DNA from: Flavobacterium beibuense F44-8
GTDB taxonomy: Bacteria > Bacteroidota > Bacteroidia > Flavobacteriales > Flavobacteriaceae
NCBI RefSeq assembly: GCF_000769915.1
Contig: NZ_JRLV01000009.1
Coordinates: 62,001-126,000 of the forward strand
Reading direction: 5' to 3'
DNA: 64,000 bases
Shown here: positions 1 to 64,000 of the stretch, in pieces
Layout of the letters: every line of letters begins with the position of its first letter
Numbering within the stretch: position 1 is the first letter of the stretch
Position numbers and translations under genes: made by a program
Notes under the pieces: model-generated
What the model saw: only the letters and a program-made list of their open reading frames with translations
What the model was told of the DNA's origin: nothing
Database searches by the model: none

Positions 1-205
1 TAACAATCAAATTACCATCCCTAAAAAATGAGTAAGAACTATTATAGTTTTGCCTCAATTCTTGCAATCGTTCATCAGAATATGTCTCCGTTATTATCTG
101 GTAATCTGAAAAATCAAACCGTATGGGGAAGTAATTTAATTGCATATTATTTGTCCTTGTATTTAATTGATATTTATAATCTCTTTTACTGGAATACATT
201 AAACA
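1..205. other. No gene recognised at window edge
   Basis: This AT-rich stretch follows the stop of the last gene of the minus-strand defence operon. A 78-codon frame on the plus strand overlaps that gene and has no recognisable features, so I treat it as spurious. No restriction subunit begins here. Confidence 0.5.
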
Positions 206-760
206 TTATCCTCTTCGTAAACTCTCTGGCAAGAACTTGTCTATTTCAGAATCCGAGAAGGTAAATTCTTCATTTTTCTTTAATGCCTTTGAAGCGCTTT
301 GATAAGCTTTATTTATAGTTTTCGGAGCACCTCGATAGGTATTCATGAGCTTTTCATTTAGGCCATCTCGAATTTGTTGTAATTGTTCAATTTCTTTGTT
401 GCCAATTCTAATGTCGACCAGCAATGAGAGAAGGCTTTCTCTGATCTCTAAAATATCCTGTGCTGCTTTTTTATGTTTTTGGACAATCTCCAAAAGATTG
501 ATATCCTTAGTGTACAGTGTTAGTGCTAAAAGTATTGTTGAAAAGAAGGCAGCTATAAATTGGACAAGTTTCCCTTCTCCTAATAGTACTACAAGCAAGG
601 TAGTAGTAGTTAAAGCAGAAAGGATTATTTCTGATAACTTGATACAATCACTTCTCCTTTTAAGTAGGTCAGCACATTTCTCATGCGTTTTGTGCGTATA
701 AACTACACGGCCATATATCTCTCTTATTTGAGATTCAAGTAATATTTCACTTTCTGTCAT
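206..760 (-). CDS. SLATT-domain two-helix membrane effector (CBASS)
   Basis: A 184-residue protein with two adjacent hydrophobic helices at about residues 43-61 and 66-84. They are flanked by a charged N-terminal helix and a long charged helical tail. This is the layout of the SLATT family (SMODS- and SLOG-associating two-TM effectors), which are predicted to form membrane pores when a cyclase-made nucleotide signals infection. It starts 11 bp after the stop of the CD-NTase gene on the same strand, so the two should be co-translated as cyclase plus effector. No separate nucleotide-binding domain is visible, so how it would sense a signal is unclear. The family call is by architecture and context, not by search. 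It is the last gene of the operon. Confidence 0.8.
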   Translation of the reverse strand: MTESEILLESQIREIYGRVVYTHKTHEKCADLLKRRSDCIKLSEIILSALTTTTLLVVLLGEGKLVQFIAAFFSTILLALTLYTKDINLLEIVQKHKKAAQDILEIRESLLSLLVDIRIGNKEIEQLQQIRDGLNEKLMNTYRGAPKTINKAYQSASKALKKNEEFTFSDSEIDKFLPESLRRG

Positions 761-771
761 AACTTTTCATT

Positions 772-2076
772 TTATTCTTCCGAAATAGGTACGTCTATTG
801 AGTCCATAGCTACAACCATATTGTCTTTGATGATATAGCATTCAACAAAATGGCTTCCTTTAAAATTGGTGGATTCTTTTCTTTCGAGAGATCCAGCATC
901 ATCAATAATCTGTCCTCGAATGCAATCCCTCTTAATGGCTTGTTCCCCTCTGTTGGTCACCTTCCATTTCACAAAATATGGGCGAGGAACGTCCATTTGA
1001 TTAATATAAAATCGTAATGATTTATTGGGCAACAGTTTGATTCTTTTGACGAGAAACTCTCGGAGTAATCCGTTTCTAAAACCATTCTGTTTTATCTCAC
1101 AGTCAATTTTGAGGTCGTATCTTATATTTATTGGATAATATGATTCAATAAATTCCTCTGTATTCCTGTAGCTTTCGTTAATGTAACAAGCTTCAGACTC
1201 TTCATTCTGGTATTTTGGAAAGTTATTTCCAAATATATCTCTCCATTTTCTATGTTTCTTTTTGTCTGATACAGAGTCAATAGCCTCTACTGCTAAATCA
1301 TATGCTTTCTTCGACTTTCTTCTAAAAGATTTTCGGACCTTAACTCGCTGTTTACTACCTAATGCACCATATTCTTTTTGGTCTTTTGGTTGGTCATATA
1401 AGAACTTGAAGAAGTCTCTGCACATTAAATCATAGAAGGAAAAGCTTGAGCTATCGTAATCTGTCGTTGAATGTAAAAAATTATAAGCAAGAGTATCTAT
1501 TAGAAGTCCTCCCATACAAACTCCATTTTTATTCTTCCATGCCCTAGCCATTTTGCATAACCTTCGAAGGTTTTTATTCTTTTGATCCTCAGCTTCCCGC
1601 ATTGCTGACATTTCTTTTCTTGGTTTTGTTATTTTCCAAGAGCCACTATTATATGTGTCGGGATATTTGTAATCCTGATCCTCTAATTCAAATACAGGTT
1701 GAACATCAATGTGAGAATCTAAAAAATTCACTGTAACCACACATCTATCTACTTTTATATCGGAAGCGGAATACGTGTTGGAAATAGCCGATTTTGTATC
1801 GTTCAATAGTTTAGATTGACCTCCGCTTACATTGTACTCAGGCCACTTGCTATTAGGCATGATGTACAACATATCCAAATCAGAAATTCCTTTTATACCA
1901 GTGTACCGTCCATAAGAGCCAACCTGCAAAGAGTTCGCTGTTTTAGAATCAGTACCACGATGCTTCTCATTAAGAGCCTTCGTAATTCTACCATACCTAT
2001 ATGAAATTGTATCCGCCTGATTTTCGGGAATCTTAATATTAGAGACAAACTCCTTAAATGTATCTGATGTATTCAT
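772..2076 (-). CDS. CBASS CD-NTase (SMODS nucleotidyltransferase with AGS-C sensor)
   Basis: A 434-residue DNA-polymerase-beta-fold nucleotidyltransferase. The GS motif is at residues 53-54 (GSYGR), the first metal-binding pair at D66 and D68 (SDLDML) and the third aspartate at D124 (HIDVQPVF), so the active site looks intact. After a helical middle, residues from about 315 to 430 form a beta-rich segment with the FVKWKVTNRG pattern of the AGS-C domain, a predicted sensor in SMODS systems. The family makes cyclic oligonucleotide second messengers in anti-phage CBASS. The downstream SLATT gene is the likely effector. No Cap2/Cap3, HORMA or TRIP13 genes are present, so this would be a minimal two-gene system. 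It lies 16 bp after hsdS on the same strand, so it is expressed with the methylase genes. Confidence 0.9.
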   Translation of the reverse strand: MNTSDTFKEFVSNIKIPENQADTISYRYGRITKALNEKHRGTDSKTANSLQVGSYGRYTGIKGISDLDMLYIMPNSKWPEYNVSGGQSKLLNDTKSAISNTYSASDIKVDRCVVTVNFLDSHIDVQPVFELEDQDYKYPDTYNSGSWKITKPRKEMSAMREAEDQKNKNLRRLCKMARAWKNKNGVCMGGLLIDTLAYNFLHSTTDYDSSSFSFYDLMCRDFFKFLYDQPKDQKEYGALGSKQRVKVRKSFRRKSKKAYDLAVEAIDSVSDKKKHRKWRDIFGNNFPKYQNEESEACYINESYRNTEEFIESYYPINIRYDLKIDCEIKQNGFRNGLLREFLVKRIKLLPNKSLRFYINQMDVPRPYFVKWKVTNRGEQAIKRDCIRGQIIDDAGSLERKESTNFKGSHFVECYIIKDNMVVAMDSIDVPISEE

Positions 2077-2092
2077 AATTAATTTGTCAGCT

Positions 2093-3298
2093 TTAAATGG
2101 TTCTTATCCTTCCAGTCAAAAGTTTTTGCATCAATCCTTTCTTTTGCTCTTTCAGAACAGCTACTTGCTGCTTCAACAATTCAATTTCTTTATCGGCTTC
2201 TGATAGAACCTCTACTATTCTTTTTTGCTCTGCTAATGAAGGAACTGGAATTTTAAGCTTAGCAAACTCTCCTTGACCTAAGGTTTTGTTTCTTCCCGCT
2301 CCACCAGGAGAGGCTAAGCCTAAAAGATGCTTACCTCTGGCGGTTTTGAAAAAATAAAGCAGGTAGTCCAGATCAAGAATTTCTTTCTTGGGCTTGTACA
2401 TCGGGAAACGGTGAGAGGCAATCATACTTATCTCCGCTTCTGTGGTTTTGGCAATAGCGTGTTCCCATGCAAAAACTATATTAACTATAAAGCAGTCCGG
2501 TTCAATCCAGAAAACAGACTTGTTGCCAAGACTAGCTCCGCTAACTTCTTCTTTATGAAAAATACCTTTACAGTGTGAGCGAATGCCTATTTCCCGATAA
2601 TGTGTTTCAGGTTCTGGGGTGAACGGCTTTCTGACGCGCTTAACAATTTCTGATATGTACTTTAGTTCCCAATCAGAAGGAATAGCACCTAAATATGTGT
2701 TTGTCTTTTCTGTATTTTCCTGAAATTCTGCAAAGCGAACTTCCCCACGAAACAATCCTATTTCTAAGCCCTTTCTTCTCTTCAAAAGTTGATTACAAAG
2801 GCTTTCCTTTTTCTGAATAGCCAATTCCCATGTGTCAAGAATATCTACAATCTTATTTTGCTCAGATTCTGAAGGAATAGGGATTTTCAGGAATTGAAAC
2901 TCAGAGATCCAGTATCTTTTATGATCATCTGCTCTAAATTTTACTGTGTTAAAAGCATTAAATATGTATTTTAAATTCAGGCTCTTTCGATTGGGTTTTA
3001 GAATTTTTGTTGCTGAACTTCTGATTTTAAACGGAAAGTCAACATACTTTCGATCTGTAGTGAAATCATCAAATAGTATTATTGGGTGCTTATCAAAGAT
3101 TCCACTTGTATCGGATGAGTAGCCTAACAAGAATGACTTGTTTGAAGTAAGAACTGGCACCCCGCTTTCTGAGTCAATATCTTTTGTAATGTACTTAGTC
3201 GGTTGTTCATAATCCAATAACTCGCCAAGACGCATAGTATCCCAATCTGTAGGTATTAAACCAATATTTGTTAATCTATATCCTGTTTTGACTTCCAT
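2093..3298 (-). CDS. hsdS: Type I restriction-modification specificity subunit (two target-recognition domains)
   Basis: A 401-residue HsdS. Each half opens with the typical IPTDW/IPSDW motif (near residues 15-19 and 206-210), contains a target-recognition domain, and ends in a conserved helix (about residues 140-190 and 355-395, with EQNKIVDIL and EQKRIVEVL). It should dictate the bipartite DNA sequence methylated with HsdM. It starts 3 bp after the hsdM stop and is followed 16 bp later by the CD-NTase gene. The length is normal for a full-size subunit. The recognition sequence cannot be read from the protein. Confidence 0.93.
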   Translation of the reverse strand: MEVKTGYRLTNIGLIPTDWDTMRLGELLDYEQPTKYITKDIDSESGVPVLTSNKSFLLGYSSDTSGIFDKHPIILFDDFTTDRKYVDFPFKIRSSATKILKPNRKSLNLKYIFNAFNTVKFRADDHKRYWISEFQFLKIPIPSESEQNKIVDILDTWELAIQKKESLCNQLLKRRKGLEIGLFRGEVRFAEFQENTEKTNTYLGAIPSDWELKYISEIVKRVRKPFTPEPETHYREIGIRSHCKGIFHKEEVSGASLGNKSVFWIEPDCFIVNIVFAWEHAIAKTTEAEISMIASHRFPMYKPKKEILDLDYLLYFFKTARGKHLLGLASPGGAGRNKTLGQGEFAKLKIPVPSLAEQKRIVEVLSEADKEIELLKQQVAVLKEQKKGLMQKLLTGRIRTI

Positions 3299-3301
3299 AT
3301 A

Positions 3302-4831
3302 TTAAAATCCTAGTTCAGATAAGTAATCATTCATTTGGTTTTCAACTAAGACAAGTTCCTTTTTTAATTGGGATATATTGCTCTGAGTAGCAAGTATATC
3401 TATTTCTTCTTCCTCTTCAAATGTATCTACATAGCGAGGGATATTGATGTTATATTCGTTTTCTATGACTTCTGATAATGGAGCACGGTAAGCATATTTT
3501 TCTTCTAAGACTTCACCTTCTTTAGAAGTTAAAGGAGTGGCTTTTTGAAATGCTTTATATGTATTAACAATCTTGTCTATATCACTATCACGAAGACGAT
3601 TTTGATTTGTGCTGGATTCATATCCTTCACTGGCATCGACAAAGAGGATATCTTTATTTTTTCCTTTTGCTCTATTAAAAATTAGAATACTTGCAGGAAT
3701 ACCTGTTCCATAAAACAAATTAGCTGGCAATCCAATCACAGCTTCCAACAAGTTTTCTTCAATTAACTGCTTTCTTATTTTACCTTCACTACTTCCTCTG
3801 AAAAGAACCCCATGTGGCAGAATAACACCAACGCGACCTGTGTCATGATACGTAGACTCTATCATGTGAGACACAAAAGCATAATCTCCCTTGCTCTTTG
3901 GAGGAGTTCCCCTATGGAATCTGTTGAACTGATCAGAAATAGCGTTGTCAGCTCCCCACTTGTCTAATGAAAACGGAGGATTTGCTCCTACTATATTCCC
4001 TTTAAGCAGGCTGTCTTCTTCCAGCAACTTAGGATTGTTTAAAGTGTCACCCCATTCAATAGTAGCATCATCTATCTCATGCAAAAACATATTCATACGA
4101 GCAAGAGCCCAAGTGCTTCCGTTGATTTCCTGACCATAAAGTGAATAATTTTTATTCCCTACCTCTTTAGCAAGTTTAATCAACAAAGAACCTGAACCAC
4201 ATGTCGGGTCAATAATACGATCACCAGGTTGGGGGTTGAGCAGCTTGGCTAAAAGTTTTGAAACTTGAGCAGGTGTATAAAATTCCCCCGCCTTCTTTCC
4301 GGCGTCACTGGCAAATTTTTCAATTAGATATTCATATGCATCACCAATAACATCATTATCCTCTAAATGGGAAGGCTGTAGATCTAACGCAGAAAAGTCA
4401 ACCAATAGATTTTTAAGTCTTCTGTTTCTATCTTTAGTCTGACCAAGATTAGCTTCTGAATTGAAGTCAATATTTCGGAATACACGCTCCAGTTTACTTC
4501 GGTTGGCGTCCTCCATACTTTCCAGTGCAGTGTTGATCAACTCTCCAATATTTGCCGCATTTCTGTTTTCAAATAAATAGTCGAAAGTACAAGTATCGGG
4601 CAATTGGAAACGCTCATTCCTCAAAGCTCTTTGCACTCTGATTTCATCACCGCTATACTTTTCTGCATAGAAATTTTTTTTGTCTTTCCATACATCTGAT
4701 ACATATTTCACAAAAAGCATAGTAAGGATATAATCCTTGTACTGGGATGGATCAATAACCCCTCTAAAGGTGTCACATGCCTTCCAAACAATATTATTAA
4801 TCTCGTTTTGTGTAATTGGTTTTTTACTCAT
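3302..4831 (-). CDS. hsdM: Type I DNA methyltransferase subunit M (N6-adenine)
   Basis: A 509-residue HsdM. An N-terminal helical domain (residues 1-150) precedes the methyltransferase core with motif I DPTCGSGS at residues 208-215 (SAM binding) and motif IV NPPF at 284-287 (adenine catalysis). The C-terminal end is charged and probably coiled. With HsdS it should form an adenine methyltransferase. The matching HsdR nuclease is not found in the operon. It either lies left of the window, is elsewhere in the genome, or is missing. The gene is separated by 1 bp from the upstream unknown gene and by 3 bp from hsdS. Confidence 0.95.
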   Translation of the reverse strand: MSKKPITQNEINNIVWKACDTFRGVIDPSQYKDYILTMLFVKYVSDVWKDKKNFYAEKYSGDEIRVQRALRNERFQLPDTCTFDYLFENRNAANIGELINTALESMEDANRSKLERVFRNIDFNSEANLGQTKDRNRRLKNLLVDFSALDLQPSHLEDNDVIGDAYEYLIEKFASDAGKKAGEFYTPAQVSKLLAKLLNPQPGDRIIDPTCGSGSLLIKLAKEVGNKNYSLYGQEINGSTWALARMNMFLHEIDDATIEWGDTLNNPKLLEEDSLLKGNIVGANPPFSLDKWGADNAISDQFNRFHRGTPPKSKGDYAFVSHMIESTYHDTGRVGVILPHGVLFRGSSEGKIRKQLIEENLLEAVIGLPANLFYGTGIPASILIFNRAKGKNKDILFVDASEGYESSTNQNRLRDSDIDKIVNTYKAFQKATPLTSKEGEVLEEKYAYRAPLSEVIENEYNINIPRYVDTFEEEEEIDILATQSNISQLKKELVLVENQMNDYLSELGF

Positions 4832-4832
4832 G

Positions 4833-5258
4833 CTAATCGTTTATTATTATATATATAGAGGTATATGATTCTATATTTTCGTTAATGAATATTTCCTTAT
4901 GTTCGAGAATCCTGTTATCGGGAATTTGCACACCAAGTTTCTTTAATTCAATAGCTTCCTTTTTTGGAATCTCAAAACCTCTATTACTCTTGTGATGTGC
5001 TGTGCCATCGGTATTTACGGCATAAATCTCTTTTTTGCTATTCCTTGGGTAAATGTGATAATGTCCCTTAACAGGAATATTTTTATCTTCAGGATGATAG
5101 GTGTACCTATTCTGAGTTTTCTGGAATTTTTGATAAGTTTTATGTTCAAGAATTAATTCCGAAAAGATATTGATGTCAAAAGATATTTCAATAGCATAGC
5201 TATTCTCAATACCCATTAATTCCTTTTGCCTTTTTAATATTTCACTTAATTTTTTCAT
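4833..5258 (-). CDS. Unknown small protein in the RM/CBASS operon
   Basis: A 141-residue soluble protein that I do not recognise. It has no signal peptide or membrane helix. The central part has a histidine-rich pattern, GHYHIYPRN followed by VNTDGTAHH and then an IPKKEAIELKKLGV helix. This loosely resembles small toxin or nuclease-like proteins in which an HxH strand is followed by an NxDG turn, but that is only an impression. It is packed between the half-size hsdS (3-bp gap) and hsdM (1-bp gap), so it is almost certainly translated with them. Possible roles are a modulator, a nuclease or an antitoxin-like partner; none is shown. Confidence 0.75.
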   Translation of the reverse strand: MKKLSEILKRQKELMGIENSYAIEISFDINIFSELILEHKTYQKFQKTQNRYTYHPEDKNIPVKGHYHIYPRNSKKEIYAVNTDGTAHHKSNRGFEIPKKEAIELKKLGVQIPDNRILEHKEIFINENIESYTSIYIIIND

Positions 5259-5261
5259 TAT

Positions 5262-5834
5262 CTAATTAATCATAACGCCATTAATGATTTTTCCTATTAT
5301 ACCCTGATATACTTTTTGTTTTTCTAAAATAATCTGTTTTGATATTTCCATATCTCTATAATGCAAGGACTTAATAGCTATTGCTTTTTGTTGTAATTCC
5401 AAAGGAGGAAGCTTCACTGCAAAAGCTTCTAATTCAGATTTACGAATGGAAGGAATAGAACTCCCAGCACCAAGAGTCTGGAAATAAGCCTGCGTTTGTG
5501 GCATATTAAATAGGGTAGTCAAAAATTCAGGTATTACTTTTAAAGGATCAGGCTTGATAACAAAAAATATTGAAGATGCTATGGCTGGACCGAACTCTTT
5601 ATTATAAGTCCAAGCAAAGTTCCTCATTCCTTTTCCAACCAACAGAATATCTCCATCTTCAAGAAGGTGAGCTTTCTTTTTTTGATCTATCTGAACGAAA
5701 GCGTCAACCTCATCCGTTTGATTCCCCCAATCATCAAAATGCTTAGCCTGCAAATACACCGCATCACCAATACTTTTAGGCTTCACGTATAAACCAAACT
5801 GTAATTGAGCAATATCTCCTAATTTTACCTTCAT
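5262..5834 (-). CDS. Half-size HsdS-like protein (single target-recognition domain)
   Basis: At 190 residues it is about half the length of a normal HsdS. It contains one target-recognition domain followed by a conserved-region helix (PPLELQQKAIAIKSL, near residues 143-157) and a short C-terminal helix. Single-domain HsdS subunits can work as dimers recognising a palindromic bipartite site. Here it could compete with, or substitute for, the full HsdS encoded downstream. It is the first gene of the six-gene operon and has its own promoter-like element and a palindrome upstream. The remnant of a broken hsdS is an alternative, but the clean start, stop and spacing argue for a maintained gene. 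Confidence 0.82.
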   Translation of the reverse strand: MKVKLGDIAQLQFGLYVKPKSIGDAVYLQAKHFDDWGNQTDEVDAFVQIDQKKKAHLLEDGDILLVGKGMRNFAWTYNKEFGPAIASSIFFVIKPDPLKVIPEFLTTLFNMPQTQAYFQTLGAGSSIPSIRKSELEAFAVKLPPLELQQKAIAIKSLHYRDMEISKQIILEKQKVYQGIIGKIINGVMIN

Positions 5835-5863
5835 TTAATTTGTAGCTTATTTCAAATTCACTA

Positions 5864-5871
5864 CAAATATA
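5864..5871 (-). promoter_or_regulatory. Flavobacterial -7 element of the defence operon
   Basis: Read on the minus strand this is TATATTTG, an exact match to the Bacteroidota TANNTTTG -7 consensus, about 30 bp ahead of the first ATG of the operon. No clear TTG element was seen at the usual 19-21 bp upstream. Confidence 0.55.
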
Positions 5872-5911
5872 TAAAAAACATTCAATATTTGATAAAATTA
5901 TTTTGTAGAGT

Positions 5912-5928
5912 TTTTCAAATTTTGAAAA
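5912..5928. promoter_or_regulatory. Perfect 17-bp palindrome upstream of the defence operon
   Basis: The sequence TTTTCAAATTTTGAAAA is a perfect palindrome around a central T, about 40 bp upstream of the -7 element and between the defence operon and the end of the coupling-protein gene. It is a plausible repressor or activator site. It is too AT-rich to exclude chance, and no cognate regulator is encoded in the operon. Confidence 0.4.
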
Positions 5929-5975
5929 CAACAGAAAAAATCATTCTTATCCAAGGAAAAAAAACGAATATGCTA

Positions 5976-7964
5976 TTATTTCTTTACCACCAAATGGCTC
6001 AATCCCGGATCATTCAGCAACCGCTCCATTTCTGACTGTATAATGTCCTGAATATCCTGTTTGATTTGGAAATAGCTACGCTGTACCATACCTGAATCCA
6101 ACTTTCGGATGATTTCAATGTCCTTATAATTTTGTTCCTCACGTTTAAGGCTGTCATGGTCATTAATAATCTCACAATGGAAAGCTTTTAGGTCAATCTT
6201 ACAATCTGGATTATCAGCCACCATGCCCACAAATTCACCGGAGCTTAACCCTGATATTTTGGAAGGTGGTATGGCTGCTTCCAATTGTTTGGATCGGCTG
6301 ATGGAAGTGTCCCCGCTGTTAATAGAATAACTTTCCCTATCCTGCATGATTTTCCCAAAGCGTTCGGAGAGTTGTTTGGCAGTATCACCTGTAACCTGAC
6401 CGCTAACAATATTCCCCGTAATATTCATAATTACATCTGCCTGTTCACGACCATAATCCTTTCGAAGCTGACTAAAATCCTGAATACCCAGACAGGTAGA
6501 AACTTTATTGCTTCGGGCAGTAGCAATCAGACTATCCATATTGTTCAGGTAGATGGTCGGGAATTCATCAAAAATGAGACTACTCTTTAGCTTTCCTTTT
6601 TTGTTCACCAGCTTGATTAGCCGGTTTACATAGAGGGATAATACCGCTCCATAAATCTGTATTTTTTGTGGGTTGTTTCCCATACATACAATCTTTGGGT
6701 CATCAGGATTATTAATATCCAAATCAAAATCATTACCCGATAACACATAGTATAGTTGTGGGGATGAAAGCCTTGCCATTGCCACTTTTGCGGAAGCGAT
6801 CTGACCTTCCAATTGTTCCATAACATCATTGAGGTACGCATTAACAAATGGATTAATCAGCACTTCAATTTCCTTCTCGGTTCGTAATAATGTGAACAGG
6901 CTATCATAATCTACCTGCATCAATTCAATTACATGCGGTAAGGTACAGAATTCACCATCCTTGTATTTTTTTAAATACCAGATAATAGCCGTTAAAAAGT
7001 TAATCGGGGATTCCACGAAGAAGTCTCCCTGGCGTTTAATCCATTCCCTGTTTAACCCCATCAAAATAGTGCGGGCACTTTCTGCTGCATCGGTAATATC
7101 GGTCATCGCAGAAGGCTCTAAGGGATTGCAACGATGACTACGGGTAAGGTCATCGAAATTAATCACATAAAATGCCGGGGGTTTGGTATATCGATGTTGG
7201 TTTTTCAGCCAGGTATTATAGGCTATTTTGGAAAGGTCATCAAACTTAAAGTCGTACACAAACATGGTAAATCCTTTACGGATATGCTGGGTAATTACAT
7301 GACGTATCACAAAGTAGGATTTTCCGGAACCGGGAGTTCCCAATACCATAATCGCCCGGAATGGATTAATGATATTGACCCAGCTTTTCCGTTGCTTGTC
7401 TTTTAATTGGTACTGCGCCGGAAGGTTAATGGAATATTCATTTTCCAGCAATCGTTCTTCCTGAGGAAAGGTTTCATTTTCCTTATTAAAGATGTCCTTA
7501 TTATTGATTTTATTCCTGATAATTCGGGAAAGCAAGGTGCCTCCTGTCAATACCAGCAGAAAGCCTACTCCTGTAAATGCCATATACAGGATAGCAGTCG
7601 TTATTATAGGTGTGTTCAACTTCATACAGAGATAGCTGATAAAATAAATGAGCAATCCGGTAATCAGGTAAGCAAAGGCTGTTCTGTGATTTAATTTCTC
7701 ATCCTTTCTCCCCTTGGCTCCTAAAAGGGATATACCCAAAAAACCAAGGGCAATAAATTTCGATTTATGAAAATTGCTGAACAATCCCGTCTTATAAATA
7801 TTGCTTAAAATACGGTCACTAAAAGTGCTTTGCCATCCCCATATTTCAAAAGCACTGTAACAGTAGAAATAGAAATGGATGATTAATATGGTAATACTGA
7901 TAAGCCTGGTCATATCCAGTATTTTTCTCAGCGCCTGTTCATTTTCTCCGGTGTGCATTGCCAT
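5976..7964 (-). CDS. mobC: Type IV coupling protein of the mobilisation module (MobC/TraG-VirD4 type)
   Basis: A 662-residue ATPase that should bring the relaxase-DNA complex to the secretion channel. The N-terminal 150 residues carry several hydrophobic helices (about 20-38, 68-82, 97-113, 121-141). A RecA-like domain follows with Walker A GTPGSGKS at residues 209-216 and Walker B LIFDEF near 463-468. The C-terminus is charged. Bacteroidota conjugative elements call this gene mobC, and it follows mobA and mobB here as in CTnDOT-type elements. It starts 12 bp after the relaxase stop. Length and motifs look intact. Confidence 0.93.
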   Translation of the reverse strand: MAMHTGENEQALRKILDMTRLISITILIIHFYFYCYSAFEIWGWQSTFSDRILSNIYKTGLFSNFHKSKFIALGFLGISLLGAKGRKDEKLNHRTAFAYLITGLLIYFISYLCMKLNTPIITTAILYMAFTGVGFLLVLTGGTLLSRIIRNKINNKDIFNKENETFPQEERLLENEYSINLPAQYQLKDKQRKSWVNIINPFRAIMVLGTPGSGKSYFVIRHVITQHIRKGFTMFVYDFKFDDLSKIAYNTWLKNQHRYTKPPAFYVINFDDLTRSHRCNPLEPSAMTDITDAAESARTILMGLNREWIKRQGDFFVESPINFLTAIIWYLKKYKDGEFCTLPHVIELMQVDYDSLFTLLRTEKEIEVLINPFVNAYLNDVMEQLEGQIASAKVAMARLSSPQLYYVLSGNDFDLDINNPDDPKIVCMGNNPQKIQIYGAVLSLYVNRLIKLVNKKGKLKSSLIFDEFPTIYLNNMDSLIATARSNKVSTCLGIQDFSQLRKDYGREQADVIMNITGNIVSGQVTGDTAKQLSERFGKIMQDRESYSINSGDTSISRSKQLEAAIPPSKISGLSSGEFVGMVADNPDCKIDLKAFHCEIINDHDSLKREEQNYKDIEIIRKLDSGMVQRSYFQIKQDIQDIIQSEMERLLNDPGLSHLVVKK

Positions 7965-7976
7965 AGCTTTATTTTT

Positions 7977-9281
7977 CTACTGGTTATTATTCAGATTTCT
8001 TTTTTTCTTCTTTTTGCGTTTCTTTTTAAGCTGATTAGGTAAATAATCTGAGGTGTTTTCTGCCTGAGTTAAAACCTCCAATACATTTTCTTTTCCTGTT
8101 GGTATAGTAGCAGATTGAACCTCTTTATCAGCTTCTTTGGTTTCTGCCGCAGCGGTAGTCTGTGGCTGTAACCCAATGGTCTGTTTCGGGTCGGGATGCC
8201 TTAGTAAATCCTGTCCCGAAACACCTTCCGACCAACACCTTTCCTGAATAGCTTTGGCACTATAGGCTTTACCCAAAGCACTTCCGTTAAAAACACATTT
8301 GGTTTGGTGATCCACATAGGTGATGCCATATAAAATTCCGTTAGTGTTTTGCCTGAGTACAACATAAATCCCTTGTTTTTCTAATGCTTTTATTAGTTCT
8401 GGAATGGATATCTTTTTTGACAACAATTCCTTGTCCACAGCATTTTTTATCCGTCTTTTAAAAGGTGTTCTTTTTGTTACATTTTCTTTGAATTTCTGCT
8501 CTAGAAATTTCAGGGTAGGTTTATTATAAAACAAGCTGGCTTTGATAGGGACGCCTACCGGATTACCATCAGTATCTAGTACCCGATATAACAATCCGCC
8601 AGTCTGATAAACTTTTGAATTTTCTGTTCCCCGTTCTGCCTTTACATTATATTGATTGAGTACTGCATTCAATTCCGGAAGGCTGGTATATTTGTATGGA
8701 TTTATTACATTTTCCAGAATGTTTTGGATAGCCATTTTGGTTTGCGATTTACCATACTTTGCCTTGCCGACAGCTACGGGTTTTAACTTATAATTTTCAT
8801 CTTTCTTTTGGGATTCGGCCTGCACCAAACCGAACTCTTTTTCCAGTGCTTTACGAGCTGGTTCAGATTTACGGATACCCAAATGGTGCAGGTCAATTCG
8901 TTTGCCATCCGCTTCAATATTGGTAGTGACCAAATGGATGTGCGGATGTCCTGCATCGTGGTGTTGATAGACCAGGTAAGGTTGCTCCCCGAAACCGATT
9001 TTATCCAGATAACTGTCAGCTATTTCAAGCAATTTTTGCTTTGATAAATGGTGCTCTGAAACATCAAAATTGAGTGAAATATGAACACTGTTCCGCTTTG
9101 TTTTTTCATTTAATTCCATCTGTTTTAAAAAGCAATTGAGCTTCATGGTAAAGCTCATTTTATCCGGGTCAACCGGATAATTTCCTGCCCCGATACATTC
9201 CGCAACTCCCTGTTTCACCTTGTTTTCATTGTAGTTTAAAATGCGGTGAATGGAGTGCCCTGTTTTGATTACTGCAACCAT
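7977..9281 (-). CDS. mobB: Relaxase (MobB, Relaxase/MobP type)
   Basis: A 434-residue nicking enzyme that would cut oriT and stay bound to the 5' end. The N-terminal relaxase domain contains the candidate catalytic tyrosine Y17 (NYNENKV) and the metal-binding three-histidine signature HPHIHLV at residues 112-118 (H112, H114, H116). The C-terminal third is a low-complexity linker ending in a strongly basic lysine/arginine tract over the last 16 residues. The start overlaps the end of mobA by 13 bp, so the two are translationally coupled. The domain and gene order match the mobA-mobB-mobC modules of Bacteroidota ICEs. Confidence 0.95.
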   Translation of the reverse strand: MVAVIKTGHSIHRILNYNENKVKQGVAECIGAGNYPVDPDKMSFTMKLNCFLKQMELNEKTKRNSVHISLNFDVSEHHLSKQKLLEIADSYLDKIGFGEQPYLVYQHHDAGHPHIHLVTTNIEADGKRIDLHHLGIRKSEPARKALEKEFGLVQAESQKKDENYKLKPVAVGKAKYGKSQTKMAIQNILENVINPYKYTSLPELNAVLNQYNVKAERGTENSKVYQTGGLLYRVLDTDGNPVGVPIKASLFYNKPTLKFLEQKFKENVTKRTPFKRRIKNAVDKELLSKKISIPELIKALEKQGIYVVLRQNTNGILYGITYVDHQTKCVFNGSALGKAYSAKAIQERCWSEGVSGQDLLRHPDPKQTIGLQPQTTAAAETKEADKEVQSATIPTGKENVLEVLTQAENTSDYLPNQLKKKRKKKKKRNLNNNQ

Positions 9282-9658
9282 ATTTCCGCCATTTTTTGGA
9301 TGTGCTTTTTAATCTCATCCACTTTATTGAACAGGGTTCGTTTTTCCACTTCATAGGCAATCAGCCAGCTTTTAAATTCTGTAACTTTTTGAAGTGTATG
9401 GAGCTTTTTTACCGCCTGATTAAAGTTGTTGCCTACGTGGTTAAGTTCTTTTCTAAGCTGAGCCATTTCTGCCATAAAATCATCGGCAGATTGATTGCGA
9501 TACGTCGTTACAATGGGCTTTTCAAAAAGGCTGTGTCGAACATATTCGCTTAGCTTTCGGCAGGTACTGTTTTGCCATTTCTTTTCGATTTTCGCATACT
9601 CATCGGGTGTTAAACGTAACCCGATAATGCGTGTCCTGTTTGATTTTTTTCCTTCCAT
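9269..9658 (-). CDS. mobA: Relaxosome accessory DNA-binding protein (MobA of Bacteroidota ICEs)
   Basis: A 129-residue protein. The N-terminal RIIGLRLTPDEYAKIEKKW pattern is that of a ribbon-helix-helix DNA-binding protein, and the C-terminal half is helical with an RKELNHVGNNFNQ segment typical of the plasmid MobC relaxosome family (PF05713). It should bind oriT and load the relaxase encoded directly downstream, with which it overlaps by 13 bp. An AAGGAG ribosome site abuts the ATG with almost no spacing, so a slightly later start is possible. The adjacent upstream inverted repeat at 9,736-9,771 is its likely target. Confidence 0.88.
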   Translation of the reverse strand: MEGKKSNRTRIIGLRLTPDEYAKIEKKWQNSTCRKLSEYVRHSLFEKPIVTTYRNQSADDFMAEMAQLRKELNHVGNNFNQAVKKLHTLQKVTEFKSWLIAYEVEKRTLFNKVDEIKKHIQKMAEIWLQ

Positions 9659-9735
9659 CTCCTTCTTCTTTATCCTGTTATCAAACTCAAAAATTCATTC
9701 TATACGCCCTGCCCACGAGTTCCGAGTGATAGGCA

Positions 9736-9771
9736 GCAAGATGTCGGTTGTTTAACAACCGTTCATCTTGC
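9736..9771. other. Nested perfect inverted repeat, candidate oriT
   Basis: Outer arms GCAAGATG (9,736-9,743) and CATCTTGC (9,764-9,771) enclose inner arms CGGTTGTT (9,745-9,752) and AACAACCG (9,754-9,761) around one T. All 16 pairs match. No T-run follows, so it is not an ordinary terminator. It lies in the 235-bp non-coding gap just upstream of mobA, the expected place for the transfer origin. A 62-codon minus-strand frame crosses it, but I take that to be a by-product of conserved DNA. The nick site cannot be named. Confidence 0.6.
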
Positions 9772-9893
9772 CGTTTGCAGGAACGTAGCAAACTCATCGT
9801 TTTGCCAAAGTCTCCCAGAGGCTTATTATGTACTTTCAGGGATTCCGGCGATTTACTAAATAGTGAAGTTTTCAAAAATGCTTAGAAACACTA

Positions 9894-10817
9894 TTACAGT
9901 TTATTCCCTAAGCGTTTCTTCTTCTTCTTCTTCTTCTTCTGCTGCTTTCCAATATGCACCAACCAGTCATTAAGGTCTTTGTGGTTTTGGTAAAGCTTGC
10001 TATAATCGTTATATCTCTTGCTATTAGACAATGCTTCCCTGGCAACTTTTTTCCCGGCAGCATCATTGTCCAAATACAGGTTTATTGACTTGTGCGATTC
10101 CAGAAATGGACGTGCTTTTTCGAACAGGGAAAGGGAATTTAAAATGACAAAATCAGGAGTCTTATTTAGCTCATTTCTACTGATACATTTGAACGAAAGA
10201 AAATCCATAAAGCCCTCGAATACGGTCACCTCATCGGAAGCATTTTTTACTTTGGTAATGTCCTTTGGAGAACTGCTTGCTTTGAAATAAGGATTACGTA
10301 TTTCAAATCCACCGGAATCATTTTTAAAACCAATCCCATAATAGTTTTTTGCATTCAATTCATAATATACTTCCCGGCAATATTGGGTTGCAATTTCAAC
10401 AGGGATTTTTCGCTGTTCCAAATAGTGAATCAATGCATATGAATTGAGCTCATCATCCTTTACAATTTTAAGTGGATGCTCCGGTTGATTTTCTGTTTTG
10501 GAGCGATTTTTAAATGGCTTTTGAAAAGAAATACCGCTATCCAATTTTTTTAGAAATTCTCCAACGGAACAACCAAAATATGCAATCCCAAAATCGATAA
10601 TATTGCCTCCTTCACCAAGGCCATGATCGTACCATCGGTTCAGCTTTCGATTTACCTTAAATGAGGCTGTATTTTCTTCCCTTAACGGAGAATGATACCA
10701 GTAGTCATTGTTCCTGATTTTCGAAGGTTCATGACCTAATGAGGACAAGTACTGAACCATGTCCATTTCTTTTGCTTCCGCAATGGAAAGTTTTTGTTTC
10801 CTGAAATCCATAACCAC
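9894..10817 (-). CDS. Toprim-domain primase-like protein of the ICE
   Basis: A 307-residue DnaG-like protein. Residues 35-90 resemble the CHC2 zinc-binding domain of primases (WYHSPLREENTASFKV, then the GEGGNIIDF motif), but the zinc ligands are largely absent. A Toprim domain follows, with E201 (FEGFMDFLS) and the DND motif at 250-252 (YLDNDAAG). It probably primes the complementary strand after transfer. The C-terminus ends in a run of lysines encoded by a CTT repeat. A second ATG two codons later (10,811) is an alternative start. It is transcribed toward the mobilisation genes. Confidence 0.88.
   Translation of the reverse strand: MVMDFRKQKLSIAEAKEMDMVQYLSSLGHEPSKIRNNDYWYHSPLREENTASFKVNRKLNRWYDHGLGEGGNIIDFGIAYFGCSVGEFLKKLDSGISFQKPFKNRSKTENQPEHPLKIVKDDELNSYALIHYLEQRKIPVEIATQYCREVYYELNAKNYYGIGFKNDSGGFEIRNPYFKASSSPKDITKVKNASDEVTVFEGFMDFLSFKCISRNELNKTPDFVILNSLSLFEKARPFLESHKSINLYLDNDAAGKKVAREALSNSKRYNDYSKLYQNHKDLNDWLVHIGKQQKKKKKKKKRLGNKL
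9915..9940. repeat. CTT/AAG triplet microsatellite in the primase 3' end
   Basis: About eight CTT units on the plus strand (AAG lysine codons on the coding strand) produce an eight-lysine tract near the primase C-terminus. Gain or loss of units keeps the frame, so the basic tail could vary in length between strains. Confidence 0.8.
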
Positions 10818-10911
10818 ACATTTTCACCTTCACTATTCAGTTTACTGACGTAAAGTTAAACAAGTGGTATGGCTTCTACCTATCCTCTCTATATTTTGAA
10901 TGGGATGGTAA

Positions 10912-11460
10912 TCAATAGGTTAAAAGATAATTAAGAATGAATTTTGCTCTTTTTAAAACTGTAGTTTTAGGCAATTCAACCAATTCATATCCCAAGAAAG
11001 AATAGGTTTCCTTCATTATATGATACGTGGCAACCGCTTCTTCAAAAGTCTGTTTTCTCTCGGCATCATTAACATAAATTGATTTCCAAGGTGGGGTAAT
11101 AAAAACCTTAGGATAGTATCGCTTTTCTTTCGCTGCCTGCCACATTGTTTCAGGAATGGAAATATTGCACAATTTTAGGTATCCGATAACATCGGGAATA
11201 CCACGGTCAAAAAATGTTAATCCACTCTTCTCCGATACATTTTGAAAATCTTTAAGGGATTGCTTAAACATAGCCATTGCAAACCCTTCTTTATCAAGCC
11301 AAGGTAAACGATTTCCATCTGTTTTCAGTTCTTTTTGGATAATGCTTCTACCGGTTTCTTCAACGGAATGATATCCCATAACTGAAAGTTGTTCTAACAC
11401 GGATGTCTTTCCCATTCCGGGACCTCCTGTAATAATAATAGCGCTTGATTTGTTTTTCAT
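10912..11460 (-). CDS. Small P-loop NTPase (AAA_28-like)
   Basis: A protein of about 182 residues. It begins almost at once with the P-loop GGPGMGKTSVLEQL (residues 9-22 of the chosen start) and later has FFDRGIPDVIGYL, the pattern of the AAA_28/TTD14-like nucleotide-binding family, some members of which resemble nucleotide or nucleoside kinases. Substrate unknown. The open frame extends upstream to 11,583, but the extra 41 residues lack conservation-like features and overlap the divergent gene at 11,558, so I prefer the ATG at 11,460. An ATG at 11,484 is also possible. It lies upstream of the primase on the same strand with a 94-bp gap. Confidence 0.75.
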   Translation of the reverse strand: MKNKSSAIIITGGPGMGKTSVLEQLSVMGYHSVEETGRSIIQKELKTDGNRLPWLDKEGFAMAMFKQSLKDFQNVSEKSGLTFFDRGIPDVIGYLKLCNISIPETMWQAAKEKRYYPKVFITPPWKSIYVNDAERKQTFEEAVATYHIMKETYSFLGYELVELPKTTVLKRAKFILNYLLTY

Positions 11461-11516
11461 AGTTCTAATAATTATCTCCTTCATATTTTGATGAGGATGA
11501 TTTCTTTTACTCTTAA

Positions 11517-11524
11517 TACTTTTG
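11517..11524 (+). promoter_or_regulatory. Flavobacterial -7 element for the gene at 11,558
   Basis: TACTTTTG is an exact TANNTTTG match 33 bp before the chosen ATG. No -33 TTG at standard spacing was found. Confidence 0.45.
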
Positions 11525-11557
11525 TTATTAATGTTGAATGATTTAAAACGTGTGATT

Positions 11558-11848
11558 ATGTTGACAACAAATGATGTAGCCAAAGTTTATGATACGATCT
11601 TAAGTATCCCTGGCATGAATGACACAGTGAAGATTGATTTGAGGATCTCACGTAAAAATGTGCTATTACTAAACCATGTAATTGAGCGTGGATTAGTCTT
11701 GAAAGATGATGAGAAAAATGATGGACTTCTATCTAATGTGCCCGAAGAAAACCTGGTAGAATTGAAAAGTATTGCCGGTCAATATCTCGAAAAAGCCGGA
11801 CTTATTGAACTCAAAGAAAAGTTGAATGAGTTAGGAAAAGGGAAGTAA
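11558..11848 (+). CDS. Small helical protein of unknown function
   Basis: A 96-residue protein from the ATG at 11,558; the frame is open back to 11,522, but those extra residues would sit directly on the promoter-like element. It is rich in leucine, lysine and glutamate, predicted helical, without membrane segment or known motif. It is transcribed divergently from the P-loop NTPase gene, sharing the short region between them. Its function is not recognised, and an ICE-specific regulatory role is only a guess. Confidence 0.6.
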   Translation: MLTTNDVAKVYDTILSIPGMNDTVKIDLRISRKNVLLLNHVIERGLVLKDDEKNDGLLSNVPEENLVELKSIAGQYLEKAGLIELKEKLNELGKGK

Positions 11849-11862
11849 AGTATTCAGGCTGG

Positions 11863-12072
11863 TTATTCGGTTATCCAGCCTTCTTCTTTTCTGATATTTT
11901 GAACCTTATTTGCTATGAGCCAATCTTCAAATAATGAATCGTTAATAGGAGTAAATTTAATAAATTCTCCTGAGGATAGCATTAAGGTAAAATCGTTAGC
12001 TACGGTAATGTATTTGAGGAGTTCTGAAGCTGAATATTGAAATCCGGGAAAATGCTGGGCGGCTGCTTTCAT
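11863..12072 (-). CDS. Small protein of unknown function
   Basis: A 69-residue soluble protein with alternating strand- and helix-like segments (DFTLMLSSGEFIKF, then a tryptophan-containing helix). It converges with the gene ending at 11,848. A structured element and a TATCTTTG promoter element lie upstream on the same strand, so it may be translated from an RNA that carries that structure in its leader. No family recognised. The composition looks protein-like, but evidence for expression is limited. Confidence 0.55.
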   Translation of the reverse strand: MKAAAQHFPGFQYSASELLKYITVANDFTLMLSSGEFIKFTPINDSLFEDWLIANKVQNIRKEEGWITE

Positions 12073-12131
12073 ATCAATATTTTTATGGATTAATACCGCC
12101 TGATTTAAAATAGCGCAGGCAGCAACTTACA

Positions 12132-12238
12132 GCACTGAGGTCTTAGGAAACCCAACAACAATAAGTGCGCCCACGCAATAGCATGAGCGTTCTTCACTTG
12201 TTGTCCTGCTGTTATCGAAATTTCCTAAGTTTCAGTGC
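12132..12238 (-). ncRNA. Structured RNA or DNA element with three nested helices
   Basis: Outer helix: GCACTGA (12,132-12,138) with TCAGTGC (12,232-12,238), continuing after a small internal loop with CTTAGGAAA (12,142-12,150) and TTTCCTAAG (12,221-12,229), giving 16 perfect pairs. Inside, ACAAC and AAGTG pair with CACTT and GTTGT across a small bulge, and ACGC (12,173-12,176) pairs with GCGT (12,187-12,190) over a 10-nt loop. A TATCTTTG promoter element at 12,275 points into it on the minus strand, so an RNA is plausible, either a small regulator or the leader of the gene at 11,863. A protein-binding DNA site is the alternative. Confidence 0.55.
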
Positions 12239-12274
12239 CGGACTCAAAGCAAAACGCTTCAAGAATATTTTTTA

Positions 12275-12282
12275 CAAAGATA
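12275..12282 (-). promoter_or_regulatory. Flavobacterial -7 element ahead of the structured element
   Basis: On the minus strand this reads TATCTTTG, matching TANNTTTG. Transcription would start about 30 nt before the structured element and run leftward through it. The -33 motif is not at standard spacing. Confidence 0.45.
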
Positions 12283-12369
12283 GCTTTTTGAGTTCAAACT
12301 TTATATAAAAAGATGTCCTTACAAATAGCTATCTATACCTAGTAAATCATAGAACAGATTATTTAACAA

Positions 12370-13779
12370 TTACGACATTCTTTTAGCAATTCTTCCTAAT
12401 TGTTTTAGTTTATCTTCTATATGTTCTGACCAACGTTGTCCATAGCTTAGACGCATACAATTGTTAAATTGATTTTGTAAGGTAGACATCCTGCCCGGGG
12501 CAATGCTTATATTTTGGCGGATAGCCTTTTCGTATAGTTCTACAGTATTTATTTTTTCTTCCAATTCTACCCACAACATGAATCCTCCCTGAGGGTTGCT
12601 GATTTTGGTTTTCTCCGGAAAATATTCTGCTATTGCCCTGGCATAGTGCAAACTATTGGAATGTAATGTTTTTCGCAACTTTCTCAAATAATTCTCATAA
12701 CGTCCTTTCTCCAAAAAGTTGGCAATTGCTTCTTGTGTTATGGTTGTAGAAGAAACGGTATGGATTAATTTCTGATGAATGATTTTTTCTTTGAATTTTC
12801 CGGGGGCTATCCAACCTACCCGATAGCCTGGAGCAAGAGTTTTAGAAACCGATCCTATCCATAAAACCAATCCTTCTTTGTCAAACGCCTTACAGGGCTT
12901 AGGGCGGTTGCTTCCAAAATATACATCTCCATACAGATCATCTTCTATCAAAGGAATTCCATACTTGGCTAGCATAGAAACCACTTCCTTTTTATGTGTT
13001 TCAGGCATACAACTCCCCAATGGATTGTTAAAATTAGAAATCAGAATACAGGTTTTAATTTTAGGAATTACTTTTTTCAAAGCTTCCAGTTCCACGCCGG
13101 TAATAGGATTTGTAGGAAGTTCAATAACGTGCAGTCCCAGGCTTTTTGCTAATTGTAATATTCCAAAATAAACAGGGCTTTCTACTGCAATGGTATCTCC
13201 CTTTTTGGTAAGTGCCATCAATGCAAATGAAAGGGCATTCATTGCTCCTGCGGTAGTAATAATATCTTCCTCCTGTAAATTACCATTCCAAGTATAGGTG
13301 AACCGGGCAATATCCCTGCGTAGTTTCTGGTTCCCCTGTATATTTTCATACTCAGTTCCACCTCCTTTAAGGTTTCGCATGGCATTCACCAGTTCCTTGT
13401 TCAATTTTGCTATAGGCAACAATTCATTCTCCGGTACTCCCAAAGAGAATCGGGTAATCCTAGTATCATTTAATGAGGTATATACTTTAGCGATTAGGCT
13501 TTCCACACATTCCGGCTCCTCAATTCCTTCCGGATTACTGGTTGAGGGTACAGATAATCGATTGGGTTTGTAATTAACAAAATACCCTGATTTAGGTCTG
13601 GAGATAATTAACCCTTGTGATTCCAGTTCCAGGTAGGCCTGAATAACCGTGTTCATACTAACCCCATATTCTCTCTTTAGATCTCTAAGAGAAGGCATTT
13701 TTTCCCCGGTCTTTATAGTGCCGCTTTGAATCTGATCTGATAATGTTTCGGCAATTTTTTGATATAGTGTAGTCTTCAT
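12370..13779 (-). CDS. MocR/PdxR-type transcriptional regulator (GntR HTH plus aminotransferase fold)
   Basis: About 469 residues from the ATG at 13,779. The first 70 residues are a GntR winged helix (MPSLRDLKREYGVSMNTV), followed by a class I aminotransferase-fold domain with the PLP-lysine motif SVSKTLAPGYRVGW. MocR regulators use PLP and an amino compound as ligand and usually control a divergent gene, here the EamA exporter. The frame is open to 13,827, but the extra 16 codons consist largely of the two direct repeats that look like its operator, so I chose the later start, where the HTH domain begins. Likely ligand: an amino acid or PLP-reactive amine (inference). Confidence 0.92.
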   Translation of the reverse strand: MKTTLYQKIAETLSDQIQSGTIKTGEKMPSLRDLKREYGVSMNTVIQAYLELESQGLIISRPKSGYFVNYKPNRLSVPSTSNPEGIEEPECVESLIAKVYTSLNDTRITRFSLGVPENELLPIAKLNKELVNAMRNLKGGGTEYENIQGNQKLRRDIARFTYTWNGNLQEEDIITTAGAMNALSFALMALTKKGDTIAVESPVYFGILQLAKSLGLHVIELPTNPITGVELEALKKVIPKIKTCILISNFNNPLGSCMPETHKKEVVSMLAKYGIPLIEDDLYGDVYFGSNRPKPCKAFDKEGLVLWIGSVSKTLAPGYRVGWIAPGKFKEKIIHQKLIHTVSSTTITQEAIANFLEKGRYENYLRKLRKTLHSNSLHYARAIAEYFPEKTKISNPQGGFMLWVELEEKINTVELYEKAIRQNISIAPGRMSTLQNQFNNCMRLSYGQRWSEHIEDKLKQLGRIAKRMS

Positions 13780-13788
13780 TATAAAATC

Positions 13789-13823
13789 TGTATCCGTCAA
13801 AATTAATAAAATTGTATCTGTAA
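13789..13823. promoter_or_regulatory. Direct repeats in the MocR-EamA divergent region (candidate operator)
   Basis: TGTATCCGTCA (13,789-13,799) and TGTATCTGTAA (13,813-13,823) match at 9 of 11 positions and start 24 bp apart, in the 92-bp gap between the divergent regulator and exporter genes. MocR proteins are known to bind spaced direct repeats in such positions. Confidence 0.6.
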
Positions 13824-13871
13824 CCATTCATTTTTTCTGCTTTATTTTGTTATAAAAATTACCTACTTGCT

Positions 13872-14774
13872 ATGAATAAAAATCTATTAGCATATTTATC
13901 TCTTATTATCGTATGCTTAGTATGGGGCTCTACCTACTTTGCAATCCGAATAGGCGTAGCCACTTTTCCTCCCTTTCTATTTTCTGCTATTCGGCAAATC
14001 ATGGCAGGAGGCATCATGCTGGTCGCATTAAAAATCATTGGAAAACTTCAGCTTAGAAGATCGGATTTAATTAATCAATCCATTACCGGTATTTTAATGG
14101 TCACTTTAGGCAATGGCGTAATTGGTTGGTGCGAACGTTACATTACCAGTGGACTGGCCGCATTGATATTATCACTTATTCCTGTATTTGTGGTAGTAAT
14201 CAGCTATCTATTTGGTTTTGATAGAAGAAGACCGCACATTTTGATCTTATTTGGATTGATATTGGGTTGTTTGGGAATCATACTCATTTTCAGCGATAAT
14301 CTAAAAGATATTGCCAATCCGGAATATTTTCTAGGAATGCTTATTGCATTTGGAGCCTGCCTGGCATGGGCTTCGGGAAGTGTCTTCAGTAAGTTCAAAA
14401 TTTTAAATCATAAAAATGTTTTCCAAAATGCAGCCTTACAACTGCTCATGGGAGGGATTACATTAGTGCTTTTTAGTCTCTTTTTAGACGACTACACAGA
14501 GCTAAAAGTAATTTCAGGCAAAAGTATATGGGCATTGGCATACCTTATCGTATTTGGCTCTATTATCGCTTACTCCAGTTTTGTATATGCCCTGAAACAT
14601 TTACCCATTGGTGTCTCCTCTTTATACGCATACATCAATCCTTTTATAGCCATTATGCTAGGGTATTTTTTCCTGAATGAACCCCTTACGGATATAACGC
14701 TATTAGCTTTAACCGCTACACTTTCCGGTGTGTATTGTATTAACAGGGGATATCGAAAAATGGCAATACAATGA
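13872..14774 (+). CDS. EamA-family (DMT superfamily) exporter
   Basis: A 300-residue protein made almost wholly of hydrophobic segments, consistent with ten helices in two EamA repeats. It begins with the characteristic WGSTYFAIRIG motif after the first helix. Relatives (YdcZ/RhaT/YdeD types) export amino acids, their derivatives or other small metabolites. It is divergent from the MocR regulator and is the first gene of a tightly packed cargo operon; its stop overlaps the next start by 4 bp. Substrate unknown. The neighbouring aminotransferase and MocR regulator suggest an amino compound. Confidence 0.92.
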   Translation: MNKNLLAYLSLIIVCLVWGSTYFAIRIGVATFPPFLFSAIRQIMAGGIMLVALKIIGKLQLRRSDLINQSITGILMVTLGNGVIGWCERYITSGLAALILSLIPVFVVVISYLFGFDRRRPHILILFGLILGCLGIILIFSDNLKDIANPEYFLGMLIAFGACLAWASGSVFSKFKILNHKNVFQNAALQLLMGGITLVLFSLFLDDYTELKVISGKSIWALAYLIVFGSIIAYSSFVYALKHLPIGVSSLYAYINPFIAIMLGYFFLNEPLTDITLLALTATLSGVYCINRGYRKMAIQ

Positions 14775-15280
14775 GAATAGAACAAACCATCATAACAGAT
14801 ATTTCCAGTGTTGAAAAAATATACACAGAAGCAATTGCATATCAACATCAACAAACCGGTTACAGTTGGTATCCATTCAGCCCATCTTTCATAAAACAAG
14901 AGATTGAAGAGAAAAGACATTTTAAGGTAGTGACTGACGAAGATGAAATTGCAGGCGTTTTTTCCGTAATGAATGTCGACCCCATCATTTGGAATGATGA
15001 TAAAGGAAAGGAAGCCATCTATCTACATCGAATGGCAATTCTCAACAATTACAGAGGGAAAAATATAGCTAAAAGAGTTGTAGAATGGGCTATGATTGAA
15101 GCCTTTAAAAGCAAAAAGAAATTTATAAGAATTGATACCTGGGCCAGTAATAAGAAATTGATAACCTATTACCAAAACTTAGGGTTCCGGTTAATCGGGA
15201 AAAAACAATTGCCCCCTAAAAGTAATCTTCCTGCCCATTACAACAATATTGAAGTCAGCTTATTTGAAATAAAATTATGA
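14771..15280 (+). CDS. GNAT N-acetyltransferase (cargo, first copy)
   Basis: 169 residues with the GNAT acetyl-CoA loop (LHRMAILNNYRGKNIAKR, about residues 95-112) and a typical C-terminal beta-bulge segment (YYQNLGFRLIG). It would acetylate an unknown small-molecule or protein amine. It overlaps both neighbours by 4 bp (ATGA-type junctions), implying coupled translation with the exporter and the next GNAT. Within an exporter operon, inactivation or tagging of a toxic amine is a reasonable guess. Confidence 0.88.
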   Translation: MRIEQTIITDISSVEKIYTEAIAYQHQQTGYSWYPFSPSFIKQEIEEKRHFKVVTDEDEIAGVFSVMNVDPIIWNDDKGKEAIYLHRMAILNNYRGKNIAKRVVEWAMIEAFKSKKKFIRIDTWASNKKLITYYQNLGFRLIGKKQLPPKSNLPAHYNNIEVSLFEIKL

Positions 15281-15741
15281 CAAACATACACATAGCACCT
15301 TACCGTCCTGAATGGCAACCTTACTTTGAAAAATTCAACAAAGCTTGGATTGAAAAACATTTTGTATTGGAAGCTATTGACAACTATGTCCTAACTCATC
15401 CTGAAAAAGCTATTTTAAAAGATGGGGGAGAAATTTTATTTGCGCTTCATAATCAAACGGTAATAGGTGCAGTGGCACTAAAAAAAATAGACAATGCTAC
15501 TATGGAACTTACCAAAATGGCTGTGGACGAGGCTTTTCACGGACTTGGGGCAGGTACAAAACTATGTAAATCAGCCCTGGAAAAAGCAAAAGAACTAGAA
15601 GTAAAAAAATTAGTGCTCTATACTCAATCTGCTTTAAAACCTGCTTTAAGCATTTATAAAAAATTTGGGTTTCAACAAATACCCATAGAACAGGGCATTT
15701 ATAAAAGAGCAGACACTAAAATGGAATTAAACATAAAATAG
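15277..15741 (+). CDS. GNAT N-acetyltransferase (cargo, second copy)
   Basis: 154 residues. The acetyl-CoA-binding motif is seen as LTKMAVDEAFHGLGAGTKLC (about residues 78-97), followed by the IYKKFGFQ segment near the C-terminus. It is not a close duplicate of the preceding GNAT. It overlaps that gene by 4 bp and is followed 6 bp later by the aminotransferase gene. Substrate not identifiable from sequence. Confidence 0.88.
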   Translation: MTNIHIAPYRPEWQPYFEKFNKAWIEKHFVLEAIDNYVLTHPEKAILKDGGEILFALHNQTVIGAVALKKIDNATMELTKMAVDEAFHGLGAGTKLCKSALEKAKELEVKKLVLYTQSALKPALSIYKKFGFQQIPIEQGIYKRADTKMELNIK

Positions 15742-15747
15742 TAAGCT

Positions 15748-16806
15748 ATGGAAACAATGGCAATAGACATTCACAAAAATGATCAGAGTAAACAATCAGC
15801 ATTCAATTATGATGATTTTAATTTTGGGACACAGCCTACCGATCACCTATTCCTGAGCGAATATGATCATGGAAACTGGAGGTCTCATAGAATTGTACCC
15901 ACACAACATTTTTCATTAAGTCCTTTTGCGCTTTGTCTTCACTATGGGCAAACCGTTTTTGAAGGAATGAAAGCTTTTCGTCAAGATAACGGTCAAGTAC
16001 ATATTTTTCGCCCCGAAAAGCATCACCAACGTTTCAATCGTTCTTTGGAGCGTATGTGCATACCGCCCATAGAAAAAGAGCTTTTCATCAATGCTTTGGA
16101 AGAATTAGTAAGGCTTGAACAGCATTGGATTCCACAGGATAAAGAAGTAAGTCTATATATCCGCCCGTTTGTTTTTGCTACGGAGTCCCGTTTGGGGGTT
16201 AAAGTGGCTGACAACTATACGTTTTGTATTACCTGTACCCCGATGGGGCTGTACTACCCCAAACCGGTAAGGGTAAAAGTTGAAACCGAATACGTTCGGG
16301 CAGCAGAAGGCGGTGTGGGCTACGTAAAATGTGGCGGAAACTACGGAGCTGCCTTTTACCCTACACAACAGGCAAAGGAACAGGGTTTCGATCAAATTAT
16401 CTGGACAGATGCCAAAACACATCAGTTTTTGGAAGAAGCCGGAACTATGAATATGATGGTAATGCTCAAGGATACACTCATCACTCCACGTTTAAGCACT
16501 TCTATCCTGGATGGGGTAACCCGAAATTCCATTATCCAGATTGCCAGGGATAAAGGAATGAAGGTGGAAGAACGGGCTATTAGCTATCAAGAGCTGGAAG
16601 ATGCGTTTAATGCCGGAAATCGAGTGGAACTTTTTGGTGTGGGTACTGCAGCAGTCATTTCCCCTGTATATAGCATTCAGATACAAGACAAAGACTATTC
16701 CCCTTATATAGGGGACGATGCTATGATGTTTCAACTGAAAACAGCTTTGGAGAACATCCGAAAAGGAAGAACTAAAGACACCCACTCGTGGAATCACTTT
16801 ATCTAA
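15748..16806 (+). CDS. ilvE: Branched-chain amino acid aminotransferase (class IV)
   Basis: A 352-residue PLP enzyme of the larger BCAT type. The Schiff-base lysine is K194 in GYVKCGGNYG. The YIRPFVFATESRLGV segment (from about residue 137), FLEEAGTMNMM and DGVTRNSI are the usual substrate- and phosphate-binding motifs. It interconverts leucine, isoleucine and valine with their keto acids using glutamate/2-oxoglutarate. A single aminotransferase inside an ICE cargo operon, separate from ilv/leu biosynthesis genes, is likely an extra copy used with the exporter and regulator rather than the sole housekeeping enzyme (inference). Confidence 0.93.
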   Translation: METMAIDIHKNDQSKQSAFNYDDFNFGTQPTDHLFLSEYDHGNWRSHRIVPTQHFSLSPFALCLHYGQTVFEGMKAFRQDNGQVHIFRPEKHHQRFNRSLERMCIPPIEKELFINALEELVRLEQHWIPQDKEVSLYIRPFVFATESRLGVKVADNYTFCITCTPMGLYYPKPVRVKVETEYVRAAEGGVGYVKCGGNYGAAFYPTQQAKEQGFDQIIWTDAKTHQFLEEAGTMNMMVMLKDTLITPRLSTSILDGVTRNSIIQIARDKGMKVEERAISYQELEDAFNAGNRVELFGVGTAAVISPVYSIQIQDKDYSPYIGDDAMMFQLKTALENIRKGRTKDTHSWNHFI

Positions 16807-16818
16807 AATAAGCATCGT

Positions 16819-17352
16819 ATGAATGAAAAAGATCAATATCCAATAGGCCGATATAAAGAAAACCTGGAATTGCATCAGCAGATGCAACAACAATGGATTG
16901 CTACTATTGCATCATTGCCTTTCCGTATCAAAGAAGAAGCACAGTCGCTCACGCAGCTTCAATTGGACACCCCGTACCGGGAAAATGGTTGGACAGTCAG
17001 GCAGGTTATTCATCATCTGGCAGACAGTAATATAAATTGTTTTGCACGTATCAAATTTGCGTTGACCGAAGAAAATCCAAGTATTAAACCTTTTGCAGAA
17101 AAGCCTTGGGCAGACCTGTTTGATGCCAAACTAACAGACATTGAACCTTCTCTAAAAATTCTCGAAGGGATTCATGAGCGCTGGGTTGCTCTTTTGGAAA
17201 ATCTGGAAGAAAAAGATTGGCAAAAATCTTTTTTTCATCCTGAACTCCAAAAAAACCAGACTATAGCTCAGGCAATGGACAAATACAGTTGGCACTGCAA
17301 ACATCATTTGGCGCACATTGTAAATACAAAAGAAAAAATGGGATGGAATTGA
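16819..17352 (+). CDS. DinB/YfiT-like putative metal-dependent hydrolase (bacillithiol-transferase fold)
   Basis: 177 residues starting YPIGRY, typical of the YfiT/BstA branch of the DinB superfamily. The three metal-binding histidines are visible in VIHHLADS (near residue 57) and in HCKHHLAHI near the C-terminus. Family members are metal-dependent thiol transferases or hydrolases acting on electrophiles or antibiotics; the thiol partner here is unknown. It follows the aminotransferase by 12 bp and overlaps the next GNAT gene by 10 bp. Confidence 0.88.
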   Translation: MNEKDQYPIGRYKENLELHQQMQQQWIATIASLPFRIKEEAQSLTQLQLDTPYRENGWTVRQVIHHLADSNINCFARIKFALTEENPSIKPFAEKPWADLFDAKLTDIEPSLKILEGIHERWVALLENLEEKDWQKSFFHPELQKNQTIAQAMDKYSWHCKHHLAHIVNTKEKMGWN

Positions 17353-17777
17353 AGAAAAACTACAGCATAAAAACAGGGTATAACAATATGGATATCCAGG
17401 CTATTCACCAATTTCTATGCATGGAGAGCTATTGGGCAAAAGGGATTTCTAAGGAACAGGTTGAAAAAGCATTGCAGCACTCTTTTTGTATCGGAGTGTT
17501 TCTAGCCGACAAACAAATAGGCTTTGCCAGACTGATTACGGATTATACCACATTTGCTTATTTGGCAGATGTGTATATTCTGGAACAGCACCGAGGAGAA
17601 GGACTCTCCAAAAAACTGATGGAATATATAATGAGTTTAGACAACGTAAAAGGAATGAGAAGGATATTATTGGCTACACTCGATGCACACGCACTATATA
17701 GCAAATTCGGTTTCCAATCTCCTGAAAACCCGGAAAGACTTATGGAGATAAAAAGAAATAATTTATACAGCAAATAG
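17343..17777 (+). CDS. GNAT N-acetyltransferase (cargo, third copy)
   Basis: About 144 residues from the ATG at 17,343. The acetyl-CoA loop is seen as VYILEQHRGEGLSKKLMEYI and the C-terminal motif as LYSKFGFQ. The frame is open upstream to 17,289, but those residues overlap the C-terminus of the preceding gene, and the ATG overlapping its stop by 10 bp fits the pattern of this operon. It resembles YjgM-type GNATs acting on small molecules. It is the last gene before the tRNA-like gene and a hairpin. Confidence 0.86.
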   Translation: MELKKNYSIKTGYNNMDIQAIHQFLCMESYWAKGISKEQVEKALQHSFCIGVFLADKQIGFARLITDYTTFAYLADVYILEQHRGEGLSKKLMEYIMSLDNVKGMRRILLATLDAHALYSKFGFQSPENPERLMEIKRNNLYSK

Positions 17778-17796
17778 CTGTTGAAATAACATAAAA

Positions 17797-17867
17797 GGTC
17801 GGATGGCTGAGTGGTTAGGCAAGGATACGCAATATCCTTTACAATGGTTCAAATCCATTTCCGACCT
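17797..17867 (+). tRNA. tRNA-Cys(GCA)-like gene carried by the ICE, with C33
   Basis: A full cloverleaf can be drawn. Acceptor GGTCGGA/TCCGACC pairs 7 of 7. The D arm is GCT/GGC with an AGTGGTTA region. The anticodon stem AGGAT/ATCCT encloses loop ACGCAAT (17,827-17,833), with anticodon GCA at 17,829-17,831. The variable loop is TTAC, and the T arm AATGG/CCATT encloses TTCAAAT. Position 73 is T, as in tRNA-Cys. The odd feature is C at position 33 (17,828), where U is nearly universal. A32 and T38 could also pair and extend the stem. It may be a working, a decaying or a repurposed tRNA. It stands alone between two cargo operons. Confidence 0.75.
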
Positions 17868-17884
17868 CAAATCAATAACCTTGG

Positions 17885-17920
17885 GGCGATTCCACAATTT
17901 ATGAATCGAACCGCCTTTTT
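17885..17920 (+). terminator. Hairpin followed by T-run
   Basis: GGCGATTC (17,885-17,892) pairs with GAATCG and CGCC (17,903-17,915, with a three-base bulge), followed directly by TTTTT. It would end transcription of the tRNA-like gene and the upstream cargo operon. Confidence 0.6.
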
Positions 17921-17988
17921 AAAATTTTGGGGCAGGCCTCGAAAAGAGAAACCCTCAATTAGGGATTAAAACTTTAGAAAATACAACC

Positions 17989-18015
17989 AATATTCATTTT
18001 CGAAAAATGAATATT
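17989..18015. promoter_or_regulatory. 12-bp inverted repeat before the AAA ATPase gene
   Basis: AATATTCATTTT (17,989-18,000) and AAAATGAATATT (18,004-18,015) are perfect inverted arms separated by 3 bp, 18 bp before the ATG of the ATPase gene. The position suggests an operator, or a hairpin in the leader. No T-run follows. Confidence 0.5.
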
Positions 18016-18033
18016 TAGAATAGCAATAAATTT

Positions 18034-18762
18034 ATGAATGTATATGATCTGCTTATAAATGATAAAGAAAAGGTTCTCCTTGATGAGGTCTTACTTGACT
18101 GTGAAAATCAAGATCAAATAAAGCAACTCATTAGGGAACACAAACACATTAACGAACTATCAAAATACGGGCTGCCTGTTAATAATAAAATTTTGCTTCA
18201 CGGCAGTTCAGGATGTGGTAAAACAATGACTGCAAAAGCTATTGCAAGTAGTTTGGGTAAAAACATCCTTATACTCAATTTGAGCAATATTGTCTGTTCT
18301 CGAATAGGGGAAACATCAAAAAACCTCAAACAGATTTTTGATAAAGCAGGCAGGGAAAAGTCGGTGTTGTTTTTAGATGAATTTGACCAGGTAGGCAAAG
18401 CAAGGGGAAACGATGAGAAGGATGTAGGGGAAATGAGAAGATTAGTAAATACCATTATCCAATTAATGGATTATTTCCCTGAAAATGCCTTGTTGATTTG
18501 CGCCACGAATCATAAGGAAATGATTGACACAGCACTGATAAGGAGATTTCAGATTAGGATTAAATACAGCTTGCCTAACAAGGAATTATTAGACAGCTAT
18601 TACAACAAATTGCTGGCTGTATTTCCTGAAAATATACAAACTATTAAAAGGGATTATAGTCTATCATTTGCTGAAGCTAAAGATTATACCTACACACTTA
18701 TAAAATCTATGTTGCTGGATGAGTTAGAGCAACAGGAAAAAGCAATGCAATATGAACAGTGA
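18034..18762 (+). CDS. Orphan AAA+ ATPase
   Basis: 242 residues. Walker A is GSSGCGKT (57-64), Walker B VLFLDEFD (111-118), and there is a sensor/arginine-finger region (ATNHKEMIDTALIRRF). It is a single AAA+ module of the FtsH/CDC48-like group, with no protease or DNA-binding domain attached. In other elements similar ATPases pair with a subtilisin-like protease or act as remodelers, but no such partner is adjacent here. It overlaps the YggS gene by 11 bp, so it heads the second cargo operon. Target unknown. Confidence 0.88.
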   Translation: MNVYDLLINDKEKVLLDEVLLDCENQDQIKQLIREHKHINELSKYGLPVNNKILLHGSSGCGKTMTAKAIASSLGKNILILNLSNIVCSRIGETSKNLKQIFDKAGREKSVLFLDEFDQVGKARGNDEKDVGEMRRLVNTIIQLMDYFPENALLICATNHKEMIDTALIRRFQIRIKYSLPNKELLDSYYNKLLAVFPENIQTIKRDYSLSFAEAKDYTYTLIKSMLLDELEQQEKAMQYEQ

Positions 18763-19492
18763 AATAATACATAACCTGCAAACTATTCAACAGCGAATAC
18801 AAAACGCCTGTACCGAAAGCAATCGTGATTGCAATGAGGTAAAATTACTATTGGCCACCAAAACCGTTTCGCCAGAGCGTATTAAAGCAGCTTTAAATTC
18901 AGGACAAACATTGATTGCCGAAAATAAGGTGCAGGAATTAAAAGCTAAATACGATGCCTTAAAAGGCACCCCGCACATCAGTCATTTTATCGGACATTTA
19001 CAGACCAATAAGATCAAAGAAATTTTAAAACATGAGGTCTCTTGCATTCAATCCCTTGACCGGTTGGACTTAGCAGAGAAATTACAACAGCGATTGGAAT
19101 TTGAGAACAAGGAAATAGAGGTTTTTATACAAGTAAACACTTCTAATGAAGAAAGTAAATTCGGTGTACATCCAAGCAAAGCTATTGACTTGGTGCAACA
19201 AGTAGCAAAATTCGATAGACTAAAAATAAAAGGATTAATGACCATAGGATTATTTAGTGCCGAAACGGAAAAAGTCCGTCAATGTTTCCGCTTACTGAAA
19301 AACATACAGCAGGAAATTATTGCTTTAAATATCCCCAACGTCGTAATGAAGGAATTGTCAATGGGAATGAGTGCAGATTTAGAAACAGCCATAAAAGAAG
19401 GGGCTACAATAGTCAGGGTGGGCACAGCAGTCTTCGGGCAGCGTATGTACCCTGACAGTTATTATTGGAATGAAAATAAAGCATACCTATGA
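18752..19492 (+). CDS. YggS/PROSC-family PLP-binding protein
   Basis: A 246-residue alanine-racemase-N-fold protein that binds PLP without known catalysis and maintains free PLP and amino/keto-acid balance. The PLP lysine is K37 in LLLATKTVS, followed by HFIGHLQTNK at about 78-87 and the LSMGMSADLETAI phosphate-binding motif. It is located between an AAA ATPase (11-bp overlap) and an amidotransferase (4-bp overlap). Its presence with a MocR regulator and a BCAT, both PLP proteins, gives the cargo a PLP/amino-acid theme. A housekeeping copy elsewhere is likely but not shown. Confidence 0.93.
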   Translation: MNSEIIHNLQTIQQRIQNACTESNRDCNEVKLLLATKTVSPERIKAALNSGQTLIAENKVQELKAKYDALKGTPHISHFIGHLQTNKIKEILKHEVSCIQSLDRLDLAEKLQQRLEFENKEIEVFIQVNTSNEESKFGVHPSKAIDLVQQVAKFDRLKIKGLMTIGLFSAETEKVRQCFRLLKNIQQEIIALNIPNVVMKELSMGMSADLETAIKEGATIVRVGTAVFGQRMYPDSYYWNENKAYL

Positions 19493-20199
19493 ATGTCCAT
19501 TATTTACAACACGTACCCTTTGAAGGTTTAGGAGCTATTAAAATCTGGTTGGATGACAAAGGACACAAAATATCCTCCACAAAATTTTATGATCCCGGGT
19601 TTCTACTACCTGATATTTCAGAGATAGATGCCTTGATTGTACTGGGAGGCCCAATGGGTATTTACGAAGAATCGGTATATCAATGGTTAAAGGCAGAAAA
19701 ATTGTTTATCAAATCCTGTATAGCCGCAGGCAAAAAAGTATTGGGAATTTGTTTGGGTGCACAACTCATTGCGGATTGTTTAGGTGCAAAAGTATCTCCT
19801 GCCACTCATAAAGAGATAGGTTGGTTTCCGGTTTTTCCTACCGAAGAAAGTAAAAAGCTACCTTGGTTTTATAAGCTGTTCAGCAATAAACCCATCGTCT
19901 TTCACTGGCACGGAGACCGGTTCGATATTCCTGATAACGGAAGTTTAGACCTATTGTATTCAGAAGCTAATGCGCATCAGGCTTTTTACTACAATAAAAA
20001 TGTAATAGGACTTCAATTTCATTTGGAAGTAACACAAACCAGCTTATTGCAAATGCTTGAAAATGGAAAAGAAGACATAGAACCGCTTCCTTATGTACAA
20101 TCTGAAGCAGAAATCCATACAGGGGCACAAAACACAAGTACGTGCAACACACTTATGAATGAATTTTTAAATAATTGGTTCTATGAAAACAATCAGTAA
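19489..20199 (+). CDS. Class I glutamine amidotransferase-like protein
   Basis: 236 residues with the full triad: nucleophile C88 in GICLGAQ, H178 and E180 in LQFHLE. The oxyanion segment VLGGPMGIYE is near residue 51. It resembles stand-alone GATase1 proteins such as YfeJ/GuaA-like domains, sometimes acting on gamma-glutamyl compounds. No synthetase partner is adjacent. It is coupled to YggS (4-bp overlap) and overlaps the thioesterase by 17 bp. Substrate unknown. Confidence 0.9.
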   Translation: MNVHYLQHVPFEGLGAIKIWLDDKGHKISSTKFYDPGFLLPDISEIDALIVLGGPMGIYEESVYQWLKAEKLFIKSCIAAGKKVLGICLGAQLIADCLGAKVSPATHKEIGWFPVFPTEESKKLPWFYKLFSNKPIVFHWHGDRFDIPDNGSLDLLYSEANAHQAFYYNKNVIGLQFHLEVTQTSLLQMLENGKEDIEPLPYVQSEAEIHTGAQNTSTCNTLMNEFLNNWFYENNQ

Positions 20200-20638
20200 C
20201 GAACGAAAAAAGCAATTACAGGAAAGTTTTAACCGTTCCAAAATGATGGAATTATTTGGAGCAGAAATAACCGGAATTGGCGAGGGCTATTTTGAAATTA
20301 CCGTTGCTAAACAAGAATTTATGGCTCGCCCCGCAGGAATGTTCAACGGCAGTACCATTGCTACTTTAGTAGATGTTTCCTCTGGTTATGCAGGAGCTTC
20401 GGCAAAACCGGAAGACAGTTACTTTACTACGGTTGAATTAAAAGTGAATTATCTAAATCCTGCTTTTGGAGAACAATTGGTGGCTAAAGCGCAGGTGGTA
20501 AAAAACGGAAAAGTACTTACTGTGGTACGTTCGGATGTATTTAGTATTACGAATAAAGGCGAGGAAACACTAGCGGCAACTTCATTAGTAACCTTAATGC
20601 AGTTATCTAAAAAAGCGCCTGACAAACAAATAGACTGA
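20183..20638 (+). CDS. Hotdog-fold PaaI-type thioesterase
   Basis: A 151-residue single hotdog domain with the family motif around ARPAGMFNGSTIATLVD (about residues 48-64), where the conserved region binds the acyl-CoA thioester, followed by VELKVNYLNPA. It should hydrolyse an unknown acyl- or aryl-CoA. The start overlaps the amidotransferase by 17 bp, and the DinB gene follows after 7 bp, keeping it inside the second cargo operon. Confidence 0.9.
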   Translation: MKTISNERKKQLQESFNRSKMMELFGAEITGIGEGYFEITVAKQEFMARPAGMFNGSTIATLVDVSSGYAGASAKPEDSYFTTVELKVNYLNPAFGEQLVAKAQVVKNGKVLTVVRSDVFSITNKGEETLAATSLVTLMQLSKKAPDKQID

Positions 20639-20645
20639 ACGAATT

Positions 20646-21149
20646 ATGGAAATAACCAATATCAACACCTTTCTGGACTATTACGGAAAAATCAGGGAAC
20701 GGACGAACCGATTGATAGCTGTTATTCCACCAGAATACATGGATTGGGCGTATAGACCCGGAAAGTTTACCATAGCCGACCAAATACGTCATATTGCAGC
20801 AATAGAAAGATATATGTTTGCCGAAACCATTTTAGGAAAGCCATGTAGCTATAGCGGTTGTGGTAAAGAATTAGCAGATGGATACAATGAGATAATCGGG
20901 TATTTTAATGAGAAACACGAGGAAACATTAGCCATTTTAAAAAAGCTTAGCAATGATGATTTGCAACGAAAATGCCTGACACCAGCCAATACACCTATTA
21001 CGGTATGGAAGTGGCTTCGTGCAATGACCGAACACGAAATTCATCACAGAGCACAGCTTTATATTTATCTGAACCTGTTGGATGTAAAGACACCGCCAAT
21101 GTTTGGATTGAGTTCAGAAGAAATTATTCAAAACAGTCGATTAAAATAA
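20646..21149 (+). CDS. DinB-family protein (cargo, second copy)
   Basis: 167 residues of a four-helix DinB-like fold. Metal-binding histidines are visible in IRHIAAIERYM (near residue 48) and in TEHEIHHRAQLYIYL near the C-terminus, the classic HxxxH-type helix. The family includes thiol-dependent transferases and hydrolases. It is not closely similar to the other DinB proteins of this cargo. Packed 7 bp after the thioesterase and 6 bp before the NTF2-like gene. Confidence 0.9.
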   Translation: MEITNINTFLDYYGKIRERTNRLIAVIPPEYMDWAYRPGKFTIADQIRHIAAIERYMFAETILGKPCSYSGCGKELADGYNEIIGYFNEKHEETLAILKKLSNDDLQRKCLTPANTPITVWKWLRAMTEHEIHHRAQLYIYLNLLDVKTPPMFGLSSEEIIQNSRLK

Positions 21150-21155
21150 ACGGAT

Positions 21156-21503
21156 ATGAATACAGATTTTGCACAGGAGTGGCTCATGGCGTGGAACAGT
21201 CACGATTTGAATAAAATAATGGAGCATTACAGCGAAAAAATTGATTTTGTATCTCCTATTATCCAGAAAATGGGAATAAACGCAGAAGGTAAAATTTCCA
21301 ATAAAAGTGATTTAAAGGATTATTTTTCAAAAGCCCTGCAAAAATACCCCGACCTGCACTTTGAATTATATCACGAACTCAAAGGATCTCATTCAATCGT
21401 TTTGTTTTACCGAAGTGTAAATAACTCCTTTTCGGCAGAATATATGGAATTGAATAATGAAGGAAAAGTAAGTAAAGTAAGAGCACATTATAAAATCCAG
21501 TAA
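21156..21503 (+). CDS. NTF2-like/SnoaL-type small protein
   Basis: 115 residues with the cone-fold signature: N-terminal helix WLMAWNSHDLNKIMEHYSE, then strand DFVSP, and a repeated strand pattern to the end. Members are small isomerases, hydrolases or binding proteins. No catalytic residue can be named safely. It is 4 bp before the isochorismatase gene. Confidence 0.85.
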   Translation: MNTDFAQEWLMAWNSHDLNKIMEHYSEKIDFVSPIIQKMGINAEGKISNKSDLKDYFSKALQKYPDLHFELYHELKGSHSIVLFYRSVNNSFSAEYMELNNEGKVSKVRAHYKIQ

Positions 21504-21507
21504 GAAA

Positions 21508-22158
21508 ATGGAATACACAAAAATGAATTGGAATAGGAGTGCCTTGATCATCATTGACATGCAAAAGGATTTTGCAAAAAAAGATGGTGCATCATATATA
21601 CAGGGAACCGAAGACGTTACGGAAAATATTGCCAAACTGGCATCTGTATTTCGTAACTGCCAACTTCCGGTCATCCACGTCATTAGACTTTATAAAGAGG
21701 ATGGCAGTAATGCTGAGCTATGCAGAAAGAGCTTGTTTCAAGATGGTAAAAAAATCGTTTCCCCGGGTAGTAATGGAGCTAAAATAGTTACGGAATTATT
21801 ACCCGAAAATGCAGAAAATTATTCAGATATATCGCTGCTAAACGGTCAGATTATACCAATAGCCCCTTATGACTTTATAGTCTATAAACCTCGCTGGGGA
21901 GCTTTCTATAGCACACAATTAGATGATTGGCTTACCAGTCATCAAATCAATTCGTTGTTGATTGCAGGCTGCAATTTCCCCAATTGCCCCAGAGCTACCA
22001 TATATGAAGCTAGTGAAAGAGATTACCATATTAGTATTGTTCCTGAGACTATCTCCGGAATTTACCCCAAAGGTATCGATGAATTGAAAGGGATAGGTGT
22101 AGGTATTTGCTCCGTTAAAGAATTAAAAAATATAATCAAAACCAAAAGAGATGAATAG
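21508..22158 (+). CDS. Isochorismatase-fold cysteine hydrolase
   Basis: 216 residues. The triad of the family is visible: D17 in ALIIIDMQKDF, a lysine in the VYKPRWGAF segment (about residue 129), and a cysteine in IAGCNFPNCPRATIYEA (about 154). Members cleave isochorismate, nicotinamide, ureido- or other amide substrates. The CNFPNC loop departs from the usual GxxTxxCV motif, so the substrate is not predictable. It overlaps the following DinB-like gene by 8 bp. Confidence 0.9.
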   Translation: MEYTKMNWNRSALIIIDMQKDFAKKDGASYIQGTEDVTENIAKLASVFRNCQLPVIHVIRLYKEDGSNAELCRKSLFQDGKKIVSPGSNGAKIVTELLPENAENYSDISLLNGQIIPIAPYDFIVYKPRWGAFYSTQLDDWLTSHQINSLLIAGCNFPNCPRATIYEASERDYHISIVPETISGIYPKGIDELKGIGVGICSVKELKNIIKTKRDE

Positions 22159-22702
22159 TTATTTGGAAAGCATTAAAAAACAGTTTCTCTATTATAAAAT
22201 GTTAGGAGAAAAAGCGATGGAACAACTAACTGAAGAACAATTGTTTTGGCAATACAATGAAGAAAGCAATAGCATCGCCATTCTAGTAAATCATATTGCT
22301 GGAAATATGTTATCAAGATTTACCGATTTTCTAACCACAGATGGAGAAAAGGGCTGGCGTAATAGGGATTCTGAATTTACGAATTCATTTTTGAACAAAA
22401 CAGAAATGATGAACTATTGGAATAAAGGATGGGAATGTCTCTTAACTACGCTTGAACAATTATCAGAAAAAGACTTAGAGAAAATTGTTTATATACGAAA
22501 TGATGGCCATACCGTAGTAGAGGCCATTAATAGACAATTAGCTCACTACCCATATCATATTGGGCAAATGGTTTTCATTGCCAAAATGCTGAAAAACGAA
22601 GCGTGGAATACATTATCCATAGCCAGAAATAAATCAGGGGATTACAACAATCGAAAATTTTCACAGGAGAAAAGCAAAAGACATTATACAGATGACTTAT
22701 AA
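22151..22702 (+). CDS. DinB-like (DUF1572 type) protein (cargo, third copy)
   Basis: 183 residues with histidine motifs LVNHIAGNM (near residue 45) and AHYPYHIGQMVFIAKML (about 137-153), typical of the DUF1572 branch of the DinB fold. Likely metal-binding and active on an electrophilic small molecule, by family analogy. It overlaps the hydrolase gene upstream and is followed after 12 bp by a cupin. Three DinB-fold genes in one cargo cluster are unusual. Confidence 0.88.
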   Translation: MNSYLESIKKQFLYYKMLGEKAMEQLTEEQLFWQYNEESNSIAILVNHIAGNMLSRFTDFLTTDGEKGWRNRDSEFTNSFLNKTEMMNYWNKGWECLLTTLEQLSEKDLEKIVYIRNDGHTVVEAINRQLAHYPYHIGQMVFIAKMLKNEAWNTLSIARNKSGDYNNRKFSQEKSKRHYTDDL

Positions 22703-22714
22703 CCTCTGAAAATT

Positions 22715-23053
22715 ATGATTACAAATACAGAAAATACCCCTCACTACACATGGGGAAATCATTGTGATGCCTGGACATTAATACAATCAGACCAAGTCAT
22801 CATCAAAGAAGAAAAAATGCCACTAAATACGGAAGAACAAACACATTATCATAATGAAACTGTGCAATTCTTTTATATTCTTGAAGGCGTTGCAACATTT
22901 CTACTCAACAAAAAAGAAATTGTTGTAAAACAAAATGAAGGGATTAAAATTGAAAAAAAACAATCTCATAAAATTTGTAATAGACACTCAGAATACCTAC
23001 GTTTTTTAGTGATATCATTTCCCGGCAATCCTATGGATAGAATCAATTTATAA
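22715..23053 (+). CDS. Small cupin protein
   Basis: A 112-residue single cupin barrel. The first metal motif is HYHNETVQFFYILEG (about residues 44-58), with His, His and Glu ligands, and the second region ends near HKICN at about 88-92. It may bind or isomerise a small metabolite or serve as a sensor. It is the last gene of the second cargo operon; about 80 bp of AT-rich DNA follows before the putative regulator. Confidence 0.87.
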   Translation: MITNTENTPHYTWGNHCDAWTLIQSDQVIIKEEKMPLNTEEQTHYHNETVQFFYILEGVATFLLNKKEIVVKQNEGIKIEKKQSHKICNRHSEYLRFLVISFPGNPMDRINL

Positions 23054-23132
23054 TCCTATAAAACAACCTGAATATTATAAAAAGGAAGAATATATAATTA
23101 ACTGTAAGAATAGAGTCCGCAAATGAATTATC

Positions 23133-24341
23133 TTGAAAAATGCAAACAAATCATATCCACTTGAATGGCTCGATCTACTTATTACAGTCACGCTCAACCC
23201 CTCCAAAACAGATATAGGGGCAATTACCGATGTGCAGTTAAATAATATTATCCTTCGAATTTCTGAAGAAAATCTTCGTTTACAACTACTCATAAAAAGC
23301 CAGGTCTTTTCCACAAACAAGGAAAATGAAATAAAACTGCTTATCAAACAATACCACTCTTCCTTTATCATATTATTAAATCAAACTCTAGAAAATCAAA
23401 AAGCGGCAATCCCAAGGAAATTAATTTTAAAGAATACCTATAAAAACTTACTTGTAAATATTGACGAACTTCTTTCTTTCATAGAAACCCACTTTGCCAA
23501 TTATCTAAGCCCTGAAGAAGAGGTCCCAGAAACCTATCTTTCGGTAACACGTAAAGAGCTCAGGAAAAAATTGGATAGATTAAAATCAAAACATAAAAGA
23601 ATTACAAATCCTGTTATGGATATTGTATTAAAGCGATTATATCGTTTTACAGACACCAACTTGAGATATAAAATAGCTTTTAGAGATATTTTTTACAAAA
23701 AAGATCTGGTACGGGGGTTGGAAGAAATAGATTGGAATTCAGTAAATAATAAAGCTTTTTCTCCTATTGATGAGCTACTAATCTATTTAAATTTCAACAG
23801 TAAAGGCTACATTAATTTACTTACTGAACGTATTTCTCAATGTATTAATAGCTGTGATAATTCTATTGAGAAAATGGATAGATTGCTATACTATTACAAA
23901 GCTTTCAACCAATTACATCGCAAGCCAGGTTTAGTACTGAACCCTAACTATCATGATCTGGAAACAATTTTGGGAAATTGGTTTACACAAGAGATTCTTT
24001 ACCTAGAAAAGAAATTACATCTATCAGTTGTCCCGCTGCAAAGTAAAAAGGAAAACCCAGTAGAAAAGCAATCAACCGCAAAGGAGAAGCAGAAAGTTCT
24101 TTGTATGCTTTCTACTGACCAGATAGGACTTATCCTTCGTGCTTCCGATGAGCTACGAATATTGGTTGCAAAGTCAATGAGCCAGGTATTTAAAACTATA
24201 GTACCCCATTTATCAACCCCTTATAAAGAAGACCTGTCCTACGATGGCATGCGCAGCAAATCGTATGTAGCAGAAGAACGAGACAAACAAATAGCCATTG
24301 AAACCCTGGAACGAATTATTAAAAAAATCCAAGAATATTAA
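23133..24341 (+). CDS. Putative ICE regulatory protein (RteC-like C-terminus)
   Basis: 402 residues, charged and helical, with a TTG start at 23,133. No catalytic motif. The last 80 residues (VLCMLSTDQIGLILRASDEL, then an SYDGMRSKSY motif and a terminal helix) resemble the C-terminal region shared by RteC-like proteins of Bacteroidota conjugative elements, which control excision and transfer. The first 300 residues are unlike RteC as I know it, so the link is tentative. It lies just upstream of the transfer operon, which suits an element regulator. Confidence 0.5.
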   Translation: MKNANKSYPLEWLDLLITVTLNPSKTDIGAITDVQLNNIILRISEENLRLQLLIKSQVFSTNKENEIKLLIKQYHSSFIILLNQTLENQKAAIPRKLILKNTYKNLLVNIDELLSFIETHFANYLSPEEEVPETYLSVTRKELRKKLDRLKSKHKRITNPVMDIVLKRLYRFTDTNLRYKIAFRDIFYKKDLVRGLEEIDWNSVNNKAFSPIDELLIYLNFNSKGYINLLTERISQCINSCDNSIEKMDRLLYYYKAFNQLHRKPGLVLNPNYHDLETILGNWFTQEILYLEKKLHLSVVPLQSKKENPVEKQSTAKEKQKVLCMLSTDQIGLILRASDELRILVAKSMSQVFKTIVPHLSTPYKEDLSYDGMRSKSYVAEERDKQIAIETLERIIKKIQEY

Positions 24342-24353
24342 ATTCACAATACC

Positions 24354-24884
24354 ATGAAAAAGCTATTTCTCATATTCATTGTCATCCCTATTATTGGATG
24401 TCAAACAAATCAAAAACCTGATAAAGAGACCGTCTTAAAAATAATCAATGATGATCTAAACTTTCCACGTACTATTGATTATGAAATCTTTTGTAGTGAT
24501 CCTGCTCATGCTAAAAAGTTGCTGGATTTAAAACTTGATGAGAAAAGAATGGTAACGATTCAGAAAACACAGAAACTAAAAGATATCGGTTCACCTATGA
24601 TATCTTTTACCAAAGTAGCCCAACCGTATCTGATTAAACCTACAGAAAAGGAAAAGAGGCTGGACATTCAAAAAGTAAAGATTGCAGAAGAAACCATAAG
24701 CGATATCAAACTCGGAAATAGTTCTGAATACATTGGAAAAACATCTATTCCGGTAACTTATACAGTAACCTGTACCAATATTACCCCATTTTCTGTCTTG
24801 ATGAAACGTGATCTTTCCAAACCAATAACCCGCTCCGGTACACTACTTTTCATTGACGGAAAGTGGAAATTGATGAAGCCATAA
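24354..24884 (+). CDS. Putative lipoprotein of unknown function
   Basis: 176 residues. A lipoprotein signal (MKKLFLIFIVIPIIGC, cysteine at residue 16) directs it to the cell envelope. The remainder is mixed alpha/beta without recognised domain and ends in a GTLLFIDGKWKLMKP strand pattern seen in many small periplasmic Bacteroidota proteins. It follows the putative regulator by 12 bp and ends just before a strong terminator. Confidence 0.8.
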   Translation: MKKLFLIFIVIPIIGCQTNQKPDKETVLKIINDDLNFPRTIDYEIFCSDPAHAKKLLDLKLDEKRMVTIQKTQKLKDIGSPMISFTKVAQPYLIKPTEKEKRLDIQKVKIAEETISDIKLGNSSEYIGKTSIPVTYTVTCTNITPFSVLMKRDLSKPITRSGTLLFIDGKWKLMKP

Positions 24885-24910
24885 AAATCATTTTTCAATA
24901 TCATAGTTAC

Positions 24911-24945
24911 AAAAGAGAACTTTTAAAGAATGTTCTCTTTTTTTT
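24911..24945 (+). terminator. Rho-independent terminator after the lipoprotein gene
   Basis: AAAAGAGAAC (24,911-24,920) pairs perfectly with GTTCTCTTTT (24,932-24,941) and continues into a run of T. It closes the regulator-lipoprotein transcript. The next 180 bp hold only an AAGGTTCCAA direct repeat (near 24,980 and 25,001) and no gene. Confidence 0.88.
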
Positions 24946-25125
24946 GAATAATCTCTTCCCGAAAGACATCTATTTCATTAAGGTTCCAATGGTTACAAAA
25001 AGGTTCCAAGCAAAAGTTGGACTTGTAGCACCCTGCCTGCCTTCGTTTCTTTGCTATCGAGATTAATGTAAACGACCCGACATTAAATGCCGAGTTGAAT
25101 TGTAGAACGATAAAATGAGAGGCGT

Positions 25126-25596
25126 ATGTTTACCCAGATTTCATGGACAGACTACCTGTTGGCGGTCTCCATACTACTAGCTATTTATTATTTGTTTGTT
25201 GGGGTACGGTATTTTTCCGGTGACCTTAAAGCCCTGTTGGCAGGAAAACGAAAACTTACCTTAAAGACATCTGGTTTTCCGCAAAGTGAACCCTTGCAAA
25301 CTGAAGTTTCAGAAGATATTTCGGTAACTACAGATGAAGATAGCGATGATGAATTCGCAGAAGTAGAACACCTGATCGAAAAAGTGAAAGCCATGATTGC
25401 TGATGCGCTCGGCAAACAACTTGTCAAGGAAGAATTTAGGCAGTACCTACGCCTTGTCCTTAAAGAATTTCCCTCCGTAAAAACATCCGTACTCCGTCCT
25501 TCGGTCAACGAACTGATTGTATCGGAGTGCGAGAAACAAGGGATTGGTGCCTTTAATGAAGATGAAGTGGATGCGTTGTGGAGTGATGAAAGGTAG
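25126..25596 (+). CDS. ICE membrane protein upstream of traE
   Basis: 156 residues with one N-terminal membrane helix at about 9-27, an acidic low-complexity linker (residues 65-85) and a C-terminal helical soluble domain. No known catalytic motif. Its position directly ahead of the traE leader and its orientation suggest a part of the transfer module, perhaps the assembly platform or its regulation. Function not recognised. Confidence 0.75.
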   Translation: MFTQISWTDYLLAVSILLAIYYLFVGVRYFSGDLKALLAGKRKLTLKTSGFPQSEPLQTEVSEDISVTTDEDSDDEFAEVEHLIEKVKAMIADALGKQLVKEEFRQYLRLVLKEFPSVKTSVLRPSVNELIVSECEKQGIGAFNEDEVDALWSDER

Positions 25597-25604
25597 CAAT
25601 CCCG

Positions 25605-25693
25605 GCGGAACGTGTTTCCCTGTTCAACCCCGGGCGTAAGGCGATGTGTGACAGAATGGATGGGTCAGTAACGGCGAAACCGTTCCGCTTTTT
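25605..25693 (+). ncRNA. Structured leader RNA with terminator-like end before traE
   Basis: GCGGAACG (25,605-25,612) and GTTTC (25,614-25,618) pair with GAAAC (25,676-25,680) and CGTTCCGC (25,681-25,688): a 13-bp helix with one bulged T, followed by TTTTT. Inside, further short complementary segments (CC-GTT with AACGG; ACCC with GGGT) suggest a multi-branched fold. It fills the gap between two transfer genes, so it is either a terminator/attenuator controlling traE onward or an independent small RNA. I do not recognise it as a named riboswitch. Confidence 0.6.
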
Positions 25694-25738
25694 ATTTCAA
25701 AAAAAGCTTTTGATTTTAAACTTTAATACATGTGAGTT

Positions 25739-26077
25739 ATGAAAATGTGCAGCAAGAAAACAACAAAGTTTAACCGTAAAAAGGTGATCACCATTTGTGC
25801 CGCTATGGTATTATTAGCCATTCAATACAGTGCTTATGCACAGGATGGTATTGAGGGGATCAATGAAGCCAACACCAAAGTACGCAGCTACTTTGCCGCA
25901 GGCACCAACCTGATGTATGCCGTGGGAGCTATCCTTGGCTTAATCGGGGCGGTCAAGGTGTATCAGAAATGGAACAATGGCGATCAAGATACCGGCAAAG
26001 TGGCCGCCGCCTGGTTTGGTAGTTGTATTTTCCTGGTGGTTGTGGCTACCGTGATCCAGTCGTTCTTCGGTATCTAA
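25739..26077 (+). CDS. traE: Conjugative transfer protein TraE (DUF4134, pilin-like)
   Basis: 112 residues. A signal peptide ends after an alanine-rich stretch near residue 34 (YAQDG), followed by two hydrophobic segments (about 58-72 and 90-108). This layout and the MYAVGAILGLIGAVKVYQKW motif mark the TraE/DUF4134 family of Bacteroidota conjugative elements, which occupies the place of a VirB2-like small subunit. It opens the transfer operon after a structured leader. Unlike in CTnDOT, traF is not next but lies 6 kb downstream. Confidence 0.92.
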   Translation: MKMCSKKTTKFNRKKVITICAAMVLLAIQYSAYAQDGIEGINEANTKVRSYFAAGTNLMYAVGAILGLIGAVKVYQKWNNGDQDTGKVAAAWFGSCIFLVVVATVIQSFFGI

Positions 26078-26089
26078 AATCCCTGAAGT

Positions 26090-26518
26090 ATGCAGACAAA
26101 ATTAAAAGAAAAGTTGTGGGCGTTTATCGTCCACAACAATCCTGAATTGATGTTCAATTTGCAGGAAGACTATTCGGTGACCAACTATCTGGATTCAAAA
26201 GTAAAGGACATTATGCCTTTGGCGGAACAGTTACTTTCTGAAAACCGACCCGGCTATATTGTGGAAGAATTATGCCTGGAGCAGATGACTGAAGAACTAA
26301 AACCTTCCCGTTACCACTACCTCCTTTCCATACTTGAGGAAGAATTTACTGCCGACTATGAGCGGTTACGGGAAAGCGGGACGCTCACCTATGAAGTCGT
26401 CAACCTGATTGCTTACTGCAAGGACATTTTTAACGGATATGGATTCAATGCAGCAAATGAAGAGGACAGGCAGCTACGGCACACTGTCATCGGACAGGTA
26501 CAAGAGTACCTGAATTAA
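26090..26518 (+). CDS. DUF1896-like ICE protein
   Basis: A 142-residue soluble helical protein that resembles the DUF1896 family found in Bacteroidota mobile elements (TKLKEKLWAFIVHNNPELMF at the start, LRESGTLTYEVVNL in the middle). Function unknown. It follows traE by 12 bp and precedes the giant methylase/helicase, with which this type of protein is often linked; it may be an accessory factor (inference). Confidence 0.75.
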   Translation: MQTKLKEKLWAFIVHNNPELMFNLQEDYSVTNYLDSKVKDIMPLAEQLLSENRPGYIVEELCLEQMTEELKPSRYHYLLSILEEEFTADYERLRESGTLTYEVVNLIAYCKDIFNGYGFNAANEEDRQLRHTVIGQVQEYLN

Positions 26519-26536
26519 CTACCAATACGAAAAAAA

Positions 26537-26559
26537 CCGTCATCAGGAAAAGGTGACGG
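26537..26559 (+). terminator. Weak hairpin in the traE-helicase gap
   Basis: CCGTCA (26,537-26,542) pairs with TGACGG (26,554-26,559), followed by CTTTA. The stem is short and the T-run poor, so it may only attenuate transcription into the helicase gene. Confidence 0.4.
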
Positions 26560-26597
26560 CTTTACAGCCATAAAGGAATTGTGCGAATGAAAAATGT

Positions 26598-29500
26598 GTG
26601 GATATGGCTTACAATATTTCAGAAAAACTACAGGACAATATCAGGGCGATCCGGATCGCCCTGAGCTATCAAGACGGAAAGGAACTAAGTCCGGATGAAG
26701 TTTCCAACCTGAAAAAATTCTCAGGTTTTGGAGGTATCAAGGCTATCCTATACCCTTATGGCACACAGGAAGAATGGTCAGCTAATGGGGCTACCAAAGA
26801 AGACCTGAAACACCATGCAGGTATTATGGAGCTTCATGAGCTGCTAAAGGAAAATTACAGCGAAACTCAATATAGGAATATCATTTCTTCTTTGCGTAAT
26901 AGTGTGCTGACCGCCTTTTATACCCCACAGGTAGTTCCCGAAACTTTATATACTGTCCTAACAGCCCAAAACCTGCAACCTAAACGCTTGTACGAACCTT
27001 CGGCAGGTTCCGGTGTTTTTATCAGTGAAGCTGTAAAGGCTTTTCCTGAATTGGAACAGATTACCGCCGTCGAGAAAGATACCCTTTCCGGACTGGTACT
27101 CTCTACTATCAACGGTACACTGCCTGTTCCGGCAGAAACACATATCACCGGTTTTGAAGAAACTCCGGTAACCGAAAATTCCAGCTATGACCTAATGGTC
27201 AGCAATATTCCGTTCGGTAATTTTTCGGTATATGATGAGGTTTATCCCGATAAAGCACTATCCGGAAAAATACACAATTACTTTTTTGCCAAAGGCTTGG
27301 ACAAACTGGCTGATGGCGGTCTCATGGCTTATATTACCACCGATGCTTTCCTAAATAGCCCATCCAATCAAAAAGCAAGGGAATACCTATTTGGCAAATC
27401 GGATTTTATAAGCCTATCCGTTATGCCTGATAACCTGATGAAGGATACCGGAAATACCGAAGCTCCCAACCACCTGCTGATTGTTCAAAAGAATGCAACA
27501 AAGAAGACCCTATCCGAAGAAGAAGCCTTACTGGTGACTACCGTATCATTAGAGAATAAATACGGAACTTATCATATCAATAGCTATATCCAACAGCACC
27601 GGGACATCATTACGGGCAATATCCTCCAACCGGGTAAAAATCAATACGGGCAGGCACACGAAACCATATGGCAACAAGGCGACCTCAATGACATTCGTAA
27701 AAAACTTGGACAGACGATTACCGAAGGTTTTAATGCCCGCTTAAATCGGGAGCGTTATTTCCAAAGTCAATCCTTACCAAAAGAAAAACAGGAATTTGAT
27801 GGCGGGAAGCTCACCTATCTTCCGATGCCTGAGAATAAAGCAGAAACCGTTTCGGTACAGTTAGGGCTTTTTGATACCGCTCCGGCAGAACAAATTAACC
27901 GTGCCATAGCCTATATCAACCCTTTGGATGCCACCGTTGTTCGAAAAGAAAGCGTACGGATAATCAGTACCATTCGTACTACTGATAAGCCTACACACGA
28001 GAGTATCGTGCTACTAGCGGCCAAACAACAAAAATCCAATCGCTACCTATATAAACTGTATTCCAACGTCAAGGAGATTGATTATTTCTCTGCCAACTGG
28101 ATGGATGCACGCTTATTGGGGCATGAACTGCAAAACCTGTCCGGGGAGTTACAAGGATTTGCCCATACATTTACCTATGAAGGCGACCAAACCTTAGAAG
28201 GAATATTTCAATTAAACGGGCAGGCAGCACGTCCCTTTACCGATATACAACCCTTTCATAAAGAAGGTACGCTGATCGTCTATCAGGGACAAGTGGGTAC
28301 ACTTTCCGAAATTGATAATGATTTTAAAAATGCGGTGTTCCAACCCCTGGGTATGCAAACCGATAAGCGTTTCTATGAACACTATATAACCCTTCGGGAT
28401 GAGTACCTAAAAATCTCCGAAAAAGAAACTACAAGAACTCCGGTTCCCCAAACCGAACGGGATGAGTTGAACCAGCGTTATGATCAATTTATTTCCCAAT
28501 ATGGGCAGTTAAACAGCCAAGGTAACCGTAGACGCATATTGGAAGATACCGCTTTCGGTTTGACCATGTTATCCTCTTTGGAACGCAGGGAAGGTGAACA
28601 TTTTGTCAAGTCCGATATGCTGACCAGCACTGCTCAGGTATCCGTAAAACGTTTTGTCACCGATGACCCGATTGAAGCCCTGGCACACAGCCTGAACGAT
28701 ACCGGAAAGGTGGATATTGGGTTTATTGGTGCAGCCATGGGATTGGAAGAACCGGAAACGATTGCCCGTTTGGGCGAACATATTTACTTGAACCCGGTTA
28801 GCAAAGATTGGGAGACCGCAGATCAGTTCCTGAGCGGTAACGTAGTGGAAAAATTGCGACAGGCAAAACAACAAACGGCTACTGAAAATGATATCCCACA
28901 AGCAGAGCGAAGCCTAACCGCTTTGGAAAAAGTTCAACCCGAACGCATCCCTTTCGAACTATTGGATTTTAATCTGGGGGAACGCTGGATTCCCGTAAGC
29001 TATTACGAACGTTTTGCAGCGGAACTCTTCGAGCAACATACGGATATCAATTATTTTCCTTCCCTGGATGCCTTTAAGGTAACCACCGGGATGAACACCA
29101 AAGTAGCCCGGGAATTTGCGGTTACTCCGAAAAGCGGACGGACTACTTACGGTTATACCTTGCTCGAACATGCTTTGGAAAATACAACACCGTTTTTTAC
29201 CTATGAGGTATCCGTTGGGGATGGCAAAAGCATACGGGTTCCCGATAATGAAGCCATTCAACTGGCACATCAAAAAATCGACCAGATACGCAACGGTTTT
29301 ATAGACTGGCTCAAGGAATTGCCGGATACCGATAAAAAGCATATCGAAAACCTGTACAATGACACTTTCAATTGTTATGTACTGCGGGAATTCGACGGCA
29401 GTCACCTGAATTTCCCGGGACTCGATAAAAAGGCTTTGGGTATTGAAGATTTGTACAGCAGTCAGAAAAATGCCGCCTGGCGCATCATCCAAAACAGGGG

Positions 29501-32126
29501 CGCACTGATCGATCACGAAGTGGGGTTGGGCAAAACCCTTACCATGATTGTTTCCGCTCAGGAAATGAAACGTCTCGGTATTGTCCAAAAACCGATGATC
29601 CTTGCCCTGAAAGCTAATATCAATCAAATTGCGGAAACCTATCGCAAAGCCTATCCCCATGCCAGGATATTGTCCCCGGGGCAAAATGATTTCACCCCAG
29701 CTAAAAGGCTGCGCTTATTCCACGAAATCAAAAACAACAACTGGGATTGTATCATCCTGACCCATGACCAGTTCGGTAAAATACCACAGTCTCCGGAAAT
29801 GCAGCAACAGATCTTCCAGACGGAACTGGATCATATCCAGCGTGACCTGAATACTGTCAGGGAGTTGGGCGGGGCGATTTCCAAAAAGATGCTCAAAGGA
29901 CTGGAAATACGAAAAAACAACCTCGAAGGAAAATTAAAAACGGTACTCAAAGACATTGAAGAAAAGAAAGATACGGGCATCAACTTTAAGGAAATGGGTG
30001 TTGACCATTTGTTTGTGGACGAATCCCATAAATTCAAAAACCTGACCTTTACCACACGTCATAACCGAGTGGCCGGACTGGGGAATATGGCGGGGAGCCA
30101 AAAGGCACTCAACATGCTTTTTGCCGTGCGCACCTTGCAGGAACGCTTCAATTCCGATCTCTGTGTGACCTTCTTATCAGGCACACCGATTTCCAACAGC
30201 CTGACGGAAATGTACCTTCTTTTTAAATACCTGCGACCTAAAGAAATGGAACGTCAGCGTATTGAAAATTTTGACGGCTGGGCAGCGGTATTTGCCCGTA
30301 AAACCACGGACTTTGAGTTTAGTGTCACCAATGAGATCATTGCCAAAGAACGCTTCCGCCATTTTATCAAAGTTCCTGAACTGGCTTTGTTCTATAACGA
30401 GATTACCGATTACAAAACCGCCAGGCACATCAACCTGGATAAACCGGAACTGAGTGAAACCCTGGTCAATATTCCGCCTACACCGCAGCAATCGGTCTTT
30501 ATAAAAAACCTAATGCAATTTGCCAAGACCGGTAATGGAGAACTGATCGGGCGTGGCAGGCTGACCCCGGAAGAAGATAAAGGGCGTATGCTTATAGCAA
30601 CCAATTACGCCAAGAAAATGGCAGCGGATATGCGATTGGTAGATGACTGGAAATACGGAGACCACCCGGATAACAAGGTGAATACCGCCGCAAGAAAGAT
30701 TGCTGAAATTTATCACCACACCCAACCTCATAAAGGGACGCAGATTGTTTTTTCGGATATAGGGACACCCAAACCGGATCGGTTTAATATTTATGATACC
30801 CTGAAGGAAAAACTGGTGAGGGATTTCCATATCCCTGTCTCGGAAGTCACTTTTATCCACGACTGGACGGATCGCAAGAAACCGGAACTCTTCCGTAAAA
30901 TGAACCGGGGTGAAATCCGCATCCTGCTTGGAAGTACGGAAAAAGCGGGTACCGGTTTGAATGTACAGGAGCGTGTGGTAGCGATGCACCACCTGGATAT
31001 TCCCTGGAAACCTTCGGAACTGGAACAGCGCAATGGCCGTGGGGCGAGACAGGGTAACCGTATTGCCAAAGAGCATTACGGCAATCAGGTACAGAATTTT
31101 GTCTATGCCGTGGAGCAATCGCTGGACAACTACAAATTCAACTTGCTTAAAAACAAACAGACCTTTATTTCCCAAATGAAAAACAGTGAACTCAATGTCC
31201 GTACCATTGATGAAGGGGCTGTAGATGAAAAAAGCGGTATGAACTTCTCCGAATACATCGCCATCCTTTCCGGGGATACCTCCCTTTTGGAAAAAAGCAA
31301 ACTGGAAAAGAAAGTGGCGGTAATGGAAAGCCTGAAACATTCCCATTTTAGGGAACTCACCCGTCATAAATACCAGTTGGAAAAACTGCAAAACGATCAT
31401 GCTTCCACGGAAAAAACACTCGGAAAGCTTTCTGCCGATGTAGCCGTGTATAAAGACCGTCTCCAGATGACCAAAGAAGGTACTAAAGCTAACCCCATTC
31501 AATTGGACGGGAAAACTGGTCGGGACAGTGAAGCTATAGGCAAACACATTATCCAGTTGTATCAAAACTGGAAGCCAAAAGCCGGGCAGCACGAAGAAAA
31601 AATTGGTAACCTGTACGGTTTTCAGCTATACATCCGCAGGCAACAGGAAGCCTACGAAGAAAACGGATTGTTCGAATACCGGTATTCCAATAGCTTCTAT
31701 GCACAAAGGGAAAGTGAGGGGATTAAATATACCTACAATAACGGTTTGCCCAATACGGATAATCCGAAACTGGCAGCACGGCATTTTTTAAATGCCATTG
31801 ACCGGGTGGAGCATCTTAAAGAGCGGTATGAACGGAACCTTTTCGATCTGAAAACCGAACTTCCCAAGATTGAAAAACTCACCTCCAAACCTTTTACCAA
31901 GGAGCACGAGCTGCGGGAACTGAAAACAGAACTCGCCAATCTGGAACGGCAGATCGCCATTAAGATTCAGGAAAACCAGTTAAAGCAACACCAACCCAAT
32001 GAACCGGATGAAGAACAAACCCCGGTCATCAAACTCGGGGAACATCAAACAAACGGGCATGCCGTCAAAGAGTCTGTAGTAGCTGCTTCGGCATCGGAGC
32101 GTCCCCGTAGCAGGATGCGATTGTAA
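26598..32126 (+). CDS. Giant N6-methylase/SNF2-type helicase of conjugative elements
   Basis: 1,842 residues. An N-terminal methyltransferase-like domain shows the SAM motif YEPSAGSG near residue 132 and SNIPFG near 205 in the place of NPPF; that variant is, to my knowledge, usual for this family. A central SF2 helicase has Walker A VGLGKT near 976 and VDESH near 1,140. The C-terminal lobe carries the motif VI pattern QRNGRGARQGN near 1,475, followed by coiled, charged segments. Related phage and ICE proteins are linked to DNA protection and anti-restriction. An ATG two codons later (26,604) is an alternative start. It separates traE from traF. Confidence 0.9.
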   Translation: MDMAYNISEKLQDNIRAIRIALSYQDGKELSPDEVSNLKKFSGFGGIKAILYPYGTQEEWSANGATKEDLKHHAGIMELHELLKENYSETQYRNIISSLRNSVLTAFYTPQVVPETLYTVLTAQNLQPKRLYEPSAGSGVFISEAVKAFPELEQITAVEKDTLSGLVLSTINGTLPVPAETHITGFEETPVTENSSYDLMVSNIPFGNFSVYDEVYPDKALSGKIHNYFFAKGLDKLADGGLMAYITTDAFLNSPSNQKAREYLFGKSDFISLSVMPDNLMKDTGNTEAPNHLLIVQKNATKKTLSEEEALLVTTVSLENKYGTYHINSYIQQHRDIITGNILQPGKNQYGQAHETIWQQGDLNDIRKKLGQTITEGFNARLNRERYFQSQSLPKEKQEFDGGKLTYLPMPENKAETVSVQLGLFDTAPAEQINRAIAYINPLDATVVRKESVRIISTIRTTDKPTHESIVLLAAKQQKSNRYLYKLYSNVKEIDYFSANWMDARLLGHELQNLSGELQGFAHTFTYEGDQTLEGIFQLNGQAARPFTDIQPFHKEGTLIVYQGQVGTLSEIDNDFKNAVFQPLGMQTDKRFYEHYITLRDEYLKISEKETTRTPVPQTERDELNQRYDQFISQYGQLNSQGNRRRILEDTAFGLTMLSSLERREGEHFVKSDMLTSTAQVSVKRFVTDDPIEALAHSLNDTGKVDIGFIGAAMGLEEPETIARLGEHIYLNPVSKDWETADQFLSGNVVEKLRQAKQQTATENDIPQAERSLTALEKVQPERIPFELLDFNLGERWIPVSYYERFAAELFEQHTDINYFPSLDAFKVTTGMNTKVAREFAVTPKSGRTTYGYTLLEHALENTTPFFTYEVSVGDGKSIRVPDNEAIQLAHQKIDQIRNGFIDWLKELPDTDKKHIENLYNDTFNCYVLREFDGSHLNFPGLDKKALGIEDLYSSQKNAAWRIIQNRGALIDHEVGLGKTLTMIVSAQEMKRLGIVQKPMILALKANINQIAETYRKAYPHARILSPGQNDFTPAKRLRLFHEIKNNNWDCIILTHDQFGKIPQSPEMQQQIFQTELDHIQRDLNTVRELGGAISKKMLKGLEIRKNNLEGKLKTVLKDIEEKKDTGINFKEMGVDHLFVDESHKFKNLTFTTRHNRVAGLGNMAGSQKALNMLFAVRTLQERFNSDLCVTFLSGTPISNSLTEMYLLFKYLRPKEMERQRIENFDGWAAVFARKTTDFEFSVTNEIIAKERFRHFIKVPELALFYNEITDYKTARHINLDKPELSETLVNIPPTPQQSVFIKNLMQFAKTGNGELIGRGRLTPEEDKGRMLIATNYAKKMAADMRLVDDWKYGDHPDNKVNTAARKIAEIYHHTQPHKGTQIVFSDIGTPKPDRFNIYDTLKEKLVRDFHIPVSEVTFIHDWTDRKKPELFRKMNRGEIRILLGSTEKAGTGLNVQERVVAMHHLDIPWKPSELEQRNGRGARQGNRIAKEHYGNQVQNFVYAVEQSLDNYKFNLLKNKQTFISQMKNSELNVRTIDEGAVDEKSGMNFSEYIAILSGDTSLLEKSKLEKKVAVMESLKHSHFRELTRHKYQLEKLQNDHASTEKTLGKLSADVAVYKDRLQMTKEGTKANPIQLDGKTGRDSEAIGKHIIQLYQNWKPKAGQHEEKIGNLYGFQLYIRRQQEAYEENGLFEYRYSNSFYAQRESEGIKYTYNNGLPNTDNPKLAARHFLNAIDRVEHLKERYERNLFDLKTELPKIEKLTSKPFTKEHELRELKTELANLERQIAIKIQENQLKQHQPNEPDEEQTPVIKLGEHQTNGHAVKESVVAASASERPRSRMRL

Positions 32127-32143
32127 CATTAAAAAAGAAACGT

Positions 32144-32458
32144 ATGGCAAATAGTGTGTATCAGGTCAATAAAGGAATTAACCGCAGTATCGAATTTAAG
32201 GGATTAAAAGCCCAATATATCTGGTATTTGGGTGGCGGTGTGGTAGGATTGCTCATCGTATTTGCCATCATGTATATCATCGGGCTGCCCACACTGGTAT
32301 GTATCGGTGTCATTCTCGGCTTAGGCACCCTGCTGGTGATGAAGATCTACCGAATGAGCAATCAATACGGGGAATACGGACTTATGAAAACCCTGGCACG
32401 AAAACAGGTTCCCAAAGCGCTCCGCTCCAGAAGCCGCAGGGCATTTTTAAAACGATAA
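32144..32458 (+). CDS. traF: Conjugative transfer protein TraF (DUF4133)
   Basis: 104 residues with two hydrophobic helices (about 28-46 and 50-67) in the VirB3-like arrangement, framed by basic ends. The start MANSVYQVNKGINRSIEFKG is typical of the DUF4133/TraF family. It should anchor the VirB4-like ATPase TraG, encoded 34 bp downstream, to the inner membrane. Confidence 0.92.
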   Translation: MANSVYQVNKGINRSIEFKGLKAQYIWYLGGGVVGLLIVFAIMYIIGLPTLVCIGVILGLGTLLVMKIYRMSNQYGEYGLMKTLARKQVPKALRSRSRRAFLKR

Positions 32459-32492
32459 AAAAATAAGTAATAATCCGGTAAATACTATAAGA

Positions 32493-34961
32493 ATGGAAAA
32501 AATGTTGGATAATCTATTACCGATTATGGATGTGGAACACGACAGCATCCTGAGCAAACAAGGCGATGTCACCGTCGTGTTTAAAGCAGACCTGCCGGAG
32601 ATCTTTACCCTTTCCGATCAGGAATATGAAGCTTTTCATCAGGCCTGGGTAAAAGCCATTAAGGTATTGCCCAAATTCAGTGTACTGCATAAACAGGACT
32701 GGTTTTTGCAAACCGGGCATCAACCCGATTTTACCAAAGCCGATACCAGTTTTTTAAGCCGGGCAAGTGAGCGGTTTTTTAATGAACGCCCCTTTCTGGA
32801 TCATAGCTGTTATATCCTACTGACCAAAAAACCGGATAACCGCAAAACGGCAACTTCTGCCTATTCCAGCCTGCTGCGCAGAAGCATCGTCCCGGAAGAA
32901 ACATTGAAACCCTCTTTGTTACAGGATTTTCTGGACGCTGCCGGTCAGTTTCAACGTATCATGGAAGATAGTGGCTTTGTGAAACTGACCCGATTACGGG
33001 AAAAGGAACTTTGGAGTGGCAAACGGACAATGGGTATCATTGAAAAGTACTGCTACCTGTCGGAGCACAATGACCAGTATCTCATGGGAGACATCAACTT
33101 CCAGGAAGGCTTACAGGTAGGTTCAAAGCATTGTCAACTTTACACCCTGGGGGATGCTGCTGACCTGCCTGCACTTTGTGGCAGTCGTATCAATTACGAT
33201 AAGTACAGTACGGACAAAACCAAATTCAGTATCGGCTTTGCCTCTACGCTGGGTCAACTACTGCCCTGTAATCATATTTACAATCAGTATCTCTTTCTTG
33301 AGGATGCCCAGAAAACGATCACTAAACTGGAATCCAAAAGGCTACGGTTGCAATCCCTGTCCGCTTACAGCCGGGAAAATATGATTGCCCGTGATGCGAC
33401 CAATGATTTTTTAAATGAAGCTATCAGTCAGCAACGCCTTCCGGTAAAAGCCCATTTTAATGTACTGGTTTGGACGGAAGATAAGGAAGAACTCAAAGAC
33501 CTGAAAAACAAAGTATCCTCTGCACTGGCGCAAATGGATGCGGTAGCCAAACAGGAAACCATCGGAGCTCCCCAGATTTTCTGGGCGGGTATTCCGGGCA
33601 ATGCTGCTGACTTTCCCATGAATGATACCTTCGACACCTTTGCCGAGCAAGCTACTTGTTTTCTCAATCTGGAAACGGGTTACCGTACTTCCTTAAGTCC
33701 TGTCGGGATTCGTCTGGGAGATCGGATGACGGGCAAACCTGTACATGTGGACATTAGTGATGAACCCATGAACATGGGGATTTGTACCAACCGTAACAAG
33801 TTTATACTAGGCCCCTCAGGGAGCGGAAAATCCTTTTTTACCAATCATATGGTACGCAGCTATTACGAGCAGGGAACCCATATTGTACTGGTGGATGTGG
33901 GACATAGCTATAAAGGCTTGTGTGATATGGTCAACGGCTACTATTTCACCTACAGTGAAGAAAACCCAATCCGTTTCAACCCCTTCTTTATCGGGGAGGG
34001 TGACAACCTGGACACGGAAAAGAAAGAAAGTATCAAAACACTGCTGCTCGCCCTTTGGAAAAAGGATGATGAAGCCTTTAAACGCAGTGAGTATGTGGCA
34101 CTTTCCAATGCCATTACAGGATACTACCGGCATCTTGAAAAAAATCCATCGGTGTTTCCTTGTTTCAATAGTTTTTATGAATTCCTGCGAGATGAGTATA
34201 TATCTGTACTTCAACAAGATCGGGTAAAAGACCGGGATTTTGATATGGATAATTTCCTATATGTACTCCGCCCGTATTACCAGGGCGGTGAATTCGATTA
34301 CCTGCTCAATGCTACGGAAAACCTGAACCTCTTACAGGAACGCTTTATCGTATTTGAACTGGACAATATCAAAGATCATCCCATCCTCTTCCCGGTAGTG
34401 ACCATCATTATCATGGAAGTCTTTATCAACAAGATGCGCAAAATGAAAGGCATCCGAAAGATGATCTTAATTGAAGAAGCCTGGAAAGCCCTGATGAAAG
34501 AAGGTTTTGCGGAATACATCAAATACCTCTTTAAAACGGTACGGAAATTCTTTGGCGAAGCTATCGTGGTGACCCAGGAAGTAGAAGATATTATTTCTTC
34601 CCCCGTGGTCAAGCAGGCAATCATCAATAACAGCGATTGCAAGATACTGCTCGACCAAAGCAAGTACCAAAACAAATTTGACCAAATACAGGAACTCTTA
34701 GGGTTAACGGAAAAAGAAAAAGCCCTTGTGTTATCGGTCAATAAAGCCAATGACCCTGCCCGAAAATACAAAGAGGTCTTTATCAGCCTGGGTGGAATGC
34801 TCAGCAAGGTGTACCGCACCGAAGTGAGCCTGGAAGAATACCTGGCGTACACCACCGAACAGACTGAAAAGGTAAAACTGATGGAATATGTGGCAAAATT
34901 TGGTGGAGACATCCGTAAGGGCATTGCTGCAATGGCTGAAGATCTAAAACTTAAAAAATGA
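32493..34961 (+). CDS. traG: VirB4-like conjugation ATPase TraG
   Basis: 822 residues. A long N-terminal domain (to about 400) precedes the ATPase with Walker A GPSGSGKS near residues 440-447 and Walker B LIEEAWK near 655-661. It powers assembly of the secretion channel and pilus-like structure in the inner membrane. Gene order traF-traG-traI agrees with CTnDOT-type systems. Length is normal. The next gene begins 6 bp after the stop. Confidence 0.95.
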   Translation: MEKMLDNLLPIMDVEHDSILSKQGDVTVVFKADLPEIFTLSDQEYEAFHQAWVKAIKVLPKFSVLHKQDWFLQTGHQPDFTKADTSFLSRASERFFNERPFLDHSCYILLTKKPDNRKTATSAYSSLLRRSIVPEETLKPSLLQDFLDAAGQFQRIMEDSGFVKLTRLREKELWSGKRTMGIIEKYCYLSEHNDQYLMGDINFQEGLQVGSKHCQLYTLGDAADLPALCGSRINYDKYSTDKTKFSIGFASTLGQLLPCNHIYNQYLFLEDAQKTITKLESKRLRLQSLSAYSRENMIARDATNDFLNEAISQQRLPVKAHFNVLVWTEDKEELKDLKNKVSSALAQMDAVAKQETIGAPQIFWAGIPGNAADFPMNDTFDTFAEQATCFLNLETGYRTSLSPVGIRLGDRMTGKPVHVDISDEPMNMGICTNRNKFILGPSGSGKSFFTNHMVRSYYEQGTHIVLVDVGHSYKGLCDMVNGYYFTYSEENPIRFNPFFIGEGDNLDTEKKESIKTLLLALWKKDDEAFKRSEYVALSNAITGYYRHLEKNPSVFPCFNSFYEFLRDEYISVLQQDRVKDRDFDMDNFLYVLRPYYQGGEFDYLLNATENLNLLQERFIVFELDNIKDHPILFPVVTIIIMEVFINKMRKMKGIRKMILIEEAWKALMKEGFAEYIKYLFKTVRKFFGEAIVVTQEVEDIISSPVVKQAIINNSDCKILLDQSKYQNKFDQIQELLGLTEKEKALVLSVNKANDPARKYKEVFISLGGMLSKVYRTEVSLEEYLAYTTEQTEKVKLMEYVAKFGGDIRKGIAAMAEDLKLKK

Positions 34962-34967
34962 TGAACC

Positions 34968-35657
34968 ATGAAAAAATATGCAAGAATGTTACTGCTTGCC
35001 CTTTGTATCTCTTTTACGGTGCTACCGGTACAACAGGCGAATGCTATGCAGATACCGATCGTAGAAATCATCAAGGCAGGCATTAAAAAAGTAATCAAAG
35101 CCGTGGATTTAAAAATCCAGCGTTTACAGAACAAGACTATCTGGTTACAGAACGCCCAGAAGACATTAGAAAATACGCTTTCCAAGCTCAAACTGGATGA
35201 GATTTCCGAGTGGACGGAAAAACAAAAAGAGCAATACCGGGAATATTATGAAGAGCTGGCTAAGGTAAAGGCTATTATTTCCTATTACCAGCGCATCCGG
35301 GATATCACCCAAAAACAGGTTCGGCTGGTCAATGAATACCAACATGCCTGGCAGCTCATTCAGCAGGATGAACACTTTACCTCGGATGAAATTGAATATA
35401 TGTCAGAGGTGTACTCCGGTATCCTGGAAGAGAGCCTAAACAATATTGACCAGATTACCCTGATCGTTCAATCCTTTACCACCACCATGAGTGATGCCAA
35501 ACGCCTGGAGATCATCAACAATGCCGCCGATCAGGTTGATGCCAATTATGATGACCTGATGCGCTTTAATCAGCAAAATGTATTGCTGAGCCTTTCCAGG
35601 GCAAAGACTTCAATTGAAGTACAAACCGTGAAAAAATTATATGGACTTCCTCAATAA
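34968..35657 (+). CDS. traI: TraI-family periplasmic transfer protein, first of three
   Basis: 229 residues with a signal peptide ending near ANAM (about residue 27), then long amphipathic helices throughout. It fits the TraI/DUF4141 family of Bacteroidota elements, thought to take a VirB5-like extracytoplasmic role. Although divergent, its C-terminal half has the same helix order as the two genes after it (a YYQRIRDI segment, an EYxxxW segment, a late QQNVLLSLSRAK segment), which suggests ancient tandem duplication. Confidence 0.82.
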   Translation: MKKYARMLLLALCISFTVLPVQQANAMQIPIVEIIKAGIKKVIKAVDLKIQRLQNKTIWLQNAQKTLENTLSKLKLDEISEWTEKQKEQYREYYEELAKVKAIISYYQRIRDITQKQVRLVNEYQHAWQLIQQDEHFTSDEIEYMSEVYSGILEESLNNIDQITLIVQSFTTTMSDAKRLEIINNAADQVDANYDDLMRFNQQNVLLSLSRAKTSIEVQTVKKLYGLPQ

Positions 35658-35665
35658 CACGAACT

Positions 35666-36322
35666 ATGAGAAAGATAATTTTAATAGGACTCATGCTGTT
35701 TCTGGCAGCAGGAACCGTTCAGGCACAGACTTTTTCAGAGTGGTTCCGCCAGAAAAAGACACAGAAGAAATACCTGCTTCAGCAGATTGCCGCTTTACAG
35801 GTATATATCGGATATGCTCAAAAAGGCTACCGTATTGCCAAAGAAGGTTTGACCACCATCGGAGGGTTTACCAAAGGGGAATTCGACCTGCACAGTGATT
35901 TTATAAAATCCTTAAGTACAGTCAACCCTGAAATCAAACATTATGCAAAGGTCGCAGACATCATTGCCCTTCAAATACGCATTGTAGAGCATTACGGGAA
36001 AACCTACGGACAGCTTGACAATAGCGATGCTTTTACCGAAGCAGAACTCAGCTATATCGGGCGGGTTTTTACCCGGCTCTTGGAGGATTGTGAACAGGTA
36101 CTGGATGAACTTATTGCAATAACTACGGATGCCGAGTTGCAAATGGAAGATAATGAGCGTATGAATCGCATCGACAAACTTTACTTGCGGATGCAGGACA
36201 ATTACACCTTCTCCCAAAGTTTCGGCAATGAAGCCAAGGTCATGGCAGCCGTTCGGATCAGGGAATTCCATGAAGTACAATACGGCAAAACACTCAGGAA
36301 CCTTCAAAACGAAAACCCATGA
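35666..36322 (+). CDS. TraI-like periplasmic transfer protein, second of three
   Basis: 218 residues with a signal peptide (cleavage probably after VQAQ, about residue 20) and helical remainder. It is clearly homologous to the next gene: both have a GYxIxxxGxxTI segment, GxFxLHxxF, a Y-x-GRV motif and a DNERMNRIDKLYxxMQD/DDERLQAIDRIYADMQD block. The stop overlaps the next start by 4 bp. Likely extracytoplasmic component of the transfer machine; exact role unknown. Confidence 0.85.
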   Translation: MRKIILIGLMLFLAAGTVQAQTFSEWFRQKKTQKKYLLQQIAALQVYIGYAQKGYRIAKEGLTTIGGFTKGEFDLHSDFIKSLSTVNPEIKHYAKVADIIALQIRIVEHYGKTYGQLDNSDAFTEAELSYIGRVFTRLLEDCEQVLDELIAITTDAELQMEDNERMNRIDKLYLRMQDNYTFSQSFGNEAKVMAAVRIREFHEVQYGKTLRNLQNENP

Positions 36323-36957
36323 AAAAAACAGGAATACTTATAGGACTTGTGATCTGCGGGCTCTTCTGCTCGTTTAGGGCATCAGCGCAATCCGCAGAGA
36401 TACAACAGCTCTTGCTCAATGTAGAAAAACTGACCCAGTTCAAACAGATATTGAGCGATATGAAAAAAGGCTATCAGATATTGGAAGGGGGTTACAATAC
36501 CATCAAGGATATATCGGAAGGGAACTTTAGCCTACACAAAGCTTTTCTGGACGGGCTGATGGAAGTAAGTCCCACCGTTCGCAACTACAAACGTGTGGGC
36601 GATATTGTGAATTATCAGGTGATACTGGTCAGGGAATACCGGAATGCGTATGACCGATTTCAAAGTGACGGGAATTTCAATCCGCAGGAACTGGCGTATC
36701 TCGGACGGGTGTATGATAACCTCTTTGATGAAAGCCTGCGAAATCTCGATGAATTACTGGTCATCATTACGGCAGGTAAAGCCCGTATGAGTGATGATGA
36801 ACGTTTACAGGCCATTGACCGGATCTATGCCGATATGCAGGACAAACTAATGTTCCTCAGACACTTTAATAATAATACGACCATTCTTGCGGTGCAAAGG
36901 GCAAAAGAAAGAAATGATGCCCGCACCATTCGCAATATATATAGTATAAACAACTAA
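36319..36957 (+). CDS. TraI-like periplasmic transfer protein, third of three
   Basis: 212 residues with a signal peptide ending near SAQS (about residue 24). It is a paralogue of the preceding gene by several shared blocks, including GNFSLHKAF, LAYLGRVYDNL and DERLQAIDRIYADMQD. It overlaps the previous gene by 4 bp and precedes traJ by 12 bp. Two or three different subunits of a hetero-oligomer are as likely as redundancy. Confidence 0.85.
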   Translation: MKKTGILIGLVICGLFCSFRASAQSAEIQQLLLNVEKLTQFKQILSDMKKGYQILEGGYNTIKDISEGNFSLHKAFLDGLMEVSPTVRNYKRVGDIVNYQVILVREYRNAYDRFQSDGNFNPQELAYLGRVYDNLFDESLRNLDELLVIITAGKARMSDDERLQAIDRIYADMQDKLMFLRHFNNNTTILAVQRAKERNDARTIRNIYSINN

Positions 36958-36969
36958 AAATCAAAAATT

Positions 36970-38184
36970 ATGGCAACATATAGAAAAACCGCCTGGCTGG
37001 CGGTTATAGGATTGCTATTGCCTTTTATGGGTAGTGCACAGGGAATTGCCGGTGAGATGAACGGCTTGCATAGCGTATTGGAACAACTTTATGATGAAAT
37101 GATGCCACTGTGCAGTCAGCTTATCGGCGTGGGACAGGCACTGGCGGGATTTGCCGCCATGTGGTATATCGCTTCCAGGGTCTGGGGACATTTGTCAAGA
37201 GCGGAACCTATCGACTTTTACCCTCTTTTTCGCCCATTTGTCATCGGGTTTTGTGTGCTGATATTCCCTTCCGTTCTGGGATTGATCAACGGGATCATGA
37301 AACCCACGGTGACCGCTACCGCTTCGATGGTGGAAGGCTCCGACAGGGTAATTGCGGTGCTTTTGGAAAAGAAGGAAGAAGCTATCAAAAAAACGGATGT
37401 ATGGCAGATGTATGTAGGTGAAAGCGGTGACGGTGACCGGGACAGGTGGTATAAATACACCCATGATAATGCCAGTCCTTCCGATGAAGGCTTTTTTGAA
37501 GGGATTGGCAACGACATCAAGTTTGCCATGTCCAAAGCCTCTTACAATTTCCGCAATTCGGTCAAGGAATGGATGAGTGAAGTACTGCGGGTACTCTTTG
37601 AAGCCGCAGCCTTATGTATCGATACGCTACGAACCTTTCAATTGGTGGTACTTGCCATATTGGGGCCGCTGGTATTTGGGATTGCCGTCTTTGACGGGTT
37701 CCAGCATACCCTGACGGTTTGGATTGCCCGCTATATCAATATTTTTCTCTGGCTTCCGGTAGCCAATATTTTCGGGAGCATTATCGGAAAAATCCAGGAG
37801 AAAATGCTGGAAATGGACATTGCCCAGGTACAGGATTACGGGGATACTTTTTTCAGCCGGACGGATATGGCGTATCTGGTCTTTATGATTATTGGCATTG
37901 TGGGATACTTTACCGTGCCTTCGGTAGCCAATTACATTGTCCATGCAGGAGGTGGTGGTGCTTTGGGACAGAAAGTCACCAGTATCTTCAGCAGTTCCTC
38001 CAGAGCGGTTATGGGAGCAGCTACAGGCGGAGCCAGCATGGCGGCGGATGCAATGGGTAATGCTGCAAGTCGTATTTCCCAGAGTATGGCCAGCAATGGT
38101 ACAACCAATCCTTATTTCAAGGATGGCAATTCGGATGGCGGTGGCTCCGGCTATATGAATGACAAACTCAAAGGTAATTCTTAA
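36970..38184 (+). CDS. traJ: Polytopic transfer protein TraJ (VirB6-like)
   Basis: 404 residues with a signal-like first helix and then several long hydrophobic segments (about 50-70, 85-105, 215-245, 255-275, 305-325), matching the TraJ family that plays the VirB6 role in the inner-membrane channel. The C-terminal 80 residues are glycine/serine/alanine-rich and probably disordered. Position between the TraI-like genes and traK is canonical. Confidence 0.92.
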   Translation: MATYRKTAWLAVIGLLLPFMGSAQGIAGEMNGLHSVLEQLYDEMMPLCSQLIGVGQALAGFAAMWYIASRVWGHLSRAEPIDFYPLFRPFVIGFCVLIFPSVLGLINGIMKPTVTATASMVEGSDRVIAVLLEKKEEAIKKTDVWQMYVGESGDGDRDRWYKYTHDNASPSDEGFFEGIGNDIKFAMSKASYNFRNSVKEWMSEVLRVLFEAAALCIDTLRTFQLVVLAILGPLVFGIAVFDGFQHTLTVWIARYINIFLWLPVANIFGSIIGKIQEKMLEMDIAQVQDYGDTFFSRTDMAYLVFMIIGIVGYFTVPSVANYIVHAGGGGALGQKVTSIFSSSSRAVMGAATGGASMAADAMGNAASRISQSMASNGTTNPYFKDGNSDGGGSGYMNDKLKGNS

Positions 38185-38202
38185 CCCCAAAAAGGAGAAA
38201 TC

Positions 38203-38826
38203 ATGTTTAAAAAAATGAAAAATATCGATACGGCTTTTCGGCATATCCGGGGATTTACCATGCTCATTATTGCAGGCTCAGTGCTATTATCCTGCTTTGC
38301 CCTATATAAGAGTTTCAGTCTGGTATCCGAAATGCAGGACAGGATTTACATTCTTGCCAATGGCAAGGCACTGGAAGCCTATTCCGCCGGACGTAAGGAC
38401 AATATCCCAGTGGAAGCACGGGATCATGTGAAAACCTTCCACCAATTGTTCTTTACCCTTGACCCGGATGATAAAGCAATTGAAACGAATATCACTAAAG
38501 CTTTATACCTGGCGGATGGCAGTGCCAAACGGATTTATGATGACCTGAAGGAGAACGGATATTATGCCGGGCTTATTTCCGGAAATGTTAACCAGACCAT
38601 CCATGTGGATAGCGTGGCGGTGGACATCAATGAATACCCCTATAAATTCCGGTGCTACGCTACCCAGCGCATAATCCGTCCGACCAGTATCACTACCCGA
38701 AGCCTGATTACCGAAGGGGCGTTGCGTAATGTATCCCGAAGTGATAATAATCCGCATGGTTTTCTGATAGAACGCTGGGCAACCATCGCCAACAAGGATT
38801 TGAAAACGACCGCCAGACGGTATTAA
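38203..38826 (+). CDS. traK: Transfer protein TraK (VirB8-like)
   Basis: 207 residues: a short cytoplasmic tail, one membrane helix at about 20-45, then a periplasmic alpha/beta domain with the FHQLFFTLDPDD and FLIERW segments of the TraK family. It should nucleate the periplasmic part of the secretion channel, as VirB8 does. An AAAGGAG ribosome site precedes the ATG. Confidence 0.92.
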   Translation: MFKKMKNIDTAFRHIRGFTMLIIAGSVLLSCFALYKSFSLVSEMQDRIYILANGKALEAYSAGRKDNIPVEARDHVKTFHQLFFTLDPDDKAIETNITKALYLADGSAKRIYDDLKENGYYAGLISGNVNQTIHVDSVAVDINEYPYKFRCYATQRIIRPTSITTRSLITEGALRNVSRSDNNPHGFLIERWATIANKDLKTTARRY

Positions 38827-38897
38827 GCCCATAATGGACATTTATTCAAAATTAATACAAACAAAGTCAATTGAGTGGCTTATAAAACTTTGTACAA

Positions 38898-39377
38898 ATG
38901 AAACGAAATACAAAACAGAAAAAGGAGGCTCCTAAAAACGGACTGTTAATCCTGGGATTACTTGCCTTATACAAATGGCTGCAAAAAGCATGGGCAAAAT
39001 GGATGTCGAATAAGACAAAGAGTATTTCCAAGCGGGCAGTAACCATAGCACTGGTCGTTTTTATAAGCCTCACCAGTGGATACTGTATCTACCTTGGGGT
39101 ACACGCCATCACGGGAAAAAGTAAGGGCAATGCCTTTACAGTAACCTCGATCAAACGTCCCCGGCATCTTACGGAATCCGGAGCTATAGCATCACCGCTC
39201 CCTCCGGTATCCAAACAGGATTACAGGCGCATCCAAAAGTTCCGGTTGTATATGGATAGCCTTGCCCGAAGTCCATCGGGCAGAAATATCTATGACAGTA
39301 TTATAGCAACCCGTCCGGGACTGATGGATTCGGTTCGCTATATCGAAAAAGAATATCAAAACTTTAAAAATCAATAA
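38898..39377 (+). CDS. traL: TraL-position single-pass membrane protein
   Basis: 159 residues, strongly basic N-terminus, one membrane helix at about 47-68 and a soluble periplasmic tail. It occupies the place of traL between traK and traM but is longer than I expect for that family, so the name rests mainly on position. It is separated from traK by 71 bp and from traM by 2 bp. Confidence 0.65.
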   Translation: MKRNTKQKKEAPKNGLLILGLLALYKWLQKAWAKWMSNKTKSISKRAVTIALVVFISLTSGYCIYLGVHAITGKSKGNAFTVTSIKRPRHLTESGAIASPLPPVSKQDYRRIQKFRLYMDSLARSPSGRNIYDSIIATRPGLMDSVRYIEKEYQNFKNQ

Positions 39378-39379
39378 CT

Positions 39380-40684
39380 ATGGAAAAACAGGTAATAACA
39401 CCAAAAATGAAAAGACAACGCAAGTTCCTATTGGTATTGCCGCTGCTCGTACTTCCTTTCACCACTCTGATATTTTGGGTATTGGGAGGCGGACAGGTAC
39501 AGGAACTACAGGCACAAGAAACTCCACAGAACGGGTTTAACCTTCACCTGCCGGAAGCAAAACTGACCGATGACAAGCAAATGGATAAGATGAGCTATTA
39601 CAACCGGGCAGAACAGGATTCGGCAAAATTCAGGGAACTCCGTAAAAATGATCCGAACTATAAAAACAGTGTGATTTCAGATATGGATGATGTATTACCC
39701 CAACAGGAAGTAAAACCCGGTCAACTATCTTCCGGTGGACTGAAAACTTCCCTCTACGGAAGCGGTCAGGGCAACGATCCGAATACGGATAAAATTTATA
39801 AAAAGCTGGAAGCTTTAAACAGGGAATTGAACAAACCGGTGGAACGAACCCAGCTTCCTGAAGATTCCCCGAAACAGGAAACAAAAACCAATTATGGTAA
39901 TACATCGGTGAGTTCCAGTGATGTGGACAGGCTGGAAGAAATGATGCACACCATGACCCAGCCGGAAGCACCTGACCCGGAACTGGAACAACTCAACAGT
40001 ATGCTGGAAAAGATTCTTGATGTACAGCATCCCGAGCGGGTTCAGGAGAAACTAAAACAACTATCGGAGGATCGCAGGGAACAATTGTACAAAGTATCCA
40101 CTGCACAGAAAGATGATAGTATTTCGCTGATGCATACCGGACGCTTTGTTACTCCTACGGCAAATGGATTTTATTCCCTGGACGATGACCAAATTGCTGA
40201 ACAACCAGAAAATGCCATACAAGCGGTTATTCACGAATCACAGACCGTAGTGAACGGGTCTACCGTAAAGCTTCGCCTGGTCAATGATGTATTCATTAAT
40301 GGGGTGCATATTCCCAAAGACAACTTTGTGTTTGGAATTGCTTCCCTTAGCGGGGAAAGGCTGCATATCAAGATCAACAGCATTAGAAGCGGTAATTCCC
40401 TTTTCCCGGTAGAACTCTCCGTGTACGATATGGATGGATTGGACGGGGTTTACATTCCCGGCGCCATTACCCGGGATGTCGCCAAACAATCGGCTGACCG
40501 CTCCATGCAAAACATCGGATTGACCTCTCTTGACCCTTCCTGGCAGGCACAGGCCGCAGGTGCCGGTATAGAAACGGCTAAATCACTGTTCAGTAAAAAA
40601 GTAAAACTGATAAAAGTAACCCTGAAAGCGGGCTATCAGGTATTGCTCCGTGATGAAAAACAAAAACAGATCAGTAATCAATAA
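39380..40684 (+). CDS. traM: Transfer protein TraM (VirB10-like)
   Basis: 434 residues: short cytoplasmic end, membrane helix at about 14-34, long proline/glutamine-rich periplasmic linker (40-260) and a C-terminal beta-barrel domain (from about 275) with the TVKLRLVNDVFINGVHIPK pattern of TraM/VirB10. It would link inner and outer membranes. It begins 2 bp after traL. Confidence 0.93.
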   Translation: MEKQVITPKMKRQRKFLLVLPLLVLPFTTLIFWVLGGGQVQELQAQETPQNGFNLHLPEAKLTDDKQMDKMSYYNRAEQDSAKFRELRKNDPNYKNSVISDMDDVLPQQEVKPGQLSSGGLKTSLYGSGQGNDPNTDKIYKKLEALNRELNKPVERTQLPEDSPKQETKTNYGNTSVSSSDVDRLEEMMHTMTQPEAPDPELEQLNSMLEKILDVQHPERVQEKLKQLSEDRREQLYKVSTAQKDDSISLMHTGRFVTPTANGFYSLDDDQIAEQPENAIQAVIHESQTVVNGSTVKLRLVNDVFINGVHIPKDNFVFGIASLSGERLHIKINSIRSGNSLFPVELSVYDMDGLDGVYIPGAITRDVAKQSADRSMQNIGLTSLDPSWQAQAAGAGIETAKSLFSKKVKLIKVTLKAGYQVLLRDEKQKQISNQ

Positions 40685-40711
40685 GTAATAACCATTTAAA
40701 ATTCCATAAAG

Positions 40712-41587
40712 ATGAAAAAGATAAATGCACATATGGTAATGGGATTTTTCCTGTTCCTTTTCGGATTAAATGTAAACGCTCAAAGCAGGACTATGCTTGA
40801 GCCCAAATCCATCGCTCCCTATCCTTTGGAGATTACCTATTTTAAAACGACCAATATTATATTTCCAAGTGCCATTGTGGGTGTGGACAGGGGTAGTAAA
40901 GATGTGTTGGCGCAAAAAGCTAAAGGAGCTGCCAATATTCTACAGCTCAAAGCGGCAAGGGACAGTTTCCCGGAGACCAACCTGACGGTGATTACCGCAG
41001 ATGGGAAATTGAATTCCTTTGTGATTAACTATGCCCTAAAGCCGTCCGTGTTGAATGTTTCCATGAAGGAAAGGGATAACAAAAACAGTATTTTCCTTTC
41101 ATCCGGATCGGTTAATGAAGCTGAAGTCACTACCTATGCTACACACGCCTTGTATTCCAAATACAAAGACCGTAAGGTAAAGCACCGTAAATATGGTATC
41201 CGTTTCGGATTGAACGGGATATTCATTCGGGACAACCTGATGTACCTGCGGTTAACCATTACCAACACATCCAATATCAGCTATGATATTGACCAGTTAC
41301 GCTTTTTTATCCGTGACCAGAAAAAGGCTAAACGTACAGCTTCACAGGAAATCGAAATTAATCCGGTACACCTCCAAAATAACGTAACAAAAATTAACGG
41401 TCGGTCTTCACAGACTTTGGTGGTTGCGGTTCCCAAATTTACCATTCCCGATAAGAAATACCTCGCCATTCAATTGTTTGAAGCAAACGGCGGAAGGCAT
41501 ATCGAGCTCAGTGTAAAAAACAGGACGATTATAAAAGCAGCAGTACTTACCACATTACAAATCAACAGGAAGTACACCTATCAATAA
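40712..41587 (+). CDS. traN: Transfer protein TraN (VirB9-like, DUF4138)
   Basis: 291 residues with a signal peptide ending near NAQS (about residue 25), then a beta-rich domain starting with LEITYFKTTNIIFPSAI, diagnostic of the TraN/DUF4138 family that forms the outer-membrane collar with TraM. It is the last recognised core transfer gene; traO, traP and traQ of CTnDOT have no visible counterparts after it. Confidence 0.92.
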   Translation: MKKINAHMVMGFFLFLFGLNVNAQSRTMLEPKSIAPYPLEITYFKTTNIIFPSAIVGVDRGSKDVLAQKAKGAANILQLKAARDSFPETNLTVITADGKLNSFVINYALKPSVLNVSMKERDNKNSIFLSSGSVNEAEVTTYATHALYSKYKDRKVKHRKYGIRFGLNGIFIRDNLMYLRLTITNTSNISYDIDQLRFFIRDQKKAKRTASQEIEINPVHLQNNVTKINGRSSQTLVVAVPKFTIPDKKYLAIQLFEANGGRHIELSVKNRTIIKAAVLTTLQINRKYTYQ

Positions 41588-41604
41588 CTTTTAAATCAAT
41601 TATC

Positions 41605-42405
41605 ATGAATCAGAAGAATTTAGAATACCTGAAAGATCAGATTAAATATACCGGTTTTGGAGAAGGTTTTGAAGCTCCTTTAAAAGGAATGATGGAAATA
41701 GAAAAACCTGTCTTTAAGCTGGTACATGAAACGCAATTTGGTACCGATAAGGTGGAAGCCCGAATGAATTTTAGCAAATCCAAGCAAACGGATATGTATT
41801 TCTTTAACTCCTATCAGGTGAGTGTACAAAAGGAAAATAATCCCGATGAAACCATGAAACAGACCTTCTATATCAACAAAGGGAATAACATTACCCTCAA
41901 AGAAGCCTACAACTTAATGGAAGGCCGGTCGGTCAATAAGGATTTGACCAACAAGGAGGGGCAACTCTACAATGCCTGGTTACAGATGGATTTTAAACAG
42001 AGTGATGACAATGGAAATTTCAAAATACAGCAGTATCATCAAAACTATGGGTATGACCTGGAAGCAACACTCTCCAAACATCCTATTAAAGAACTGGAGA
42101 ACGAAACCTATAAATCCAACCTAATCGATTCCCTTAAAAAGGGAAACCTGCAATCGGCAACTTTTCAAAACGAAGGTTCGGAGCAAAAACAGTACATCGA
42201 GGCGAATCCACGGTTTAAGACTATCAATATCTATGACAGTAATATGCAACGGGTGGATAACCGCCAGTCCAAGACGGAAAAACAATCGGAAGCACAAAGC
42301 CGCTCTGCTAAACAGGAGCATAAAGGTCAGCAGCAGCCGATTGCAGATGAAGCTCCGGACATACCGAAGGCTAAGAAGAAAAGAAAGAGACCCACCATAA
42401 CCTAA
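41605..42405 (+). CDS. DUF3945-like cytoplasmic ICE protein
   Basis: 266 residues, soluble. Residues 1-200 resemble the repeat-type domain of DUF3945/DUF4099 proteins of Bacteroidota elements (KPVFKLVHETQFG, FYINKGNNITLKEAYNLMEG, then ANPRFKTINIYDSNMQRV near 203-220). The last 50 residues are charged and end with a KAKKKRKRP stretch, possibly nucleic-acid-binding. In other elements this domain is found with topoisomerases, so a DNA-processing role is likely but unproven. Confidence 0.75.
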   Translation: MNQKNLEYLKDQIKYTGFGEGFEAPLKGMMEIEKPVFKLVHETQFGTDKVEARMNFSKSKQTDMYFFNSYQVSVQKENNPDETMKQTFYINKGNNITLKEAYNLMEGRSVNKDLTNKEGQLYNAWLQMDFKQSDDNGNFKIQQYHQNYGYDLEATLSKHPIKELENETYKSNLIDSLKKGNLQSATFQNEGSEQKQYIEANPRFKTINIYDSNMQRVDNRQSKTEKQSEAQSRSAKQEHKGQQQPIADEAPDIPKAKKKRKRPTIT

Positions 42406-42410
42406 ATGAT

Positions 42411-42704
42411 ATGGAAGAGTTAAAGCCTTTATCTGATTTTTTTACGGCTATTGAGCAAGATGGCCGTATCAGTATTACACATATAGGGATATATGCTGCC
42501 CTGTTAGAGTACAGGGCAAAGATGGGCAATAGCAATCCGATAGTGGCATTCAGTTATGACATTATGAAGATTGCAAAAATATCATCTGCCATGACGTATC
42601 ATAAATGTGTAAAGGATCTCAATGCCTACGGGTATATACGGTATGAACCCTCATTTAATAAAAACAAGGGGAGTAAAATCTACTTTCACGAAAGCGATGG
42701 GTAG
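42411..42704 (+). CDS. Small winged-helix-like DNA-binding protein
   Basis: 97 residues of helix-turn-helix character: the helices around ITHIGIYAALLEYRA and SSAMTYHKCVKDLNAYGYI are followed by a basic wing (FNKNKGSKIYF). It resembles replication-initiator or regulator winged helices of Bacteroidota elements. It begins 5 bp after the DUF3945-like gene and ends just before a terminator, so it closes the transfer operon. Confidence 0.75.
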   Translation: MEELKPLSDFFTAIEQDGRISITHIGIYAALLEYRAKMGNSNPIVAFSYDIMKIAKISSAMTYHKCVKDLNAYGYIRYEPSFNKNKGSKIYFHESDG

Positions 42705-42725
42705 CATGAATTAATTTTTCGGTAT

Positions 42726-42744
42726 AAAGCCCTTCGGGGCTTTT
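42726..42744 (+). terminator. UUCG-capped terminator of the transfer operon
   Basis: AAAGCCC (42,726-42,732) and GGGCTTT (42,737-42,743) form a perfect 7-bp stem around a TTCG tetraloop, followed by T. The stable loop supports a real terminator, although the T-run is short. Confidence 0.8.
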
Positions 42745-42768
42745 GCTGTTTTAAAGCGGAGGTGTAAG

Positions 42769-42927
42769 ATGGAAAATGAAGTAAAGAGAATTCCGCCGGA
42801 AAAAGCAATAGCACTATTAAAAGAAGACGGTATAGAAGTAACAGCTGAACAGGTGAAAGTAATACTGGATTTTATGTATGAGATAGCGGATATTGTAGTA
42901 GATCAGTATCTGGCAAAACCTGCCTGA
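42769..42927 (+). CDS. 52-residue protein upstream of the recombinase
   Basis: An ATG at 42,769 preceded by a good GGAGG ribosome site 8 bp earlier opens a 52-codon frame ending TGA at 42,927. The product is acidic and helical (PPEKAIALLKEDGIEVTAEQ, then a hydrophobic helix DFMYEIADIVV). It has no known domain. Its place between the terminator and the recombinase, with its own ribosome site, suggests a real gene, perhaps a recombinase partner or directionality factor (speculative). Confidence 0.65.
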   Translation: MENEVKRIPPEKAIALLKEDGIEVTAEQVKVILDFMYEIADIVVDQYLAKPA

Positions 42928-42951
42928 ATTTCGTATATTTATAAACGAAAT
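42928..42951. promoter_or_regulatory. Inverted repeat before the recombinase
   Basis: ATTTCGT (42,928-42,934) and ACGAAAT (42,945-42,951) are perfect 7-bp arms flanking a TATATTTAT segment that partly matches the -7 consensus. It lies 38 bp before the recombinase ATG and could be its promoter with an operator. Confidence 0.45.
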
Positions 42952-42989
42952 CAGTCTGTTAGATGGTACAACCTTAAGACACTCAAAAG

Positions 42990-44732
<1,743 letters not shown>

Positions 44733-44800
44733 CAATCTGCTCCGTTACCACTCCGGCACCTCTCCTCTTTGCTCAAGACGTTAAGCCTTTTTTGCGGTTG

Positions 44801-44831
44801 CAAATGTAGATGATGATTCTGGTTTCTGCAA
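44801..44831 (-). promoter_or_regulatory. Promoter of the tRNA-Ser/Pro/Arg operon
   Basis: On the minus strand TTGC (44,828-44,831) is followed after 19 bp by TACATTTG (44,801-44,808). This is the full flavobacterial promoter pattern, placed about 35 bp before the first tRNA. It is the best promoter in the window. Confidence 0.8.
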
Positions 44832-44922
44832 CTATTTTTAAAGGTTTTTTTAATTTTTTTGAAACTTTAATTTAAAGTATTTAACAGTCAGCATTATAGC
44901 AACATTAAAAAATTGTAGTTTT

Positions 44923-45492
44923 TTACTTAATACATTTGAGGTATTGAATAAAATAGCTATCCGGCTTGTAATTTTTGCCCATAGTTTCTGATTCAAGGTT
45001 GCTTCTTAAAGGGTAATCTACGGTTTCAGCCGAGTAAAGTACCCTCATAAAAAGTATGGGAGATGCCTCTAAATCTTCAATTGATCCTTTAGTAAACAAA
45101 AAATGTCCGTTAAGCATTCTTAAATTTTTCTTTTCGGCTTCGTCATACAACAATTGTGAGCAGGCATCTTCATCTATACAATACAGGGTTATAACTTTTC
45201 CGTTGGTAAGCTGCAGGTGTATGCGTGATTTTTTGGTAAAGCAATACGCTTTAGGGAAATCATCACTTTTTGCCAGTAACTGGAAGTTTAGTACCGGTAT
45301 GTCGTCATGTAATGTCATGGAGAAGAATACAAAGCTCGATGTTCCGTTAAATACCTTTTCGTGCATTAAATATTCGGGTGTCGATTTTGTTTCTCCTGTA
45401 TCAGTAGTTACAACAGTGAAATTACAGTCGTCCTGCTGAGCCTGTGCTGTAAGGCCTGAAGCCAGCAATAGCATCAGTAAGTATTTTTTCAT
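44923..45492 (-). CDS. Secreted protein of unknown function
   Basis: 189 residues with a signal peptide (MKKYLLMLLLASGLTAQAQ, cleavage near residue 19) and a mixed alpha/beta body that I do not recognise. It is the first chromosomal protein gene after the ICE and is divergent from the dehydrogenase gene. A TATATTTG promoter element lies 36 bp upstream. Probably periplasmic. Confidence 0.82.
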   Translation of the reverse strand: MKKYLLMLLLASGLTAQAQQDDCNFTVVTTDTGETKSTPEYLMHEKVFNGTSSFVFFSMTLHDDIPVLNFQLLAKSDDFPKAYCFTKKSRIHLQLTNGKVITLYCIDEDACSQLLYDEAEKKNLRMLNGHFLFTKGSIEDLEASPILFMRVLYSAETVDYPLRSNLESETMGKNYKPDSYFIQYLKCIK

Positions 45493-45527
45493 GTATGCGG
45501 TGTGCTTTAAATTAATGAGATAAGAGC

Positions 45528-45535
45528 CAAATATA
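45528..45535 (-). promoter_or_regulatory. Flavobacterial -7 element for the secreted-protein gene
   Basis: The minus strand reads TATATTTG, an exact TANNTTTG match 36 bp before the ATG at 45,492. The -33 element is not clear. Confidence 0.5.
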
Positions 45536-45651
45536 ATTAAAATGCTATATCCATGCTTTTAAATTTTAGGTTTAATTTAATAATACCCTTTTGGTTTTGC
45601 ATTGCACGAGCCACTATGTTTTTGTACTTTGATAGCTTAAAAATCTGCATC

Positions 45652-47091
45652 ATGACTATTAAAACATTTGTATTTCCTGTAATTGCTGTAACCAGTGTTG
45701 TATTGTTTTCCTGTAAAGACAAAAAGGAAGCCTATACAGTGACTCAGGAGGTCACAGTAACGGGCAATCAGGACAGAGCTGCACAAAACTACCAAAACTA
45801 CTGTAGCGGCTGCCACGGTGAGAAAATGGACATGTTTGTAGACAGGCAATGGAAACACGGAAGTGAACTAAAGGATTTGGTTTTTGGTATTAAAAACGGA
45901 TACAGTAACGACGGTATGCCGGCTTTTGCGGCAACCTTTAGTGATGATGAGACCGAAGAACTGGCTCAATATATCCTTACCGGAATAAAAAATGTGGAGC
46001 AGTATTATTTTGAAGACTCTCCCAAGTCCAACATATTTAAAAGCGAAAAACTTACTGTAAGGGTAGATACCATAGCAACCGGGATTGCTGTTCCCTGGGG
46101 TATTGCTTTTTTACCTGATAATGAACTGCTGGTGACCAACAGGGACGGACAGCTTTACAGGGTAAAGAACAGAAAAAATACTAAAGTTAACGGTGTGCCG
46201 GAAGTGGTTGCCGAAGGGCAGGGCGGATTATTGGACGTGATTTTGCATCCTGATTACGCAAACAACCACCGTATTTATTTTTCGTATTCCAAAGGGAAAA
46301 AGGTAAACGGACGAAAACTGGCTACCACAGCAGTTATGACTGCTATACTAGAGGGTAACAGTTTAAAACAGCAGAAGATAATTTTTGAAGCTAATCCGTA
46401 CGCATCTACACGCCATCATTACGGTAGTAGACTGGTGTTTGATGATAAGGGCTATCTGTTTATCTCGGTAGGGGAAAGGGGTAACGAAAACGGAAACCCA
46501 CAAACGCTTGGCGATAACCAGTTGGGTAAAATACATCGTATAAAGGACGACGGAAGTATTCCGGCTCATAATCCGTTTAAGGATAAAAACGGTAAGCCTA
46601 CCAGCTTATATTGCTATGGTAACCGTAACCCACAGAGTTTGGCTATTAATCCGTTTACGAAGGAATTATGGGAAACCGAACACGGTCCGCGCGGTGGTGA
46701 TGAGATTAATATAATCACTCCCGGTACCAATTATGGTTGGCCATTGGTAAGTTATGGCATTAATTATAACGGAGAGGTAATAACCGATAAAACAGAAGCA
46801 CCGGGCATACAGGATCCGTTGCATTACTGGATACCTTCTATCGCACCAAGCGGAATGGCGTTTGTAACTTCTGATGTGTATAAGCCCTGGAAGGGTGCTT
46901 TGCTTGTAGGGTCGTTACGCTTTAAATACCTTAACCTTTGCTACCTTGACGGAGCTAAGGTTACCCACGAAGAAAAATTACTTAAAAACATAGGCCGGCT
47001 TAGAGATGTAAGGCAGGGACCTGACGGTTATATTTATGTAGCTGTTGAAGATACCGATGCCAGTGTACTAAGGCTCATACCTGTACAATAA
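45652..47091 (+). CDS. PQQ-type sugar (aldose) dehydrogenase with N-terminal cytochrome c
   Basis: About 479 residues from the ATG at 45,652, where a lipoprotein signal begins (cysteine at residue 21, VVLFSC). The open frame extends to 45,553 but lacks a plausible start there. A cytochrome c domain with heme motif CSGCH (about residues 50-54) is followed by a soluble glucose-dehydrogenase-like beta-propeller (VPWGIAFLPDNELLVTNRDG, ETEHGPRGGDEIN). It probably oxidises a sugar in the periplasm and passes electrons through the built-in heme. Substrate unknown. Confidence 0.9.
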   Translation: MTIKTFVFPVIAVTSVVLFSCKDKKEAYTVTQEVTVTGNQDRAAQNYQNYCSGCHGEKMDMFVDRQWKHGSELKDLVFGIKNGYSNDGMPAFAATFSDDETEELAQYILTGIKNVEQYYFEDSPKSNIFKSEKLTVRVDTIATGIAVPWGIAFLPDNELLVTNRDGQLYRVKNRKNTKVNGVPEVVAEGQGGLLDVILHPDYANNHRIYFSYSKGKKVNGRKLATTAVMTAILEGNSLKQQKIIFEANPYASTRHHYGSRLVFDDKGYLFISVGERGNENGNPQTLGDNQLGKIHRIKDDGSIPAHNPFKDKNGKPTSLYCYGNRNPQSLAINPFTKELWETEHGPRGGDEINIITPGTNYGWPLVSYGINYNGEVITDKTEAPGIQDPLHYWIPSIAPSGMAFVTSDVYKPWKGALLVGSLRFKYLNLCYLDGAKVTHEEKLLKNIGRLRDVRQGPDGYIYVAVEDTDASVLRLIPVQ

Positions 47092-48270
47092 TCAGGCTTT
47101 ACTGCAAATAAGCATAAGTTTGTTGTTATCCTTATCCGTAGTAAAAAAGGCGTAAGTATCTCCACCGTCCTTTATTTTCCATTTCTTACGGAGTTCTTCT
47201 ACCGATATAGGGAAGTTACGCACGGTAATATTCATTTTTTGCCCTGTAGCGTATTTTTTCATCTCGGTCTTACCATAAGGTACAATTTCGTTAATAACGA
47301 ATTTACGCCCCGGAAAATCAATCAATGTATGGTTTGTATAAAGTTGCGTATGCCTGTGTAGTTTGTACAGGTTAAACTGTTTTGCAACATCATTAAACGC
47401 GCCCGATTTCATTATGGCACTATTGGGCTCATACAGGTACTGTTGAGGTAGAGAATAGGAGACGTCAGGTTCGTCTTCAACCGTAGTGGTGAATATTTCC
47501 GGTTCGCCGTCTTTACTAAGGTTTACCGCATGTATGGCAGGTATTCCTGTAAATCCTTTTTCAATATGCCAAAGCAACTCCTTAACCTCGTTATTAAGGG
47601 CTGTAATGTATATTTCCTTAACCGAATGCAGCTCACTTAGTCCGGCAGCTATATCCAGTAACGGAGCTGTTTTAATGAGTATGTTACTACTGTAGTTAAA
47701 GTAAGTGTCTAAAAGTTCGGGTACATTAGGCAGGCAGTCTTTTAACATAAAAACCTTTCCTTTAACATCACTTCGGCGAGATGGGTCTATGTAAATCCAG
47801 TCCCACTGTTGTTTCAGTTCGGTAAGGGTATCAAGGCTGTCGCCTGTATAGCATTGTATATTATTAACTCCCATATTGCTAATATTATGAGCAACAATTT
47901 GTGAGAGCTGTTCATTCATTTCGCAATGTGCTATTTTGCTAACGGTTTTAGCAAAATAATAATCGTCCACACCAAAACCTCCGGTAAGGTCAATAAGGCT
48001 TTCGCCCGATACAAGGGAAGCTTTGTATTGTGCCGTGATTTCCGATGAGGTTTGCTCTACCGATACTTTTGAAGGGTAAATAATATTACTGCTCTCAAAC
48101 CAGGTAGGGAGTTTGTCTTTTGCTTTTTGGCGTGCAGCGATTTGGTTTAGTATATCAGTCCATTCCACATCGTGGAACGGGTTTTTCTGCAATGCGAGTT
48201 TGCTCACATCGGTATTGGTATTCTGTAAAATAAATTCCTGAACCTGCGGACTTAAAATGGTAAGAGGCAA
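47092..48270 (-). CDS. THUMP-like class I SAM methyltransferase
   Basis: 392 residues with the SAM motif LIDLTGGFGVDDYYFAK near residue 92 and a YIDPSRR motif near 160 (in place of NPPY), followed by a C-terminal THUMP-like domain. This family is widespread in Bacteroidota and is expected to methylate RNA or another nucleic acid. It is the last gene of a minus-strand group, separated by 1 bp from the transporter gene. It converges with the dehydrogenase, their ends abutting. Confidence 0.88.
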   Translation of the reverse strand: MPLTILSPQVQEFILQNTNTDVSKLALQKNPFHDVEWTDILNQIAARQKAKDKLPTWFESSNIIYPSKVSVEQTSSEITAQYKASLVSGESLIDLTGGFGVDDYYFAKTVSKIAHCEMNEQLSQIVAHNISNMGVNNIQCYTGDSLDTLTELKQQWDWIYIDPSRRSDVKGKVFMLKDCLPNVPELLDTYFNYSSNILIKTAPLLDIAAGLSELHSVKEIYITALNNEVKELLWHIEKGFTGIPAIHAVNLSKDGEPEIFTTTVEDEPDVSYSLPQQYLYEPNSAIMKSGAFNDVAKQFNLYKLHRHTQLYTNHTLIDFPGRKFVINEIVPYGKTEMKKYATGQKMNITVRNFPISVEELRKKWKIKDGGDTYAFFTTDKDNNKLMLICSKA

Positions 48271-48271
48271 A

Positions 48272-49363
48272 CTATAAATCTTTCGTTAGTACTTTTACTA
48301 TCGGGTTTTGCGGGAAAAACTCTTTGGCAACCACTTTAATGATGGTATACATAGGTACGGCGATTATCATACCCAGTATTCCGAAAACAAAACCACTGCC
48401 CAAAATTACTATAAATATTTCCAACGGATGCGAGTTTACACTGTTAGAAAATATAAGTGGCGTGCTTACATTGTTATCAATTACCTGAGCAAGGCTGTAA
48501 CCAATAAGTACATAAATGGTTGTAGAGAGCATTTCGCCCTGTGCTTCGGGGCCTATGTGTCCCAGCATAGTAAGTACTATAACCAGCACGGTAGCGATTA
48601 ACGGACCAATGTATGGTATAATGTTTAGCAAAGCTGTGATAAAGGCAATGATAAAGGCATTTTCTACACCAAAAATAAGCAGTACTATAAGATACATAAC
48701 AAATAATATACTCATTTGCAGTATTAGCCCAATGAAGTAACGGCTTAACAGATGGTTTACTTTTCTTATGGAGTGCAATATTTTTTCTTCATGCTCGTCC
48801 GGAAGTATTTTCCTGAAACTTTTGGTAAACAGTTCGGTATCCTTTAAAAAGAAAAAAGTAATGAATAGTACCGATGCCAGCCCTACACCAAATCCGCTAA
48901 GTATACCTACCAGCGAATTAATAAAGTTTGGTATAAATGTAAAGTTGATACTCGAGGTAATATCGGCCTCTTTCATCAGTTTACTGGTATCTATATTATA
49001 GTCGGAAAAATAGCTTTTAACCTGCATTACAACACTGTTAAGATCCTGTTGCAACTGTGCCGTATCAAGCAGGGAGAGGTTATGACTCTGCGTAATGATA
49101 AGCGGAACAAAAAGCATAATAAAACCTATAAGCAACAGCAGGAAAAAGGCAAGTGTGGTAATAACGGCCAGGGTGTGTTTAAACTTTAGCCTCCTTTCAA
49201 AAAAGTGTATTACCGGCGATGCTATAAGGCTTACAATAAGGGCAATAAAAAGATAAATGAATAATAGTTTTATCTTATATATAAACAGCAGGGCTAAAAA
49301 TATGACAGCCAGTATAAGTACTGCCCTTACAATCCCGTTAGCTATAGTTTTTGATGTGATCAT
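48272..49363 (-). CDS. AI-2E/PerM-family membrane transporter
   Basis: 363 residues with about eight hydrophobic helices, a large central soluble segment (about 85-150) and the conserved PLIFSNSVNSHPLEIFIVIL motif near the C-terminus. Relatives are proposed exporters of signalling molecules, peptides or ions; substrates are rarely known. It is 60 bp downstream of the TrmH-type gene on the same strand. Confidence 0.92.
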   Translation of the reverse strand: MITSKTIANGIVRAVLILAVIFLALLFIYKIKLLFIYLFIALIVSLIASPVIHFFERRLKFKHTLAVITTLAFFLLLLIGFIMLFVPLIITQSHNLSLLDTAQLQQDLNSVVMQVKSYFSDYNIDTSKLMKEADITSSINFTFIPNFINSLVGILSGFGVGLASVLFITFFFLKDTELFTKSFRKILPDEHEEKILHSIRKVNHLLSRYFIGLILQMSILFVMYLIVLLIFGVENAFIIAFITALLNIIPYIGPLIATVLVIVLTMLGHIGPEAQGEMLSTTIYVLIGYSLAQVIDNNVSTPLIFSNSVNSHPLEIFIVILGSGFVFGILGMIIAVPMYTIIKVVAKEFFPQNPIVKVLTKDL

Positions 49364-49423
49364 TGTTTGATGATTGATTTGTTAGCGTGAATGTAAGAAA
49401 AAAAAGCCTAATGCCGATAGTCT

Positions 49424-49933
49424 TTAACCAATTTTTGAGGTTATATCATAAAGGGCTATGCCTACTGCCTGTACTACATTCATGCTGCTGTTATCGCCAA
49501 ACATTTCTATATGTACCGCCTGATGCGCTACGTTTAAAAAGCTTTCACTAATGCCCGATATTTCACTCCCTGCAATAAGTACTATAGGCTTATCACTGCT
49601 AAATTGTGCTTTGGTGAGGGGTATACTCTTGTCGGTAATTTCCAGTGCTACAATATGACTGTCGGTTTGGGTGATGAGGTTAATGGCATCTTCGGTTTTT
49701 TCAATAACCTGATGCTTAACCATATTATGCGTACTGCGGGAAGTACGGTTTATTTTGCGCGGAGTAAGAGCAATATCTTCACCTACAAAAATAATTTCGC
49801 TTACGCCGAAAGCCTCTGCTATACGGAACAGTGAACCGATATTAGGCTGAAATACGATATTATCGCAAACCAGTGTTACGGGAAATGTTTTTTTACTGAA
49901 AATAGATTCGTTGTGGGTAAGCTGCTGCGACAT
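49424..49933 (-). CDS. SpoU/TrmH-type RNA methyltransferase
   Basis: 169 residues with the three family motifs: NIGSLFRIAEAFGVSEI (motif 1), LIAGSEISGIS (motif 2) and HIEMFGDNSSMNVVQAVGIALY (motif 3, SAM knot). It would 2'-O-methylate a tRNA or rRNA ribose. The target site is not predictable. It overlaps the DUF4159 gene by 1 bp. Confidence 0.92.
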   Translation of the reverse strand: MSQQLTHNESIFSKKTFPVTLVCDNIVFQPNIGSLFRIAEAFGVSEIIFVGEDIALTPRKINRTSRSTHNMVKHQVIEKTEDAINLITQTDSHIVALEITDKSIPLTKAQFSSDKPIVLIAGSEISGISESFLNVAHQAVHIEMFGDNSSMNVVQAVGIALYDITSKIG

Positions 49934-50571
49934 TAATTATTAAAAGCGTAGTTAACAATGTTTGCACCCATTTTAAGCGCCTTTTCCCTTACTTCCTTAG
50001 GGTCGTTGTGTACTTCGGGGTCTTCCCATCCGTCACCAAGGTCGGTTTCGTGAGTATACAGCAATACCAGTCTGCCCTCTATAAAAATACCAAAGGCATC
50101 GGGTTGCTTGTTATCGTGTTCGTGTATTTTAGGCATTCCGTTAGGGAAGTTAAACGGACCTTTAAATATTTCGTGTGTTATGGGTACGGCAATCAGTTCC
50201 TTGTCGGGAAAAATACGTTTTATTTCGCGGCGTATGTATTGATCCATACCATAATTATCATCAATATGTAAAAAACCGCCCGAGGTTAGGTAATTGCGAA
50301 GGTTGGTAATATCGTTATCGCTAAATACCACGTTACCGTGCCCCGTCATGTGTATAAAGGGGTAGGAAAACAAATCAGGGCTTCCCGGTTCTACGGTTGC
50401 TATTTTGGTGTTTATTTTGGTATTGATGTTCTGGTTACAAAATTTGGCAAGATTTGGTACCGATGTTGGGTTACCATACCAGTCGCCACCACCCGAATAT
50501 TTTAATACCGCAATATCCTGCGCCAGTAACAGGGCAGGGGACAGCAATAGTAGTGTAAGGAGTTTTTTCAT
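49933..50571 (-). CDS. DUF4159 periplasmic protein
   Basis: 212 residues with a signal peptide (cleavage after LLAQ, about residue 17). The body has the GGGDWYGNPTSVPNLAKF and MTGHGNVVFSDND segments of DUF4159, an amidotransferase-like fold found across Bacteroidota. Function unknown; probably in the periplasm. Translationally coupled to the methyltransferase gene. Confidence 0.9.
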   Translation of the reverse strand: MKKLLTLLLLSPALLLAQDIAVLKYSGGGDWYGNPTSVPNLAKFCNQNINTKINTKIATVEPGSPDLFSYPFIHMTGHGNVVFSDNDITNLRNYLTSGGFLHIDDNYGMDQYIRREIKRIFPDKELIAVPITHEIFKGPFNFPNGMPKIHEHDNKQPDAFGIFIEGRLVLLYTHETDLGDGWEDPEVHNDPKEVREKALKMGANIVNYAFNN

Positions 50572-50673
50572 GATGTAAATATAAGGAAAGAGGAATTAGT
50601 AGCAAAGGGGTAAAGTTTGACGGTTTGAGTTTATTTGTTTAGATTTATTTTTTATAATTTTAAATTCCTTTGC

Positions 50674-51270
50674 ATGAGAATAGATCTGTATGTTCTTGTA
50701 TTATGTCTTGTAAGCTGTGGTCACAAAAAAGAAGAGTCACGTGAACTTGTAAACAGGGCTAATGCAGTTTATTTAAATTTTGATATAGATACAGAAGAAA
50801 GGATAGACAGTGCATTAACCTTAGTTGACAGTGCTATAATTTTAGATGATGAAAATTTTCAGGCTTACTTAAATAAAGCAACCTATTTGGTAGGAAAAAG
50901 AGATATAGAAGGACTTCTTGTTAATAATTTAAAAATGATAGCGTTAAAACCAGATCAGCCTCATTGGAAAGCCCAAAGAGGTCTTTTTCTTGAATTAACA
51001 GGTAATTTAACCGATGCTAACAAATTATATAATGAAGCAACAGAACAGTATGAAGAGATTCTAAAAAGCGATACATTAATGAATAATGATATTAATTTTA
51101 GATTAGAATATATAATTGCACTACAATTAAAAAGAGATTCTTTAAAAATTAAAAAAGAATACAATGAATTAAAAGTAAAGTTTCCGAATAATGAAATTTT
51201 AGAAATGTATGATTCGGTTGGTTTTCAGAGTAAGGAGAAGCTTTTTGAAGTATGGAATGAAACTAATTAA
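50674..51270 (+). CDS. Lipoprotein with TPR-like repeats
   Basis: 198 residues from the ATG at 50,674, which gives a lipobox (LVSC, cysteine at residue 16). The open frame begins at 50,635 but lacks a signal there. The body is a series of helix pairs (RIDSALTLVDSAIILDDENF, LKPDQPHWKAQRG) like tetratricopeptide repeats, so it is probably a protein-interaction lipoprotein. No specific partner is known. Composition is very AT-rich. Confidence 0.8.
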   Translation: MRIDLYVLVLCLVSCGHKKEESRELVNRANAVYLNFDIDTEERIDSALTLVDSAIILDDENFQAYLNKATYLVGKRDIEGLLVNNLKMIALKPDQPHWKAQRGLFLELTGNLTDANKLYNEATEQYEEILKSDTLMNNDINFRLEYIIALQLKRDSLKIKKEYNELKVKFPNNEILEMYDSVGFQSKEKLFEVWNETN

Positions 51271-51282
51271 ACGATATGATTA

Positions 51283-51876
51283 ATGAATAATCAGACTGAT
51301 GAAATGCCTGATGTCGACAGAGTTTCAAAAATATGGAAAACCATTCGTTTTGAGCCTTGTGACCAATGGAGTGCAGAAGCAAGGAAACTTGAGGACACCA
51401 TGAGCTATACCCACTGTAATGGCGGGGTACAACTGCACAAGTATAAAGTAATAGGTAATGATGATTTTAAATGGTTTGTGCAAAACAACAAGTTGCATCA
51501 AATTAAATTTTTAAAGAATGTTATTAAGCACCCTGATTTAAAAAATTATAGGGAAGATTTAGAGATAACCGAAGATAAACCAAGAATAAGTTGCTATAAT
51601 AGTTGGGATGATATTTATGATTTACCGGGAATGCTGTCCAGAATTATGGGGCAGGGAGGCGCATATAACAATATTGACCAACACACCGCCTGGCAAACTA
51701 CGCTAAACTTTATTGAAGGAGAGTTTCAAAACAGGTTTCAGGATGTAACGTTAGATACTATAAACGTAATCCCGAGGGCTGAGTGGTTTTATGATGTTAT
51801 ATGGGATTACTCAATGGTATTGTTTGACAGAATAAACTGTGAATTACTGTTTATTGATATAACAGATACTGATTAG
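51283..51876 (+). CDS. Unknown soluble protein
   Basis: 197 residues, tryptophan- and aspartate-rich, without signal or membrane segment. No family recognised. It follows the lipoprotein gene by 12 bp in the same orientation, so it may be co-transcribed. Function unknown. Confidence 0.75.
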   Translation: MNNQTDEMPDVDRVSKIWKTIRFEPCDQWSAEARKLEDTMSYTHCNGGVQLHKYKVIGNDDFKWFVQNNKLHQIKFLKNVIKHPDLKNYREDLEITEDKPRISCYNSWDDIYDLPGMLSRIMGQGGAYNNIDQHTAWQTTLNFIEGEFQNRFQDVTLDTINVIPRAEWFYDVIWDYSMVLFDRINCELLFIDITDTD

Positions 51877-51881
51877 ATAGT

Positions 51882-52238
51882 CTATTCTCTCAAAATCTTT
51901 TCCATAGCCTTACCTTTAGCCAGTTCGTCTATTAGTATATCCAGATAGCGTATTTGCTGCATTAGGGGTACTTCAATATCCTCAACACGGTAACCGCAAA
52001 TTACACCTGTAATTTTTGATGCGTTTGGGTTAATGGTTGCCTGCGTGAAAAAATCCTCAAAATTGGTTTTGTTATCAAGGTGCTGTTGCAGTGTTTTTTC
52101 ATCGTAGCCTGTTAGCCAATGAATAATCTGGTTAACCTCTTGTGTGGTACGTCCTTTTTTTTCGGCTTTGGTTATGTAGTGCGGATACACACTGGCAAAC
52201 GACATTTTAAGTATCTTTTGGTAGTTCTTATCGTTCAT
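51882..52238 (-). CDS. DUF2200 protein
   Basis: 118 residues matching the DUF2200 pattern ([20 protein letters not shown], then IIHWLTGY and [14 protein letters not shown]). Small helical protein common in bacteria, function unknown. Downstream of rsmE on the same strand (43-bp gap). Confidence 0.9.
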
Positions 52239-52281
52239 TTGGAATGTGTTTTCTTGTTTAAGCTAAGATATAAAAACTTAA

Positions 52282-52989
52282 TTACTCGTTTACAAACGCT
52301 ACGCTGTGTGCAGCAACAACAGCGGCAGTTTCGGTACGCAGGCGGGTATTACCCAGTGATACGGGTACAAAACCACGACTTAATGCAAGCTGAATTTCCT
52401 TTGGGGAGAAATCACCTTCGGGGCCTATAAGTATAGTAATCTTTTCCTTTGGGGTAAGTTCGTTTTTAAGGAGTTTCTTTTCGGTTTCCTCACAGTGTGC
52501 TATGTATAGTTTACAATCCTTTTCGGTAGCTTCCACAAAATCATTGAACGATGTAGGCTCGTTTAGTTTTGGCATATAAAACTGCACCGACTGTTTCATG
52601 GCACTATGAAGTATTTTTTCAAACCTGTCGGTCTTTACATTCGTACGCTCACTATGCTCACAAATAATTGGTGTAATCTCGTTGATACCAATTTCGGTGG
52701 CCTTTTCCAAAAACCACTCATAACGGTCATTCATCTTGGTAGGAGCCACGGCAAGATGCAGGTAGTAAGGCATAGGCTCAAAAAACTCCCTTTTGGTTAT
52801 TTTAACCTCACATTTTTTCTCGTTGGCAAAAGCAACTTCGGCAATAAATAAAATACCTTCTCCATTGGTAATGTTAATGGTATCACCTTCTTTTTTACGT
52901 AATACTTTAACAATATGTCGGCTTTCGTCCTTATCAAAAGTAAAGGAAGTATCTTCTGCTTTAAGCTGTGGGGTATAAAATAACTGCAT
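52282..52989 (-). CDS. rsmE: 16S rRNA m3U1498 methyltransferase
   Basis: 235 residues: an N-terminal PUA-like domain (RHIVKVLRKKEGD) and a C-terminal SPOUT domain with ILIGPEGDFSPKE and SLGNTRLRTETAAV, the SAM-binding knot of RsmE. It methylates U1498 of 16S rRNA. Separated by 1 bp from tsaD upstream, so co-transcribed. Confidence 0.95.
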   Translation of the reverse strand: MQLFYTPQLKAEDTSFTFDKDESRHIVKVLRKKEGDTINITNGEGILFIAEVAFANEKKCEVKITKREFFEPMPYYLHLAVAPTKMNDRYEWFLEKATEIGINEITPIICEHSERTNVKTDRFEKILHSAMKQSVQFYMPKLNEPTSFNDFVEATEKDCKLYIAHCEETEKKLLKNELTPKEKITILIGPEGDFSPKEIQLALSRGFVPVSLGNTRLRTETAAVVAAHSVAFVNE

Positions 52990-52990
52990 A

Positions 52991-54013
52991 TTAAAGTTCT
53001 ATCCTTGCTTTAGATACCACAGTGGCATCGTTAAACTGGTTTTTAAGGTATTTATGGTAACCTACAATGCCTATCATGGCAGCATTATCGGTAGTATATT
53101 CAAATTTAGGAATAAAGGTTTTCCAGCCGTATTTCTTTTCGGCATCCTTAAGTGTTTTTCGTATACCGCTGTTTGCCGAAACACCTCCGCCAATGGCAAC
53201 ACTTTTAATTCCGGTTTCCTTAACGGCAAGTTTTATCTTATCCATCAGGATATTAATAATGGTGTACTGTATGGATGCGCAAATGTCCTGTAGGTTTTCC
53301 TCAATAAAGTTGGGGTTTTCCGCAGTTTGTTTCTGTACAAAATACAGGATTTGGGTTTTCAGTCCGCTAAAACTGAAATTAAGTCCCGGTACTTTCGGTT
53401 TGGTAAACTGAAATGCTTTTGGATTTCCTTCCTGTGCATACTTGTCAATTAACGGTCCGCCCGGATAAGGCAGACCTAATATTTTGGCACTTTTATCAAA
53501 AGCTTCGCCTACAGCATCATCGGTAGTTTCGCCAATTACTTCCATAGTAAAATAATCGGTTACCTTAACGATTTGCGTATGCCCTCCGCTAATAGTCATA
53601 GCCAGGAAAGGAAATTCAGGCTTATCGAAACCTTCTTCGGTGATAAAATGCGCCAGTATATGTGCCTGCATATGGTTTACCGCTATAAGGGGCACGTTTA
53701 ATGCCATAGCCATCGACTTGGCAAACGAGCTGCCCACAAGTAGTGATCCCATTAGTCCCGGACCCTGAGTGAAAGCCACAGCACACAACTCTTCGCGCTT
53801 AACTCCGGCTTTTTTTAAGGCTACATCTATAACAGGTACAATATTTTGCTGGTGTGCCCTCGAAGCCAGTTCGGGTACTACACCGCCATATTCTTCGTGT
53901 ACGGCCTGTCTGGCCACAACATTAGAGAGTACTTTGTCGTTTTTTAATATAGCGGCAGCCGTATCGTCGCACGAACTTTCTATGGCTAATATATATGTGG
54001 GTTTTTCCTGCAT
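52991..54013 (-). CDS. tsaD: tRNA t6A threonylcarbamoyltransferase subunit TsaD
   Basis: 340 residues with IESSCDDTAAA at the start, metal-binding H114 and H118 in NHMQAH, and the GGHTQIV and GGGVSAN nucleotide-binding segments. With TsaB/C/E it makes the t6A37 modification of ANN-decoding tRNAs. It is divergent from tamB with an 81-bp gap and heads the tsaD-rsmE operon. Confidence 0.97.
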   Translation of the reverse strand: MQEKPTYILAIESSCDDTAAAILKNDKVLSNVVARQAVHEEYGGVVPELASRAHQQNIVPVIDVALKKAGVKREELCAVAFTQGPGLMGSLLVGSSFAKSMAMALNVPLIAVNHMQAHILAHFITEEGFDKPEFPFLAMTISGGHTQIVKVTDYFTMEVIGETTDDAVGEAFDKSAKILGLPYPGGPLIDKYAQEGNPKAFQFTKPKVPGLNFSFSGLKTQILYFVQKQTAENPNFIEENLQDICASIQYTIINILMDKIKLAVKETGIKSVAIGGGVSANSGIRKTLKDAEKKYGWKTFIPKFEYTTDNAAMIGIVGYHKYLKNQFNDATVVSKARIEL

Positions 54014-54079
54014 AATTTAGGCACGGATTTTGAATTACAAAATTGGGTTAAAGCAATTTAAACAAAGGTCAAAAATTCC

Positions 54080-54087
54080 TACTTTTG
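54080..54087 (+). promoter_or_regulatory. Flavobacterial -7 element directly before tamB
   Basis: TACTTTTG matches TANNTTTG exactly and ends 7 bp before the TTG start of tamB, so the transcript would begin at or next to the start codon. Confidence 0.5.
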
Positions 54088-54094
54088 CAGTAAA

Positions 54095-57000
54095 TTGCAC
54101 AAATCCCTTTTCAGACGCAAAATTAAAACAAATAGCAGTATCAAAAAATTTAAAAAAATACTTATTCGCACCATAATAGGAATAATCCTGTTTTTGTTAC
54201 TGCTCGCTATTGCGTTATCGCTTCCTTTTGTACAAACACAAATAGGCCGAATAGCTACTAACAGCCTTAATAAACAGTTTGGTACACATATCACTGTAGA
54301 TAAAGTTGCCATAACCATTTTTGGTAGTGTAAAGCTTAAAGGTGTACTTATTATGGATCACCATAATGATACGCTTATATCGGCAAACAGATTACAAACA
54401 AACCTGCTTAGCTTTAAAAATGTAGCAAACAGCAGGCTGGAATTTGGAGAGATAAAAGCCGATGCCCTTAACGTACACATGAAAACCTATAAGGGAGAAG
54501 ACAACTCAAGCCTTGATGTTTTTGTAAAATCGTTTGATAACGGAAAACCGGGATCGGGTAAATTCAGACTTAAATCAGGTAAGGTGTATGTGGAAAACGG
54601 AAGATTCCGTCTTACAAACGAAAATACCAATACGCCAAAAGCGCTCGATTTCCAAAAGCTTAACGGCGAATTAAAAGACTTTTATATTAAGGGTAGTGAT
54701 ATATCGGCAGATATTCAAAAGCTATCGCTACTGGATCATAGGGGGCTTTTTGTAAAGAACTTAAAGGCACAGTTTTCATACACCTTAACCAATATAAAAC
54801 TTGAGGAACTGGAACTTGTAACGGCAGAGTCGGCCTTAAAAGGTGATGTGACCCTGACTTACACCCGCGAGAAAATGCGCGACTTCCTTAATCAGGTAGA
54901 GTTTGACTTTAAGGTAGACAGGGCTAATGTATCGTCTAACGAGCTTAATTATTTTTATGATGAGTTTGGGGACAACCAAAAGTTCTATCTGTCAACCACA
55001 TTAAAAGGTCCTCTTAACAACTTTATACTATACAACCTTAAACTGCTGGATGCCCAGCAGTCGGAAATTATAGGTACGGTAAACTTCAGGAACCTTTTTG
55101 ATAAAACAGGACCGGGCTTTTACATGAATGGTGATTTTGACCGTATCACATCAAACTACCTTCACCTTAGGGATATAATGCCAAGAATACTTGGTAAGAG
55201 TTTGCCTCCGGTACTGGAAAATCTTGGTATGGTAAACCTAACGGGTAACGTGGTACTTACCAAAACCGACCTGACCACAAACCTGTATATGGGTAGTGAA
55301 CTGGGAGAAGCTACCACGAATCTTTCTATCAAAGATTTTAATAATCCCGATATTGCTACCTATACCGGTACTATTGATACTGACAGACTGAACCTTGGAA
55401 AACTATTTGACCAAAAAGGATTAAAAAGTACTACTGCTCATTTAGAAGTAGAGGGTAGAGGCTTTAATAAGCAATCACTTAATACCATTGTTAAAGGAGA
55501 TATTAAACAAATGGTGTTTAATGGCTATAACTACAAGAAAGTAGATATAGACGGGCGTATGAAATGGCCGTACTTTAAAGGGGTAGTAAACAGTAATGAC
55601 GAAAACTTACGCATGTCGTTTAACGGACTTGTTGACATGAGTAAGAAAACTAAAGAATATGATTTCCACGCTGCTGTTGATTATGCCGATTTAGCCCTGC
55701 TTAAACTGGTTAAAAACGATACTATATCCATATTTAAAGGAGACTTTAATTTTAAAGCAAAAGGTAATAACCTTGATGATCTTGCCGGCAAGCTTGAAGT
55801 TACCCAGTTGTCTTATCAAAACAGTTATGGTAATTACTTTTTTGAAGACTTCCAGTTAGAGTCGGTTTTTGATAAGGATGCTGTAAGGACTATTACCATA
55901 AATTCACCCGATATTATTGAAGGTAGGATAAGAGGTAAGTTTTACACCAAGGAAATACCTGATTTAGTAGAAAATGCACTAGGTAGTCTTTATGCCAACT
56001 ATTCGCCTAACAAAATTAAACCGGGGCAGTTTTTAAACTTCCACTTTAATATTTATGATAAGATTGTAGGTATACTGTTACCGGGAGTTTCTATTAGTAA
56101 GGATACGCATTTAAAAGGAAGGATAAACGGAGATGAAGGGATATTTAAACTTGATTTTGATTCGCCTAATATTGAAGCGTTTAAAGACGTTTTCTATAAT
56201 ATAAATCTTGATGTAGATAACAGGAATCCGCTTTACAATGCCTATGTAAATGTAGATAGCATGAGAGTAAAGAGGTACAAAATTTCTGATTTTGAACTTA
56301 TTAACATTACTCAAAACGATACGCTACACGTAAGAACTAAATTTAAAGGAGGTAATAAAAATCAGGATTTCTTTAACCTTAACCTTTATCATACTATTGA
56401 TGAGGAAAACAAATCGGTAGTAGGTTTAAAAAAATCAGAGGTTAATTTTAAAGAGTACATGTGGTATCTTAATGAGGATGATACCCGAGACAATAAACTT
56501 GTATTCAATAAAAAGCTAACTGATTTCACTATTGATAAAATCGCTTTATCACACAAAAATCAAAAAGTTGAGCTTGCAGGTGTGATGAAGGATTCTACCT
56601 ATAAAGATTTAAGGTTAAGTTTTAAGGATGTAGACCTGCATAAGGTAACACCAAGTATTGACAGTCTTGATTTTGGCGGTAAGCTTAACGGTCAGGTAAG
56701 CTTTAAACAGCAGAAAAATATATATGAGCCATCGGCAAAAATAAATATAGATACACTGTCTCTAAATAATCACAAGCTGGGAGATCTTAGTCTTGATGTT
56801 GTAGGTAACGAATCGTTAAGGCAGTTTAAGGTTAATACCTCTATAGTTAAAGATTATAAGGAAACTTTCTTTACGGTAGGTACGCTTGATGTTGTAGAGG
56901 GGCAAACACAAATGGATCTTGATGCCACGTTTAGTGATTTTGATTTAGAACCGCTTGAGATATTCCTTAAATCAATATTCCCCGATATTAGGGGACAGGT

Positions 57001-58645
57001 GTCGGGTAGGGCTACCATTGCAGGTCCGGCAAAAGAACCGAAGATTGACGGTAGGCTATACGTGAAAAACGGAGGGCTTAAGGTTGGGTATCTTAATACC
57101 GATTATAACTTTGAACAGAATGCCGTTGTAGATATTACTGAACATACCCTGTACTTTAGGGATATGGAGCTAACAGATACTAAGTTTAATACTAAAGCAA
57201 TACTTAGAGGTCATATAAACCATACTTATTTTAAAGACTGGAAACTGGCTCTCGATTTACAGGCTCTTGATAATGTATTGGTGCTTGATACAGAAGATAG
57301 TGAGGGGGTGTTGTTTTACGGGCGTGCATTTATTAGTGGTAAGGCAAGTATTAGCGGACCTACAAGTGCACTGGTAATTAAGGCAAATGCAAAATCGGAA
57401 AAAGGTACAAACATCAAAATACCTATTGCTAATGTGAACGAATCATCTGACGGAGATGTTGCTTATATACATTATTACAGTCCGGAAGAGAAAAACAACC
57501 TTAACAACGGTACCTATGTAAAGACCAAAACCTTTAATGGTATTGAGATGGATTTTGACTTTGATGTTACCCCCGATGCTACTATTGATATTATTATTGA
57601 TAAAGATAGTGGGCACAGTCTTTCGGCACAGGGGTATGGTACATTACTGCTTAAAATCAATACGCTTGGTAAATTTGATATGAACGGAGATTTCTCGGTA
57701 ACTAAAGGTAAATACTTCTTTAAGTACGGAGGGATATTTGATAAAACCTTTACAGCAAGGCCGGGAGGTACCATTGTTTGGGATGGCGACCCTACCAGGG
57801 CACGTATTAATATAGAGGCGGTTTATACAACATGGGCAAACCCATCGGTACTATTGGAAAATCCGGCATATAACCGTAAAATACAAATTAATGTGGTTAC
57901 CCTGCTTACGGGTAATATAATGAATTTTGACCCTGAGTTTAATATTGAATTCCCTAATGTTAACTCTGTAATGAAAGCCGATTTGGATTACAGGTTAAGT
58001 GATCCTAACAATAGGAAAACACAGGCGCTGGGGTTATTAACCACAGGTAGCTTTATTAGTCCTAGTAGTGTAAATGCTTATGGTGCATTGACCGAAACTG
58101 CCAGTGGTATGTTTAGTAACCTGTTTAAGGAAGATAACAGTAAGATTAATGTAGACTTTAGATATAACGGTGCCGAACGTAACCCATATGCTGATACGTA
58201 TTCGACATTGGGATTAACGCTTAACAGCCAGATAAACGACAGGATTACCATTAACGGTCAGCTGGGTGTACCTGTAGGCGGGGTGAACGAATCGGTGATT
58301 GCGGGTAACGTTGAGGTACAGTTACGCCTTAATGACGACGGTAGCCTAAAAGCCCGTGTGTTTAATAGAGAAAACGATATTAACTTCCTTGGAGAAGGTA
58401 TAGGTTATACCCAAGGGGTAGGTATAAGTTATTCGGTAGGATTCAATACGTTTAGTGAATTATGGAAAAAGATATTTAGTCCTGAGGTAAAAAAACCAGG
58501 AGATGATAATAATTCTAATGACATACCGGATTCTGAAATGAGCCCTGAATATATTCAGTTCATTAACGACAGGGATAAGAATAAGAAAAAAACGAATGTA
58601 GAAGAAAAAGAGCCGGAAAGGGTGCCTGATCCTTATGGTATGTAA
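54095..58645 (+). CDS. tamB: Translocation and assembly module protein TamB
   Basis: 1,516 residues with a TTG start; the next ATG is some 80 codons on, past the membrane anchor. After a basic tail an inner-membrane helix (about 27-46) leads into a very long repetitive beta-rich region, a bridge-like groove for lipids or outer-membrane proteins, and the C-terminal DUF490/TamB domain (about 1,100-1,480). It spans the periplasm and supports outer-membrane assembly. It stands alone, divergent from tsaD, with a terminator after it. Confidence 0.93.
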   Translation: MHKSLFRRKIKTNSSIKKFKKILIRTIIGIILFLLLLAIALSLPFVQTQIGRIATNSLNKQFGTHITVDKVAITIFGSVKLKGVLIMDHHNDTLISANRLQTNLLSFKNVANSRLEFGEIKADALNVHMKTYKGEDNSSLDVFVKSFDNGKPGSGKFRLKSGKVYVENGRFRLTNENTNTPKALDFQKLNGELKDFYIKGSDISADIQKLSLLDHRGLFVKNLKAQFSYTLTNIKLEELELVTAESALKGDVTLTYTREKMRDFLNQVEFDFKVDRANVSSNELNYFYDEFGDNQKFYLSTTLKGPLNNFILYNLKLLDAQQSEIIGTVNFRNLFDKTGPGFYMNGDFDRITSNYLHLRDIMPRILGKSLPPVLENLGMVNLTGNVVLTKTDLTTNLYMGSELGEATTNLSIKDFNNPDIATYTGTIDTDRLNLGKLFDQKGLKSTTAHLEVEGRGFNKQSLNTIVKGDIKQMVFNGYNYKKVDIDGRMKWPYFKGVVNSNDENLRMSFNGLVDMSKKTKEYDFHAAVDYADLALLKLVKNDTISIFKGDFNFKAKGNNLDDLAGKLEVTQLSYQNSYGNYFFEDFQLESVFDKDAVRTITINSPDIIEGRIRGKFYTKEIPDLVENALGSLYANYSPNKIKPGQFLNFHFNIYDKIVGILLPGVSISKDTHLKGRINGDEGIFKLDFDSPNIEAFKDVFYNINLDVDNRNPLYNAYVNVDSMRVKRYKISDFELINITQNDTLHVRTKFKGGNKNQDFFNLNLYHTIDEENKSVVGLKKSEVNFKEYMWYLNEDDTRDNKLVFNKKLTDFTIDKIALSHKNQKVELAGVMKDSTYKDLRLSFKDVDLHKVTPSIDSLDFGGKLNGQVSFKQQKNIYEPSAKINIDTLSLNNHKLGDLSLDVVGNESLRQFKVNTSIVKDYKETFFTVGTLDVVEGQTQMDLDATFSDFDLEPLEIFLKSIFPDIRGQVSGRATIAGPAKEPKIDGRLYVKNGGLKVGYLNTDYNFEQNAVVDITEHTLYFRDMELTDTKFNTKAILRGHINHTYFKDWKLALDLQALDNVLVLDTEDSEGVLFYGRAFISGKASISGPTSALVIKANAKSEKGTNIKIPIANVNESSDGDVAYIHYYSPEEKNNLNNGTYVKTKTFNGIEMDFDFDVTPDATIDIIIDKDSGHSLSAQGYGTLLLKINTLGKFDMNGDFSVTKGKYFFKYGGIFDKTFTARPGGTIVWDGDPTRARINIEAVYTTWANPSVLLENPAYNRKIQINVVTLLTGNIMNFDPEFNIEFPNVNSVMKADLDYRLSDPNNRKTQALGLLTTGSFISPSSVNAYGALTETASGMFSNLFKEDNSKINVDFRYNGAERNPYADTYSTLGLTLNSQINDRITINGQLGVPVGGVNESVIAGNVEVQLRLNDDGSLKARVFNRENDINFLGEGIGYTQGVGISYSVGFNTFSELWKKIFSPEVKKPGDDNNSNDIPDSEMSPEYIQFINDRDKNKKKTNVEEKEPERVPDPYGM

Positions 58646-58674
58646 TTTTTGTTCGATAAAATTTTATATTTCGT

Positions 58675-58711
58675 AAAAAGCGGATGATTTTTCAGAATTA
58701 TCCGCTTTTTT
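58675..58711 (+). terminator. Terminator after tamB
   Basis: AAAAAGCGGAT (58,675-58,685) pairs with ATCCGCTTTTT (58,700-58,710), an 11-bp stem ending in a T-run. The following 130 bp are very AT-rich and hold the presumed pfkA promoter without a clean consensus. Confidence 0.88.
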
Positions 58712-58844
58712 CATTTTCGTAATGTTGAAATGTAAAAAAACTTATTAACGAAAACGATTGAAATCTTGCATATTTAATAATATAATATATATTATAGTGA
58801 AATAATGGTATAAAATTGTTAGTTTTACAATTAAATACTAAAAA

Positions 58845-59831
58845 ATGTCTAGTAATATTAAAAAAATAGGTGTGCTTACATCGGGTGGTGATTCACCGGG
58901 AATGAATGCCGCCATCAGAGCCGTTGTTAGGGCGTGCGCATATCATAATATAGAATGTACCGGTATTTACCGTGGTTACCAGGGAATGATTGAAGGAGAT
59001 TTTAAGGAAATGGGTGCCCGTAGTGTAAATAACATTATTAATAAAGGAGGAACTATCCTTAAATCAGCAAGATCTAAAGAGTTTATGACTCCTGAAGGTC
59101 GTAAAAAAGCTCACGAAAATCTTGTAAGTAATAATATAGATGCTCTTGTAATAATAGGTGGTAACGGTAGTTTTACCGGAGGACTTATTTTTAACGAAGA
59201 GTATAATTTCCCTGTAATAGGTATACCGGGTACCATTGATAATGATATTTATGGTACAAGCCACACTCTGGGTTATGATACTGCACTTAACACCGTTGTA
59301 GAAGCGATTGATAAAATCAGGGATACGGCGAGTTCTCACAACAGGCTTTTCTTTGTTGAGGTTATGGGGCGTGATGCAGGTCACATTGCTCTTAATGCAG
59401 GTATTGGTGCAGGTGCCGAGGAAATATTGATTCCTGAAGAGGATATGGGGCTTGACAGGCTATTGGATTCTTTAAGGAAAAGTAAGGCATCGGGCAAATC
59501 TTCAAGCCTTGTAATAGTGGCAGAAGGGGATAAGATTGGTAAAAACGTATTTGAACTTAAAGATTACGTTGAGGAAAACATGCCGGAGTATGATGTTCGT
59601 GTATCTATACTTGGGCACATGCAGCGCGGTGGTTCGCCATCATGCTTTGACAGGGTACTGGCGAGCAGGCTGGGCGTAAAAGCTGTAGAAACGCTGCTTG
59701 AAGGCAAATCAAACTTCATGGTAGGTCTTATTAAAGATGAGGTTGAACTTACACCACTGGATATGGCTGTTAAAGGTAAATCTCATATTGATAAAGAATT
59801 AATTAAAGTATCGGATATTGTTTCGATATAA
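58845..59831 (+). CDS. pfkA: ATP-dependent 6-phosphofructokinase
   Basis: 328 residues with the PfkA motifs: GGDSPGMNAAIRA (residues 14-26, nucleotide binding), GGNGSFTGG, PGTIDNDI (catalytic aspartate), and GHMQRGGSPSCFDR near 260. It commits fructose-6-phosphate to glycolysis. gapA follows after 47 bp, so the two may be co-transcribed. Confidence 0.97.
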   Translation: MSSNIKKIGVLTSGGDSPGMNAAIRAVVRACAYHNIECTGIYRGYQGMIEGDFKEMGARSVNNIINKGGTILKSARSKEFMTPEGRKKAHENLVSNNIDALVIIGGNGSFTGGLIFNEEYNFPVIGIPGTIDNDIYGTSHTLGYDTALNTVVEAIDKIRDTASSHNRLFFVEVMGRDAGHIALNAGIGAGAEEILIPEEDMGLDRLLDSLRKSKASGKSSSLVIVAEGDKIGKNVFELKDYVEENMPEYDVRVSILGHMQRGGSPSCFDRVLASRLGVKAVETLLEGKSNFMVGLIKDEVELTPLDMAVKGKSHIDKELIKVSDIVSI

Positions 59832-59872
59832 TTAATAATAAGTGTATCTATAAACAACAAAAAACAATTTAA

Positions 59873-60880
<1,008 letters not shown>

Positions 60881-60895
60881 TAACTTTTATATTAT

Positions 60896-60927
60896 CCCGT
60901 CTTTCTAAGATAAAGACGGGATTTTTT
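60896..60927 (+). terminator. Terminator after gapA
   Basis: CCCGTCTTT (60,896-60,904) pairs perfectly with AAAGACGGG (60,912-60,920), followed by ATTTTTT. Confidence 0.92.
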
Positions 60928-61027
60928 ATTTTTACAGACTCAAACTTAACGCTATTTTAATATAAGGTAGGCTGAGTACATAATAACAAAACTCAAACTT
61001 AACTCAAAACACACTTAATTTTTAAAG

Positions 61028-61876
61028 ATGAAATTACTAGTAGACAGCGGTGCTACAAAAGCCGACTGGATTGCTCTTGATGATAATGGCAATCGGCTTT
61101 TTACAACGCAGACTTTAGGACTGAGTCCTGAGGTTATTGGTAAGGAAGAAGCCATACAAAGGCTTGAGGCCCGCTTTGATATTTCTAACAATCGTAAAGA
61201 TGTAACTCATTTATATTTTTATGGTGCCGGTTGTGGTACAGACAGGATGAAAAAATTTATGACAGATATTTTTGTTGAATTTTTTCCAAATGCCGAAGTG
61301 TCTGTACAGGAAGATACTTATGCTGCTGCCTATGCAACAAATCCTTCAAAAGAAAAATCTATTATTTGTATATTAGGTACAGGTTCTAACTGTAGTTACT
61401 TTGATGGTGAAGTGCTTCATCAAAAAGTACAGTCTTTAGGTTATATCGCTATGGACGACTGTAGCGGTAACCGTTTTGGTAGGGATCTTATCCGTGCTTA
61501 TTACTTTAATAAAATGCCGGAAAACCTTGCAAAACTATTTGCTGCAGAATATAATCTTGACCCTGATGTAATTAAGCATAACCTGTACAAGGAGCCAAAT
61601 CCAAATGCTTACCTTGCTACTTTTGCTAAGTTTTTAATTCAACATAAAGATGATAGTTTCATAAAAGGAATTATTGTTGATGCTATGCAAACTTTTGTAG
61701 ATTGCTACATCACTCAGTACGACAATGCACATGAAGTGCCTGTACACTTTGTTGGTTCGATTGCATTTTACCTTAAAACCGAACTGGGTGAGGTATTATC
61801 TAAAAACGGACTTAAACTTGGTAATGTATTGAGAAGGCCTATAGATGGTCTTATTGAATACCATAAGTTAAACTAA
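61028..61876 (+). CDS. N-acetylglucosamine kinase-like protein (BadF/BcrA ATPase fold)
   Basis: 282 residues of the ASKHA fold: phosphate-1 motif VDSGATKADW near the N-terminus, ILGTGSNCSYFDG near 114-126 and HFVGSIAFYL near 240. It resembles the GlcNAc kinases of the BadF/BcrA family, which phosphorylate amino sugars recovered from cell-wall or chitin turnover. It precedes mgsA by 18 bp. Confidence 0.85.
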   Translation: MKLLVDSGATKADWIALDDNGNRLFTTQTLGLSPEVIGKEEAIQRLEARFDISNNRKDVTHLYFYGAGCGTDRMKKFMTDIFVEFFPNAEVSVQEDTYAAAYATNPSKEKSIICILGTGSNCSYFDGEVLHQKVQSLGYIAMDDCSGNRFGRDLIRAYYFNKMPENLAKLFAAEYNLDPDVIKHNLYKEPNPNAYLATFAKFLIQHKDDSFIKGIIVDAMQTFVDCYITQYDNAHEVPVHFVGSIAFYLKTELGEVLSKNGLKLGNVLRRPIDGLIEYHKLN

Positions 61877-61894
61877 CAATATATACTCTTTACT

Positions 61895-62269
61895 ATGGAA
61901 ATTGCTATTATTGCCCACGATGGTATGAAAGCCGAAATGGTACAATTTTTAAACAAGAATAAGCCTCTTTTGGATAAAGAGCATATTAATCTTGTTTCAA
62001 CAGGTACTACGGGCAGTAAGGCAGAAAAAGCCGGGTTTAAAGTAAATAAGATGCTTTCGGGACCACTGGGCGGTGACGCTCAAATTGCCGCCAGGGTAGC
62101 CGAAGGGAAAACACAAATGGTTTTCTTTTTTAAAGATCCGCTTGCGAGTCATGCTCACGAAGCGGATATTAATATGCTTATACGTGTTTGTGATGTGCAT
62201 AATGTGCCACTTGCTACAAACCCTGCCACGGCAGAGCTGCTTTTACAGGCTATTTCACAGCAACCATAG
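61895..62269 (+). CDS. mgsA: Methylglyoxal synthase
   Basis: 124 residues, the compact form of the enzyme that turns dihydroxyacetone phosphate into methylglyoxal. Visible motifs are IIAHDGMKAEM (H8, D9), STGTTG phosphate loop, GPLGGDAQIAA and DPLASHAHEADI, which supply the catalytic aspartates and histidine. It acts as an overflow branch of glycolysis next to pfkA/gapA. Its last 20 bp overlap the end of ridA on the other strand. Confidence 0.95.
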   Translation: MEIAIIAHDGMKAEMVQFLNKNKPLLDKEHINLVSTGTTGSKAEKAGFKVNKMLSGPLGGDAQIAARVAEGKTQMVFFFKDPLASHAHEADINMLIRVCDVHNVPLATNPATAELLLQAISQQP

Positions 62270-62630
62270 AAATTTCTACGTTAACATTTTTTGGAAGGCA
62301 TGCTACCTGAACCGTTTCTCTTGCAGGTGCAGTTTTTTCGTCAAAATAAGCGCTGTATACGCCGTTTATTTTCCCGAAGTTATTCATATCACTAATAAAG
62401 ATAGTTGACTTAACCACGTCGCTAAAAGTCATGTCAGCCGCTTCAAGAACTGCTTTCATGTTCTCCATTACCTGTTTGGTTTCGGTTTCAATATCATCAA
62501 GTACCAGTTCTCCGTTTGCAGGATTAATGGCAATTTGTCCTGATGTATAAAGTGTATCGCCGCTAAGTACAGCCTGATTGTAAGGTCCTATAGGAGCAGG
62601 AGCCTTATCTGTAAAAATTATTTTTTTCAT
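62250..62630 (-). CDS. ridA: RidA-family enamine/imine deaminase
   Basis: 126 residues with the family motifs KAPAPIGPYNQAV at the start, LYTSGQI, and ARETVQVACLPKNVNVEI at the end, including the arginine that binds the substrate carboxylate. It hydrolyses reactive 2-aminoacrylate made by PLP enzymes. It lies downstream of lptD on the same strand and converges with mgsA. Confidence 0.95.
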   Translation of the reverse strand: MKKIIFTDKAPAPIGPYNQAVLSGDTLYTSGQIAINPANGELVLDDIETETKQVMENMKAVLEAADMTFSDVVKSTIFISDMNNFGKINGVYSAYFDEKTAPARETVQVACLPKNVNVEISMVAVK

Positions 62631-62709
62631 ACTATATGATAATGCTAAATCTGCTTTTCAGATAAAATCAGATTTAAGGTTTTAACAGTAAAAAATTATA
62701 TAACGATTA

Positions 62710-64000
62710 CTAGTTACCTACGGTTCTGTCTGGCACCTGGCGTTTATCCCACTTAATATCGCTAAGTACTGATGACTTAATACCGATAAAGAAGCTCCAG
62801 TATTTATTATATCCGTTAGGTACCCAGTTAAAGTCCATACGCCAGCTGGAAAGATCGCGTTCAAAACGCAGCTGTGTAAATGTTATACCGTTATTTACAA
62901 AGTCGTAACCGGTAGAAAAGCCCATTTTCCATTTAGGTGTAATATCTATATTACCCGACACCATTAGGGAGTTACCCGTAATTTCCTTTTGTCTTCTGGC
63001 GTTATTGTAATTAAGTGAATAAGCAAGCCTTAAATCAAAAGGGATAACGGCATTAAAAAATGTTCCTCCGGCTTTATCCGGTTTATCTTCATCATCCTCA
63101 TTAAACATACTTTGTCTTTGGTCGCTCATATCGGTACCTGTACCAAAAAGGTCATCTTCACGACCACCGTTACGTGCTGTTTGGTTATCAGAGTTCTTTT
63201 TAGAGCCCGAATCACCACGGCTTGTAAACGAATATCCTAATGTAAGGTTAGCATTTGTTAGCCTGAAAAGACTTCCACCATTGTTAATGTTGTAAGTATC
63301 TATTCTGGTTCCGCTATTATCTAAGGCATAAGGGTCAAGAGAGGCGCCAAAGTTTACGTTAAGCTTTTGGTTAAATAATGCTGTACCACCTGTTATTCTT
63401 AAAGGTGACCATGCAAGCGAATCGGCTGCAATGTTATAGTTTGTTGTAAAATTAAGGTTGTTAAGCAGCATTACTTTTTTAGGCTCATCTGATGATTCGT
63501 CATCATTTCGCATTTTGGCTTCAAAGGTATTGTTAAGGCCAAGACCTATACTGTTTGAGATATTTCTTCCGGGAGCACCAAAAAGACCACCTTCAAATCG
63601 GGTATAGTATTTTTCGTAATTTTGATTGGCATCAGTAGGATAAGTATCATAATACTGATCGAAAGAAGGGGTATAGCTATACGATACCGATGGTCTCATA
63701 ACGTGACGTATTGCCTGTATTTTACCATCGGGATTAAAGTTAAACGTACCGTAAATAGTGGTACCTATACTTGAAGTAAAGTTATAAGTTCTGTATGCAT
63801 CAAAACCTTTAAGATCTGTAGTTTCTACTTTACCGCTTGTTTGGTTGTACTCTCGGTTAATAGTGTTTAGCACCCAGGTTTCCTGAAAGTTTGTTCCTGC
63901 AGAAACACTAAAATATTTAAATACCTTAAAGTTGGTGCTTATAGGTATGCTGTGTTGTAAACCTGTTCTCATGTCTTTAAACATTTGAGGTTTAAAGAAA
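62710..64000 (-). CDS. lptD: LPS-assembly protein LptD, C-terminal part (cut by window edge)
   Basis: 424 residues after an internal methionine, and the frame stays open to the window edge, so the gene continues beyond 64,000. The sequence is rich in alternating beta-strands with many aromatic and asparagine residues, ending WRMDFNWVPNGYNKYWSFFIGI, typical of the LptD barrel of Bacteroidota. An acidic low-complexity loop interrupts it (about 270-310). It inserts lipopolysaccharide into the outer membrane. ridA follows after 79 bp. Confidence 0.88.
   Translation of the reverse strand, partial: FFKPQMFKDMRTGLQHSIPISTNFKVFKYFSVSAGTNFQETWVLNTINREYNQTSGKVETTDLKGFDAYRTYNFTSSIGTTIYGTFNFNPDGKIQAIRHVMRPSVSYSYTPSFDQYYDTYPTDANQNYEKYYTRFEGGLFGAPGRNISNSIGLGLNNTFEAKMRNDDESSDEPKKVMLLNNLNFTTNYNIAADSLAWSPLRITGGTALFNQKLNVNFGASLDPYALDNSGTRIDTYNINNGGSLFRLTNANLTLGYSFTSRGDSGSKKNSDNQTARNGGREDDLFGTGTDMSDQRQSMFNEDDEDKPDKAGGTFFNAVIPFDLRLAYSLNYNNARRQKEITGNSLMVSGNIDITPKWKMGFSTGYDFVNNGITFTQLRFERDLSSWRMDFNWVPNGYNKYWSFFIGIKSSVLSDIKWDKRQVPDRTVGN

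Follow-up and report, generated by a model that had tools for sequence, protein, structure and literature searches.

Upstream of traE in Flavobacterium beibuense F44-8 lies a conserved RNA element of about 90 nt, here called class A, in which a long closing helix (P1), an inner helix (P2) and conserved apical nucleotides are followed directly by a U-tract. Based on the comparisons described below, we consider terminator function likely, and our preferred reading, which we hold at a probability of about one half, is that the element would be a cis-acting, intra-operonic intrinsic terminator or attenuator that probably limits the amount of transfer machinery made. The DNA analysed (a stretch of 64,000 nt, referred to as the window) is located on contig C2 of a 3.8-Mb genome, and the features used in the text are listed here in window coordinates.

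25126–25596, plus strand: upstream gene of the conserved block, 156 aa (open reading frame list and tblastn homologues)
25602–25693, plus strand: class A RNA element (covariance models R1 and R2, 87.0 and 85.3 bits; covariation)
25604–25618, plus strand: P1 closing helix, 5' arm, with 25613 bulged
25620–25625, plus strand: P2, 5' arm
25646–25657, plus strand: apical motif alpha, GUGUGACAGAAU
25657–25671, plus strand: apical motif beta, UGGAUGGGUCAGUAA
25668–25674, plus strand: P2, 3' arm
25676–25689, plus strand: P1 closing helix, 3' arm
25689–25693, plus strand: U-tract (TTTTT) directly 3' of P1
25694–25738: A+T-rich spacer between the element and traE
25739–26077, plus strand: traE (DUF4134; PF13572, 1.4e-38)
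26113–26137, plus strand: second hairpin with a perfect 10-bp stem at the start of the DUF1896 ORF (26090–26518), found by folding

The 156-aa product of the upstream gene matched no Pfam or NCBIfam model, and the gene stands where traD does in CTnDOT-type elements and may be its counterpart; TraE we take to be a putative pilin. From the element onward, transfer genes continue on the same strand for about 17 kb. The sequence-only reading had placed a leader RNA ahead of this operon and had it gate the operon as a whole. However, the same-strand upstream ORF stops 7–8 nt before P1 begins, nothing in the sequence marks a transcript head there, and the conserved block has one gene or more on the 5' side of the element, so that neither claim is supported. 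A gene of ~400 aa is found some 240–250 nt 5' of the 156-aa gene in two related loci (L023, L057), and the window and locus L005 have one more ORF between the two. The promoter consensus used for our scan, TAnnTTTG, was absent from all 29 class A spacers and from the plus strand of the window between 22501 and 42900, and occurred once in the 29 upstream stretches of 700 nt. With the consensus missing from so long a part of the window, the scan is uninformative about a promoter between the element and traE. We regard transcription of traE from upstream as likely. When 25126–25738 was used as a DNA query against a plasmid collection no match was obtained, and the upstream protein matched one plasmid in that collection, over 28% of the protein length.

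Elsewhere in the window, the ORF between DUF1896 and traF (26598–32126, 1842 aa) has a methyltransferase-like N-terminal part and an SNF2-type helicase C-terminal part, and its hits, against models for DISARM DrmD and for methyltransferases, score well below the NCBIfam cut-offs. At 42990–44765, a serine recombinase ORF (end at 44732) overlaps three tRNA genes on the opposite strand (44503–44765) and its last residues are tRNA read antisense; this overlap is possibly the end of the mobile element that carries the transfer genes.

In the minimum-energy fold, P1 comprises 14 bp with one bulge (25604–25612 and 25614–25618 with 25676–25689), of which 13 bp fall inside 25605–25738, the region in which the sequence-only reading had noticed a long closing helix. 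The arms are separated by 57 nt, and the first U of the TTTTT run (25689) lies within the outermost pair. The interior, thought to be multi-branched, folds instead as a nested stack with no branch points, and although the T-run indeed follows the helix directly, it does not lie immediately before traE as had been stated, since 50 nt separate the helix end from the ATG (25739). As a single sequence the fold is unexceptional: z is −1.16 for 25605–25738, with 27 of 200 shuffles as good, and −1.51 for 25602–25690, with 13 of 200. Single-sequence folding was therefore dropped as proof and the observation was tested by comparison. The 3' end combines a stable helix with a directly following U-tract on the gene strand, as in intrinsic terminators. 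Its loop is longer than 3–8 nt, and a consensus search passes the helix over: a simple terminator scan for loops of 3–8 nt, which returned 24 sites in the stretch scanned vs. 21.7 expected, left P1 unreported and picked up only a short 3' sub-hairpin at 25670–25684. A short loop is a feature of textbook intrinsic terminators and no strict requirement.

When GTDB genomes were scanned with TraE, 310 stretches were found to encode a relative; the best 80 were taken as loci, and in many of these the DNA preceding traE contains a recognisable relative of the element. Together with the window they make up 81 sources (the window and L002–L081), which were divided into 40 of class A, 16 of class B, 7 of class C, 8 of class D and 10 others. 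Class A was called by a match to model R2 at E up to 0.01, one of the 40 being cut by a contig end, while classes C and D were assigned by eye and carry no statistics. Model R1 was built from 22 sequences, and R2 from 29, obtained by reducing 39 class A sequences at 95% similarity.

Covariation among homologues, proposed from the outset as a check, supports the structure. In a structure-blind MAFFT alignment of the 29 non-redundant class A sequences, 88.7% of cells are paired and 17 of the 23 pairs have changed on both sides (75 cells), as compared with 41–57% of cells, 5–10 pairs and 11–25 cells in slid controls; none of 500 shuffles attained any of the five covariation measures. The signal is strongest in P1 and P2, where 16 of 18 pairs show double-sided changes. 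Support is lower for P3, with 80.5% of cells paired and double changes in 1/3 pairs, and for P4, with 77.6% and 0/2. An alignment fitted to the model, which has 43 distinct rows and leans toward the structure, gives double changes in 17/18 pairs of P1/P2 and in 2/3 of P3, with 84.9% of cells paired in P3 and 78.0% in P4. By comparative evidence the inner arm, P3 and P4, is thus weakly supported. One P2 pair is U-G in 15 of the 29 rows, and such pairs point to RNA and not to a DNA cruciform.

Conservation extends beyond the helices. Of the 29 class A sequences, 27 have a U-tract, defined as five or more T within 8 nt, a density reached by 2.4% of the 8-mers taken from the 120 nt on the 5' side. 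The distance from the upstream stop codon to the start of the helix is 5–10 nt in 24 sequences (overall −1 to 32), and the traE ATG is located 30–50 nt past the helix end in all 29. Highly conserved unpaired positions include the apical GUG within motif alpha (95% conserved over the 43 distinct rows). Among the 81 sources, R2 gave 40 matches at E up to 0.01, every one of them at the place before traE; R1, run at E up to 10, also matched elsewhere, the best such match being L029:412–503 at E 0.02. Hence a structured RNA with a terminator-like 3' end at a fixed place before traE is conserved across relatives, as judged by sequence comparison. Helix and comparison confirm the original observation in part; its branching, leader position and T-run adjacency needed correction.

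Whole genomes were then scanned with R1 and R2 without requiring traE. With R1, 296 genomes yielded eight places at E up to 2.7e-6, each with an upstream-gene homologue on its 5' side and traE on its 3' side, and six weaker ones (E 0.19–0.88) with neither neighbour gene. With R2, 349 genomes of the window's own family yielded three strong places adjoining traE, two of them already in the R1 set, and a further place (E 0.001) lacking both neighbours. The 195 genomes of another family yielded three at E up to 3.2e-5, one already counted, all flanked by the same two genes. Pooled, the 11 distinct strong places all lie between these two genes, and in each of them the homologue 5' of the element was identified by tblastn. 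Class A nevertheless is a minority form among DUF4134 places, as far as scans whose filters lose weak matches can tell: of the 38 such places in the 296 genomes, searched with R1 at E up to 1, it precedes 8, and of the 94 in the 195 genomes, searched with R2 at E up to 0.01, it precedes 3. In the window's own family, the DUF4134 gene occurs in 6 of 349 genomes, three of which have a strong R2 match.

Class B, a simpler hairpin, occupies the same place before traE in 16 of the 81 sources, and a tblastn homologue of the upstream gene lies 5' of it in all seven loci tested. In the class B alignment (17 sequences, with L122 added), 97.5% of cells are paired and 27 are double-change cells, vs. 1–7 in slid controls. 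For four measures no shuffle out of 500 reached the observed value; the number of pairs altered in both arms (5 of 12) was attained by 43 of the 500. All 16 sequences from the 81 sources have a U-tract, here five or more T within 10 nt, vs. a background of 21%. Of the 27 places that model R3 matched in 195 genomes at E up to 0.01, 17 lie before DUF4134, among them all 12 with E up to 1.3e-6; the other ten have no DUF4134 there. The model also hits class B elements on their reverse strand (E 2e-4 to 2e-3), because a hairpin is nearly its own reverse complement. When run on 20 class A sources at E up to 1, R3 matched none of their elements; A and B are therefore not one fold.

Despite this difference in fold, the two classes share loop sequence. 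The 11-nt core GATGGGTYAGT, located within motif beta, occurs in 15 of 163 loci (12 distinct places), always between the upstream gene and traE, and is carried by class A elements closely similar to that of the window (5 distinct places, in 8 loci) and by class B (7 loci); the majority of class A sequences are without the exact core. A joint k-mer score of class A and B loops lies above all 40 letter shuffles at two controlled word lengths, by a moderate margin (0.130 vs. a shuffle maximum of 0.110, and 0.114 vs. 0.079). With one mismatch allowed and both strands considered, the window's own genome holds a single further copy of the 15-nt motif, in DNA with no visible link to transfer. The sequence-only reading had suggested a response to a ligand or protein, and the conserved loop nucleotides fit recognition by a putative partner.

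Inspection by eye extends the picture to other lineages. Hairpins of classes C and D stand at the same place, mostly lacking a U-tract, and termination therefore cannot be the function in all lineages. Some lineages have plain hairpins before traE with no clear U-tract, and other DUF4134 genes are preceded by different hairpins or by none visible. In eight loci (L048, L049, L055, L063, L066, L067, L069 and L112) the 5' arm of such a hairpin, again with no clear U-tract, lies inside the end of the upstream gene. A separate DUF4134 lineage (L105, L108, L109) has another nested hairpin at the start codon (ACACCUUUGUU...CCGC..GCGG...AACAA..U.AA.GUGUU), with similar ones in L110, L114 and L129. The spacer before traE measures 154–202 nt in three Bacteroidales plasmids and has no Rfam match at gathering thresholds; the traD–traE spacers of about 200 nt in L132 (3793–3994) and L133 (3819–4018) look alike and may hold further structured RNA. 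A Hymenobacter plasmid has a 47-nt spacer with no strong fold.

The folding-energy profile, computed as differences from 12 shuffles per profile window in 66 non-redundant loci, is lowest at −140 to −41 relative to traE, where the mean is −4.2 kcal/mol and 23% of loci fall below −8, followed by +340 to +439, just 3' of the gene (mean −3.7, 24% of loci), and by a third dip at +220 to +319, inside traE (mean −3.3, 9% of loci). The dip 3' of the gene takes in the 10-bp hairpin of the DUF1896 ORF. In the window, none of 200 shuffles is as stable as this hairpin at 26113–26137, and of the 25 non-redundant class A loci compared, 15 have one of the same type, with 10 bp, 3' of traE. In L026 and L035, by eye, paired silent changes preserve both the stem in the DUF1896 ORF and the protein.

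We propose that a polymerase passing beyond the upstream gene would produce the hairpin (P1, P2 and the inner arm) and then the U-tract, where a fraction of polymerases would stop, so that the upstream gene could be made without the mating apparatus, while traE and later genes would depend on read-through. If traE is transcribed from upstream, the terminator can be only partial or conditional. We hypothesize that read-through is regulated: the apical nucleotides (GUG...AGGA, GAUGGGUYAGU) may be the recognition site for a factor that changes it, and the presence of the same loop nucleotides on two scaffolds suggests such a factor. The hairpin might in addition be disturbed by the ribosome that completes the upstream gene 7–8 nt ahead of it. 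The further proposal of a conjugation-specific conditional terminator, in which two scaffolds display the same loop (core GAUGGGUYAGU, often with GUG..AGGA) as the dock for a putative factor switching read-through, is tentative and in our view less likely than not. The simplest known kind of recognising factor, a NusG paralogue, is absent at the sensitivity of our search, since the genome has one NusG-family gene, on contig C13 and not the window's C2, with no paralogue; this leaves no UpxY- or RfaH-like partner at that sensitivity.

The main and serious rival to a terminator, although we consider it doubtful as the whole explanation, is a stability or processing element that segments the mRNA: the hairpin would shield the upstream message at its 3' end, a processed traE message at its 5' end, or both, TraE would be made in excess of its neighbours, and the second hairpin would close the segment. 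The energy dips flanking traE, the DUF1896-ORF hairpin, which recurs in most class A loci compared and here lies far below shuffles, and the class C and D hairpins lacking a U-tract all agree with segmentation. Alone, however, it leaves unexplained both the U-tract, which is nearly constant in class A and constant in class B, and the conserved loop motif, and the dip inside traE means that the dips are not confined to the borders. The loop nucleotides conserved beyond the helix, together with a location at the entry of the long run of transfer genes, would also fit a processive antitermination RNA of the put/EAR kind, whose fold modifies RNA polymerase to read the long tra region, and conjugation operons with internal terminators and RNA-containing antitermination are known (conAn; the part of PMC8955417 available to us). 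This we judge unlikely, as the element's own 3' end is terminator-like and Rfam holds no match.

Its size, its 3' end and its conserved loop would likewise suit a small RNA that is processed from the 3' UTR of the upstream gene, or forms its end, and acts in trans through the loop, and the accessible part of PMC7366714 reports intra-operonic sRNAs of Bacteroides able to end at terminators. That strong matches lie directly before traE (11/11 for class A, 12/12 for class B) suggests action in cis instead, and the single further motif occurrence in the genome shows no visible transfer link; we think a trans-acting RNA quite improbable. The conditional terminator of the sequence-only reading, if taken to have two states, would be a riboswitch or attenuator of the classical type, in which one fold excludes the other. 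Each arm of P1 can indeed form a short local hairpin that excludes the helix, the 3' one being the sub-hairpin returned by the terminator scan, but pooled they reach 75.0% of cells paired vs. 75.6% in shuffles, and 4 double-change cells vs. 5.6 expected. With no covariation beyond that of shuffles in the two hairpins tested, the two-state antiterminator was rejected, and we give very little credence to such a switch. A chance hairpin or functionless spacer would account for a single-sequence fold that is not unusual; it is hardly credible given the covariation, fixed place, U-tract and motif conservation, and in practice is refuted by the class A covariation in the MAFFT alignment.

Rfam 15 covariance models gave no match within 25560–25760 at E up to 5; at gathering thresholds, only three tRNAs were found in the window, and the element was unmatched in the loci searched, so the family lookup suggested with the first observation supplied no identity. 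The published literature that we searched contains no description of it, although a 2017 survey of 224 candidate RNAs, known to us by title, might hold one; traE does not occur in the main text of PMC2864571 or PMC8040213. As far as Rfam 15 and this search show, the element is a candidate for a new RNA family. To our knowledge, transfer control in Bacteroidota conjugative elements is understood mainly from CTnDOT. An element at the entry to the mating-apparatus genes offers a defined 90-nt target for asking how the machinery is held low or how the ratios of its parts are set, and bears on whether internal terminators are general in large conjugation operons. The loop common to two scaffolds makes a putative binding partner directly searchable.

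Several known systems invite comparison. With the put and EAR RNAs (EAR being, we assume, the epsC motif RF01735), the element shares conserved loops and, putatively, an effect on termination in cis, but it has no Rfam match and a terminator-like 3' end. RteR, a trans-encoded 90-nt sRNA of Bacteroides, is linked with discoordinate expression of the CTnDOT tra operon (PMC7366714, PMC9299015, in the parts available). The two cases have in common a tra operon of Bacteroidota and, putatively for the present element, unequal gene expression and an RNA-based mechanism, whereas RteR is encoded in trans, a distinction drawn from its description in those parts. On the Bacillus plasmid pLS20, the accessible part of PMC8955417 describes more than 20 terminators, with the ConAn1 protein and the conAn2 RNA at the start of the operon, and discusses terminators inside Gram-positive conjugation operons, which would stop spurious transcription from expressing the machinery. 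Terminators within a conjugation operon, here putative, are the common feature, while the present element is one recurrent structure with no known partner, as compared with that account of pLS20. Finally, like an intrinsic terminator within an operon, the element places a helix directly before a U-tract between two same-strand genes, and does so in many conjugative elements, but it differs in following the preceding stop codon after a short gap and in enclosing 57 nt that have structure and conserved sequence of their own.
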